Assembly (NCBI RefSeq): GCF_009389715.1 | Contig: NC_052399.1 | Location: 22,701,146-22,765,145 of the forward strand | DNA: 64,000 nt | Origin: Phoenix dactylifera | Taxonomy: Eukaryota > Streptophyta > Magnoliopsida > Arecales > Arecaceae | Direction: 5' to 3' | Part shown: piece after piece, positions 1-64,000 of the stretch | How the letters are laid out: every line of letters starts with the position of its first letter | How positions within the stretch are numbered: position 1 is the stretch's first letter | Notes under the pieces: generated by a model | Seen by the model: only the letters and a program-made list of their open reading frames with translations | Databases searched by the model: none | Told to the model about the DNA's origin: nothing | Translations under genes and position numbers: made by a program

Positions 1-1840
1 ACAATAACTACATGACGCAGCAAGGAAGGGCAGGTGCAATGAGTTCTGAAAATTTTGACCATTCAATGCTGCACGGTAACATGTGCCATGTGGGGATGCA
101 TGGCAAAGCAAACTTGATAGGCATGTGCCATGTGCATTCTATGCATCATGGATATTGATGCACCACGTGGCAATCAGTTAGCGTACTTATCATGTTTTTC
201 AAAACCTACAGTTGTAGACAAAAGAGGCATTACAATTACGGGATTTATGGTTTCCAACTTAAATGAAGAGAATGTAGTTGTGGATGCACGAGAAGGATTA
301 ATGTCTTGAGATAACAGCAGATGTGGGCTTGGCTGGCGCTATACCAACAAGTTGGGTCCCGTCGTTATAGTTTCAAGATCACAAATTAATCCGAACAAAA
401 CCTAGTAACTTTCTAACTCACTCCCCTTCCTAATATTGCTCTTCTAACAATTATTAAGTAATTACATGGAAAATGCTTTCTACTTCAATCTCAACCCAAG
501 CTGCAAATCTACCTTTCTCTATGCCATAACCCAGCAAGAGGACTCCGGCTTCATCCCAAGTTCACCTCTTCTCTCTAGCTCTCTCTCTTCTTCTTCTTTT
601 TCTTTTTTTTTCCTTTTCTTTTTTTTTTCTCTCCTGCATGAATACATGCACACTTGCCAACCTGATCTCGTTAAATCTAAGCACACCACTGCACGTTCTC
701 AACATCAAGTCCATCCTGCATAAGGCACATACATGTACAAATAGAAACAAAAATCATATGGGACGAGACTCATTTTTAGCCACATTTCTTCTAGTGCCTA
801 GCTTAAATAGAAAATCCAAAAGTTAAATAAGAATAAAACTCTTGCTACTAGCAGAATTCGTTAATTTTATAACTTAAAAAAAATATACGAGATGATTAAT
901 TACTTGATGTATATCACGCCGTATAGTGAGTACCAATAAAAATCTTATTCTAAAAACTGTGTATCGATTTGCTTGGAAATGTATATTAGATCACTGCTAA
1001 AAGTGTATCAGATAAGCTTGCAGTATGCATCACAAAGTCGACAAGTGTGTATCGCTGGTCATATAGTGTGTTGGTGAATATGATATTTTGAAAACTATGT
1101 ATTAATTAGTTTGAAAGTGTGTATTACATTGCTAGATGACTAATTTGATAAGTATGTATTATCTGACTATGTACTATATACTAGTGAACATTATATTCTA
1201 AAAATTATGTATTGATTTACCTAAATATGTGTATTGACTTGTTAAATAACTAATTTATTTGGTGTGTATTACTTGGCAATACAGTATGCACTATAATTTT
1301 TTTTAATCACACAATTGATGACTAAGAAATTTATAATTTTTGGATTTTTTTAAAATACATACTAAAAAAATGTTGCAAAATAAGAAGTCTACTTTTTTTT
1401 TTTTTTCCCTTCTTCGGTGCTGGTCTCATATGATTTTTGTCCTACAAATAGTGCGTAGGTCAACACTGTTGTCTTCGATTTATGTAAAAATCTCAGCATA
1501 CTTCATTCTTTTCTTTTTATTGGTATCTAGTAGAGAAACTAATATTGATGGTTGGTAGAAAAAACCTGAGGTATTAAGATACGGAAACTAGAGATTGCCG
1601 TAGCCTTCTCCCGCCGAACCCTTAAACTATGGGAATTCCATTGAACATCTGGAACCTACTTAATTTACTCTGCATCATAACGCTAATAAAATTCTTGGAA
1701 ACGTGCATTTAGGGTAAAAGGGGCGGATGATCGAGTGGGTGGCAAAACAATCTCGGATGGCAAAGGGGGAAATTATACTAATTTCTGGAATTATAATTCT
1801 AATTTCTCATGAGGAAGGCCGGTGTTTCGCCGACAACCAA
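1..1840. other. intergenic DNA, no gene seen
   Basis: The sequence is AT-rich with homopolymer tracts and a CT-rich patch near 560-640. The open frames here are short, low-complexity and match no family I know. The only organised signal is the imperfect repeat listed at 950-1290. Confidence 0.6.
950..1290. repeat. imperfect GTGTATT-rich tandem repeat
   Basis: The phrase 'aaaa(c/t)T(g/a)TGTATtgattt' recurs near 951, 1090 and 1200. Shorter GTGTATT/ATGTATT motifs lie between, giving a degenerate unit of roughly 110-140 bp. No coding potential or terminal structure is visible. It may be a decayed minisatellite or part of an old transposon. Confidence 0.45.
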
Positions 1841-1979
1841 TGAGGAACGAGGAGGGTCTGGGTAACAGCGATGAGCGGATGAGTTGGATCCCTTCGGGCA
1901 CGGATATCTTTGGGTCCAGCAAATCCGTCTGACCAAACGCTCCGGAGTCATATTACTTGGAAAGTTCACTCCTTCAATC

Positions 1980-2852
1980 AGAGGGCGGCGCTCTGCTACG
2001 GGCTCCGGCTGTTCGGCACGGGCAAGGCCCTAGGTCCTCCCTTCTCCTCCGCTCCCCGCCGGCGTTGCCGCAGATCAACCCTTCTCTCCGCCTTCCCACG
2101 GCAACCGGACCCTCGTGTTCTCCGTCGCAGGTCCATCTCTCCTTCATCCCAGTTCTGTGAGTGGTTTCTTGGTGCCTCAAACCCTAATTCAAGATCTGTG
2201 ATTTTCTTGACATCGGCTTCCTTGACAGATCCCTTGTTCTCTCCTCCTTCTGCGGCCTGGCCAATCTTTTTGTTCCCTCCTGACGGAGCCGCAAATTTGA
2301 GAAAAAAAGTGGTTCTTTGTCTTTCTTCGTGGAGCCCTCTGTCGCTACAGCTCTTCCCAGGGGCGAAGATGCGAAGAAAGAGGACGGGTAAGAGGGTTAC
2401 GAAGTTATTTTTGCCCAGATTCAAAAGTTAGTAATCCCTAGATCGGTATTTTCTTGGGGGGACAAAACGCAAGTATTCGAGGAAAATACGAATTTTGAAC
2501 CGACATTTCATAGTTGAAAGCAGTTTCACGGATTAGGAGAAGTTCTGGAACCTGTAGCTGTTCAAGAACCCTTGTCTTTCTGAAAGACTGGCGGGAAGTA
2601 AATTATTAAGGCTTAATCAAAGTCAAGATATTAAACTGGACCGAGCTCAAGTATGGTATTTGAAGGCACCAGAGTCTATGTTCAATCGCCTCTTTTAGCC
2701 CATTACCTGGTTTCAATTTCTTTGGCTGACAATTTGCTCGGCATAGTAATAAGAAGGTTCTTCTTGCTTGTCACCCTGGTGCTAAGTTATTCCTTATTGG
2801 CTGCTAGATTTTGGATTTGACTTATCTATTTAGCTTCTCTCTTGTTGGTTTG
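1980..2852 (+). promoter_or_regulatory. putative promoter-proximal leader and 5' part of a leader intron of the translocator gene
   Basis: A GC- and CT-rich stretch (about 1980-2430) stands out from its AT-rich surroundings and resembles a plant 5' untranslated leader. Sequence after about 2430 becomes T-rich and intron-like, then is cut at 2852 by the retrotransposon and resumes after 15276. The first coding exon at 16017 follows a plausible acceptor (AATAACAG, ending near 16007). I infer a leader exon here and an intron now holding the 12.4-kb element. Short ORFs on both strands look like by-products of the GC content. No TATA box is obvious. Transcript data would be needed to fix the exon edges. 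Confidence 0.4.
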
Positions 2853-2919
2853 TGTTACGGGGGAACTTAGCCACCATGCCCCACGTGACCGGCACGCGCG
2901 CCCAGAAAGACTACGGCTG

Positions 2920-3195
2920 CCCCTTGATCCAGCAATCCGACCTCGGGTCGGATATCTTCGGCTCCGCAGTCCGACCCCGAGTCGGCTGCCCCTTGATCCA
3001 GCAATCCGACCTCGTGTCGGATATCTTCGGCTCCGCAGTCCGACCCCGAGTCGGCTGCCCCTTGATCCAGCAATCCGACCTCGGGTCGGATATCTTCGGC
3101 TCCGCAGTCCGACCCCGAGTCGGTTGCCCCTTGATCCAGCAATCCGACCCCGAGTCGGTTGCCCCTTGATCCAGCAATCCGACCTCGGGTCGGCA
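2920..3195 (+). repeat. 69-bp tandem repeat in the 5' LTR, followed by 35-bp units
   Basis: Units start at 2920, 2989 and 3058 (period 69), followed by 35-bp half-units from 3127. Each long unit holds inverted pieces such as CCGACCTCGGGTCGG and CCGACCCCGAGTCGG that could fold. The 3' LTR keeps only two 35-bp units, so the 69-bp array expanded in this LTR or contracted in the other. Confidence 0.9.
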
Positions 3196-3438
3196 ATCTC
3201 TTGACAACAACAGACTGTTCTCCTGAGGCACGCCGCGGCCTCCTGCTCCACTACTCCCTGCAACGGCCGAATCCGGCGCTGCCCCACGATCCCCTGTAAC
3301 AACCGTACGAAGCGGAGCTCCACTACGCCCTGCCATGGCCGTACCCGGCGCTGCCCCACGACGCCCTGTAACGGCCATGTCAGTGGCAACCCCATCGTGC
3401 CACACGATGACGAATCCCCAGAAAAATCCCCCAGCCTG

Positions 3439-3448
3439 ATATATATGG
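3439..3448 (+). promoter_or_regulatory. TATA-like box of the 5' LTR
   Basis: GATATATATGG lies about 240 bp before the LTR end and is repeated at the equivalent place in the 3' LTR (about 15023-15032). Position and sequence fit an LTR promoter driving the element on the plus strand. Confidence 0.5.
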
Positions 3449-3686
3449 GGCTGGGGGGAAGGGGGATGGTAAGCAAGATTCTCCATAGCATCATCTTACC
3501 TGCTACCTCTCCTTCTCCTTCGATTCCCTCTAACTTGATCGTCGGAGGGCCCCCACTACCCCAGTGGTGGTGCGAGGCTTGCTTGCAGGTTTTCCGGCGG
3601 AAGGTGGAGCGCAACGAAAGCAATTCAAAGGGAACCCCGTTCACACCGCTGTGCCAATCGTTCTCGGTTTGGACCCCCAGCAACAG

Positions 3687-3704
3687 TTGGCGCTAGAGGA
3701 AGGG
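3687..3704 (+). other. primer-binding site
   Basis: TTGGCGCTAGAGGAAGGG starts one base after the LTR end. TTGGCGC-type sites in this position are common in plant Ty3/Gypsy elements. Confidence 0.7.
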
Positions 3705-3849
3705 ACGGATCTCAGAGCGATCGTAATGGCACGGCGAGGTGGTCGTGGAGCTTTCAATGCTTCCGGTCGCGGGCCTCTCGCGCCACTGGCCGGGAGGCCG
3801 CTGCATCTCCAACACGCTCTCAGCAACACTCCACCGCCCCACCGCCCAT

Positions 3850-5420
3850 TCAGATGGTCGAAGCCGCCCAGTTCGACCAGCTAACCCAGCAGGTTCGCAC
3901 CCTCGCGGAGGCGGTGCAGAATCTGCAGGGTGCGATGTCCCGGGCGCCGCAGCGGGCTCAGGAGCCGCTGCTGCCTGAGCGTTCGCCTGTCCTCCTCAAC
4001 CCGCGCTCCTTCCTCTCCCATGGGGAGGAGCGCCGGCGCGAGGAGGATTCTCGAGCACGCTCCATTCTGCCGGGACCTTCCCACCGGAGCTGCGCGGGGT
4101 ACGAGAGGCGGGCCCGGGCGCGTTCCCAGACCCCCCAGTCCTCGAGGAACCCGCGCTCCAGTCGGTCCCCCTCTCGCCGCTCCTTGTCTCCCACCCACCG
4201 GTCGCGCTCCCTGGACCGGCGGGTGGACGATCTCCACCGACAACTCCAGGTCCTGAAGGGCCATTCCAAAGATCCCTTCGCCGACTTAGAGATCTCCTCC
4301 CAGCCGGCGCTCGCCTCGAGGATCCTGCGGACCCCGAATCCGCCGGGGTTCAAAATGCCGGCGATCGAGCCCTATGACGGGGCGGCGGATCCACGGGATC
4401 ACGTCGAGAGTTTCAGGACCCTTATGCTCCTCCACGGAGCATCAGATCCCCTTCTCTGCAAGGCTTTTCCGGCGACCCTCCGTGGCCCGGCGAGGGCATG
4501 GTTCGCCGGGCTGGAGGCTGACTCAATCCGGTCCTTCGACCAGTTCACTCGCCTCTTCATCACTCATTTCACCGTCAGTAGCCGGCGGCGACTGGTCTCC
4601 GACTCCCTCTTTGATGTCCGGCAAAACGAGGGAGAAAGCCTGCGGGATTATCTTACCCGCTTCAACAGGGCTACGCTGGAGGTCCGGAACCTGAGTCAGG
4701 AGGTAGCTCTTTCAGCCCTGAAGCGTGGCTTCCGGAAGGGCAGACTCACCTTCTCCCTGGACAAACGCCTGCCGCGGAGCTTCCCAGAGCTGTTGTCCCG
4801 GGCGAACCAGTATGCGGACGCCGAGGAGGCGGCCGCCCACCGGAGCAAGGAGGCCGCCGAGATCCCTCAAGAGCTTGGGAAGAAAAGGCGGAAAGAGGCA
4901 CGCCAGAGGAGGAGCCCGACGCCTCAGCGTCGGCGCAGAAGCCCGTCGCCGGCGAAGAACCACGGCGCCCCACGCCCTCGTTCTCCGCCCCGACGTTTTC
5001 ACCGGTACACCCCTCTCCTAACCCCCCGGGCCCAGATCCTTATGGAGATCAAGGGGCGGGAGGACCTCCCGGCCCCGAGACAGATGCGGAGGATCCCTGG
5101 GAAGAGGCCCTCCCGGGCGTACTGCGAGTACCACCGAGACCACGGCCACGACACGGAGGACTGCTTCCAGCTTCGGGACGAGATCGAGGCTCTCATCCGC
5201 CGGGGGCGTCTCGGTCGATATGTGAGCGACCGACGTCCCCCCGCAGACCCGCGTCCGGCCGACCCGGCCCCTCCGGAGCCTCGGGAGCAGAATCGACCCG
5301 TTGCGGGCGTGATCCACACTATCACTGGGGGCTGCCCCCGGCCCGTGAGGAACTCAGGGGGCTCGACAGAGGGTCAGGGGCGGCCGTCGCAAAGAGGCAG
5401 AGGGTCGGCAATGTAATCAC
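3850..5420 (+). mobile_element. gag region of the Tat element
   Basis: The region encodes a protein of about 520 aa. An Arg/Ser-rich N-terminal part precedes a retrotransposon gag domain with cues such as YDGAADPRDH, ARAWFAGL and a tail of helices (residues about 165-330). A C-terminal Cys/His motif of the EYHRDHGHDTEDC type is usual in Tat-lineage gag proteins. In the family, gag forms the cytoplasmic particle that packages the RNA. Confidence 0.85.
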
Positions 5421-5469
5421 CTTTTGTGATGAGGATGTAAAGGGGGTTCAGACCCCCCACGATGACGCC

Positions 5470-5900
5470 ATGGTGATCTCCCTCACTATGGCAAACTATG
5501 ATGTAAGGCGTGTTCTTGTGGATAGTGGAAGCTCAGCTGATATCTTGTTTTACGAGGCCTTCCAAAAGATGGGCTTGTCCAGACAATTGTTGCACAAAAT
5601 ATCCACCCCCCTCATAGGATTCACCGGTGACGCTGTCCCGGCGGAAGGTGTCGTTGAGCTGCCTGTGACTGCGGGCGTCGCACCCGCAGAAGCTACGGTG
5701 CGACTCGGGTTCTTGGTCGTCCGTGTTCCCTCGGCCTACAACGCTATCCTCGGACGACCCGGACTGAACGCCCTTCGCGCGGTGGTCTCTACGTACCACT
5801 TGCTCATGCGGTTCCCCACGGCGGTCGGGATCGGGGAGGTCCGAGGCGACCAACCGACCGCACGGCAATGTTTCCTAGCGACCCTCAAAGGGAAGAAGCC
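5470..5900 (+). mobile_element. aspartic protease region of the Tat element
   Basis: The coded sequence contains VLVDSGSSADILF, the D-[ST]-G active-site signature of retroviral-type aspartic proteases, followed by a hydrophobic ILGRPGLN segment that fits the C-terminal part of the fold. The protease normally matures Gag and Pol. Confidence 0.8.
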
Positions 5901-6169
5901 CGCAGAAGCCCTAAGCGTCGAGTCCCTTGATGCCAGAGACGAGGTGGCCTTGCGGCAGGGGGAGCCGGCCGAGGGTGTGGTCGAAGTTCCCTCGAGGAAG
6001 GCCGCCGGGACCGGGTGGTCCGGGTCGGCGCCAATCTCGACCCGGGAGCTCGGGCCCGGTTGGTGGAATTCCTCCGAGCCAATGCCGATGTATTTGCCTG
6101 GTCGGCGGCCGATGTACCTGGGATCGACCCGGAGGTCATTTCTCACGCCCTCAACGTCGACCCGACCCA

Positions 6170-7440
6170 CCGGCCAGTGAAGCAGAAGAAGAGACACTGT
6201 GCTCCGGATCGGATCCGGGTGGTCGACCAGGAGGTAGACAAACTCTTGGAGGCAGGATTCATAAGGGAGGTGAGTTACCCCGAGTGGCTGGCAAATGTTG
6301 TACTTGTCCGGAAGGCGAGCGGAAAGTGGAGGATGTGCGTCGACTATACCGACCTGAACAAGGCGTGCCCTAAGGATAGCTTTCCGCTTCCGCGGATAGA
6401 CCAACTGGTCGACGCGACTTCCGGATATCAGCTGCTGTCTTTCATGGACGCCTTCTCCGGTTACAACCAGATAATGATGGCCCCACAGGACGAGGAGAAA
6501 ACTGCCTTTATAACGGACCGGGGGCTGTACTGCTACAAGGTAATGCCCTTCGGTCTGAAGAACGCTGGCGCCACTTACCAGCGCCTCATCAACAAAATCT
6601 TCAAAGAGCAAATCGGCCGGAACATGGAGGTATACGTGGACGATATGCTGGTGAAGAGCCACCAGGCAGACCAGCACATCGTGGATCTGGAGGAGACTTT
6701 CACCACCTTACGGAAGTTTCGCATGAAGCTGAACCCAGCGAAGTGCGCCTTTGGCGCTTCGGCCGGAAGGTTCCTTGGTTTCATTGTCAACCAACGGGGT
6801 ATCGAAGCCAACCCGGACAAAATCAAGGCCATCCAAGGTATGTCCCCTCCGACCAAAGTAAAAGAAGTTCAGGAGCTCGCTGGAAGGGTCGCCGCGCTCG
6901 GACGATTTGTGGCAAAATCGGCCGAACGCTGCCAACCATTCTTCAAGGTGTTAAAACGCCCAAAAGACTTCCTCTGGACGGCCGAATGTCAAGCAGCATT
7001 CGACCAGCTCAAGGAATACCTGGCGTCTCCTCCTCTACTGTCCAAGCCGCAAGAAGGGGAGATGCTCTACCTCTATCTGGCGGTCTCCCCAACCGCGGTC
7101 AGTGCGGTGCTGGTTCGGAAAGAGGCAAAGCTCCAGAAGCCTGTGTACTACATCAGCCGGGTCCTACGGGACGCCGAGACGCGGTATACGAAGGCCGAAA
7201 AGATCGCCTTCGCGCTGCTGACCGCGACCAGGAGGCTCCGCCCCTATTTCCAGGCCCATTCTGTCACCCTCTTAACTGATCAACCGTTACGACAGATCCT
7301 CAGCAACCCCGAGAATGCGGGACGACTGGTGAAGTGGGCAGTAGAACTCGGTGAGTTCGACATCCGCTACCAGCCTCGACCCGCCATCAAGGCCCAGGTG
7401 CTCGCGGACTTCCTCGCTGAGTGCACGGTGCAGGAGGCGG
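6170..7440 (+). mobile_element. reverse transcriptase and first RNase H of the Tat element
   Basis: Canonical RT blocks are readable: CVDYTDLNKACPKD, FMDAFSGYNQI, MPFGLKNAGATYQ and the catalytic YVDD box (near 6630-6650). They are followed by the connection region and a Ty3-type RNase H (YISRVL, KIAFALL, LLTDQPL). Domain order RT then RNase H then integrase places the element in Ty3/Gypsy rather than Ty1/Copia. Confidence 0.93.
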
Positions 7441-7479
7441 AACCTAGACCGCCGGAAACGCCCAGCCTCGACCTCCCGA

Positions 7480-7770
7480 CCTGGACGCTTCACATCGATG
7501 GGTCGTCGAACCCCGAGGGTGGAGGGGCCAGGCTGGTCCTTACCAGTCCTGATGGAGTGATAGCCGAGTATGCCTTGAGGTTTGGATTTCCAGTTACCAA
7601 CAACGAGGCGGAATACGAGGCCCTAGTCGCAGGACTCAAACTCACCGGGGAGCTCGGCATCCGGCGTTTGAAGGTCTTCACCGACTCCCAGCTGGTGGTC
7701 GGGCAGGTCCGTGGGGAGTTCGAGGCCCGGAGCCCGACCATGCAGAGCTACGTCCGGAAGGTGCAAGCAC
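7480..7770 (+). mobile_element. second, archaeal-type RNase H of the Tat element
   Basis: The stretch encodes LHIDGSSNPEGGGA, NNEAEYEALVAGL and KVFTDSQLVVGQV, which carry the D, E and D positions of type-1 RNase H. This extra RNase H between the Ty3 RNase H and integrase is the hallmark I used to assign the Tat lineage. Confidence 0.85.
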
Positions 7771-8089
7771 TCATTCCCGACCTCGGCAGTGTCGACATCC
7801 AGCAAGTCCCCAGAAGATGCCAGGGCCGACAGGTTGTCCCGCTTGGTGGGCGCAGAGGCGCACAACTTGTCGAGGGCAATCTACCTAGAGACCCTGGATG
7901 CCCCGAGCATCGGCGAGGCTGGAGCGGTGATGGCGATTGATCCGGAGCCGTCTTGGATGGACCCGCTCGTCGCCTACCTCGCCGAAGGGATCCTCCCTGA
8001 AGACGAAGATCAAGCTCGGCGACTCGTCAAGAAGTCCGCCCACTACGTACTCTATGAAGGGAGGCTGTATCGGACCTTGTTTACCGCCC

Positions 8090-9190
8090 CCCTCTTAAGG
8101 TGCCTCCGCCCCTCGGAGGCGGCCTACGTCCTCGGCGAAGTCCATGAGGGCGTCTGCGGATCGCACTCGGGGGCTAGGTCCTTGGCGCACAAGATCATGA
8201 GGCAAGGCTATTATTGGCCTACCTTGTTGGAGGACTCAAAGGATCACGTACGGAAATGCGACGCCTGCCAGCGCCACGCCAACGTCCAGAGAGTCCCTTC
8301 TGTCCCCTTGGCACCAATCACCGCACCCTGGCCCTTCGCACAGTGGGGAATGGATATCCTCGGACCATTCCCCGTCGCTTCCGCCTAGCGGAAATTCTTG
8401 ATTGTTGCAATCGACTACTTCACCAAGTGGGTGGAGGCAGAGCCGCTGGCCACTATTACGGAGGCGCAAGTCCGGAAGTTCGTGAAGAAAAACATCATTG
8501 TCCGATTTGGGGTACCCCGGGTCCTCATCTCGGATAATGGTCGACAGTTCGACAACAAGCATTTCCGTGACTTCTGCGAGGAATTCGGGATCGAGCATCG
8601 GTTCACATCTGTGTCGCATCCCCAAACCAACGGTGAGGCCGAGGTGACAAACCGGACAATCCTCCAAGGAATTAAGGCGCGAATCGGTCGGACGGGGCAA
8701 GCTTGGGTCGAAGAACTCGAGAACGTCCTTTGGGCGTATCGGACCACGCATCTGACCCCTACCGGGGAGACGCCTTTCAGCCTAACCTATGGCACGGAAG
8801 CGGTTGTCCCCGTGGAGCTCGGACTCCCCTCGCCCCGGGTGGCTACGCACCGACCCGAGGCCAATTCGGAGCAACTCCGAGGAAACTTGGACCTCTTGGA
8901 AGAAGCGAGGAAAATGGCGCAGGTTCGGATGGCGATGTATCAGCGGAGGGTGGCCCGATATTATAACTCCAAGGTCCGACCAAAACTTTTCAGAATCGGA
9001 GATCTGGTGCTAAGGCGAGCCAAAGCATCTCAACCCGCGGAAGGTGGGAAGCTGGCGCCAAATTGGGAAGGCCCGTATAGGGTTCGCTGGGTAAACCGAC
9101 CTGGCTCCTACCAGTTGGAGGCCCTAGATGGTCGAGAAATTCCAAGGAGCTGGAATTCTGCTAACCTACGGGTGTATTACCAGTAGAAAG
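8090..9190 (+). mobile_element. integrase region of the Tat element
   Basis: A zinc-binding H-H-C-C module (HSGARSLAHK then CDACQRHAN) precedes the DDE core (VAIDYFTKWVEAEPL, ISDNGRQFDN, HPQTNGEAEVTNR). A C-terminal segment follows (PNWEGPYRVRWV) and ends near 9185. No chromodomain is visible, consistent with Tat rather than chromovirus lineages. Confidence 0.9.
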
Positions 9191-10272
9191 ACAAAGCCAG
9201 AAAGACAGTTCAAAAAATGTATAGTCCTTTTCATTTCAATAATTCCTGGTCGCAATGGCGTGTTCGTGTGATTACAAAGAATTCCCAGAGGGGGATTGGG
9301 GAGTAAAGAAAGTAAGGAAGAGGTGGGGACTCCGTAGAGTTGAAGATCCGGGATCCCGAACCCTCCACCCGAAGCAGCTGCAATCCCACCGGGCGTGGGT
9401 GCTTCTCCCCGGAGGCGCCATCGACGCCTCACGCAAAAGACGAAGAGCCGGCGCGGACGAAGAAGAAGTGGACGAAGGAGGAGTTCACACTGCTCCTAGA
9501 GGAACGCCACCTCCAAAGGATATTCCGGCCCTCCCCAAGAGAAGGGGAGGGAAGGAATACAAGGGAGAAGAGCGCGAGGAGGCGCGATCCCGGATGAAGC
9601 GTCTGGCGCAGAGCTCAATCGGGAGGTGGGACGGAAAAGAGGGGGGATGTGATCCCGGATGAAACGCCTAGAGCGGAGTTCCACCGGGGAGAATCTCCCC
9701 GTTGATCCCAGATGAAACGGCTAGTTGGCGGAAGTCGCGAGGGGCGCACCTCCCGTTCTTCCGGCAGGGGCTTCCCAGCCACGCACCGGAGAGGAGGTCC
9801 ACGATCCATGGCAACCTGAACAGCTCCGGCTTGGCAGGCTCCACCGCACCTGCCCTTATATTTATAGCCAAACTGTGGCCCCCCGGTCGTTCCGATGCGG
9901 GTGGCTCCAATAAATGCGGGCGCATCGAATCCGGAGCCGTTCCGGCTCTCGAGGCGTATCCTCCCACGACCTCCTAAGCGTCGTTCTCCTTAATTGCATT
10001 CTTCATGCAGGACACTCCGGGCGGCGTGTATCCCACGGCACCCGTATCTCCGTACGCGCTCAAGCCGCATCCGCCTCGAAGAACGCGCGTATCGCGGCCG
10101 CTTAACTGGCACTCCTCGCAAGCAGCAACTGGCCGATCCGATTTTCCAGGTAACGCCTCAATTAGCATTTAATAGCCTTCTGGTGTTCCTCAGGCGACGC
10201 GTCGAGAGGAGGAGAAATACGATCGCAGCTGGCCACGGAGAAACCCCGTCGAGCGGCAAGTGATAGGCGCGC
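9190..10272 (+). other. post-integrase noncoding spacer of the Tat element
   Basis: About 1.1 kb of GC-rich sequence without a recognisable product. The phrase 'GATCCCGGATGAA' or a close variant recurs (about 9586, 9652, 9705), so it contains short diverged direct repeats. It leads into the tandem array at 10273. Confidence 0.6.
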
Positions 10273-11361
10273 GACCAACGAGCGGAATTCCCCGAGGCTC
10301 AGTCCTCGGATGCCAGGCTAACCCGATGATCATCCCGGGAGCAGACTAGCCTGAAGCCCCGACCGGTCGCCTCGGCTTGCGCCAGCCTTGGCCGACCAAC
10401 GAGCGGAATTCTCCGAGGCTCGGCCCTCGGATGCCAGGCTAACCCGATGATCATCCCGGGAGCAGACTAGCCTGAAGCCCCGACCGGTCGCCTCGGCTTG
10501 CGCCAGCCTTGGCCGACCAACGAACGGAATTCCCCGAGGCTCGGCCCTCGGATGCCAGGCTAACCCGATGATCATCCCGGGAGCAGACTAGCCTGAAGCC
10601 CCGACCGGTCGTCTCGGCTTGCGCCAGCCTTGGCCGACCAACGAGCGGAATTCTCCGAGGCTCGGCCCTCGGATGCCAGGCTAACCCGATGATCATCCCG
10701 GGAGCAGACTAGCCTGAAGCCCCGACCGGTCGCCTCGGCTTGCGCCAGCCTTGGCCGACCAACGAGCGGAATTCTCCGAGGCTCGGCCCTCGGATGCCAG
10801 GCTAACCCGATGATCATCCCGGGAGCAGACTAGCCTGAAGCCCCGACCGGTCGCCTCGGCTTGCGCCAGCCTTGGCCGACCAACGAGCGGAATTCTCCGA
10901 GGCTCGACTCTCGGATGCCAGGCTAACCCGATGATCATCCCGGGAGCAGACTAGCCTGAAGCCCCGACCGGTCGCCTCGGCTTGCGCCAGCCTTGGCCGA
11001 CCAACGAGCGGAATTCTCCGAGGCTCGGTCCTCGGATGCCAGGCTAACCCGATGATCATCCCGGGAGCAGACTAGCCTGAAGCCCCGACCGGTCGCCTCG
11101 GCTTGCGCCAGCCTTGGCCGACCAACGAGCGGAATTCCCCGAGGCTCGGCCCTCGGATGCCAGGCTAACCCGATGATCATCCCGGGAGCAGACTAGCCTG
11201 AAGCCCCGACCGGTCACCTCGGCTTGCGCCAGCCTTGGCCGACCAACGAGCGGAATTCCCCGAGGCTCAGTCCTCGGATGCCAGGCTAACCCGATGATCA
11301 TCCCGGGAGCAGACTAGCCTGAAGCCCCGACCGGTCGCCTCGGCTTGCGCCAGCCTTGGCC
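10273..11361 (+). repeat. nine 121-bp tandem repeats inside the Tat element
   Basis: Units begin GACCAACGAGCGGAATT at 10273, 10394 and every 121 bp, with a tenth partial start at 11362. The units are nearly identical. Each holds a CCGAGGCTCGG...CCTCGG inverted patch and is open for 81 codons on the minus strand. That openness comes from base composition, since 121 is not divisible by three and the frame shifts from unit to unit. Satellite-like arrays downstream of integrase are known in Tat-lineage elements. Confidence 0.95.
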
Positions 11362-11374
11362 GACCAATGAGCGG

Positions 11375-11604
11375 AATTTCCTGAGGCCTAACCCTCGGAT
11401 GCCTGGCCTAGCGCCGGAGGAATTTCCTGAGGCCTAACCCTCGGATGCCTGGTCTAGCGCCGGAAGAATTTCCTGAGGCCTAACCCTCGGATGCCTGGCC
11501 TAGCGCCGGAAGAATTTCCTGAGGCCTAACCCTCGGATGCCTGACCTAGCGCCGGAAGGATTTCCTGAGGCCTAACCCTCGGATGCCTGGCCTAGTGCCG
11601 GAGG
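11375..11604 (+). repeat. five 46-bp tandem repeats, related to the 121-bp unit
   Basis: Units start at 11375, 11421, 11467, 11513 and 11559. The 46-bp motif (aatttCCTGAGGCCTAacCCTCGGATGCCTGG) resembles the first third of the neighbouring 121-bp unit (aattCCCCGAGGCTCagTCCTCGGATGCCAGG). It therefore looks like a shortened derivative amplified separately. Confidence 0.9.
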
Positions 11605-11779
11605 AACTTCAAGAGTCAGGAGTCGGCGAGACGCTACCAAGAGTTAAAAAGAGGAAGGACGAAAGTGAAATGAGGAAATACTTTGTTTGCATTAACTTTC
11701 GTTGCATCAGGGCCGAGACCCATACAACATGGCAAAACGCCAACATACAAAGAAAAGAACAAAGAAAAAGTACAGAGGG

Positions 11780-14099
11780 TCAGCTTGGAGGAATCCCTGG
11801 ATCGGGAACGGCGAGCACGTCTGCGAAGGGTAGGGAGACGGTTGGAGAACCGGCAGGCAATGGCATCGGAGGGGAGTCGAGGAGGGAGACCCCACTCAGG
11901 TCAATTCCGGGGTATTTAGTGGACACCCTTGCCAGGCCTTCATCGAAGCCTAAGGCAAAGGAGTCGGACCCCGCATCCGACATGTCACGGATGAACTCGG
12001 CGGACTGACGATAGGCTTGTACCGCCTGACGCCCGATTTCTGCGCTCTTCTCGGCCAGCGCCGCCTCCGCTCGCTCCGTAATCTGAGCTTTCGCTTCCAT
12101 GACCTTCGCCACAATCCGCTCGTCCGCCTCGGAGGAGACCTTCAGCAGATCGGCCCGAGCCTCCATGTGCTTCGCCTCGGCAGCGATGCGAGCAGCCTCA
12201 GCCTCCTCCAGGCGCGAATGAAGCTCCTGGTTGCTCGCACGAGTCCCCTCCAAGGCCGACTCCAATTCGGCCATCTTGGCTTCAAGAGATCGGGTTCGGT
12301 TGCGGGCGTTGTCGGCCGACTGCTGGGCCTTCTCCCACCTCTCCCGGAAGTCGGCAGCCTTCCGGGACTGCTTTTCGGCTCGCTCCTCCGCCTTCCTGAT
12401 CTCGCTTTCGAGACCCGAGGCAACCTTGAGTTGCTCCTGAGCCTCCAACAGTTGCCTCTCGAGGGCGGCGAAGCCGAGTGCCCGCTCTTCGGCCACCTGG
12501 AGCCTCGTCTCGAGGTCCCTGGTCGTTCTCCCCGCCGTAGCCTGGCCTCCCTCCTCTACAGCTTTCAGTCGGCTCTCGGCCTTCGCCAGGAGCCTCGCCT
12601 GTTCCTCGTGGCTCTCCTCCAGACGGATCATGTACTGGGCGAGCTAAGAGACAGGAAAAATGAGAACGTCAGACGGAGATCAATAGAGCCTATAAATGAC
12701 GAAAGCGACCAAAAGAACACTCACCGACATGAGGCAGACGCAGCTGGCAGCTCCGACTTCAGGGATCCTCATCTGCCGGACCTGCCTACGGTCACCCTCC
12801 AGCAGCACCGTCTCGATGAGGTTTCGGGCGCCGGCGAAAGTGAAGGCCGACCCCGACTTCGCCCCGGAGCCGGACGGTGGTTCTGCGGCCTTACCCTTAC
12901 CCATTGCTTGAGGGAGAGTCATGCCGACCGTGCTCGGGGCGGGGGCCGCGCCAGAAATCGACAGGGTCCCGCTCGGCCGAGGCCTCGGCGCGCCCCTCCT
13001 CGTATCATCCGAGGCCGACCGAGTCGAAGGCCGGACTGGGGACCGACCGCGTCCGACCCGGCCGTCTCGGGCGCGCCCGAATGACACCTCCGGAAAAGCG
13101 GTAGTCTCATCACCGGAGGGCTGATACGGCGTCAACTGTCGGTCCGAGCCCGCGGCGTCCCCCTGATCGGTGGGCCCGGACCCGTCTGTCGGCGTCGGAG
13201 TCGCCTGCTGGCGGGGCTTCTTCGCCGGTGGGACCTCGCTCGGAGGAGTCCGTTTCTTCCTCCGGACCGCTTCCAGTAGGGACGCCCTACTAACAGCCAT
13301 TGCCCTGTCCGACTGCATGACGTCGTCGATTTCTGCAAAAAGAACGAGATGGTTAGAAACTGAGAAACTGATGGAAAGAAGAAACGAAAGAGGAGAAAAG
13401 AGCTAAAAAAGAAGAAGTGATGGCGGGCTCACGGTCGGCGGGGACCGAGCTCAGACCGACGTTCACCAAGGCATCCTCGGAAATAAGGCGAGCCACCGGG
13501 GGGAGCCGGCCCTCGGCAACCAACCCCCTCAAAACGGCGACGCCATCGGACTCCTCCCTTGACAACCTCGATAGGCCGATCGGGGACTTCATCGGCGTCT
13601 CCCAGGTTGTCCCGATTCCCCAAGAGGGATCTACGTCGATGAAAAAGAAACGCTCCTTCCAGCCATGAATGGAGGAAGGAGCCTCCTTGACGAGGCCGCA
13701 CCCTCGCCGCGCCGCAAAGCACCACCACCCTCTGTCCCGGGGGTGGCCGTTCAGGCCGTAGCATTCCCAAAAGACATTCAGGGTGGCGGGAACCTCGTGC
13801 ATGCGGCAGAGAACCTGGAAGGCCGTCAAGGTACGCCATGAGTTCGGCACTAGTTGCGTCGGCGCCACTCTTAAACCTCGAAGCATCTGCACGACTAAGT
13901 CCGAGGGGGGAAAGCGGAACCCAGCCCGAAGGATGTCCTCATTAATGGCGACCTTCCCTGGAGGAGGATGGGACATCCTCTCCTCAGGCCCCGGGAGCGT
14001 AACGTTGCAGGCTTCGGGAAGGTGGTACCGGGCCACGAACCTATCTAGGTCTTCGGGGACCAGCTCCGATTGAATGCGGTCCGCTCTTACTTCGTCCAT
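11780..14099 (-). mobile_element. antisense ORF block of the Tat element
   Basis: Three minus-strand coding blocks lie in order at about 14099-13353, 13318-12680 and 12631-11780. The first resembles the plant 'putative gypsy type transposon' family (Pfam Transposase_28), with cues such as WWCFAARRG and a repeated Trp/Phe pattern. The second is Pro/Ser/Arg-rich with a basic KKPRQQ patch. The third is almost entirely a charged, Ala/Glu/Arg-rich coiled coil. The small gaps between blocks could be introns. Antisense ORFs between integrase and 3' LTR are known in Tat elements such as Grande; their role is unknown. Confidence 0.7.
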
Positions 14100-14624
14100 C
14101 CCTAACGGCCAGAGAATCTACGGTCAGGACGGGGTCAAGAGGGGAGAAGGGACCGGAACGACTGGGGTACACTAATACGAAAGGAGAAAGTACGGAGAGC
14201 CCTAAATTGAAGAGTGGGGCAACTCACCGGAAGGGAAGGAAGAACGGCTCCGATAGCGTCAAAGGAGGAGCGAACGAACAGTCCGACGGCAACGGCAACA
14301 GCACAAGGGAGAAACTCGAGGATGCCTGTGAAGAGAAAGGCCGACTGGGGAGGGCCCCCGGTTAAATAGGCAGAAAGGCGGGTGACGCCTCGGTGACGCC
14401 AGAGGACGTCTGGCTACCGAAGGATCGTTCTCGCCCCAAAGGCGAATCGACGCCATTAAGGAAGGATGTCCGCCGAAATCCGCAGACCGCCAGATCAGCG
14501 ACAACCGCCATACGCCATAAAAAAAAGGGGGCGGAGAGCTCGGAGCGCGCACGCCTTTCCGAGGGATGGCGGCAATCTCGAAGCATCACTCCCTTCACCC
14601 GTTCCCCTCCTGGTTCCAGGCTCG

Positions 14625-14639
14625 GAAGTGGGGGGCTAC
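14625..14639 (+). other. polypurine tract of the Tat element
   Basis: A purine-rich GAAGTGGGGGG stretch directly precedes the 3' LTR, the expected place for the plus-strand primer. Confidence 0.7.
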
Positions 14640-15271
14640 TGTTACGGGGGAACTTAGCCACCATGCCCCACGTGACCGGCACGCGCGCCCAGAAAGACTA
14701 CGGCTGCGTTGCCCCTTGATCCAGCAATCCGACCCCGAGTCGGTTGCCCCTTGATCCAGCAATCCGACCTCGGGTCGGCAATCTCTTGACAACAACAGAC
14801 TGTTCTCCTGAGGCACGCCGCGGCTCCCTGCTCCACTACTCCCTGCAACGGCCGAATCCGGCGCTGCCCCACGATCCCCTGTAACAACCGTACGAAGCGG
14901 AGCTCCACTACGCCCTGCCATGGCCGTACCCGGCGCTGCCCCACGACGCCCTGTAACGGCCATGTCAGTGGCAACCCCATCGTGCCACACGATGACGAAT
15001 CCCCAGAAAAACCCCCCAGCCTGATATATATGGGGCTGGGGGGGAAGGGGGAGGGTAAGCAAGATTCTCCATAGCATCATCTTACCTGCTACCTCTCCTT
15101 CTCCTTCGATTCCCTCTAACTTGATCGTCGGAGGGCCCCCACTACCCCAGTGGTGGTGCGAGGCTTGCTTGCAGGTTTCCCGGCGGAAGGTGGAGCGCAA
15201 CCAAAGCAATTCAAAGGGAACCCCGTTCACACCGCTGTGCCAATCGTTCTCGGTTTGGACCCCCAGCAACA
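14640..15271 (+). repeat. 3' LTR of the Tat element (632 bp)
   Basis: It starts TGTTACGG and ends CAACA, followed by the target duplication GTTTG. It is nearly identical to the 5' LTR but lacks the 69-bp array. Confidence 0.93.
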
Positions 15272-15276
15272 GTTTG

Positions 15277-16016
15277 GTTTGTAGCCTGAAACAGGAACGT
15301 TTTCACAAAATTTTATTTTACATGCTGATTTATCCTAACTTTCGGTGTTAATGGTATATGTTCCACCAAGTGATAATTGTCTATCTTAGGCCACTTTCTG
15401 CTATCATTAGTTTAGGGGTTCAAGGCTATGTTTGATTGGTGTTGCATTACCATGGAACCGAGAAAGAGTTATATATGCAAACAAACAAGCCATGTCAGAG
15501 GATTCATATGAGATTTGTGGATAATAACAAGATATTGGCAAGCAAAGTAACAAGTGAAGATATTAATAATGAACAAAAACAATTAAAGAAGGAAATGCAT
15601 GGACCAATAATCTTTCTTTTTGCTGACAATTTAGCAGCCTTCCATGAAAACCTTTCATATTGTTTTAAAAGGTTCCTGTAAATCATGCTATCACATGATA
15701 CTTGCTGCTGTATTCTAAGCTGCAAGGTCTTCCCCGCATGTTGTGCTATTCTCTCTTACTCTCTTAATATTTTTCAGATACGCAATTGCCTTCTGGTTTT
15801 TAAAAATACGACCAATCAACCTCAAGAATTGATATGAATTGTTGTGGATGCTGAGGCTTGCAGATAAACAAGATGAACTTGCTTTGTTGTGGGAAGAGAA
15901 CTCATATTATTTTGATGTTTTTTATATCAAAATGGATAACTTCATCTGTTCGGATGGTTGATTAGTCACGTCTCAGAGATTGGAACAACATTATTCGTTA
16001 ATAACAGGCAGGCACA
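15277..16016 (+). other. remainder of the putative leader intron before the first coding exon
   Basis: AT-rich, intron-like sequence with no coding signal. Near the end, AATAACAG followed by GCAGGCACA and ATG suggests an acceptor about 10 bases before the start codon. Confidence 0.4.
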
Positions 16017-19000
16017 ATGATCAGCAAACAACTTTTGCTGACTTACTTTTATCTACTTATTTATGTTTGCCTCTCATCTGGAGTTATCTTGTATAACAAG
16101 GTAATACATCTTAATGATGTTTCATCAGTCTTTTTATTTTCTTGCTGCAGCAAATATTTTTAGTATTTCATTTTCATAAGCATATGGATTACTTATAGTT
16201 GTTTACTTTCTGGTGAAATCTGGATTATACTTTCTTTCTTTTCCGCTCTTTTTTTTTTGAAATGTTATTATATTCATTGCCTGGTTGACTTGTACTATAT
16301 TTTTATAAAAAATATTTGTGCTATTTGCTGATTAGATGCTTTTGAAATGTGATGTGCTGCCATTTTTTTCAGTACTCTTTGAGTCAACCAGTATTTTTTT
16401 AATAATTTGCTTCAAATATCTGCTTTAGAGTTCCTGCTTATCAAGAGCTTTTCATAATACCTGGGCTTTTACTTGGAACTGTGTTGGATGGTGCTACTTG
16501 AATAACAAAAATAGTTATATGATGGGTCAATTTTAGGTTATATCACACATCCATGATACTCATGCATTCTATTTAACTACAGGTCATGATTCCTGGGCAC
16601 TCTTTATTGCTCAAATAATCTTTAGATTAGAAGTGCTTCCAAAATTCTAATTAGGGAAATATGGGAAATAGGCACATTTGCCGAAATGAGGAACTACTCT
16701 AGAGGAGTCTAGAGGTTTCACCCCAACCTGAAATTTTCTTAGCCAATCTGGGTTCTATCACTTTCCAAAATTTTCTTACAATTGTACCAAATTTACTCGT
16801 GACAGTTGAATGTAGTGTAAGGTGTTACGGCACTGTTAGGAGATCTGTAGACCCTGAAGAGAATTATGTAACAAAAAAGGCTACTTCTGCGGATGTCTAG
16901 TAAATTACTAATATATGAAAATACAAAAATAACAAAGTCGCTGCTGTTGCTGACTAATTGTAATTCTGATCTAACTGAAATTTTGATTGACTTAGATCAG
17001 TTTATGTACAAACAGTGCTGTAGGATAAAGTTTAAGATTCCATCTTTAGAGTGTGAGATCACTGAAGATGCCTTACTCCACTGTCCTTTTCAATGCCAAA
17101 GAAGAAGACAGCCGATGCTTTATAAAATTTCTTATGGTTCCAAAACTTGGGGTGTTGGCTGGCAAAGTCATATTGGATAGATAGCAATGTTTGGCTCTGT
17201 AATATGATAAACAAAAGCTGTGGTTGTCATATGCAATTGTGTTGTGAATATTCTGGGTTATGTTTTGTGAGCTTCTCTACAAAATCATTTGGTAATGCCT
17301 TTTAGAATGGTTATTATATGATCTGGTAGTTTTTGCGTTTGTCAATCTGATATCCTGCATATTGGACCAGGTATTGTAGAAAAAATGATTACTTTATAGT
17401 CTGCTTTATAAGATCCAGACTTATGGATATCTGAGTAAAACAAGTCTGAGGATATTTTCTATTTTTGTCCTTTTGCAGTGGGTTCTATCTCCAAAATATT
17501 TCAAATTTCCCTTTCCTATCACTCTTACTATGATTCACATGGGATTTTCTGGTGTCGTAGCATTCTTTCTTATTCGTGTTTTTAAGGTATGCTTCTATAA
17601 CTCTTTTGGCTGTCATGCAAACTTCTTTTTTTAATTTTTATTTTTCCGGCTTACATTATTTTTCTGTGTTACTAGCTTATTATTACACCTTCCATTGAAC
17701 CAAAAATTGAATAAATGCATGAGACACAAAATTTATTTTTTCCTAAAATTTATTCCTTTTAAAGATTCAACATTCTAAAGCTTTGACTTCCTCGATGGCA
17801 CATGATATGTTGAAAATACTAGAAAATTAACATTAACCACAATATAGGCTTAGGCAGGTTCACATGACTTGTATATTGCTTCTAGAATGTAGTTAACAAT
17901 AGCAAGGGGAGGTGGTCTAGGGAAGGAGCCATGCGACACTATAACTCACTCATTGGGCGGGAATGTAGATGCACGCAAGATGGAAGTCATCATAACGTAT
18001 TGGTGCTAAAAGAGCATCATACCCCTGTTTTATGAACAGGTCTCTTTTTTTCTAATAATAGGAGCAAGTGGGGCAAATTTTTGTTGTATATAGAAGAGAA
18101 ATCCCAACTTATATGCCTCCTGGCCTAAGTTTTAGCCACGTTTTTCCACATTCACTCATCAACCTCCTAAGCGTCAAGGCCTCTGCCACTTTTTTCTGCC
18201 TCAACGAAAAATCCACCATATCAATCAACAATGAACTTTCTTTATCTATCTATATGATACATCAATCCAAGGTAATTTCTAAGTAGTTCCGTTCACATTA
18301 CAGGAAAGCTGAGTGTAAAACCACTGACGGCACCAGAGGTAGCACTCAACAACTCTTTATAGAGCCAGTCAGCTGGCTGATGGCTTCCTACATGTGAGGC
18401 CTACTTGGAGAGAGTGCCTGCAGGAAAATATCAACAATGCCCTCTGGTTGGTTGGTAGGATATATCTTTTATACAGGGGCTTAGTGGTGGCATACAATTT
18501 ATCAAATAATCATCTTCACCTTTATGATTACTGCCCCTTGGATATGACACATTGTAAAGTTGATAATCGTCATTCACAGGCTTATTACTTGCCTGGTTAA
18601 CTAGCTACATGGAGTTAAATTAGCTGAGGATCTCCAAGTATATAATAGTCATGATTAGGAAACACAAACATCCATAAGAAACTCATCTGTTTGTGCTTTT
18701 AAGAGCCTATTATGGAAGTTTCCAGTGCCTTACATGGTCATGATGGCACTGGAACCTTGAGTGTGATACCAAAAGTAAATGTAGCTAAGGACTAAGGCTA
18801 TGTTTGGTAAAGCTTTTGGAGAGTCAGAAAGCACTTTCTGACCCTCCAAAAGCACTTTTGAATTGCATAGTGGTGTTTGGTAAAAATTTAGAAGCTATTT
18901 TGGCTTTTTTTCCAAAAAAGCTAAAAAAGTCTACTTGGGATAAGTTCTATTTAATGGAGCTTCTTCTTAAAAGCGTTCTCTAGCAAATGTCGGAAAGCTG

Positions 19001-22000
19001 TTTTAGCTTTGATTAAATTTTCATGGCAACCAAAATACATTATAATAATATAATAATACATTACTATATTATATCATATCATATTATTGTATTATAAATA
19101 TAATATTATATTATACTAAAATACTATATGATATTTTATATCATATTATGTTATATTATTATTCTATAGTATGCAATATTATATTACACTATCTTATAAT
19201 AATATTATATTATATTATATTACAATATCATATCACATTATATCATGTTATAATAATGTTTATTATATAATGATATATAATATTACATTGTATTATACTC
19301 TATTGTACAAATATTGTACAATATTTTTTATTGCCATTTTGTCATACCAAATGCGTTTTTCCAGTTTGGTTACCAAACACATGTTAAAATTTCATCGCAT
19401 TTTAGAAATATAGTTACCAAACAACAAACAGGAAACAACTTTTTATAAAAGCTCTACTTCCTAAAAGCTCCAAAAGCTCTACAACCAATTGTAATCCCTG
19501 ACAAGGCCTAAATAATATAAATATTCAAGCTCTTGTTAGATTGGAGGAAGGGTCATCCAAACTTCAAGGATTTAAGGTTTTGAAAATTATTGGGAAATTG
19601 TGAAAGACTAGTCTAAAGCTTAGATTCTCAAAGTAGATGGAAATTTTCTGCATGCTTGTTATTTTATATATGTTTAACCACCATCTCTCAAATATGAAGA
19701 CATGACTATGTGGAAGGGTAATATTGTGGTTTGGGAATAGGAATGCAAAGGATGTTCATTGTTGATGATTTTGGGTAGATGCACAAATTGTTTAGGGTGG
19801 TAACCAGCAGAAGATTAGAAGTATATGTCCGGCAGAGTCATTTTTATGGGTTAACCTAGTCATCAACAAGAAGTTGAAGTTGTGACCATCAGTGATGAAG
19901 TTGCCACCCTCAGAAAAGAAAAGAAACAATCCTTTTGTTATAACTGCGACCTGGTTTGATACATATGAAGTTGGCAATTATACAGATCCTGAAACCCTAC
20001 CATAACTCCTATTTTTATCAGTTTTTTTTCCTGAATACAAAAGAAAGAAAGAAAAGAAAGAAAATGCAGAAAACAGAGCTTGTTGCAGCACTTAAGGTGT
20101 CATAGTCTAAAAGAACATCGTTAGAGGTGTCTAGCCTCTTTTAAAACCAGAACTTATTCTTTCAAGAAACTCATTGATTTAAAAATTAAAGGAACTAGGA
20201 GTCAAGTCCCTGTCAGGACCAAGGACCTCAATCACCTTCATTTAATATATTCAATCACTTCTCCAATTTGGAGCGGAACACCTAAACTAAGCGAACATGC
20301 TGTCTTATTCTCACAAGGACCCAGCCACACTTCTTTCTCCATTTTCCTCATGCTGATTCCATATTAAAGAAAAGGTTTTTTTTGCATATTATTCCTTGAA
20401 ATCTTCTTTATTTGCCTGTAGTCCTTTTTCCTCAAATTACATCCATGAGGAGATATTCCATGAATATTTATGTCAACCATGGTTCATCAGACCAGAAACA
20501 GTTATAGGCAATAAATTATATAATTTAGGGATCAATATGCAAATTTAAATAATTGAGAAATTAACATGCAAACTAAGAAAATTTGAAGCAGTGGTATCCC
20601 CAGGATTCCTGCCCCATATTGGTACTGCAGTCTTCCTTTTACTTTTTTTTTTTGACTTCTATCATTATCGTCGTCGTTATCAGATCATCTTCTCAGTGAT
20701 ATCCATATCTTCTTTTTTTCTCCTTTTTCAGAATTATAGGATCAGTTCCATTGAGACTCAAAAATACTTCCATATATTTTTTCTTAAATCAACAACTTAT
20801 TATTCCTAAGAAAAGGAAGAAAGGCCGCAAATTCAACTTGAATTAAGTCTCCAACATTGATTTATGGGCCGTGATTTAAGAAATCCAACTTTGGATATTA
20901 TAACATGATTCATTAAATAGATGGAAGCGGCTAATTTTGAGTTAAGAAGTCTGTGCAACTATGCAGTCATCAAAAAATGTTGCCTTTGGGCAGATGCCAA
21001 CTGAACCATTTAATGAACTACAAGCAATATTATCGTAACACCACACATATACTTTATGCGGTGATGTAGGCAACCGTATATAACATATTTATCCATGAAA
21101 GATGAGTCAAGACTTTCTCATTGATAGATTTTCTTATTTCGCTATTTGCTTTCAAGTATCCTTGCAAATGCTACACTATTCATTCTTGACATATATGAGC
21201 TTTAATTGTGTCATTTTCTCCATTAACAGTGCCAATTTTTTTTTGTTGTTTGTTCTTTAATATTCATTTCCCCCTGCAGATATAATATATATGTTATCAT
21301 ACTAAATGAGGAGTTCCATATATTTTAACATTAATAAGAAAATAAATATTGTTTTCATCCGGTGTAGAATATTACTATTTAAGATGATAAATATCTCTTT
21401 ATTTACCACATGGACTCGATGCTGTTTTCTGGTGGCTATTTTCAGATATCAATTGCTGTACTGATAACCTAGAATCATGGCAAATTGTTTGCACTTTATA
21501 GGATGCATTCTGCCTCTAAGAACAATAAATTTGACTTTTGTTTGATGGTGACATGATGTGGCTGTACAGGTTGTTGCACCTGTCAAGATGACTTTTCAGA
21601 TGTAAGGGGTCTATTCTGATGTTTTTATTTTTTTTATCTATTCCTCAGTGTATAATTTGTATCTTTTGCAGATATGCAACATGTGTGATTCCCATTAGTG
21701 CGTTCTTTGCATCAAGTCTTTGGTAAACACCTTGGCATCATTGCTCTACTATTTTTATGTCAAATGATAAGTTCGTTTTAAATCCCAAATAATGTTGATT
21801 TGCTCTTAGGTATACTCAATTATATTTCCACACAATAAATATGCAGTAGAATTCATTGTCAATATGATTTCCCTCTCTTAAAACCATTTTTAGAGGTTGT
21901 TCTATTTGCATAGTTGATGAGGCAGAAATTAATGCTTATCTTCTATTTCTCAAGGTCCTGCTTGGTTGAGGGATAAAGTTGGATGAACAGGATCAATCCA

Positions 22001-25000
22001 CTTTTTTTTCCAGTATAATCCACTTTATCCTACCAGATGCCTTTTTTGCTTCTAGAGCTTGCAAAAGTTGGCGGAGGGCAAAATGGAATTTTGGAAAAGT
22101 CTACCTTTTTTGACAAACTTTATGGTAACAATACACATATTCATAACTAGAAAAGCACTTTGCTGTTGGATATGTAATCAAATGTCTAGACTTTTTTTTT
22201 TTATTAAGCTGACATCTATGATTCGCCTATTTAGTTGTTGTAAAGTTGAAGTGCAGACTTTCTTTTATGATGATCAGCGATGTAAAGTTAGGGTATTTGT
22301 TATTGGAGGCAAGTAAACCTTTTGTTTTATATCTTTAGAGTTTCTAACAAAGTATGGTCCACTATCGCAGGTTTGGCAACACAGCTTATTTGCATATATC
22401 AGTCGCTTTTATTCAGATGCTTAAGGCCTTAAGTGAGTCATCTTTTACATACTCCTACACCGGTTTTCCAGTAATCTTATTAAAAGCTACTAATTTTCTA
22501 TATTTTTATGCACATGATCTGTAACAGTGCCTGTGGCAACGTTCCTCGTGGCTGTAATATGTGGCACTGACAAATTAAGGTGTGATGTCTTCTTGAACAT
22601 GGTGCTGGTCAGTGTTGGGGTTGTAATTTCGTCATATGGAGAGATTCACTTTAATGTAATTGGAACAGCTTACCAGGTAACTGGTATATTTGCAGAAGCT
22701 TTAAGGCTGGTCTTAACTCAAGTCCTCCTTCAGCAAAAGGGCTTGACTCTAAATCCTGTCACCAGTCTATATTACATAGCCCCTTGCAGGTATTTTATAT
22801 AGAAGACTCTGTCACTTCTTTTTTTTGTAAGAAAAATCAACTTTAGTTCTCTTTTTAGTTTCTCCTTAAATTTATATGAAAAATTGTCATCTCATCATAT
22901 ATTGTAAAGTTATCACACTTGAATGCCGAGAAAAGAGACAAGATGCAGCTCAATGCAGTTTCAAGTTCTTCTGTGTTGCATAGCTAATTATGGCAGCATT
23001 CATATATTTGATTATGAAAACAGCAATCACAGTTGTTAAAGTTTTTTCTTTTTAAAAATATAATGCAACCAGCTGGCATTTCTTGGCTCTAAGATTGAGT
23101 CTCTGTGATGTTTAACTTTCTATAGAACTACATTTTTGTTACACAATTGTTTTAGCTTCCCTTAGCCACTTTACTCAGAAGAAACTTTTAAGTTGCATGC
23201 TACATTCTTTTCTGTTTTCCTAGTTAGTTTATTTTTGGTAAAAAAGGATGTGGAGAGATTTTTCTTGCAAGGGTAAAGGAGTTGAAAAGAGGCAACCACT
23301 TTGTCAAGTGGAATGGGGTTTGTTGAGTAAAAAGAGAGGCAGGGTAAGGTTCCAGATACATTGGGATCTGAATCTGGCTTTACTGGGGACATCAGCTTGG
23401 GAGATTAAAGTCATTGCTGACAATGAATGGGGGCTTTGTCTAGGCAATTAGGGCCTGATTTTACAAGAGGTTCCCCTCTAGTTTGTCGAAAGGAATCTTG
23501 AAAGATCGAAGAGCTGTTACAATTCAGGTTATCTTTGTGCAGGGAAGGATGGAGGGTTTTTTTGTTGTACAAGGAAGGAGTTTAGAGTGTGGATTCGGAT
23601 GCACTTTGAAGTGGTTTAGGTTAGAATCTTATTTGGACTTAGTTATTTGTTATATTTTGGATTTTATTTTTACCTAATTTGCTGTTTTATTGAGTCTTGG
23701 GAGTCCTTTACGTTAGACTTTGGAGAGAAAGGGTTAGTATTTTCTATTTTCTTGTGATTTTGGTATTTGATATTAGGACAATTTATCTGTCGGGTTTTGG
23801 AGGTCTTATATTAGGAAAAATTAACATCATGTTAGGCCCAGGTGAAGTTATGATAAGGTTTTGTTTTTGGGGTTGTGATTTAACTTGATTTTGATGGCTT
23901 TCTAGATTGAGTTTTAGGAAGATAGAACTTTTGCTATTCTTTATAAGGATCTTATTTGTTTTCTTTATTTTCTTCTTCTTTATCAGGGAGAAAGTCTAGG
24001 GGAGTTGGATTTAGTTACCATCTTTAGCTATGGAAAGAAAGGAGACAGAAGCTGATCGGGTTTTGATAATGTTGAAAGAAACTAAACTTTCTTCCCCCAT
24101 TGTTTCCTCTCTTCTCATCTTCTTTCTTTGGGCAGGAGCCCCAGATCACAAAAACAATTGCCTTGGGGAGCATATACATATAATTGTTCCTTGTGCAGGT
24201 TTTCTGCGCACAAAATTTAAAGATATTTCAGATTTCATATTTTTTTGAGATCTGAAATTTTTATCAGATCCCCACATATAGCAAACTTGACATTTTGGAT
24301 TGAATCTGCATTACCTTTGAAAGCTGAAGGTTGAAGTGCCCAATGTTTGAACATAATCTCAAGCTTGCGGAAAGGATGTCTATGAAATTGGAACAAATCC
24401 AAGTGGGATCAGATCAAAGTTTTGTACAGAACATTCAATCTGGAGTGGGAGAGGTCATGGTGGTTTTTCATAGTCATTCCTAGGATGTAATGGTGGAAAT
24501 GGCTTTAATTCAGAGTCCCTTAGAGCAAAGAGGGACAAAATGGTTTTATGCCTGCTTGTATAAGGAAATCAGGGATGGGAATTCATGGAGTTGGGTCCTG
24601 CTTTATTATTCTAAGATGTTACTCTCTATTGTGAAGTGCAGGGAATAGGGAAATGAGAAGCCAAGGGAAGATTCAAGGTGATGCTTTTCTTCCACAATTG
24701 ATGGATCGTAGAAGTCAAATTTCTGAAAGTGACTTGAAAACCTTAAAACTTAAGGGAAATCCAAGCAATTTCCTAGTTAGTTGTCTGATGGTAGATCCGC
24801 ACCCATACAAGGTCCAAATACTATAATGGTCTTATAGGATGAGTTTAATATATGTTCCTTTTTTTTCAATTTTTTGTATGCTCTTCGTGCTTTATCTCTG
24901 AACCTCTATATTTATATTGGCGCAGTCCCACTTTACTTTATCCTGGCTGGGAGCCATACATATCTTTCCAAAGACTGATTTTGTGCATCTTCAATGCCTT

Positions 25001-28000
25001 TGCTTGCAGATCTGTGTTTATACTTGGGCATCTTTTATACTGTATTTTTTTTGTTCCTCCTTTGTTTCTGATACTAGTTCTTCCCTTTCTGCAAGTATCC
25101 TGGTTCTATTTCTGTAAGATTCTTATCTTGGAATTTGCCTTATGCAGTTTCCTCTTTCTATTTGTACCTTGGTATCTATTGGAGAAACCAGGGATGGAGA
25201 TTTCACAGATTCAGTTCAACTTGTCGATATTTTTCTCAAATGCACTATGTGCTTTAGCCTTGAATTTGTCTATATTTTTGGTAATTGGTAGAACTGGGGC
25301 AGTCACCATCCGTGTTGCTGGGGTACTCAAGGACTGGATATTAATTGCATTATCAACGATTGTATTTCCTGAATCTACTATTACCGGTCTTAATATAATT
25401 GGCTATGCAATTGGTAATTTTCTCAATGTTTTAGAGCAATCTTAGTCTACAACTACATTTTTTTTCCAAAGTATTCTCAATAAGCTTCAGTTGTTCATTT
25501 ATGAGTATGCTTTGCTTCAGCTCTTTGTGGTGTTGTCATGTACAACTATTTGAAGGTTAAGGATGTCCGAGCGTCAAATCAACTTCCTGCAGATAGCATC
25601 CCTGAAAGATCTACAAAGGTGACAAATACTAAATCCCATTGATTTTAATCTTTCTATTGCTTCCAGCAGAACAAGTTAATTTGCCTACAAGTGTCAACTT
25701 TATCTGGAAACTTTCCCTTATTGTATTTGTCTATACTACACTGCCAATAGAATCGGATCATGTGCGCCCCCCACTCCGACCCAAAAAAAAACCAATTTGT
25801 ATTATCTAATCTAATTACTAAGCAGATGTAGCATTGAGAAAGAAAATGTTTTTAAATTTCCGCTTGGTTGAAGTTGAAATCTTCAAGTGTACCACAATTG
25901 AAGTTACCATACTTCTCGATATGTGTCCTGCAGTGCTGACTGATCAGCATGAGGCTTTTAGATCCTTAACATTTTGGTTTTAAGATTTTGATTTAGTGGA
26001 GATTCTATGGAATCTATGGATTTTCTCCGAAGTGAGTTTTTTTATGTAAGTTTTCAGAAGAAAAGCTTTCTATTTTGATAAAAAAGACCAAAAAATTGTA
26101 ACATGGAAATGGTTGGGCATGCAAAAAAATATTTTTAAAGTATTATAGAATATCAACAGAAAAGCTGATGGACACTTAAGTCTTGCTTCAAATTAAGGCA
26201 TGGGCGGGTATGTTTGATTTTTGATCATATCTTCAATATTGTGGGCGCACCCAATCTCATTTACTACACATTCATTTTGTTTTGATTTTGTGTGAAAGTT
26301 TCACATTTTTCTGCCTGACAGCCGTCTTATGAAATAGTGTAGTCACCAAATCTCATTGGAATACTCCAGTTTAATATGCTTGTAAGTTGTAAGTGTTATA
26401 TCCTCAGATATGGTTCATCATAGAGATTTTTCCCTCGTGTGTTAAAGATGGTGTAAACAAAAACAAAGTTTTATTAAAATGCTTTAGTTAGTCAGCAAAA
26501 CATTTTAAGAAAATATTTTTTGGTCTTGGTTTCAGAACTCCTCTTAACCCAGTTGCTTTCTAGTCTCTATCCAGGTGCGAGACTTCTTGTTAACTGGTGC
26601 TTAACTAGTATTTCAAATTTTTATAAAATAATCTTTTGATTAGTGACTATATTTTCTGTCCCTATATGTGCATGATTATCATAATTTTCTGAAAATATTA
26701 TCCTTTAGTAAAATAACCAAGTTTCGCAGTTTTTTCCTCCATAGATTTTATAAGAATTTTATTGATCCTGTCCAACCTATTTGCTTAATTTGGTTGTTTA
26801 CCATTTGCTTCTTCTGTAGTTGTTTGACTAGAAAGCAATACAAACAACATATAACCAAAGAACTAGAGGAACTCATTAACTGTTTTCGTAGAAAGATAAC
26901 TAGATAGGAAAGCCTTGTCCTGATTACATTGTTTTTAAAATTGTCCAAATAGTAACTAAATATCATTCTAACCAAGCACTGTTTTCTGATCATTCAATAC
27001 AACACAAGGCCTGTTTTCTATGAAGGCCTTCTCTAAATCTTTTTGTTGCAGAAGTGTGCCATTATAATAATAGGCCATCCATTACTGGGTATTCTCATAC
27101 CTTTCAGATCTATACTTTAAACATTCTTATTTAGGCAATTCTCATTCTTTGTGCCCCCACTACATTCATCGTCCGATATTGGTAGCCTTTTTGCCTTCTT
27201 TACTGTGAATGTTATAAAAGAAGTCTACCATTAAGCAGTTAAAAAGCTTACCAGCCATATGATATCAGAGATTGTCCCATTGTTATCTAGGTGCCTGCGA
27301 TAGCTTGCTGTCATTAAAGCTATGCTGAATGCCTTCTAATTCCTAATTAATCTACTAACATTTTGTGCCAACCGTGCAAATTGTACATGGCAGTTGATTC
27401 TATTCAATTATTTTTAGTGTTGCATCAGATGAAGGGGTACAATGGTAAGTTTTGATATAGGGGGTAGGCTTCATCTCAAAGCATAAATAAACTGAAAAGT
27501 GAAAACATACGTCGATACATCAATGAAAATATTCGTACCTGCATGAAGTGATGAGTTGCAATACACCAAGAACAAGGTGGGGTGGTGGCATACATGTTTC
27601 TTCTTTAACGTTATAAGGAATCGAGTCTTGTTCTGCTTTGGAGAACAGAATATCACATTGGTAATTATCAATCAGCTAGTTGGCATATGATTGCGCCATT
27701 CAGTTAAAATTGTTCTTTCAAACTTCGACAACTGCATATATACACTTTCAAGAACAAATGGTTCTTGGCAGGACACCCTATTGTTGCATGCACTTGAGCT
27801 AATGTTACCATTAAAGTTTGGTTGCTTATGAATTGATCATCTAAATTTATTTTTGGGACCAATTCATAGGGGACTAGGAAATTGAGAGCTTTTGACAGAA
27901 TATTCACAAACAATGATGGATCCTGACTGCAAGTTTAATTGAGAGCTTTTGACAGAATATTCAAACTGCGATGTATCCTGATTGCAAGTTCTTAGTGTCT

Positions 28001-28275
28001 ACAGTGTATGGACAAGTCTTGTTGGTTAAGAAAATATTGCGCGTCTTCTAATGCTTGCATTGGGTTTCATGGCTTCCAACTGTCTGCAGGAGTGGAAGTT
28101 GGATAAGAAGTCATTGGATATATATACTGATGATGGTAACAACAGCAACAATGTGGGAAACAAAGCTGGTTCTGCTGCTTCGGAGTCAATTGTGGTGGAT
28201 GAAGAAGCACCCCTTCTTCCATCATCCAGATTGTCATACGTTGGTAGAAGCCAAGTGAGCAGCCACACTGCATAG
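16017..28275 (+). CDS. KD-group sugar-phosphate/phosphate translocator-like protein, 382 aa, nine coding exons
   Basis: Coding exons: 16017-16100, 17479-17586, 21570-21601, 21672-21722, 22371-22432, 22528-22789, 25148-25413, 25521-25618 and 28090-28275. All have GT-AG borders, and the total of 1149 nt is in frame. The product follows the Arabidopsis At1g48230/At3g17430 type of triose-phosphate-translocator (TPT/EamA) protein. Cues are MISKQLLLTYFYLL at the N-terminus, HISVAFIQMLKAL, SSYGEIHF, GIFAEALRLVLTQVLLQ, GAVTIRVAGVLKDW and FPESTITGLN. The KD pair in VLKDW marks the KD subgroup. I expect about ten membrane helices, an acidic cytosolic tail and an endomembrane location. The substrate is unknown for the subgroup. 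The start is fixed by the family N-terminus. A 12.4-kb retrotransposon lies just upstream, probably in a leader intron. Confidence 0.95.
17587..21569 (+). other. large intron of the translocator gene (about 4 kb)
   Basis: It separates coding exons 2 and 3. Apart from the MITE at 18796-19508 it is AT-rich with T-tracts, and I saw no second coding signal. The ORFs in it are short and uninformative. Confidence 0.7.
18796..19508. mobile_element. Tourist-like (PIF/Harbinger) MITE copy A
   Basis: A 713-bp element with imperfect terminal inverted repeats (GGCTATGTTTGGTAAAGC on the left, matching GGCCTTGTCAGGGATTAC on the reverse strand at the right). It is bounded by TAA on both sides (18793-18795, 19509-19511), as expected for PIF/Harbinger. 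The core (about 19030-19330) is almost pure A+T. It has no transposase. It sits in an intron of the translocator gene and has a partner copy at 28499. Confidence 0.75.
23245..23900 (+). mobile_element. LINE ORF2 relic in intron 6
   Basis: The sequence encodes MWRDFSCKGKGVEKRQ, LSKKRG and DLNLALLGTSAWEIKV. This matches the end of a plant LINE reverse transcriptase, usually of the form 'FLW-G...KKGGLG...LNLALLGKW'. It is followed by frame-broken sequence. It lies in the 2.4-kb intron between coding exons 6 and 7, in the same orientation as the gene, and is old. Confidence 0.55.
27881..27994 (+). repeat. 57-bp tandem duplication in the last intron
   Basis: ATTGAGAGCTTTTGACAGAA recurs at 27881 and 27938, and the surrounding 57 bp is duplicated with a few changes. 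It lies about 100 bp before the final coding exon. No function is apparent. Confidence 0.8.
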
Positions 28276-28498
28276 TCCAATACATGGTCGTTTCCCCCCT
28301 CCCCCCTAAAAAATGCATTTTTTTTGCAGAGAAATTGAATCTAGGAGCAGAAGAATTGCATCCTGAAGTTTGATACTAAAATGATTCATCGGACATTTTA
28401 GTAGTTTTTTTTTTTTTTATTATTGGTTATGATTCAATAGAAACAGTGTGGGAGAACATAGGGAGTTTTTGGGCTCTATCATGTGAACAAGGGAGGTA
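28276..28498 (+). other. 3' flank of the translocator gene
   Basis: A T-rich stretch follows the TAG stop at 28273-28275. It probably contains the 3' untranslated region. No clear AATAAA signal was found. Confidence 0.4.
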
Positions 28499-29611
28499 GG
28501 CTCTGTTTGGGGTTACTGTTGGCAGTAGAGCTTTTGGAAGTCTGAGTTTTTATAAAACTTATTTGCTTTTTGGTAATTACATTTTTAAAGTGTAACATAT
28601 GTTTCGTAACTAAAATGAAAAAGTGCTTTTAAAATGATAAAATGGTAATAAAGAATGTTACATAGTATTGCATAGTAAAGTATAATATAATATAATATAA
28701 TATTACATATTATTACATTTTAATATATTATTATTTTGTACAATATTATTATAATATAGTATAATATAATATTGAATACTATAGAATAACAATATAACAT
28801 AATATACTATGATATGATATAATTTATTAGTACAATATTACTACAATATAATATAATTATGACATAATATAATATTATATTAGATAATAATATTATGATA
28901 TAATATAATAATATAATAATATAATTTAATAGATTAGAATCTAAACTAATAATAGATTGCAATATAATAGATTATGTTATATTCTTGTATAACATTATTA
29001 TATTATTATTAAATTGTATTATTGTAATACAATAATATTATATTATATTATATTATATGTTTATATCATAATAATATAACATTATTATAATATAATCGTA
29101 TAATATAATATATCTTGTTATTTTAATAATAGATGATGATGATATATTATATTATCATAACATAACTATTATTTTAATAATAATATAATATTATGATTGT
29201 AATAATGTCATTATGCTTATAATATAATATAAAAATAGATTATATTATAATTATATATTACTACAATAATATAATATATTATTGTATTATAATATATATA
29301 AAAATATAATTTAATATTTTTATTAATTTATTATTATATTATATTTATAGTCTAATAATATATTATGATATGATATAATATAAAATGTAATTATGAGATT
29401 TGTAGGTAGGCATTTTGGTCATTAGAAAAATTTTATTAAAATCAAAACAGCTTTCCGACGTTGGCTAGAAAATACTTTTGGAGAGCTCCAAAATAGAGCT
29501 TTTTTTAAATAGACTTTTTCAGCTTTCAAACAGAGCTAAAACTGCTTGATATTTTATCAAGCACCACTATAAGTGCTTTCTAGCCCACTAAAAGCTTTGC
29601 TAAATGGGGTC
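28499..29611. mobile_element. Tourist-like (PIF/Harbinger) MITE copy B, inverted relative to copy A
   Basis: Its left end (GGCTCTGTTTGGGGTTACTG, then GTAGAGCTTTTGG) is the reverse complement of the right end of copy A. Its right end matches the left end of copy A. Flanks are GTA on the left and TTA on the right, close to a TTA target duplication. The A+T-only core (about 28670-29400) is roughly twice as long as in copy A. No coding capacity. Confidence 0.7.
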
Positions 29612-30386
29612 TTATTGATCATCCATAAAAGTTGTCCTTTTGTAAGTATACCAGATAATTTTTTACTTATCGGTTCATTTCTCTTTTTTCCATCGTGAAG
29701 GCGGTAGGCCTATAAACTAATTTTATCAAAAAAATTCAACTTTGTTTCAAGAATGAGCGGTTCAAATGAAGGTTCTACTTTGTCATGTTCCTTTGCTGGG
29801 TTCTTCTAATTTATGCTTGAGGAGTTTGTCAAGGTAGAACGAATTCAATTTTCTGTTTACTCATTTGGATTATAATGAATGTTGTTCTAATTTTATCATA
29901 ATTTGAGTCATTTTTGCTCAATTTAAATCAAAGATTTCCAAAGCCGGCTCTTGCTAAGCAAGTCAGTTCACAATAAGAATGTTGATAAATTGCAACAATA
30001 TCATATGTTGCAATTATCAGAATGCAAGTAACCGTTGATGCATAAAAATGTCGGATCAGAAATGAGCAGCACTAGTTTGCCAATCATATAAGCCGGCAGT
30101 TTTATGTACATGTATATCCACAATGGCCTGTCCAGAACTCTTAATATTGACAGAGAAAAATCACTTTTTATGAATCCAAGTAAATTCCTTAAGCTTACCA
30201 TGTATTCTTTGATAAAATTTAAAATACGATTGCATATATTTTACTTGACTGTAATGTCAGACGTTGGAATTCCAAGTTTCATTCTATTTATGCAGCTCAA
30301 GTGTACCATACATGATTGAATCTTACGGAACCTTTGTATTGCTAAAAAAACTTCACACTGTGTTGATGTTTACAACAACATTTAAG
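29612..30386. other. intergenic, nothing recognised
   Basis: AT-rich sequence with short ORFs on both strands, none of which resembles a known protein. Confidence 0.6.
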
Positions 30387-31620
30387 GCTGGGTCGGGTTG
30401 ACTTATGATCCGACCCAACTTGATCCGTTTTGGAGGACCTATGAGGTCGGATCGAATTCTAAAATTTGAAACGTTCTATTTTCTAGGTCAGGCTTAGATT
30501 TATTGAATTCAGACTCGATCCGACTCAGTTAAAATTTAAATAATTTTGGATTTTCAATCTTATGACCCGATCCGATTTGAATCTATAAAATTAGTTATTT
30601 GTAGAAACAAAAAGGATTGCATTATTATAAAAATAATTAATAGAGCTGCTGATGACTAAACACCCGAACATAACAGAAAAATTGTAACATATATAGCACA
30701 CTAATTAACAAAACAGTACCAGAAATATCAGATACTAAAGGTCCTTGTAAGCCAGCTTTTAAGGCATATGTGGCAGCCCAATGCGCCACTTGATTCTTTA
30801 TGCTGGAGGTGCGAGAGGCTCGAATTGCAAAACAAGACTACGTCCAACACAAAATATCCTGCATAGAGATAATAGCCATTGAATCCCCCTCGATCCAAAT
30901 CTGCGAAGCTTGGAACTTCATTATAGCACATTTAAAACCTTCTCGCAATCCCAGTAACTTTGCGTATGGAACAAAACATTGAGGGAGGGGGCGTCCAGCC
31001 ACCCACATCAGCCAGCTTGAATGATCTCATAGGATAAATCTTGCTGTTGCTGTCAAACCTCTTATGGCTCCATCAAAATTCAGTTTCAAGACACCAAGGG
31101 GACTTGAAAACCAGGAGAAGGGCCAACAAGTTCTATAATATTTTTCCAGTTCGTTGACTGTGTATGAACATAAACTTGAGCACTAGGGGAATCATCATTC
31201 AGCAAGTAACACAAAATATTCCTTCCCATTATTCATATATTCGCTGATGATGAAACCTCACATGTTGGCATGTCCCCACAGTTTACGAGGATGAGTACAA
31301 TAAAAGTGCTAGCCTTTGATTTTGGAATAATAATTGTTATCACTACAATAATAGCTGTCATCTAATATAAATTTTTCCGTCAAGACCCAAATCCGAACTG
31401 GACCCAAATCGGATCCGAATTTATTGGATTGGGTCCGGGTTATACATGGACCCAACTAGATCTGAATGATCCGTTGGTTCAAAAATTGTAACCATGGACC
31501 CGATCCGACCAGACCTGATCTTCTATTAGGTTGTATCTTGGTCCAATATTAGGACCTAAACAAGAAATCAGATTGGGTCAAGGTCACTCATGACCTGGTC
31601 TGACCCGACCCATTTGCGTT
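30387..31620. repeat. possible foldback element with GGGTCGGGT-rich arms
   Basis: The left arm (30387-30590) and right arm (31375-31620) are both rich in TGGGTCGGGT/GATCCGACCC-type words. They lie roughly inverted to each other, the outermost parts reading GGGTCGGGTTGACTTATGA and, on the reverse strand, GGGTCGGGTCAGACCAGGT. A LINE piece lies between. This could be a foldback transposon or two fragments of one dispersed repeat. Confidence 0.35.
30715..31120 (-). pseudogene. LINE ORF2 RNase H relic
   Basis: Reading the minus strand gives LKLNFDGAIRG, SSWLMWVAGRPLPQ, LLGLREGFKCAIM and IWIEGDSMAIISMQ. These are the D, E and D blocks of a plant LINE type-1 RNase H (RVT_3). At least two in-frame stops interrupt it (after RFIL and after ILCWT). 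Neither a poly(A) tail nor target duplications were found, so it is an old fragment enclosed by the GGGTCGGGT-rich arms. Confidence 0.75.
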
Positions 31621-33292
31621 CCTAGCTGGATTCCATTTTGATATTATCTACATCTGGAATGAAGGTTAGTTTGATGTATCGATACTTAGTACGTCCCCCG
31701 GACCATATATTGGTTCAACCAATACAGTACATCAGTACATATTTATATGGTTTACCATATAATTTAACTAAATCTCAATCCTAAACTAATTATGATTGGC
31801 TACAAGAATGCTTTCCTCTCTTTGGAACTGTACTTTCTAAAAGATGTAGCAGCATCGAGTTTTTATTTCTAGTTCATCTTATATGATTTTTGGTCTATCT
31901 CAACTCTCTTTCTCTTATATACATATCAAATTACTCTTTTATATTGGTACATCTCTCGGGTTGTAACGTACATGTCTAAGTTATTTAAGTTATGTTTCTT
32001 TTAATTTATCTTTAATTGGTATCATCTCTACTTTTCTTTGGATGACTTCATTCCTTGTTTTATTTTTCCTTGAATAATTATTTCCATCTCAACATTTTTA
32101 TTTTCGTCACACTCTTGTGTGCATATTATTTTCTAACTGCCGAACATTCCATACCATAAAGCATACTTAATCATGCCCGTCCTATAAAATTCTTCCTTCA
32201 ACTTAACAGATATCCTTCAATCACATAATATCCCAGCTGTGCTTCTCTATTTTATCTGGCCTACTTTAAGTCTATAGATAACAGAGTTTTCACTCTCTCC
32301 TTTCTTATGATTATTGGGAGTTTTATGATTCTTGGATTTCACTCCACCTTCATCGTTATTTTTAATTTTACTAAAAGTACATTTAATATATTTCGTCTTG
32401 GTCATATTTAACCTACTATGTCACCTGTTGATAATATACTTATTAATAATGAACTTAAAAATATTTTTATTTAGTGAAAATGGTGAACTGCTGATCACTC
32501 TTTCACCATAACTATAATTTTCCACCTGAATATTAGGTTGGTGATCATTCCTCTCTTGTAATCTAGGTTCAATTCTTGGTTTGTATTATCCCCATTCCCC
32601 CAACGTTCACTCCAAATATGAGCAATAATTCCCTCGATTGAAAATCTAAAATAGGAGTCTCTATCTAGTCCATATATTTATATATCCGGTGAGGCTTCAT
32701 CCCTAGTTTCATAGTTTTTATTGTTAGTAGTACCAGCAGCAACAGCAATACCAGTAGCAGTAGCTATCTTTCCATTCCTTGTGATTGAACTTGGATAGAA
32801 TACACATAAATTATTGTTGGGATGGAAGATCTTTAACCTCCCTGCAGTGCATGTATATTCTAGCAATGCACCAGCCTTCATGCATATAGACTCGGATCAG
32901 ATAAGTTGATAACAGCCATTTTCTCTATCATGATGGCATATATATAATAAATTTTAAAGCTTAAATTATATGGGGGTATTGACATTTCTTGAAACATTGA
33001 TCCAATAATGTAACGCACATGCAAAGCATATAAAGGCAAATGCATTCTTATTTGATTACAACCATTTTTATTTTTTATGTAATTCATAGATATTTTACTC
33101 GGGTCTTTGGAGGTATGCTCCTTCATTCTCTTGGAGCAACAATAAAGCTATAAATAGTAGTAATTATAAAAGTAGGAAAATCTCGAATTAGATCCAAAAT
33201 TGACGGGTTGGCGTGAGCTTATCCATGCGATTATGCACTCTTCAAATAGGAATCAATTTTCTGGCCTAACTTTCACAAATAGGTACAAAAGC
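31621..33292. other. intergenic, nothing recognised
   Basis: T-rich, low-complexity DNA. Short ORFs on both strands show no family features. Confidence 0.6.
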
Positions 33293-33866
33293 TTCTACAA
33301 TCGCACCCTCTCAGCTAATTCGCAAGGGTCAGTATGGAGGTCCCACCTCAGGGCTAGCTACATGTTATTGCAAGGCGACAATGATTCCTTTCACGAGCTT
33401 CTCGATTTGAAAGAGATACCTGATATGAGATGCTTGTTTAGTTGTGTCCACATCGCACATTTTGCTTTCTAAAACAGCCAAAACGTATATTATCACAACT
33501 ACCATCTATTTAACTCCAATCCACGTTCCATGAGAACTCTCTCAATTTCTCTTCATAAGACTGCGAGAGAACGAGTCAACAATTTATGCCTAACAACTAG
33601 TTACTAATATGTAGCTGTTGCATGATGGTAGCATGCACAGTTACAATCTTAATGAGAGGCTGGATATCGGGATGTTGATGCATTACATGGACCTTAAAAT
33701 GGATAGAAAAGCTTGCATGAATCACACCATCACATAAGACAAATGTGTCCAACTTTCATATTAGTCATTGCACATTTGTGAATGCTAGGCGCGTTTGTCA
33801 CGCTCTGTGGTTAGATTGGCCGGCTTTTCAAACTTAGATCACTAGCCGAGCATCGGTGTCATGCTG
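33293..33866 (+). repeat. diverged duplication, copy 1
   Basis: Matches 35707-36228. Shared words in the same order include CTCTCAGCTAATTCGCAAGG, GCGACAATGATTCCTTTC, TCGATTTGAAAGAGATACC, AAGACTGCGAGAGAACGA, GAATCACACCATCAC and GACAAATGTGTCCAACTTTC. Gaps and substitutions show it is not recent. I see no coding signal. Confidence 0.85.
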
Positions 33867-35144
33867 ATCCCAACGGCATGATTCATATTAGATTTCTCAA
33901 AAGTAAATTTAATAAAATTCTGAACTCCATTCAAATATTCTTTGTTGGATCTCGACTTATTTATCTAACTTTTGTCCATGCTATTAGAATACTGGTTGTA
34001 ATGCAGCTTATCTAAAAAGAAACGACAAAATTAGTGACCAAGTGAAAAAGTGGAGGATAAGGAATATACAAATTCACCAAACATACTAGCCATTGATATC
34101 TCAAAGATTTAAATTTAATTATTTTTAATTATTTTTATAATATTTAACTTATATGCTTCAAGCTAAATGCAGGTAGTTGTTACATGGTTCATTCACGATA
34201 AATTCATCTATGGTAACTTTTGTTTATTGTTCTATGATTAACTATGCAGCCACTTTTGAGACACTAGGTCATGCAATTAGCAAGACATGATCACTGAACG
34301 TATGAGGATTCTTAGCTGGGTTTCGGCAATTTAGTTAAAGAAGAGTCTTCATGTCTCGTGACACAAGAAGACAATCAGCAATTCAAGCCCATATGGTGGA
34401 TACCTTGGAGTACTGTGGTCTCTTGTTGTTCCTGCTGTTGTATCATTCAAGAGATGATGCCTAATCATTTAAATGGAGCCAGGTGTATATACTTGGTTTT
34501 TGAGAGCTGGATTGTCCATGGGGTCTCGGAAAATGCAATAAATACATCCCATTCCAAATGAAATCAGATACTATCTCAATGATTCAATTTGATATTAACC
34601 ATTTTATTGTCAATGGATAACTCGCATGTAATCATGAGTAAAACCCTTCTCTTTTTCTTTGGCGTAAAAGATCGAAAGACCAAAGCATCGCTTGTAGACA
34701 CAAAAGCTAACTTGATTTTAAGATGTTGGATGCTAGAGCCATTTTGTGCTGTCAGATTAAGGGATTTTATTCTTGGCGACAAACAAGTTTGGTACCTGAG
34801 ACATGTCTGAGAACTTTGCAAGGACTAATTTATTTATTGCATTAGGGTTTTCTAAAATTCTAGGCAAAAATTTAAGTAAAGGCGAGACTCAAGCGAAGGT
34901 CTTTTGGAAACGTGTGAAACATCCACCCCCTATAGAAATTGTTTGCAAAAAATAGGACATAATAGGCAGTAAGAAAGATTGAAGATAAGACACACCACAG
35001 TTTCATAGTCTTAATTAATCATGATACTAAAAACCGCTTTCTTATTTGATTTTTACTAATTTTAGAAAAATAGAATATTAGGGCATCAAGCAATAACTCA
35101 AAAAGAAAATATTCTGGAAATAGAAAATTACTAGCGTAGAGGAA
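33867..35144. other. spacer between the duplicated segments, nothing recognised
   Basis: AT-rich sequence with small ORFs that match nothing I know. Confidence 0.6.
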
Positions 35145-35339
35145 GACCGGTTGAGATCCGCAACGAAAGAGGCAGTCGATCAAAGAAGGGCGTTCGGTTG
35201 GATCTTTGAAGAACACCGCAGATTGGCGGTAAATACGGGCAATGAGAAGGAGGAGAAAGAGAAGGAAGTTAGCAAAGGAGGAGGAGGCGATGAAGAGGGG
35301 GAGGAGGAGAAGGAGATTTGCGCGAAGAGGCGGAGGCGA

Positions 35340-35694
35340 AGCTCGACGAGTTAGTCGATCGATTTGGGTGCTAGAGAGGAAAGGGGGCTGAAAGGAGGAT
35401 GATAGGAATGCTGGGTCGGTCGGTCGATCGATTTGGAGAGATATATGGAATCCGATGACGTTTATAAGCGTCGTCTTCTTGTTAGCTTTGGACGATGCTT
35501 ATTCGCATTGTCTTATTATTTGTTCCTAACGACACTTACCAAAAAGCATTGAAAAATCCTTTTTCTTCACTTTCGATGCTTTGTACCGATACTAGTAAAA
35601 AGCGTCGGCAAATTTTGACGCGGTAACTAAATTATCGATACTTCTTTCTAGCATCAGCAAATCACAGTCGCGAAATTCTATTTTTTCTATAGTG
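35340..35694. mobile_element. CACTA (En/Spm) transposon terminus
   Basis: The right edge reads CTATTTTTTCTATAGTG, which on the reverse strand is CACTATAGAAAAAATAG, a CACTA-type terminal repeat. Next to it are spaced AAGCGTCG/AGCATCG-like words (about 35465-35650) that resemble the subterminal repeats of such elements. A purine-rich stretch at 35145-35345 may belong to it. I could not find the other terminus, so it is probably a fragment. Confidence 0.55.
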
Positions 35695-35706
35695 TGGGCA
35701 TCAAAG

Positions 35707-36228
35707 CATCCACAATCACGCCCCTCTCAGCTAATTCGCAAGGGTGAGTACTAGGTCCCACTTTAGGGCTACAAGGCGACAATGATTCCTTTCACGAGCT
35801 GATGTAGTTTCATGCTTCTAATTCTTCTCGATTTGAAAGAGATACCTGATATGACATGCTTGTTTGCGTCCATTTTTTTTGGGCACAATGTTTGTGCGCA
35901 TGGCACATTCTGCTTTCTGAAACAGCCGAAACGTTCCATAAGAACTCTCTCAATTTCCCCTCATAAGACTGCGAGAGAACGACTCAACAATTTCGCATCT
36001 TAATGAGAGGTTGGATATCGGGATGTTGATGCACTGCATGGACCATAAAATGGATATAAAAGCTTGCATGAATCACACCATCACGTAAGACAAATGTGTC
36101 CAACTTTCACACTAGTCGTTGCGCGCTTGTGCATGCAAGGCGCGTGCCACGCTGTGTGGTCGTTGAGCGCTTAGGTTGGCGGCTTTCCAAACTTTTGATC
36201 ACTGGCCGAGCATGGGTGTCACGCCAAG
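35707..36228 (+). repeat. diverged duplication, copy 2
   Basis: Second copy of the segment at 33293-33866. It follows the CACTA terminus directly and ends about 400 bp before the carrier gene's start codon, so it forms much of that gene's proximal upstream region. Confidence 0.85.
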
Positions 36229-36624
36229 GCACCAGAAAGGGCAATAGGGGTATGCCTCCATCGGCGACTACTACCTGTTTGGCCCCAGTCTTTAACATTC
36301 CGTGAGGACTCCTCTTTCCCCGCAAGAGAATTCGAGGCCATAAGCACCTCTGAACGAGGCACCATCCTCCACCACAGAACTAGGATTCCCTCATTTCTAA
36401 TGCCCACCACAAAGCTATTGATTCAGTTGAGTTGCTCCTGCTGAACTCGCTTACACAAGTAGAAGAGCCAAGGACATCTCATCCCTTCTCGGGCGCGAGT
36501 CTCTGTCTTATTCAACGGACGCTTGTCTACTCTTATCCGGACGCCCCTTGCATAGGTGAAAGCTAGAGCTAGACGATTGCAGGGGAACCAATCTACTCTC
36601 CTTGTCTTCCCATTGGAGGATAGC
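36229..36624 (+). promoter_or_regulatory. upstream region of the BTL-type carrier gene
   Basis: About 400 bp of unduplicated sequence before the chosen ATG, more GC-rich than its surroundings and likely to hold the promoter and leader. I could not identify a clear TATA box. An in-frame upstream ATG at 36556 would add 23 residues. Confidence 0.4.
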
Positions 36625-39600
36625 ATGCAATATTGTTTTCAATCCACAAACACTTTCCACAAATATTTTCCAGGCCTTGGCCTGGGAAAAGATGCTCCCC
36701 TCCTCATAGAACCCCCATATGATCTCTTCTTCCCAAACTTCTCCATCTCCCTCTTGGCTTCTGAGATTCTTCAGCCCGATGCTTCCAAAAGAGCCAGTTG
36801 TTTGGTAGAACTGAATTGTTTATTCCATTTTAGGACCCTTGCTAGTAGAGCATCAGTTCCCACGACTCTGCAATTGGCTTGTATCCCGAGGATTGGAAGC
36901 GTACCAAGTCACTTTGCGGATGCCAGTGAACAGAACGAAGAGGAGAAGTGCTGCAGTAAAAAATTGGCTTCTGAGGAAGGGAAAGCTAAAGGGAAGAATT
37001 CTTGGAATGATCTGCCTAAATTCCTCCTGGCAGGTGCAGTGTCCACAATCATTTCCAGGTCCATCTTCTTGTTCTTACACTATATTTTAAGGTTGTCAGT
37101 ATTTGTAAGTTAATGAAACCTTATGGATGTTTGATGGATGGTGAGAAGTTTGAAATCCTTGCTGATCCATGTTAGGGTTGTGCACGGTTTAGAGTTATTT
37201 TTATAATTAAATTGATTTAAACTGCTTTCTTGACATTGAAACTGAAACCGAATCGGTCTATTAAAAAAAAAAATGTTCTAACAATCTAAAAAATTCGGTT
37301 CAGTTTATCAGATTGATGTTCAATAAGTTAGGCTATATAGATTGGGCAAGTTTAAATATAAAAATTTTAATTTATATAGAATTGATGTTCAATGAGCTAA
37401 ACTAAATAAGTTGAATTAAGTCTAAGCATATATAGAAAAAATTAAAGTATATGTATACATAGTTTAAATTGGTTTTCTGAAAACTCAAATTCAAACGGAA
37501 TCTCTTTTTTTTCGGCTCAAAATTTTATCAAACCAATACCAAATTAAAATTTAAAAAATCAATATAAACTGAATCAGAAAGACCGGGTTTAATTTAGGTT
37601 TACAGTTTGACCGATTTTTTACGCAGATCTATATTAAACTGCAGTTCTAAGGTGCATAGCAGAACAGGACTTTACAGAGTCAGCATTAGTATAGGTGGGG
37701 CCCCCAGGAAGACAGGATTCTTTTAGTATTATTGCGGCCGCTGCTGCCGCTGTTGTTACTCTTATCATCAATTATTATTATTATTAAGAGAAGGGCTCTT
37801 GTGGCGGGGGCCTAAAGCTCTACTCATTGGCAGAATTCAGGAAAACGATCCGAAGCACAAGATAACTTCAGAAAGATTTTCTAGTTAGAATTAATCAAAC
37901 GATGTTCTTTTTATCCGACATTTTGAATTAGATCAATACTGACATCTACAAGCTCGTTGCTGCATTCAGGACATGCATTGCACCCTTGGAGAGGATAAAG
38001 CTGGAGTGCCTCGTCCATGGATCAAAGTATTCATGTGTGAAATTAATCAGATGGATCTGGGTTACTGAAGGATTCAGAGGATTTTGGAAGGGCAATGCTC
38101 TAAATCTCTTCCGCATGGTTCCCTTCAAATCAATCAACTTCATATGCTATGACATGTACCTGGCTCATCTCCTCAGCATCCCAGGAAAAGAAGGGATCAA
38201 AAATCATGATAGACTCATTGGTGGCGGTCTATCGGGTGTTCTTGCGACTGTGCTCTGCATACCCATTGACACGGTACGTATTTATTGCCATATAATTTAT
38301 TCTCTGGTATTGGAGCTAGTAAAGCTTTCATTTGTTTAGACGATACCTTTTCTCTATATAGTTATTATTTGGGGTTGACTGCTTTGGTCATGAGGGTGTG
38401 CCGCTGCCATGAGACTGCTTTATAGATTGTTTCCAACTTCCAACGGTAAACTAAGGTTATATACCCTTTCGAAAAGTGCAAGTAGATCTTATTTTACGTA
38501 TTGGAATTTATGGGTAACCAGTGTTTTTATGTTCAGCCGAAAACTGGATGATGGTTGGGCTGGAAAAACCTCAATGAGAGCTTTGAAGCTAATGGGTCTA
38601 GTCATGGACAGAATAACTCGAAACTGAATGGCTATTTGCTTTGCTTGCTTTTCTTGTGCATTCATCTTGAGATTATTAGGCTTTTGACAGATTCGAACAA
38701 GACTGGTCGCTCCAGGTGGCAAAGCTCTCGGAGGCGTGGCAGGGTGCTTCTGTCATATGGTACAGAAAGAGGGCTTCCTTTCCCTCTACAAGGGCCTTAC
38801 TCCGGCGCTCTTAAGCATGGGTCCGGCCAGTGCTGTCTTTTATACGGTCTATGACATCCTCAAGAGTTCCTATCTCTCTCATAGGAAGAAGATGAGTGGA
38901 GATGAGACTGAATTAGGAGCTATAAGGACCTTAATTTACGGTGCCATCGCTGGGGCCTGTGCGGAGACAGTAACATACCCCTTGGAAGTCGTAAGGAGGC
39001 AGCTCCAGCTCCAACAGGCTACCAACTTGGGTCTGGCTTCAGTCTTCACTCAGCTGATGGAAAGAGATGGAGTCGGATCACTTTTTGCAGGCCTGTTTCC
39101 GAGCACGCTTCAGGTTCTGATCCTTCAGACTCTCTCATAATTCTTTTTTTTTGTTTTTGCTAGATGACTCATAATTCTCCAATGAAACATTTTGTACCGT
39201 AGTACGAAAGTTGCTTCTCATTAGCTAAATTAGATTTGCCAACCTGTTACTGTGTGCGTTCTCCTTAGATAATAAGTTACTCAATGGGCCTCTCTGCTCA
39301 AGCCCTGGGTCTGGAGGCTGAGACCCATTATACGGCCCGAATTTTTGAGTTTTTATTTATTACATGTATGAGTTTCACCTGTCCTAGAGCTTTTAGTATT
39401 ACACCTTTGATATATACACACACACACACACATACATACATACATATACATGTATACACGTGTTTATACGTGTACGTATGTGTGTATACATGTATGTATG
39501 TGTAAAGATGTGTATATATATATATATATATTACTATTTGTTTGTCATCTCCATCATAATCATTTCTACTAATCAGTGGCCTTTTGTTTTAACAGGTATT

Positions 39601-39664
39601 GCCATCAGCAGCTTTCAGTTATTTCTTCTACGAGATGATGAAGTCAACTCTGAAAATCAACTAA
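36625..39664 (+). CDS. BTL-type probable mitochondrial adenine nucleotide transporter, 409 aa, four exons
   Basis: Exons: 36625-37058, 37970-38273, 38691-39113 and 39596-39664 (1230 nt, in frame, GT-AG borders). The protein belongs to the mitochondrial carrier family and resembles the Arabidopsis BTL1-3 group (e.g. At5g64970). About 135 N-terminal residues precede three carrier repeats, each with the P-x-[DE]-x-x-[KR] signature: PLERIK, PIDTIR (split by intron 2) and PLEVVR. Other cues are FWKGNALNLFRMVPFKSINF, GFLSLYKGLTPALLSMGP and the C-terminal VLPSAAFSYFFYEMMK. Six membrane helices are expected in the inner membrane of the organelle. Nucleotide exchange is suggested only by the family name. 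The start at 36625 gives the usual family length. The gene is convergent with the ZIP gene downstream. Confidence 0.93.
37170..37630. repeat. decayed repeat in carrier intron 1
   Basis: The segment opens GGGTTGTGCACGGTTT and closes with a loosely inverted CAGTTTGACCGATTTTTTACG, with several CGGTT/AACCG words between. This style is common in old plant TIR elements. It carries no coding signal. Confidence 0.35.
39413..39530. repeat. CA/TACA/TA microsatellite in carrier intron 3
   Basis: A compound run of (CA)n, (CATA)n, then TGTG and (TA)n. It lies wholly within the last intron, upstream of the 69-bp final exon. Confidence 0.9.
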
Positions 39665-40233
39665 CTTCTTGCTCTTCTTGTGTAACATTCGTTTGTTTAC
39701 CTTGTTACGCCTATTGATTGTTTGCAAAAACATTGCAGTGATTTTTTTTTCCTGATAATAAGGGAGGCCGTAAGCCACCCAAAGTTGCAGTGAAATTAGA
39801 TGGTGTTAAAGATCATATTCGCCCATGCCAAGGTCAATACATGTCCTTCTCACCATCCAAAAGTATGCTTAATTATTCTCTGTCAATACATCATACTTGC
39901 AGGCGGAGTTTCCATTCCCTTTGTGCTTATATAACTGAACCCAATATTTAAAAATAAATTAACACTGTAATCATTTAGCGAAATACATATTCGATAGCGA
40001 TCCATAGCTAAGCTAGCATGCCATGCATATAACAGCAGTTTTTAGTTCTCCCCTCCAAAAACCGCAGCATTTTTTTTTCTTTGATCGAACGGGAGGATCT
40101 ACCACCCTGCTTTTATTACTAGAGGAAAAAAAAAAAAAGCAAATCTGTTCGACCAAATGCTGGAAGCCATGATCCGGCCCAGAAGGGAAATTTTAGGCCT
40201 GGGTCTTTCAAAAACCGCAGCATCGCGTATCCT
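39665..40233. other. intergenic space between convergent carrier and ZIP genes
   Basis: About 570 bp between the two stop codons. It should hold both 3' untranslated regions. An A-rich run near 40125-40140 is present. No further gene is seen. Confidence 0.7.
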
Positions 40234-42786
40234 TCATGCCCGTAAGGCCAAGAGAGACATGAGTCCGGCACCCAAGAAGAGGGCGATGTAGGAACCAACC
40301 CGGAGGGATGTGCTGCCGTTCTTGAGGCGGTCGAGGAAGTCGGCAGCGACCAAATCCACCAGCGCCATGTAGATCAGGATGCCTGCGGAGATCGAGTCCA
40401 GAAGGCCCTCCGCCGCCATGGCTGTCGGGCTGTCAGGATCGTAAAATGATGCCGCTGAGAGCCCCAGGCCGATCCCTCCAGGTGTTGTCAAGGCAAAGAA
40501 GCACGCCATCACCGCTTCCTTGAGACTGCTAAAACGAGCCTGCAGCAGATGATTACACACGAACAGAGGACCAGCTAAAACTATATATAAGTTGGTAGAG
40601 AATCTTAGCACGGTAATGACGATTAGTCTTACCTGAGAGATGTATGCTCCCAGCGCAAATCCCTCGAAGAACTGGTGGAAGGACAAGGCAGCTATTAGGG
40701 GCCTAATAGTGCATGGGTTTTGTGATACTCCCAAGGATAAGCCTATGGTCACTGAGTGCGAGACAATCCCAAGCTCCAGTATCTGAATAATATTAAAAAA
40801 TCGGATTGTGAATATTAAAATGACAAATAACTTAGTTTAAGGATATGAGTTTGTCATTTATGATAATCACTGCTACGTAACATAATTCCGGCAGATTCAG
40901 GTCTTATTAGCTAGTGATGCTCAAAAGTTGAATCAGCTTCAGTCATTTTAAATTGAAATATTAGTAATTGGTTTACCTTGTTACATGTTAAACAAACAGA
41001 GCATTGATTACCTCCCACCCACCACTCCAATCCATTTTTTTTCCGGAGAAAAAAAAAAAAGAAGAAGAAATGAGCTTTGCATACTCGATGACTTCAACTT
41101 GATCTTGCCGCAATGTGTGCGTGTGCGATTTCTTCTTGCCACAGAAACAGGGTGACTCCCAACTTCATTCAGTGACTTAACATTTAAATACCACATTCGA
41201 AATAAATATTAAATTGCCCGATTCAGCTCTGGATCACTTTCATCAAATTTGTTTTTGGATCCTTTCTTAAAGGATGTAAGCATGTAACTGATTAAATTTG
41301 TATATGGTTATATTCGATCACAATGACTCAATATTCAATAATCAATTCAATAATTGTTAGCTTTCTTTTTTAAAAAAAAAAATCAATAATAATTAGGTCA
41401 CCAACATGACTTTAACGCATATGCCATAGCACATGATTTTATGCATTATAAAGATGTAAAAGACATAACACTTGTACTTAAAAAAAAAAAAAGAAAAAGC
41501 GAAGAGATGATAATTTTCTAAAGAGTGAAAATGGTAATAAGTTAGGGAATGGAATTAACGTTGAATCTTCTCAACATTATAAATTTATACTACCTACCAA
41601 GCAAAGTAAAAAGTAATTACTAATTCACGGCCTATTTAGTATTGCTTTTATTTTTTGTTGTTGCCTTCAGGAAGCGAAGAAGACAAAAGAACTCGATTGA
41701 ACACTAGATATGTACGGTGAAATATTTTTATTTTAAAAATCTAAAATTCTGATGAAAAGATATATTGTTTCTAAAAAAATGAAAATAAAAATTTAAAATA
41801 GCGAAAATTGTGTTCAGGTACTATTTTCAATATAATATTTTATAGATGTATAGAGAAACAAAACAGCCTGTTATTAATAGAATGTTTATCTATGCTCCGA
41901 ACTTTTTATTTTCTGATGGAAAGGAGTTTAAGGCGCCATGAGCTCTTCAAGTCAAGCGATTTATTAACAGAAAAGTATATGCATCAGTATATAAGAAGGA
42001 CTAAAATAACTGAGAACAAGAGTCTGAAAAAAAAAAGAAGAAGAGAGAAGTACAAGATTTGAGCATGAAAAAGACGGCAACTGCAAAAGTGAAGACAGAA
42101 GCCCCTGAACTAAAGAAGAGAAAAGATAAGCGCATGCAACATCCCATATTTGATCGGGCTGTATTAAGCCCATAAACCCTAACCCTTTGTGATACAAGTA
42201 CAGCTCTGGAGTTAGTCGAGATTCACCGCACCTGAGATACGACGACGTGCCGCACGTGCGAAGATACCCCTCCGCCATCCACCTCCCCATGCGCCGCGGC
42301 GTGTGCGTGCACCCCGATGATGTGCATCGCGTCGTCGTTAAACTCGTCGCTCCCTGGTGAGGGTGACCAGACTCCAACCCTCTCCGCTTTCTGCTTCCCC
42401 TTCTCCGCCCCGTGCTTCCGCTCGTAGAACGTCGTTCCGATGAAGTCCAGCGCGAGCGTCCCGAGGGCGGCGACCATCGCCGCAAAGCCCGCGAATGGGA
42501 ACTCAGTCCACGCCCGCGCTGGCATGGCGGCGTCCGCCAGCGACTCCTCCGCCTCGGGGAGCATGTGGACGAAGCCCGTCGCCAGGATCACGCCCGCTCC
42601 AAAGGCCTCGACGAAGGCGAACCCCCCACCGTCGGAGCGGAGGAACCGCTGTCGTCTCCCGGCGAGCGGAATCGCCACGCCGGCGATGCTGGCGACGAGG
42701 ATCGCGGCGATCGCAACCAGTTTCAGGTGCATCGCCGCCTCTTCGTCACGGCATTCTCCATCGCCCGCCACCATGGGGACTTCCAT
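40234..42786 (-). CDS. ZIP-family metal transporter 1, 336 aa, three exons
   Basis: Exons, in gene order: 42786-42232, 40782-40633 and 40539-40234 (555, 150 and 306 nt, in frame, GT-AG). The protein is a plant ZIP divalent-metal transporter, closest in memory to the IRT3/ZIP4/ZIP9 branch. Helices near the N-terminus include [15 protein letters not shown] and [18 protein letters not shown] cytosolic loop carries a short His motif ([12 protein letters not shown]). Helix 4 has [10 protein letters not shown] and helix 5 has [11 protein letters not shown], the His/Glu residues that bind metal. ZIP proteins move Zn, Fe or related ions into the cytosol. The start at [12 protein letters not shown] gives a family-like N-terminus, although the frame stays open upstream to an ATG at 42957. 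It is the tandem paralog of 49778-51117. Confidence 0.93.
40783..42231 (-). other. intron 1 of ZIP gene 1 (1.45 kb)
   Basis: AT-rich sequence with several A or T runs. No element ends or coding signal were seen. The equivalent intron in the paralog is under 100 bp, so it has been expanded here or reduced there. Confidence 0.7.
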
Positions 42787-43114
42787 AGCTTCTTCCTTTC
42801 TCCTTGAGATAAGAATATCGATAGATAAAACAAGGGGTAGAGGAAAGAAGTGGATGTCGTCATTTTGATCACAGAAAGGAAGGTTGAGCTCTGAGAATGT
42901 CGACACCTCCGTCGCCGCTCTCCAGAGAAGGTTGCTAAACGACGTTTTAGGCATCAAATTTTGTCTTCGTTTTTTTTTTTTAAATCCCTCCCCCGCCTCA
43001 GGTGAAAATGGTGGCCATTTTTAAACTTCACGGAATGCTGAGGGTAAGTTCTTCCCCTTGGACCCGTCGGTTAGATTTTTTTGGTTAAATAATGATTAAA
43101 AGTTTTTATACTTT

Positions 43115-43162
<48 letters not shown>

Positions 43163-43515
43163 TGAGAGTTTGGCTTAGTTGGTGTGCGCGATGCCCTCTT
43201 TTCCTAGAGACACGACCTCTCTTCGCGACACGCTTTCTTCCTAGGGACACGATCTCCTTTTTGCGACCGACCTCACATCTGCTGGCTCTACTAATGTTTT
43301 TTCAAACTTTCTTATCAATTTTGACCATTGGATTGATTTTTAGTCACGTCTATCCCGAAAAAGCCTATAAATAGATCTCTACGAATTAGACAGAGAAGAA
43401 TCGAAAGCAGAGAACTTTTATTCTTCCTTTCTACTCTTTTTCTTTCAATCAACGGGCTTGCTGCATACTGATTCTGGGTTCGAAGGCTTCATCCGTGCAA
43501 ATCATTGAGGCAGAA
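42787..43515. other. upstream region of ZIP gene 1, with a (TA)n run and a TATA-like site
   Basis: The first 170 bp probably hold the ZIP leader and promoter (minus strand). A (TA)n microsatellite occupies 43117-43158. Farther right, CCTATAAATAG at about 43365-43375 resembles a plus-strand TATA box. The CT-rich sequence after it is interrupted at 43515 by the solo LTR. Confidence 0.5.
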
Positions 43516-45322
43516 TGTGAGACCCTGGAACTGAGCTGGTCCAGTGGACCGGCAGCCCCAAGGTTTTGGCCTCACGTGCGTCGCACGTGAGGGGGCGTGA
43601 AGAAGGGGAGATCCGAAGAAGCCGGCATCTGGTTGTTTTTAGGGCTTCTCCTCCTCTCGTTGAAGCCATTGGAAGAGGAGCCGCAAACCCAAGTCCCTTC
43701 CTGGTTGGGGGTTCTTCTTCCTTGGGCTGCCGGCCGAGAGAGAGGGAGAGAGAGAAAGAGAGAGCCGAGCCATAGCACGGACGACCCTTTCCTCCTCTAT
43801 TTGCCGCCAGAAAGAAGCCGTCGGACCATCGTCGGGGCCGAGGTAAGGACTCCCAATTTTCCTCCCTTCCTTTCGTGATGTTTAGCCATGATTTATTGTG
43901 GTTTTTGAGCCGATCAATCGCCGGAAATTGGGTTCAAAATGGGAGCTCTATTGGCCCGAGAACACTCGCCGCCGGCCGTGTTCGCTGCTGCTAGCCGCCG
44001 GGGGTGGTCGGTTTTGCTCCGCCACCTCCTGCCGCCGTCAAGGCCGGCCACCGTGGCCGCCTTTGGGATCGATCGAGGAGGGAAGAAGACGAAGAAGGGG
44101 GGTCACGGGCCCCTGTTTGGTCAAAGAAGAAAAGAAGAGACAAGTCGGGAGAAGAGGGAAAGAGAAGAAGAAAAAGAAAAGAAAAGAAAAGAAAAGAAAG
44201 AAAATGAAAAGAAAGAAAAAAAAGAAAAAAAAAAAGAGAAAGGGGGGTGGTTTACGGGTATGAACCCGAACCCAAACCCAAACTCAGGGTGCTAGGCACT
44301 TCTGCAGGGTCGGCCATGGGAAAATATTAAATTTAAGTTTTTATATACATTGTGATGAATTTTAAAAGAAAAATATGATTTTTGGATATTAGGTTCTGCG
44401 AGGAATTTGTGAGATTAATTGGATTTATTGGGAATTGCGTTTAATGTAAGTTATGAACTGCCTTCTCTAGACTCTTCATTTATATAATATTATTTTTGTA
44501 TCAAATAAATTGTTAATGAATTTATATGTGATTTATGAATTTTACGAGATGATGATTTGAATGAAAATGGATATGTGAATTGGAATAACATTTTTTGGAT
44601 ATAATTACTGTTCTTGCATCGTATATGTATATTTAGATCGGATTATGATATATCTATTTGCTACAAAAGAATTTTGATGTTCATCAGATTTAGAACTCTC
44701 AGCCTGACTATGTTCTGGACCCTGCCAATTGGGGGTTATGCATTGGCAATTCTGGCCCCACCACAGGGTATAAGTGTGGTATTCTGGCCCACTCCGCAGG
44801 GTATAAGTGCGGTATTCTGTCCCATTCCGCAGGGTATAAGTGCGGTTCTGTTTCTGGCCTAGCCACAGGGTATAAGTGTGGTCGTAGTTAAAGGCTGATG
44901 AGATGAATGTGATTTGTTTCGAATCAGATTTATGATTATGTATATGGATATTTGAAAGATACATATTTCAATGAATTTGTGTTTGAAAATGAATTGATTA
45001 TGTTATTATGTTGATTCATCGTAATTTGTGTTCATATTTTATGTTAGTATATGAATTGACTAGTTAAGGTGTTTATTACTTACTCGGCTGTCTAGTTCAT
45101 TATACAATTTCTTGTTATTTTTGCAGATTCCGAGAACTAACCTATCAGGGATTTAAAATCGGAGAGCGACTAGAAGAACTGAAGCACAAGTTATCCTAGA
45201 TTAGGCTTTATTTAAATTGATGTTTTATCTTTATTGTTCCGCTGCGTATTTAAAACTGTGAGACTATATAATTTGGATCAGTCAATGGAGTAAGATTGCA
45301 TTTATTTCAGTTGAATTATTTT

Positions 45323-45368
<46 letters not shown>

Positions 45369-45475
45369 GAGATGTTTGGTTAAGATGCTTTGCATGCTCG
45401 TGGAGAGAATTTCCTACTGGTGTGCGGCGGTTGGCGTGGACCCCCGGCTCGCAATCTCGGGCCGGGGGCGTGACA
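43516..45475. mobile_element. solo LTR of an unidentified LTR retrotransposon (about 1.96 kb)
   Basis: The element begins TGTGAGACCC and ends GGCGTGACA. It is flanked by the perfect 5-bp duplication CAGAA (43511-43515 and 45476-45480), with no internal coding region or second LTR. This is what LTR-LTR recombination leaves. Inside are a GA/AAAAG-rich purine tract (about 44110-44245), a tandem hairpin array (44720-44881) and an (AT)n run (45325-45365). The family cannot be named from an LTR alone. A large LTR suggests a Gypsy-type parent (inference). Confidence 0.85.
44720..44881. repeat. array of five tandem hairpins in the solo LTR
   Basis: Four units of the form CC(A/G)CAGGGTATAAGTG(T/C)GG start at 44761, 44794, 44827 and 44863. 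An earlier variant with stem GCCAAT...ATTGGC lies at 44725-44747. The spacers share a TTCTG(g/t)CCC-like word. In units 1 and 4 the stem is CCACA/TGTGG and in units 2 and 3 it is CCGCA/TGCGG, so both arms change together. Confidence 0.85.
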
Positions 45476-45480
45476 CAGAA

Positions 45481-46629
45481 GAAACTTTGCGAGAGGCTGT
45501 TGTATCTTAGGAGTAGAACGCTATCCAAGCCTAATTTAATATAAGGCGACGAAATCTACTTCAAGGAAAGTGACCAACATACCACGTCTCAGCATCTCGG
45601 GTTCCATTTTTCCACTTTCTCTATTTATTTTCTTTAAGCCTATTACTACCTATTATTTGTTGAAGTAGAATATTTTAGATTTTAATTTTCCTGAGGCAGA
45701 ATTCCCAACACCGCCATGGCGCCATCTTAATGAAGGCTGAATTAGATTCCAGATTTAACAAGTCGGATTCTATATTTTTGTAACTGCAACTAAGATGGTT
45801 TCTAACAGGCCATTGAATTCTAAGAAAATAGCAGCTGGCCAGAGAATTCTTGAAAAAAAGAAAAATCATCATCAAATTTAACGGCTATATCCGAGAACTC
45901 AGAGATACTATTCCTCTGTTTCGATGAGCTATCGACCATGCGCCAGTAGCCCATGGGTTATCGCTCCCTGGCTGTACCTTGCCGTGGTTGCGCAGCTCGC
46001 ACACTCGTATAACGTGCAAATAGACTTCCCTGTTTCCGTAATCAAAGAGATTTCGGAGTAGGGATGAAAAGCAGGGGAATCGCCAATCCTATTTCATTGT
46101 TTGAGACTGCCAATGAGATGGGGAAAAAAGAAAAAAAAATTCTCTATTCTAATTTTTAATTTAGCTGCTCATATATTAGAATACACCATCTAATATTATT
46201 TTATTTTTAATTGATATTTTTATTTTTACTTTTTTTGGTTATTATGACTAATAATTTTCTTACGCTGTTTGTTTTTAGTTTTGTCTCTTTATTAATTGAT
46301 GTTTTGCTTTTCTTTGTAATTAGTATTGTATTTTATTTATTTAATTGTATTTCTTATTGTTAATTGGCATATATTATATTTTGATGTATATAATATTTAG
46401 TTAGATACACTCTACTCTTTATTTTTTTATTTTTATTTTATTTAATTTATTTATTATTTTAGTTGTTTTTCTTATATTTATGAAATATATATTTATTTTG
46501 ATATTCAACACTATTATTTAATAATTTATATTTATTTTTTTTCATCAATTGCTTCGTTTAACATACATTATTGAATGCTCATTTATCAATATCTTACATA
46601 GTAAATCTTTAAATTATAATTGATATAAT

Positions 46630-46660
<31 letters not shown>

Positions 46661-49600
46661 ACTTGATTTTTTATGCTTTTAGTAGAATACTAGTTTCATT
46701 TGAATATTAATTATATTATTTACCTTTTATTTTATACCACAGTTGTTGATAATTAACTAACATTAGATTATATTATTTGTTGCTTTTTTATATAATAAAT
46801 ATGACTAATTGATTCACTTTTAGAAATATTATTCATTTTCATTCTCATGAAAATAACCATTTTCCATTTAAGAGCAGGATCACCATCTTTATAATTGGAG
46901 AAGTAGTGCCTTCGAAGGTAATTTGATTCCTAAATATATTGTCATATCAAACATCTGTATTTGTTAAAGCTGGAATTTCTACCCCATTCTGGGAGGTACT
47001 TTCCACTCCATTCCATGAAACACCTATTCCAATGCACCAAATGCAGTCCCTTGATAATTTATGGATAAATCAAGGCATAGTTTTCGTAGGTCCTTGGCAT
47101 CACAGATTCTTAGTCCACTCCAAAACTTTAAGTTATTGGAAGGAACACTAGCCTAGACTAATAAACCCATATAGCATCTCTTTTATTAGTTAATATGGGA
47201 CCATGACAATCTCCTCCATATAATTTTGTAGTGCTTTTGTCACGATTGATACCTGCTTTAAAGAGTGAGGCCATCCGAGGCCCTAATCTTACCTGACCCT
47301 ACCAAGTCTTCCTCAACCATGGTATCCTTTAGCGAGAAGTCCGTATGGTTAATAAAGATTGTGACGCATAATAGATTTGGCTCTAACACCTCTTATCACA
47401 GGCTCAAAGCTCAAAAATTTAGGCCGGCATTTCTTTCATTATTCAATATGGGATTATGACACTGGGCAGTCCTGCTGGCTCTGCCAGCCCCAAAGCTTAC
47501 CAAGCTCTCCTTGGGCCAGTTATCTGCCAGGCCTGCGAATGAGGTATGAGCCCTTCTATGTTGGTTCAGTGCCCCTAGGTACATGCGTTCAGCTATCTAT
47601 CGAAGACCCTTTGCAATGTTAGATGCTTGATGAGAACGGATCATGCGTGAAAGGCAAAACCACGAATACGTTCTATGCATCATCTATTTTAGTAACAAAC
47701 TCAAAACACCAGAGTAGTACTTTGACCCGTAACTTTGCATGGTGTGCGCGTTTATCTTTACACTGATACAACTACTTTCTCTCAGACTACAGCACGGGTG
47801 TTTCTAATTAGTATCTCTTATTTGTATTTCATATCCCAAAATTTAATATATGCAAATGAATAAACCTGAGAGTTGAGTCCGAAAGCATATACAAGTGGAT
47901 TAGCTAATAGCTAGGAAAGGAACTAGGGAATCGGATCATTAAAGCAACCTAGACAGCTCACCTTAGAGATAAAGAAAAAGTAGAGATGTGACAGCCTGAA
48001 CGACCCCCACGAGAAGCGACACCAAAAATAATTGAATTTTGTTCAGCCGATGACCCTCCAAAAATTTAAATCAGGCAAAACTAATGTGGAACAACAGGAG
48101 GTTTAAAAATAGTGAAAACAAGAGTGTCCGCATGAGCGAGAGAACACAACAGAAATCAATAATATAGACGAGGGCCGGTATTCGTTGCAGAAGGAGGCAG
48201 ATGTGTGCTTTAACTACTCGATAAGTAATAACCGTATGCACATAATATATGTTGCAGAGTTTAAATCATGCAAGTCGTGCAGTAATTGCTAGATCGCGCC
48301 GTGCCTTATAAGCATGTAGGATCATAGCTATTTTTTAAATAGGATTTAATCATCCCAAATATGCTTGAATTTGGATACACGTGACTTATTGCCACTGGTG
48401 GCAGCTTGGTCGATTGCTCGGATTGGTAGATTGGTATGAGTCGGCAAATCCATGCCGCATTAAGGGATTTGTTTATCTTATAAAATTTCTTTTTGGATAG
48501 AAGGATAGATCCGCTTCGAAGGCTAGCCTGGTTAAGTCACCGTGAAAAGATAATATCATGTTCCTTATATCCTAAGAAGATCAAGGGATTATGCGAAGTC
48601 GAAGCTTACCTTTACTTAAACAGGATCCAGTTCAAGTTAGTTTCGAATATCCCAAGGAGATGTGCTAAGTTCTTAGATCTTTATGCTTAGAAGTCTGCCA
48701 TCACAGCAACACTTGGTACCACCAGAGACTTGAAATCACGACCATCTAAGGCAACTGTGAAGTGAAGGCGTTCACAGCTTACACTCCCTTTTTCGATTTT
48801 TCTTTTTCCCTTTGCTGGTTTTCTCGGTCATAGCTGATGCCGCACTTGAAAATTCCAACCCAATAAAGTCGTAAATTAAGGTCTTTGACATCCCTAACCA
48901 CATGAGCGTTTGCACTCCGAGCCAATAAAGTTGTCCGTTAAGGTGTTTGCCATCCCCAACCACATGTATGTTTGTACTCCGAGCATGCATCTCCCATCTT
49001 GGAACAGAATCTAACATGGGGACAGGGGAGCAAAAGGGCTTTTCTAAGATTAGAAGTTTACCAGGGTGCTGCAGATACTGAACCAGTTTTTATAGGAAGC
49101 AGAAAGCTCATGGCACAGAACTACGGCTACGCCGTCGTTCCAAGTGCATTTTTAATTTAATATAATTAAATCTTTAAAATTTTAAATTCGGACCTGACTA
49201 TGAATACGATCTGGCTACCATAACGAAATTGTCATAGGATTGCACGAGGCATCATCATTTTTCACGATATAAGCAATCATGCAACGTAACAATTCCGTCC
49301 TAGGACGAAATTCATCGTCAGAATTTAAATCGAACGGTTCAATTTAAAAGTTCAACGATCTACTAAATTAAAGTTCGGAAAAAGGAAAAAAAATCTGTTG
49401 GCCAGAGAGCTCTGCTCCAGAAAAAGTTCCGCTTGCAAACTCATGAAATGCTCGACACACTGCAATTTATCTTTGCTCTCAATGCAATCCACATGCAGCC
49501 ATTATAATGACTCACAACTACAGCTCCGTGGGATCGGGGCCATTGGGATTGTATAGTCTGTTTCTTCCCACAAAACAACTAAAATTTAAGAACAATCGTT

Positions 49601-49777
49601 AATTGAAAGCGAGCTCTAAAATATACATCATCCATTTCCGCTTTGAAGAGCAGAGGCTTTGTCCAGACGACCAGAGCCTTCTTCCAAAACCAAAAGCAGA
49701 TAACGACATTTGTACGAGACCTGGCCGTCCCAGCTTTGTGAGTCAGTGAGCTAGCCTTCAGCCACCAGCATTACGAG
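45481..49777. other. long intergenic stretch between the ZIP paralogs, no gene seen
   Basis: AT-rich sequence with a strongly A+T part at 46100-46830 that includes a short (TA)n near 46637-46661. The part at 46920-47640 is more balanced in base composition and has repeated 'ATGGGA(t/c)(t/c)ATGACA'-like words, but I cannot assign it to a family. A small tandem duplication is listed separately. ORFs are short and unconvincing. Confidence 0.6.
48858..48984. repeat. 62-bp tandem duplication
   Basis: CCAATAAAGT...TTAAGG...CACATG...GTTTG(c/t)ACTCCGAG occurs twice, with AATAAAG at 48862 and 48924. The copies have diverged at several positions. No function is apparent. Confidence 0.8.
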
Positions 49778-51117
49778 TCACGCCCAGATTGCGAGGGCCG
49801 ACATGGAGCCAGCGCCAAGAAAAAGCGCCATGTAAGACGCCACCTGAAGCCTAAGATTGCAGCTCATCCTCCTGCTCAGAAAATCCGCTGCAATTAGATC
49901 AACCAATGCCATGTAGATGAGAATGCCGGCCGAGATCGAGTCCAGTATCCCCTCCACCACCAGCGCCCTCGGGCTATTCGCATTGTAGAACGATGCAGCA
50001 CCCGCTCCAACGCCGATGCCGGTCGGCGTCGTGATCGCAAAGAAGCACGCCATCAGCGCCGCCGACAAGTTCCTGAATTGTGCCTGAAACAATACCAACA
50101 GCACCAAATGAGACCCATGCTTAGAAGAGCAAGACTAATTAACTACGTAGCAATTACCAACCTGGGAGATGCATCCTCCCAGTGCGAAGCCTTCGAAGAA
50201 TTGGTGGAAGGATAGAGCAGCAATGAGAGGCCTTATGGTGCAGGGACTCTGCGATACCCCGAGTGACAACCCAATGATCACTGAGTGGGACACGATTCCG
50301 AGTTCCAGTATCTGACCACATCCAAGAATCAAATAAGCACACCCCTCCTTCCCAAAAGTTTAAGATTTAGATGAAGGAAGGGATCAAAGATTGGAGTCCA
50401 TCGAACCTGGGAGACGACCACGTGGCGCACGTGAGAAGAGACCTCGCCCTCGTCCTCGTGGGCGTGGCCAGGGCCGCCCTCCCGCCGCGCTGGGCCATCG
50501 CACGCCCCGTGCTCGTGCGGGTGGCTGTGCCGATGCGCCGCCGCGTGGGCGTGCATCCCGACAATGTGCATCGGGCTCTTGACGTTGTCGGCCGCCGCCG
50601 CCTCCGGCTCCGGCGCGATGGAGATGACGGTGATACCTTCCTCGGCCGCTGCCGCCGCCGCCGCAGCAGCAGCAGCCGCAGCGGCTGACTTGACCCCCAT
50701 GGCCTCCTCCCGGTGCTTCCGCTCGTAGAACTGGGTGCCGACAAAGTCGACCACAAGGGTCCCGAGGGCCGCCGTCATCGCCACGAAGCCGGAGAACGGG
50801 AACCGCCGCCACGGCGACTCCGGGAGGCAGGGGTCCGTCAGCGCCGACTGGGCATCGTGGAGCATATGGACGAACCCCGTCGCTAGGATGACGCCGGCCG
50901 CGAAGGCCTTGGCGAAGACGAAGAGGCTGCCGTCGGTTCGCAGGAATCGCCGCTTGCGCCCCACCAGGGGGATCGCCACGCCGGTAATCCCCGCCACCAG
51001 GATCGCCACCATCGCCACCATCTTCAGCCGCAGCGCCGCCTCGTCGTCCCGGCACTCGTTCGCCGCGCGGTCGGTGCAGCTCGCCGTCGCCATCGATGCT
51101 AACATCGTTCCTTCCAC
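49778..51117 (-). CDS. ZIP-family metal transporter 2, 388 aa, three exons
   Basis: Exons, in gene order: 51117-50407, 50311-50162 and 50083-49778 (711, 150 and 306 nt, in frame, GT-AG). The protein is a ZIP transporter paralogous to 40234-42786, with identical exon-junction phases and the same length for exons 2 and 3. Conserved parts include [51 protein letters not shown] and [16 protein letters not shown], all matching the IRT3/ZIP4 style. The central loop is much longer than in the paralog. It contains about 14 alanines in a row (around residue 145) and a rich His cluster ([20 protein letters not shown] then GHAHEDEGE) that could bind metal. A second in-frame ATG four codons downstream is an alternative start. 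Confidence 0.94.
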
Positions 51118-52019
51118 ACGACAAAAGATCGAACCAGATCAATACTTAGAAATACAAAATCATACATTCCCCCAACCCAGAAAAAAGGAGAAAAAAAAGT
51201 CGAGAATCTTTACTAGAGAAACCGTTCAGTTGGTCGCGGAAGCGAGTAACGTAGAACCAGGGCTCAAGATCCTGACAATAAAACAATAGGTGATTGTTAA
51301 AAATTCGAAAAGCTTCGATCTTGTATTCGAATTAGGGATGCTACGAGCTTCCATTTTCGCCGGAAATTTTGGCATCCTACCTCGAAGAAAGACATCTCGA
51401 TTTCTCTAGAAATCGTCGGAATTTCGAAAGCTCTCCGTTTTACCCTATTTCTTTCTCCCGGATGTCAGAGCGTGGCGCGATGCCGGGCCGCAGATGGAAG
51501 ACAGAGACGGGGGCCGCAGGACCATGCCGCGTTCGAAATGAATGTCGTCATCGGGTCTCCAACCACGGGAGGAAGGATATCGCCTCTGTCACGTGCGGAT
51601 CACGGGATAAATATCTGAACGCTTCCGTTATTGGATCGGACGGCTCCAAGCGAACCACAAAAGCATCTTAACTATAATTTCTCCATATGGGTCGGTTTCA
51701 GCCACTAAACATGCTCTCCTCAGCTTACGTCAGAGAGGGGTTGGATCCACTACGACCCACAACTTACGGGCCCACTAGTAGCGGGCCCGGAATTGGGCAT
51801 CAGAAGGGTTTGGATCGTCGGATCGTGGTGAGGCGGTGGGCGGTGTCGTCAGGATGTCGACATAATGGTTGCGGACTAGTTCATGCCGGCTCGGTCTCCG
51901 CCTCTCCGGTGGACCCTATCCCTAGAGTGCACTCGCGCATGCCGCCTCCTCCTCCTCTTCTTCTTTATTTATTTTTTTATTTTATTTTCTTATTTTTTAA
52001 ATCACCATATCTGCCACAG
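51118..52019. other. upstream flank of ZIP gene 2
   Basis: The first few hundred bases likely hold the minus-strand promoter and leader. Nothing convincing is coded. A T-rich run lies at about 51960-52000. No TATA box stood out. Confidence 0.5.
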
Positions 52020-52039
52020 GGCTGAGCAGGGACAGCTTG

Positions 52040-52399
52040 CGCTGGCATGAGTTATGCTCAGTAGGCGCTGCAGGCTAGAACTATACTGCTCGAGGGCAAT
52101 TCGGTAATAGTTATTGATTGAATGCAGTAGAGTGCGGGTGGAGTAGGTAGGTGATATCATCCGCTGCTTAGGAACATCCGAACTATGGCCAGTCGTGAAA
52201 TGGACTTGTAGGTGAAGTATATATATAGACAGATCAATGGGGCAGCAGATTGGATGGTATGTGGTAAATCACTCTCGAAATACTATTTGGGTGAAAAAGA
52301 GAAAGTTACTTGGTGCGCTCCAAGGCCTATTATTTTTAAATTTTTTTTATTGTATCCATACCCATGATACATGATCCATCCATTTTTGCAAAAAAAAAA
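52040..52399 (+). pseudogene. 5'-truncated LINE, RNase H 3' end, decayed
   Basis: Frames read GMSYAQ, LLEGNSVIVID and NGAADWMVCGKSLSKYYLGEKE, matching the E, D and last-D blocks of plant LINE RNase H. The sequence runs into a C-terminal tail and an A-run at 52390-52399. Several stops interrupt it. The strand is plus. A clear target duplication was not found. Confidence 0.7.
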
Positions 52400-53229
52400 T
52401 CATCATATTAAATAAATAAATTAATTACAGGTGCGGTATTAGATTTTTTTTTAAAAAAAAAAAGAAAAACAATCTTCCTCCATGTGGGACGGTTCTGGGA
52501 GTCTGGAATCTGGATGTAACATTCGTGCCATTTGTTTGAGGATCCATGGGTCTTCACACCAAAATGAACCTGAACACGTCTCAAAGACGGTGGAGCACGA
52601 CTTTCAACGATTTCTGCTAGGCTTATGGGCCTGTTTTATATTCAAAAGAAACGCAAGCCGTCTTGTTTAATTTCAAAGTCAAATCCAAGCTATTCACAAA
52701 CACTTTGGTTAAAAGGTCGAGTGAGAAATGAGATCATGCAAGACTTTCATTTATATAATTTAAAGTAATAATTTTGATTATATTTTAATTCTATAATTGA
52801 AATAATAATATTTAAATAATCTATATTTTAATTCCTGATAAATAATTATGAAATAATTATATTCCTAACTCTAGCTCAGCTAGATTCTTAACCGAGTTTG
52901 CCGAACTAGAGTCAACTCCAAACAACTTGCTTGTTTGCCGAACGTACACGCATCACAAATAAAATCCATGAGAATACGAATATATATTTTTAAAATAAAT
53001 ATTTTTGTTTTCTAGTTCAAATATTCTAAATACAACTGTCATGATCGGTTAAAAGAAAATAATAAAGCAGCCGAGAAGATAGTGGAGATAGAAAGCAATA
53101 GAATGGATGGCGACAATGGTATCGGCATTGATGGTGGTGGGGATCGGGATATTGATAGTTGTGGCAAAAGGCAACGATGATAACGATTATGGTGGGGTGA
53201 TAATGGTGGTGTGGAGAAGATCATTGCGG
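52400..53229. other. intergenic, with a TGG/ATGG-rich patch
   Basis: AT-rich DNA followed at about 53090-53220 by a degenerate GATGG/TGGTGG-rich stretch. A similar patch occurs at 53640-53815. ORFs across these patches are low-complexity artefacts. Confidence 0.6.
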
Positions 53230-53650
53230 GAATCTGTGCGGATGTGTGTACGTTTGGTCTTACTCTTACATCGCCTATAAATTTTGGATACTTATATGAA
53301 AATAAAAAATTTATGTAATATGTTCTAATTATTATTTTTTGGATGAATTCTTAAGTTGTGATGAATGATATTAGAGTGAATTCGGCCCATCGTCTATGCG
53401 GATTAAAGAACACTACAACACAAGTTCATGGGTGCTGATCACGAGCCGATCATGATGTTTGTGATTAGATTTGGACATATTTATATTCTTAGTCTGACAA
53501 AGACGCCATGGCTTAAACAAGATGCATATATTTAGTCCTAGATTGGCTATGCATTGAGTAGATATTGGGTATTTATACAAGACCAAAGAAATCCAAATAA
53601 CACCTTCTGACTTGTCTTTTTGGATAAGATCCTGAGTTGCAGCAATAGTG
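53230..53650 (+). mobile_element. TRIM-like short LTR retroelement relic
   Basis: Two related short blocks (about 53235-53370 and 53520-53645) flank about 150 bp. Both contain the order '(t)TGG(a/g)TA(c/t)TTATA...AA(c/a)...TTTTTGGAT(g/a)A...GAGTTG'. After the first block comes GATATTAGAGTGAATTCGGCCCATC, which resembles the initiator-Met primer site TGGTATCAGAGC followed by the usual leader. A related copy in the other orientation lies at 57930-58185. The relic is old and diverged. Confidence 0.5.
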
Positions 53651-55718
53651 GTAATGGCATGATTGTGCGGGGGAAGGGGGGAGGCAATGGTGGTGAAGAT
53701 GACAATGATGGTAGTGGTGGATGTACCAATGATGTGGCGAAGATGGCTATATTGATGGCAATGGTGGTAGTGTGGCACAAGCATTGATTGTGGTACAGGT
53801 GGTGGTATAAAAAAAATATCGAATTAGGGCCGCACACATACTATTGAAAAATAAAGAGTAAAATGGCCAAAACCAAGGGCTGATTTAACTAGACTATGGT
53901 TTCTTGATTTGTTTTAGAGCCTCTCTTTGATTAACTAAAGTGGATCCCACTCTTTGGCACGACCACCATACGGCATATTATAATAATGAGAGCCGATTTG
54001 CTTAAAGGATCGATGAAAACATACTCTCAGTGATCGTTTTGTGATTATATTATATTACTCAGAAAAGGATCTTATCTTAGCCATCCATGCAACAACACAT
54101 GCACCGAAACATGTCTAATAATGACAAAAAGCGAAACTATGATATAAATTTTCAAGCATTACAAATGTTATCGAGAATTTGCTGTTGTCAATTATGGACG
54201 AGCTTTTCATGACATTATGATTTAATTTGTCAAGGTGGCATGCGCAAACAGTATCCTACTCTCTAATCAAGCACATAAATATATTTAAGAAATTAATTCA
54301 GTCATCCTTTTCTCTTCGTCAACCATTATTGTCTACTCACTTGCTGTAAGGAAATATTGAAATGACATGTATTCTTTTACATCTTTTTATATGGTGTATG
54401 TTTTTTTTTCTGGGAAAAGACAAGGATATTTAGCAATGCACGATTTAAATTTCGAATCTAGGACCTTTCATCACCAAAGCATAAGGATGTGATGATTGGG
54501 AGAAGCTCTAATTCACTTTTTGCATCAATGCTTGCAAAATAGAACTTACATTTATTAGACAGTTAAAAACACTAGACAATATTATATTCCACACTATTTA
54601 CTTATGAAATCAAACTTATGTATAAATTATAATATCTCTAGTCGATTAAGAGCACTGCATGTTCTGTATGATGAGAAAACAAAGCGAGTTATTATATAGG
54701 TTACGGCTGCAATCTGCAACAATTACACTCGCGACAACAGTAGCAACAGTAATAATAAGAACATATAGTTATTGCTGTTAAGTGTCTCAACGTCACTATC
54801 ATAATGCACAACATTAATTCTGAACACATTTCTGAAAACACGTAAAGGTAGATGGTAACACAAATTATATATTCAATGCGTTACAGGTTCACTGTTATCT
54901 CGTACACACAATCCTTTGCGAAAACATGTGCTGAACCAATAACTCTCCCATTTGGTTTACGGAAAAAAAAATTTCTTGTTGAAATATGTTTCATGAGAAG
55001 ATGATTACTGAAAATATAATATCTGAAAAAATAATTTTAGCATATTTAGTTAATTATGTAAAGAAGACACATCGCAGAGTGGCTTATATTTGATTGAGCA
55101 TCTAATTTTTTAAAAGAGTTGTATTAAATATCTATTATATTCTTAATAAAAGAAAAAAGTTTACTCAGGCTTAAAGATATTTTTTTTAAAAAAAACTCAA
55201 TTCACAACATGTGAAAAAATAGTTTTTTCATATTTTTTATAGAATATTTTTTTCATGAAATATGAAAATTTTATTTTATAGAAATACTATTTTTTTATTT
55301 TTCTTTTTTAAAAATTTAAACCAAATAAGAGATTTTTTTTTTTTTTTTTTTTTGTTGGCCACGCTTTTTCTCCGCCTCCTTTCGTGAACTAAATAAATCC
55401 TCGAAGAGAGAAGGGTATGTGAGGGTGCCGAGGAAGGGGGGATTGCCGGATTGCATTGCTTGCAAATATTTATTATTGCAATAGCAAACTATGGAACTAA
55501 TTGCACTCCAGACGTCATTCAAATAACTCATCAAAAAGAAAGTCGTTTCAAGTCTAACCATCAGGGCGATGCTGGGACACCGAGGGCGAAGCCTGTGCAA
55601 CCTAGGTACGCCGTTTGTATCCAAGCAGCAGGAAGGATTGAGTGTTCCAAATTTGCAGAATTTATTTGGGCTCCCTGTGCAAGTGGTACAGGAGATTGTC
55701 TAATAATAAATCTCAGGA
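53651..55718. other. intergenic, no gene seen
   Basis: It starts with a TGG/ATGG-rich patch (to about 53815), then AT-rich sequence with a long T-run near 55331-55352. The stretch around 55440-55718 may be the upstream part of the LINE sequence that the SINE later interrupted, but I cannot read its frame. Confidence 0.55.
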
Positions 55719-55976
55719 TGCCACCAAGGTGGTAGCTCAGTAGAACTGGACGTAGTCTTCTAACTGCAGGGTTCCAAGTTTGAATCGCCCTGCGCGTCGA
55801 TTAAAATGTGGTGACACTGCTTGAACTTGGTGTCTAGGAGCGCTTATTAGTCCACTGGTGTCTACCCGTATCAAACATTCTTCTGGTGGGGCGGAGGCCC
55901 AGTGGGGGCTGCTACACGGGGGTGGGCTTGTTCCTTCCTCCCCCATACCCCTTTTGATGTACCAAAAAAAAAAAAA
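55719..55976 (+). mobile_element. tRNA-derived SINE
   Basis: The 5' part looks like a tRNA gene, with an A-box-like TAGCTCAGTAGA (55733-55744) and a B-box-like GGTTCCAAGTTTGAATC (about 55769-55785). A non-tRNA body and an A-run (55964-55976) follow. The imperfect flanking duplication (AATCTCAGGA before, AACCTCAGGA after) supports insertion by LINE-type machinery. Length about 258 bp. The mismatches in boxes and flanks suggest age. Confidence 0.75.
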
Positions 55977-56521
55977 TGAACCTCAGGACCTATGGTAGGA
56001 ACTTGTTTGGTGCTTCTGTTATAATTGAAGACTGCCTCTATGTGATAAGTTTCCTTCCTCCCTCAACCTCTCATGTTTGGAAAGGAGCCTATAAAGGTTG
56101 CACTACCATCAACATGTCTATCGACAGTGTCAAGCTCAAAGCTGTATGGAAGGGCATCACGCATATGAGGCATGTGTTGGGTGCGGATCACATTCTCCTC
56201 GAGAGGGATTCGGCTACGGTGATCGAGTAGGTTCAGGGTCGGAGATGCACTGCTGGCAGAAGGCTGCTGCTCCACGACATTCGCAGACTTCTGAAAAAGT
56301 GTTGGTCTTATCGAGCCATACATACCTACAAAAAAACGAATGGTATTGCTGACTGGATTATTTTATTTGTGGTGCAGTACTTCGGAGGCTTCATCTGAGA
56401 GAACTATGCGTTTGTGCCTCAGCCCTTGTGTGGTTTTTTTTTTTTTTTTTTTTGATTTTGTTGGCCATACTTACATTTCTCCGATGTGAGCTACCGTTGT
56501 ACCCAAAAAAAAAAAAAAAAA
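55977..56521 (+). pseudogene. 5'-truncated LINE, RNase H 3' end, interrupted by the SINE at its left edge
   Basis: The frame reads LKAVWKGITHMRHVLGAD and HILLERDSATVIE, then a stop, and in another frame TNGIADWI. These are the E, D and last-D blocks of plant LINE RNase H. A T-run (about 56433-56452) and a terminal A-run (56505-56521) follow. Nonsense and frame changes show it is dead. The plus strand matches the orientation of the SINE. Confidence 0.7.
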
Positions 56522-57149
56522 TTGCACTGCCATTTTTTGTTAGCTCCAATTTCATTGGAGTTCACCTTGGTCTCTGGACTTTAATCACATTAAATCTAAC
56601 CCGTGACTTGGTGTGGCCTATTCAAAGTGACATGATCACTCAGCAATTTTATACTCAGAATCCGGCGTTATACCTTATCTGAAAAGGACGGCGGAATTGC
56701 TCAATTGAATGGAAAGAAAAAAAATAGAAAAAGGTGGCTTGAGTTTGTGTGTGGGGATTGCTTATTTAAGATGAGTTAAATGATACCACCGTATGGAATG
56801 AATTTTTCCTCTTTAAGGTACCTTATAGTAATTTATAACAAAATACTTATTAAAAGTATTAAATTATTTGTAACAAAATTATTAAATGATCATATCCTAA
56901 ATATTTTTATTCATATCGCTGATGGGGGAGGGCTTGATCCAAGCTTGGCCACCATCCACGCTTTAATGAAGGCTTCTTTCAGAAAAATATAACAAAATGA
57001 TTGTAGACCTGAGATGGAGGTCTTTTTTTTTGTTTAAGAAAAAAAAGAAAAACTCACCGAGGGAAAATTTTCCCTGGTTGCCAAGCATGTCTCGTGGCAC
57101 GAGGGGATTGGTACATTACAGCACCAACCTTCGTGTGAATGACTGACAC
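56522..57149. other. intergenic, nothing recognised
   Basis: Mixed AT-rich sequence with short ORFs lacking family features. Confidence 0.6.
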
Positions 57150-57628
57150 GGCTCGTTTGGTTCGCGAGAAAAGAAGGGGGGAAAGTGTGGTCAACGGAAA
57201 AGTAATGAGATGCCTCTTGTTTGGTTGGAGTTTTCAAAGGAGAGAGAAGGGAAAGTTATATTTTCATGGGAATGTGATTCCCACATTTCATGGGAAAGTC
57301 TTTCCCATGAGAAACATGGGAAAGTTACTTTCCCATGAGGCGGGAATCACTCCATTTTTACTTTTTTCCAAAAAGCCCTTTCAGCATTAAAGAAGCATTA
57401 AAGAGGCATTAAAAACCTAATTTTTATTAAGGGCATAATAGGAATTATATATAACTTTCCTAGGAAAGTGGATGGCCAACCAAACATAAGCACCTTAGAA
57501 ATTTGTCACTTTCCCATGATCAACCAAACGAACTAAAAGTACTTTCCTAGGCATCCTCTTCCTAGAAATTTGTTTCCCAGGAATCATATTCCTAAGAAGG
57601 AAAATGTTTCCCGCGAACCAAACGAGCC
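57150..57628. mobile_element. MITE with GGCTCGTTTGGTTCGCG terminal repeats
   Basis: A 479-bp element with near-perfect terminal inverted repeats: GGCTCGTTTGGTTCGCG at the left and CGCGAACCAAACGAGCC at the right. The interior is rich in short palindromic words such as CATGGGAAAG/CTTTCCCATG and could fold over much of its length. The TIR style is common in plant Tourist-like MITEs. A clean target duplication is not visible, so superfamily is uncertain. Confidence 0.85.
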
Positions 57629-57929
57629 CTAAGAGTAATCTCATGCCGCACAGCATGCCAGAAGTGAATTTTGGATATGGGCTGGGCCTTATCATTCTTG
57701 CAATTCGCCCAGTTCGAGTTCATAGTTAGAGATTCATATGTGGGCCTGACTGCAAAGTCTCTGCGATGTTGAAACTTAGTAGCGGAGAGCACCGCAAGCC
57801 CAATGGTCTATCGTGGCCTTGGACTTAGAAAAGGCACTTCGCTTGTTAAACATTGGGCTTCTTGTCTCATGAATGATCGCTAATTGAAAAGTATGGTCAT
57901 ATACGGATTCATAATTGGAAGTCTCCGTG
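57629..57929. other. intergenic, nothing recognised
   Basis: About 300 bp between two mobile-element relics. No coding or repeat signal noted. Confidence 0.6.
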
Positions 57930-58185
57930 GAGTGAATGGAGTTTAAGTATATGAGACATCTTCGTCAAGCTAAGAGAATATGTGCTGCAGTGTCTTCTAG
58001 TCTATATAGATTATGGGCCAGAGTTCGTTTTGATATCATTTGTAATAATTCAGGACCTCACCCAAAAAGATTAGTCGAAAAAAAATTATTTAGGTTCCTT
58101 GATATCATGTATAAGTATCCAAGATATACCCAACGAATAACCGATGTGGGACTAAACACACGCCCGCATAGATTCTCACAAAAAA
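57930..58185 (-). mobile_element. TRIM or Copia-type LTR fragment
   Basis: On the minus strand it reads GTGTGTTTAGTCCCACATCGG, then TTGGATACTTATA, TTTTTGGGTGAGGTCCTGAA, and then ATGATATCAAAACGAACT, a decayed form of the initiator-Met primer site TGGTATCAGAGCGAAC. The leader CGGCCCATC-like sequence follows. Only one LTR plus adjoining leader is present. It is related to 53230-53650. Confidence 0.6.
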
Positions 58186-58714
58186 AAAGCTTGGGTTCTC
58201 AGGCTAATCCCACTTCGTTCCTCATCTTGCTCGGTTCATCCATCTTGGTCTATGTTCTTTTACTCTTTTAACTTTTTATCCCATGCTCTCTTCTCTATGA
58301 TTAGAGGGTCCCCCGCCACCCAAACAAAAAGTTCTTAAAAATTGTTCTCTTTGGATTGCCCTTTATTAAAGAACGAAACACCCTCTTTGGTCCCCTATTG
58401 TGGAGCGATTATTAGGTAAGTGTTGCTCTCGTACTACCATTTATGCTTCAGAAAGCTCCCTTGAAAGGTAGAATTAGAAGGCTATTGCAGTAGTCATGAG
58501 AGTCGAATATCCATTAGAGGGCATCTGCATGTCCTCTTTTGGTCTTCGACGGAGCGAGCAAAAGCACAGAACAAATTACTTTGGGCTTACAGAATGACTG
58601 AGGAGGTGCGCTTGCACATGGCTGCCAGGTTGCAAAGAAGTTCCCTTTAGTTGGTCCACTTTCCTTTTATCCGAGAGTTGCATCCACCTTATTAGTTAAA
58701 AGCACCTCATTTGT
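58186..58714. other. intergenic, nothing recognised
   Basis: No gene seen. Its last bases contain the target-site sequence of the LINE fragment that follows. Confidence 0.55.
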
Positions 58715-58977
58715 GGGCGATAGTCACCTGCTGCTAAGAGATATTCGAGCTATGATATGTGGAGAGATGGCCGTTCAGACTAAGCATGTGTACTGTAAGG
58801 CCAATGGGACAGCAAATTGGATAGCCTTTTGTGTGGCTAACCATTCTGACGAGACTCTTTAGCTGGAGGAGGAGGACTTATCCAGAGCGCTCCGAAAATT
58901 ATTATTTTTTAATTTTTTTGAATGTATTCGTACCTGCCATGTATGTTACAGCCGTTTTAGCGGAAAAAAAAAAAAGG
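58715..58977 (+). pseudogene. short 5'-truncated LINE 3' end with target duplication
   Basis: About 263 bp coding HVYCKANGTANWIAFCVANH, the last block of plant LINE RNase H, then a tail and an A-run (58964-58975). It is flanked by GCACCTCATTTGT (58702-58714) and GCACCTCATTGGT (58978-58990), a 13-bp target duplication with one mismatch. It is therefore a discrete, severely 5'-truncated insertion. Confidence 0.8.
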
Positions 58978-61536
58978 GCACCTCATTGGTAGATTGCAGG
59001 CTGCTAAGCTACACAAAATAGAGAAGTAGAAAGTTGAGTGGAAGACAGCAACATTGCAAGAAAGATGGGCCACATGAAATAATACGCCTTTTGATTTTTA
59101 TGCAGTGGTACATCAGGGGACTATGGGGGCAGTTGGCTTCAGACAAAAGCTCACCTAAAGCTCGGAGTCTAGCGATCATGGAGCTGGCCCATGTTACTCT
59201 CTTTTCGTAAATCACGAGTTGCCTAGCTGTCAACTTCCCCATCCAAATGACTCCATTCCCAGGGACGCATGAAGGAGCTAGGACGGTTTTGGACCTCTTG
59301 TGAAGGAAGTTATCCGAGAGATGTCGGGGAAAGCTTAGAGTTCCACATGAGACTGACCTAAACTATACATCCTGCAGCATTACAATAACTTTGGTCCGAA
59401 AAACAAGATGGCAATGTGCAAGTCTTATTACCCAATAGCACTCTCTCATTTGCTTAGAATCGAGCGAAGGCTCGTGTATTACTTGCATATGAATGCCATA
59501 AGTTGACTAAATTATTCTATATTTTCTCAATCACCTCTTTAAGTAATAGCGAAGCATCTAATATTTTGCGAACATGAGTAATGAAGATCCAAGAAGTGAG
59601 CTCTGAAGATGTCCAAAGGGCCAGGAATATGAAGCATAATAACATGAATTGAAAATGTGATGATAATATTAATATGGCCGTTAACAGCAACAGAGCACCA
59701 AGAATGGGGCTCTGAACTAACTGGAAAATGCTATCACTTTTTTTTGAAAGGTCTGATTGCAAAATAGCAGCAATAATTTGTATCCATGACTGGTATGATT
59801 GAGATCGAGAAAAGCCGTTTTATCTTTCAGACGAATTTATCATTAAATCATCCACCGTACTCTTTGAATTCATCATACTCATCATTCATCCGCTTGCATA
59901 AATCTCGATGCGACCAACAGACGGTTTAATAGTGATTCACGCCAAAAATACAATCCGTACTACCCAATATGGGAGAGGACCTCTCGACATGTAACTATTT
60001 TTTACCTCTGCATCATTTTATTATTTAAATTTTTTTGGCTGTGCTAATACTAGATTTTTATAAGCAGCATTGTAAAGTAAAAAAAAAAAAAAACAATCCG
60101 TAGGGTGATGGAGACTTTTCCACCGCAGGCCAACGTACGGATCCATGCGTCGGTAGCGGTGCACGTCACGTAAATTTTGTACATCCCTAGTCCTCGATCC
60201 AGCCGAAGTGGGGCCGACGACCGCGGTGCGCACCGCTCGGAAGGCTCCCCGCGCCTTTACCGCCCGACCTTCTGGGACCCACGCCTTTGATCTCACCGAA
60301 TCCTTAATCTTCGGATGCTAAATTCACCAGTATTACAGCAGCAGTTAAAAATTTCTTAACCGCACATAGTTGTTGAATTGTCCGACGTTGATTTCTCCTC
60401 TAACAACTGTTTTAATTGACTCCAATCTGTCTTGCCAAACTTACTGAAATAAAGAATTTTAAGTACCTCTTAAATAAGTCTTGGATCAGAGAAAACACTG
60501 TGTACGAATGCTCGAATCTTAATTACGGTATCTAATTGATGGGTCCGACAAGATCTGGTTGCTATCTTGCCTGGGCTCACTAGACGGTGAACAGTAGTAC
60601 AGTGTGACCGTGACTCTAGTGAATATCGACGGTAGGACGTAAGAGCACTGGAGAAGAAACCATGGGACGGAAAGCTCAGAAATTGAAGGGCCAGGATATG
60701 AACTCAGAAGACATGGATGATCCAGATTGTCTGATTCTTCAGGGATCACCTAGAAACAGTCCCTTCGCAACTGTTTGGCGCCCCCCACTGAAGGCAGTAG
60801 GTAGGCTACAGACCAAGAATTTTCCAACCCAGCAAAACACCTTCCTTTCCAGCCCTTCGTGAGGATATTGCAGCATCTCATAATTCAAACAATAAAGAAA
60901 AAAATTTTATCTCTTGCCGCCCTCGAGTTTTATCCAAGTTCCACTTATCTCCCCTCCTGTTTAAAAGTTTTAATCAGATCCTTTAAGTTCATTAACTGAT
61001 CGAATATAATTTCAAACCCCACCTGCCATCCAACATTGTGAAGATACCACCAAAAGTAACAAAATTACTGTTGCCGTCATTTTGATTTCTAATCATGACA
61101 GGCTCTAGTGCAATCGCATGGCTCCGAGGCCCCAACCTCTGAGCTTTGTATAGCATCGATGCCTCAAGGGTGCCGATGATTTCGTAAGTGATGTTTCTGG
61201 CCTCGCCATCCGATTTCCTGATGTAAATCCTAGGGAAGTTCTTAGTGGTGGTGATGCTTACTCTCTTTGTTGCTCAATCCATCAATAATGTCTTCCTCCA
61301 TGGAGAATAGCAGCCACATCAACAATTCACTAGTGGTGGTGAGAAGGAGCTTCTCCCTTCTCTAGTGATCTTCTTTCATTTACCAGCAATAACAGCTGGG
61401 TAGTCGGTGCCACCGAGGGTCTTTGGCTCCTTGCTCTTCCATGGCCAGCTTACATAGTAGTTGCTGTTGGGCCAGGTGTAAATGTTGCTCCCCTTAAGAA
61501 TGCCATTGGCCATTGTAGCGATTGCTGTTGACCTAG
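58978..61536. other. intergenic, no supported gene
   Basis: AT-rich sequence with a GC-rich island at about 60120-60300. ORFs of 66-91 codons are present but match nothing. The stretch 61080-61536 and its continuation past the LINE at 62438 look more protein-like on the minus strand, but I could not identify a family. Confidence 0.5.
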
Positions 61537-61550
61537 AAGAGAATCCTGCA

Positions 61551-62423
61551 GAGCCCGAGAGATATGGAGGAGGTCACCGGTCCTACTACCCGACTCGATA
61601 GTCTCTGTGCAGGATATGATTCAGATGCTGAGAGCTTCCATGCAGAGTCCCCAATCTACAAAGGCAGGGATTTTGATGGCATACCTGTCCTACCACATTT
61701 GGTTGGACAGGAATGCCGGCCTATTTGAGAGGAGCAGGTTGTCCCCGAGGAGGGTGGTGGATAGAGCTGCGCTATATGCGAGGGAGGTTATAGCGGCTAT
61801 CGTTCGATTCTCTTCTGGGATAGTCAGGGACACCTGGGGTACTCTCCACGCTGCTTCAGCGCCCCGGTTTGCCCTTGTTTCTTGGGTACCCCCACCCCTT
61901 GACTATCTCAAAGTAAATTTCGACGGCAGTCGGTCAGTGGATGGTGCAGCTGGAGGGGTTGGATTTGTGATTAGGGACCACCTTGGCAGGTTGATAGCAG
62001 CAGGAGGGAGGCGCACGCCAGGACTCACAGTGGTTGGGGCAGAGCTGCAGGCAGCCTGGGAGGGTATATCCTATGCGTGGCAGGTACTTGGTGTGGAGCA
62101 GGTCTGCCTTGAGGGAGATTCATCTGTGGTTATCGACTGGCTCCGAGGGGCGGACCGGCTTGGGGATGGTCACCCCCTCATCCGAGAGATCCGTAGGGTG
62201 GTGCTGCTGTTGGGCGAGGTTCAGATAGGACATGTGTTCAGGAAGGCGAACAGGGCTGCAGACTGGGTCGCCTCTTATGTTGCTCGGCATTCCGGAGATT
62301 TTACTTGGACGTCTGTTTCTGACGTTCACCCTTTTTTGCATCTTTTACTTTCCCGCGATTTAGCAGGTTGTACTCACGTTAGAGCTATATGAAATGAGTA
62401 ACCGCTTTTACCAAAAAAAAAAA
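61551..62423 (+). mobile_element. recent 5'-truncated LINE with intact RNase H frame and 14-bp target duplication
   Basis: The frame is open from the left junction to the natural stop at 62390-62392. It encodes the end of the LINE ORF2 zinc-knuckle/linker region, then a complete type-1 RNase H with all four acidic positions: VNFDGSRS, GAELQAAWEG, LEGDSSVVIDW and NRAADWVA. A short tail ending DLAGCTHVRAI follows, then an A-run at 62413-62425. AAGAGAATCCTGCA occurs at 61537-61550 and again at 62424-62437, a perfect 14-bp target duplication with some overlap into the A-run. The intact frame and perfect flanks mark it as the youngest LINE copy here. It is too short to move by itself. Confidence 0.9.
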
Positions 62424-62523
62424 AAGAGAATCCTGCAACGAAAGATGTGCACCCATTTTTCCACTTCTCGATGTGCACTCTTTTTTTTGTAGGAGTCCCT
62501 TTCATTTGGTGAACATCCTGAAA

Positions 62524-62657
62524 CCCTCAGCAGGCACTCTGGAGACTTTGTCCACGATCGCTGATATTCTTATTTTTTTGTATCTTTTTTTTTTTGACTT
62601 AGCTGGCTGTACTCATTTAAGAGTTATATGAAACGCCGGATTTACCAAGAAAAAAAA
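62524..62657 (+). pseudogene. very short LINE 3' end, same family as 61551-62423
   Basis: It encodes RHSGDFVHDR and, after a stop, DLAGCTHLRVI, matching the C-terminal tail of the neighbour (RHSGDFTWTS and DLAGCTHVRAI). An A-run at about 62650-62658 follows. It lies about 100 bp downstream of the first copy in the same orientation and is clearly older. Confidence 0.75.
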
Positions 62658-63168
62658 ACCCTTCCCAAAAGCAAGCATTCGCTTCCTTAGACAAGGAGTG
62701 GTTGATGGCGGTCTTACGCCGGATATATACACCCATTCGCCTACAAGTACTTCCCCTACTCAGCAAGTTCCCAACAAAATTCCCATCCATAGCACCACCT
62801 CTCCCACGACTCCGCCTTGACACCCACCACCTCCTATGATGGTGGTGGTGTGCTATAAAATATTTATTTCATGCAACAACTAAGTAAGTATCTAGGCCGT
62901 TCATAATAATTTCATAATTATTCTCTCTTTTTGACTAACTAGAAATTCTCTCACCATATCTCGATTGTCACTGCAGCCACTTACCTTCCTATTCCTCCTC
63001 CTCCTCCAATGTTTCGTATTGCCCTCGAATTTCTCTAGATCTCTATTCGAAACCTCTTTTACCTCCCAAAAAAGAGAGAGAAAGAAACGAAACCAAACTA
63101 TAGGGAGGAACGGGACTACTTCGATTTCTAAATCTTAACTATATAAAAAATTATTTTATTAGCAGTTT
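62658..63168. other. intergenic, nothing recognised
   Basis: AT-rich sequence with a short purine run near 63070-63090. No gene seen. Confidence 0.6.
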
Positions 63169-63440
63169 ATAATTTTTTTTGGCACATCGGCTGCTTACAT
63201 TGCTCTCGCATGAGCACAGCCAGCTACATCACTATGAAGAACACTACATAATCTAGAAGGAACATATAACTGATGGGTCCACAAAAAATTCTCAGAATGA
63301 TGAGTAACAAATAAGGCGATCAATCCGCAGCTTGGTTTGCTTCTCAAAAGACGTGTCTGGTCTGGGCAACACAGCACTCTCGCAGTATATGCCGTATGTC
63401 CCTCTTCCGACCTAGGCAACACAACACTCCCGCCGTTTAC
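63169..63440 (-). pseudogene. LINE 3' end on the minus strand
   Basis: The minus-strand frame ends LIALFVTHHSENFLWTHQ, then HSDVAGCAHARAM and a stop. This aligns with VASYVARHSGDFTWTS and SRDLAGCTHVRAI of the copy at 61551-62423. The A-run appears as T's at about 63172-63180. Upstream frame is unclear. Same family, opposite orientation. Confidence 0.75.
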
Positions 63441-63769
63441 ATTTTCATAGTTAAGAAATGCTACTAACCGGAGGATATGTTGGTTTTAAAACTGTCACGA
63501 GACAAGATCAAGCAAACAAAGATAAACAGTGGACCCTATTGGATTACTTAATGAATCTAAAAATTTAATTGAAAATTTTTAAACAAAACGAGGAGCTAAT
63601 CGTAGGTCGATGAAATGTGAGGGGTCAAACCGTCAAAAGGGTATTTTATCCAGCAAAAGGCCAAACCCCGCGGGTCACGCCTCCTCCCGCTAAACAAACC
63701 CCAAATCCTTGCATAAATCAATGCTCCTTTCCTTCAGAATCTTTTCCTCCTACGGATCTGGTTTCTTGC

Positions 63770-63895
63770 CCTTACACTTCCCCTCTCTCTCTCACTCTCT
63801 CCGCACTGTGCCTCGGAGAGGAGGGACGAGCATTCTCCCTCTCTCTCACTCTCTCAGCACTGTGTCTCAGAGAAGAGAGGATGAGCATTCTCATT
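63770..63895 (+). repeat. 55-bp tandem duplication in a CT-rich stretch
   Basis: TCTCTCACTCTCTC(c/a)GCACTGTG(c/t)CTC(g/a)GAGA and GAGCATTCTC recur with period 55 (GAGCATT at 63828 and 63883). Pyrimidine-rich DNA like this is common in plant 5' leaders, so a plus-strand gene may begin near or beyond the window's right edge. No coding exon was confirmed. Confidence 0.6.
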
Positions 63896-64000
63896 CAGGA
63901 GTTCTCTTTGAATAGTTTTAATTACAATGACCGGGGGAGCTATCCCTCTTGATTATAGTATTGCTCGCAAGCTGATTTCCTTCTCAAATAGCAGAAGGTC

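Follow-up and report, generated by a model that had tools for sequence, protein, structure and literature searches.

Five tandem inverted repeats in a date palm solo LTR: an inherited array within a probable leader intron

A solo LTR in the genome of the date palm, Phoenix dactylifera, contains a row of short inverted repeats whose stems differ from unit to unit on both arms at once. A preliminary description of the locus had taken these coordinated differences as a sign that base pairing, in DNA or RNA, mattered to the parent element. What do the differences record, and what might the array do?

The array and its host element

The locus was studied in a window of 64,000 nucleotides (the whole stretch of DNA analyzed), in which the LTR, its flanks and the repeat units lie as follows.

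43511..43515, no strand: left target site duplication, CAGAA, read from the sequence
43516..45475, plus strand: solo LTR, 1960 bp, ends TGTGAG...GTGACA, the same termini as LTRs of elements at other loci
44723..44748, plus strand: unit 0 (type 0), TGCCAAT / ATTGGCA, 7-bp arms, 12-nt loop, perfect inverted repeat
44760..44780, plus strand: unit 1, ACCACA / TGTGGT, 6 bp, loop GGGTATAAG, perfect inverted repeat
44794..44812, plus strand: unit 2, CCGCA / TGCGG, 5 bp, loop GGGTATAAG, perfect inverted repeat
44827..44845, plus strand: unit 3, CCGCA / TGCGG, 5 bp, loop GGGTATAAG, perfect inverted repeat
44863..44881, plus strand: unit 4 (terminal), CCACA / TGTGG, 5 bp, loop GGGTATAAG; an outer G.T pair extends it to 44862..44882 (GCCACA / TGTGGT)
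45476..45480, no strand: right target site duplication, CAGAA, read from the sequence

The TG...CA termini, the short flanking duplication and the presence of a single LTR locally (self-comparison revealed no second copy in the 64,000-nt window) confirm the assignment of the host sequence as a solo LTR. Close to its start (43570-43592) lies a palindrome-like sequence, CCTCACGTGCGTCGCACGTGAGG, with two CACGTG boxes, detected as an inverted self-match. Just upstream of the LTR, an open reading frame on the minus strand (42223-42957) matches the ZIP zinc transporter family (Pfam PF02535, 3.6e-22), and a stretch at 50704-51057 is 73% identical to this region, perhaps a second copy of the gene. The window also contains a long tandem array with a period of about 121 bp (10272-11610), whose larger shifted self-matches are 93-97% identical.

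The five inverted repeats occupy positions 44723-44882 and agree with their first description: the CCACA/TGTGG stems of units 1 and 4, the CCGCA/TGCGG stems of units 2 and 3, the constant GGGTATAAG loop and a first unit that differs in sequence yet keeps a stem. The third stem pair thus reads A/T, G/C, G/C, A/T from unit 1 to unit 4. The period had been given as 33-36 bp; Tandem Repeats Finder (TRF) returned a period of 33 (4.0 copies, score 148) and the GGGTATAAG units start 33, 33 and 36 bp apart. The core, allowing up to two mismatches, was found four times, always exact, as against 1.04 expected, and at least four occurrences were seen in 2 of 100 shuffles. When the whole array was shuffled, its count of six inverted repeats was reached in 1.3% of cases, whereas shuffling one 33-bp unit produced a comparable inverted repeat in 34%. 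The tandem array therefore exceeds chance; the hairpin in the unit that was duplicated need not. The latter figure agrees with a reading in which the array is a neutral minisatellite, a chance inverted repeat that was duplicated and then carried by the element without function. We consider this possible, if rather doubtful, and return to it below.

Two other identities were discarded. The 33- and 36-bp spacings are divisible by three and the array is spanned by open frames, as might befit a coding repeat; the spacings in other copies (31, 32, 34 and 35) are not so divisible, which speaks against this, and the minus-strand frame across the array has no Pfam match. Likewise, a search for known RNA families gave three Rfam matches, each far below its gathering score and none of them overlapping the array. 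Among the papers listed by searches of an open-licence library, no title or abstract opening describes such an array.

Relatives were sought in the whole genome, which comprises 2391 contigs and 773,078,369 bases. There are 883 occurrences of the 13-base core CAGGGTATAAGTG, as compared with 7 of a reversed control, and a search with a 181-base query yielded 557 candidates; the 40 that were scored were all at least 97% identical. Array occurrences are often paired on the same strand, 2.2-4.8 kb apart. At the four loci that were read (L034, L040, L043 and L055) the pairs are the LTRs of short elements: downstream of the 5′ LTR comes TGGTATCAGAGC, which we take to be a primer-site motif, and immediately before the 3′ LTR stands a purine-rich tract, presumably the polypurine tract. 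Outer 5-base duplications are present at L034 (CTTTT), L043 (ATCAG) and L055 (GTAAC). The sequence between the LTRs measures about 300 bases in L043, about 580 in L034 and about 2.8 kb in L055, where no gene was obvious by eye; nor was pol seen by eye in any of the four internal parts. At one locus only, L040, positions 2917-3906 match Retrotrans_gag (1.1e-18) and Ty3_capsid (4.8e-15), identifying a Ty3-type Gag with what we take to be zinc-knuckle spacing; an in-frame stop precedes the domain-matched stretch. With its paired LTRs, primer site, polypurine tract and Ty3-type Gag, the parent family passes as Ty3/Gypsy and, in the four elements read, is Ty3-like and non-autonomous or gag-only. 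It may resemble the Tekay/Del chromovirus lineage.

In lacking a visible pol while keeping primer-site and polypurine-tract-like motifs, these elements are reminiscent of TRIMs and other non-autonomous elements. L040 has three LTRs and two internal parts, the stop-bearing gag lying in the first, an arrangement found in tandemly arrayed TRIMs in the available part of PMC4717578. Membership in that class was nevertheless rejected: the same part of the source sets a limit of less than 1500 bp for the whole element, the palm LTR alone is 1960 bp long, and L040 keeps gag.

Changes in the two arms

If pairing had been maintained, a change in one arm should be accompanied by a matching change in the other. 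At pair 3 this is what exact units show genome-wide: 367 are A/T and 327 G/C, as opposed to 23 A.C and 28 G.T (694 of 745 match). In 31 four-unit arrays that are in register, unit 1 is A/T in 25, G/C in 3 and mixed in 3, unit 2 is G/C in 29, unit 3 is G/C in 27 and unit 4 is A/T in all 31. The stem type is thus fixed by the position of the unit, so that the genome-wide match represents one inherited difference seen many times rather than repeated covariation. The preliminary description had itself reckoned that simple gene conversion between two unit types would count against it, and the positional rule largely bears this out. The two-arm difference from which it argued is real; inherited unit types explain most of it.

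It had also suggested weighing single-arm against paired changes in other copies of the LTR. Among 41 exact G/C-type units genome-wide with a T in the 5′ arm at pair 2, the matching A is present in 5 and absent from 36, a balance opposite to that expected from pairing. These 36 units keep G, giving a T.G wobble in sense RNA; the single-arm excess therefore counts more against pairing in DNA than in RNA. A 3′ A thus accompanies a 5′ T in 5 of 41 units, and in the fetched loci it accompanies a 5′ C in 2 of 57 (Fisher p 0.11).

Unit-level counts exclude loci L002-L030, which had been picked for their identity to the window array; the count of 48 distinct arrays includes them. The 40 relative regions had to contain the exact core or a 19-mer and came from the first 100 places listed, which favours well-kept arrays and the first contigs. 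Counting identical units within a locus once reduced 315 GGGTATAAG-type units to 281, from 78 loci. In these, the odds ratios between partner sites are 5.0 at pair 2, 2.2 at pair 4 and 15.8 at pair 5. Sites that are not partners co-change as well in the same units (odds ratios of about 2-6), because old copies hold more changes. Within the old-family subset the values are 3.3 at pair 2, 8.3 at pair 5 and 0.8 at pair 4, alongside 1.1-2.7 for non-partners. A model that takes mutation load into account gave a partner log odds ratio of 1.25 (0.67 to 1.89) for GGGTATAAG-type units; slid controls in the same model gave 0.71 (-0.05 to 1.26) and 0.50 (-0.11 to 1.14). There is a modest excess of matched changes in this unit type that speaks for pairing, but the intervals of the controls overlap that of the partners. 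In terminal units (71 distinct, from 78 loci) each of the five inner pairs is Watson-Crick in 54 to 66.

Type-0 units behave differently. The sample of 107, used as such in the load model, was reduced to 98 by removing 9 mis-registered pieces. In these 98 no association between the arms was found: 693 of 784 cells pair, the shuffle mean being 689 (p 0.19), and shuffling within loci gave p 0.37. The claim that pairing mattered gains from the persistence of both hairpin types in older LTR families (see below) and loses from the absence of covariation in type-0 units.

One-arm changes lean toward wobble pairs in several counts. At pair 2, T.G outnumbers C.A by 44 to 21 in the 281 units, with pairs 3 and 4 near equality; the 48 arrays have 37 G.T and 19 A.C; and type-0 units have 200 G.T and 50 A.C, as compared with 204 and 55 when the arms are shuffled. 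The skew goes in the direction expected for sense RNA, yet it resides in how the arms are composed and may reflect mutational context. The methylation context of the sites could also produce a skew of this type.

Two further comparisons carried little weight. An apparent excess of double changes in the 48 distinct arrays (14, with 3.5 expected) was set aside, since 7 of the 14 are the unit-1 type difference, caused in part by five-unit arrays being out of register; moreover, nearly all changes are transitions, so that changing both partners is enough to re-form a pair. Comparing shared with private changes in LTR pairs was uninformative, there being only 2 shared stem changes. Altogether, the two-arm changes constitute weak evidence of selected pairing. 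A side observation concerns L032, where the second GGGTATAAG unit on the minus strand has ACTCCAC...GTGGAGT round the loop, a shifted 7-bp stem.

Older families, conservation and folding

Searches with diverged copies, which led to the older families, scored 40 of 553, 40 of 440, 26 of 26 and 40 of 279 candidates, and the old-family regions (20 + 20 + 15) were taken from the listed matches. In one older family, a longer spacer separates unit 0 from the GGGTATAAG units after it, which are of the same kinds. The number of GGGTATAAG units per locus ranges from one to about six; among the old-family regions L102 has none and L099, L105 and L106 have one each. The family with 279 candidates (40 scored; loci L096, L107 and L111-L125) has amplified the type-0 unit instead, in the form TGCCAGTG-GGGGTTATA-CRTTGGCA, with a period of about 36 and 3-8 units per fetched stretch. 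A single GGGTATAAG-type hairpin follows the type-0 array in six of seven loci, the seventh stretch ending short of that place. Each hairpin type has therefore been amplified in a different LTR family, and relatives about 64-75% identical still carry both. As a feature of this LTR lineage, the array is genuine and inherited.

Persistence at such distances, and amplification in separate families, argue against the neutral minisatellite. Its variable copy number in both unit types, on the other hand, is what such a repeat would display, and so is its conservation. Across LTR copies the array scores 0.94-0.95 and its LTR neighbours 0.89-0.96 (44296-45135), with no conservation peak at the array. 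Site diversity in 39 arrays is 0.17 and 0.14 in the arms and 0.11 in the spacers, some five-unit arrays being out of register at unit 0.

Within the GGGTATAAG loops, TATAA is nearly invariant in the 39 arrays (diversity 0 to 0.10). Both TATAA and CCAAT are motifs of promoters, and the TATAA of the loops, which appears in some old copies as TATAAATA, has the CCAAT-containing unit 0 next to it. The array might on these grounds be a repeated core promoter, a second and internal one giving a shorter, unspliced RNA. The spacer TATT is as invariant as the loop TATAA, so that mutation bias may account for both, and type-0 arrays have GGGGTTATA in place of TATAA; we regard an internal promoter as quite improbable. 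A precedent is BARE, in which one of two TATA boxes gives such an RNA; according to the available part of PMC3735527, the two boxes supply separate RNA pools.

Folding predictions gave little sign of structure in the window array. Sense RNA of 44715-44890 is no more stable than its dinucleotide shuffles (z +1.03); the z values for antisense RNA and single-stranded DNA of the same region are -0.97 and -0.78. In the sense ensemble, the predicted probability of the hairpin is at most 0.08 for units 0-3 and about 0.75 for unit 4; on the antisense strand that of unit 0 is about 0.9. The comparison was extended to 12 arrays with 60 shuffles each. Sense z ranged from 0.03 to 1.19 in four young arrays and from -0.30 to -1.03 in three old GGGTATAAG arrays, while five type-0-rich arrays gave +0.57, -1.03, -1.88, -1.89 and -3.48. 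By these predictions the type-0 arrays may be somewhat structured and the window array not.

A probable leader intron and the role of the array

Alignment of LTR copies drew attention to splice-like sites on either side of the array, which would delimit an intron:

43843..45126, plus strand: probable leader intron, GAG|GTAAGG ... TTTTTGCAG|ATT, enclosing the array; splice-like sites conserved in LTR copies

The donor GT is present in 25 of 26 aligned LTR copies and the acceptor CAG (45124-45126) in 24 of 26. Large parts of the first 700 bases vary among these copies, with a mean identity of 0.63 at positions 250-700; the top conserved hexamers of the 5′ region are the overlapping AGGTAA and GGTAAG (43841-43847), at 0.987 and 0.974. 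T-rich tracts ending in AG occur at matching places after the array in L053, L054 and L039, and one occurs in rearranged sequence in L051. Upstream, AGGTAA[GA] is found twice within the fetched stretch of L051 and is absent from the fetched stretches of L053, L054 and L039. Composition does not help the intron reading: the candidate intron is 39% GC and 32% T and the part upstream of it 60% GC, but the downstream part (37% GC, 34% T) is equally T-rich. No genome sequence matched the joined-exon pattern with up to three mismatches, a result to be read in the light of the fact that spliced RNA need not reach DNA. Together the sites suggest that the array probably sits in a leader intron of the LTR, about 245 bases before its end, a feature that is new here.

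Splice sites have been found in other plant LTR retrotransposons; those of the palm are predicted. In the available parts of the sources, splicing of BARE yields spliced and unspliced RNA pools through a 104-nt intron at the gag end (PMC3735527), and spliced and unspliced pools are also described for EVADE (PMC8892269). These are the nearest precedents seen. The palm intron would differ from that of BARE in lying wholly in the LTR leader.

Given a real intron and a transcription start upstream of it, the array would be part of the transcript and might have a role in RNA. Hairpins in the retained leader intron could single out unspliced RNA for packaging or export: unspliced genomic RNA would keep the array, spliced mRNA would lack it, and Gag zinc knuckles, for instance, might bind the GGG-containing loops. 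The position of the array between conserved donor-like and acceptor-like sites, the latter shared by L053, L054 and L039, is consistent with this, as are the Gag of L040 with its presumed zinc knuckles, the modest surplus of matched changes in one type of unit, the wobble-type skew and the sense z of -1.9 to -3.5 in three of five type-0-rich arrays. L043, too, has about 300 bp between its LTRs and yet ATCAG on both flanks; if it was mobile in this short form, most of its cis-signals must lie in the LTRs. Against these points stand a window array that folds like its shuffles, type-0 units without covariation, near-equal genome-wide counts of A.C and G.T at pair 3, the lack of a spliced DNA copy in the genome and the putative status of the intron itself. 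On balance we consider RNA hairpins of this kind unlikely. The fuller version strikes us as a long shot: hairpins in a leader intron would label the unspliced RNA to be packaged, splicing would thereby divide messenger from genomic RNA, and different LTR families would have answered the same need by amplifying one hairpin type or the other.

The interpretation we tentatively favour, with confidence somewhat short of even, is that of an inherited, tandemly amplified palindromic cis-element acting mainly at the DNA level. A 33-36 bp palindrome-bearing segment would have been duplicated in the leader-intron part of a Ty3-like LTR, and the A/T and G/C stem variants would have become fixed at set positions through duplication and copying between units. 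Decay after insertion, mostly by transitions on either arm, would then have left mostly single-arm changes and a few that seem paired. This cis-element reading is favoured by the assignment of stem type by position, the similar numbers of A.C (23) and G.T (28) at pair 3, the ratio of 36 to 5 at pair 2, the lack of association in type-0 units, the sense fold z of +1.0 for the window array and the absence of extra conservation of array or stems. It is weakened by the partner excess in GGGTATAAG-type units, which a DNA repeat alone does not explain, and by the wobble-type skew of one-arm changes in several counts.

As a DNA element the array may act as a repeated protein-binding site, enhancer- or promoter-like, by analogy with other LTRs. 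Short tandem repeats within an LTR are also present in the U3 of tobacco Tnt1, where the 31-bp BII box is one, and in that of retroviruses; the palm units differ in containing short palindromes and in lying inside a probable LTR intron. In the available part of PMC3601003, such repeats of other LTRs are regarded as enhancer- or promoter-like cis-elements. G-quadruplex motifs in plant LTRs, tested for an effect on expression according to the available part of PMC5838962, are likewise DNA-structure motifs, the palm array consisting instead of hairpin-type inverted repeats.

The locus carries a caution: tandem repeats that bear palindromes imitate covariation, and most of what is seen here comes from two inherited unit types. 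Of greater interest is the position of the array between splice-like sites that are conserved amid diverged flanks. If these sites are used in splicing, an intron inside the LTR would keep the translated RNA of this family apart from the RNA that is packaged.
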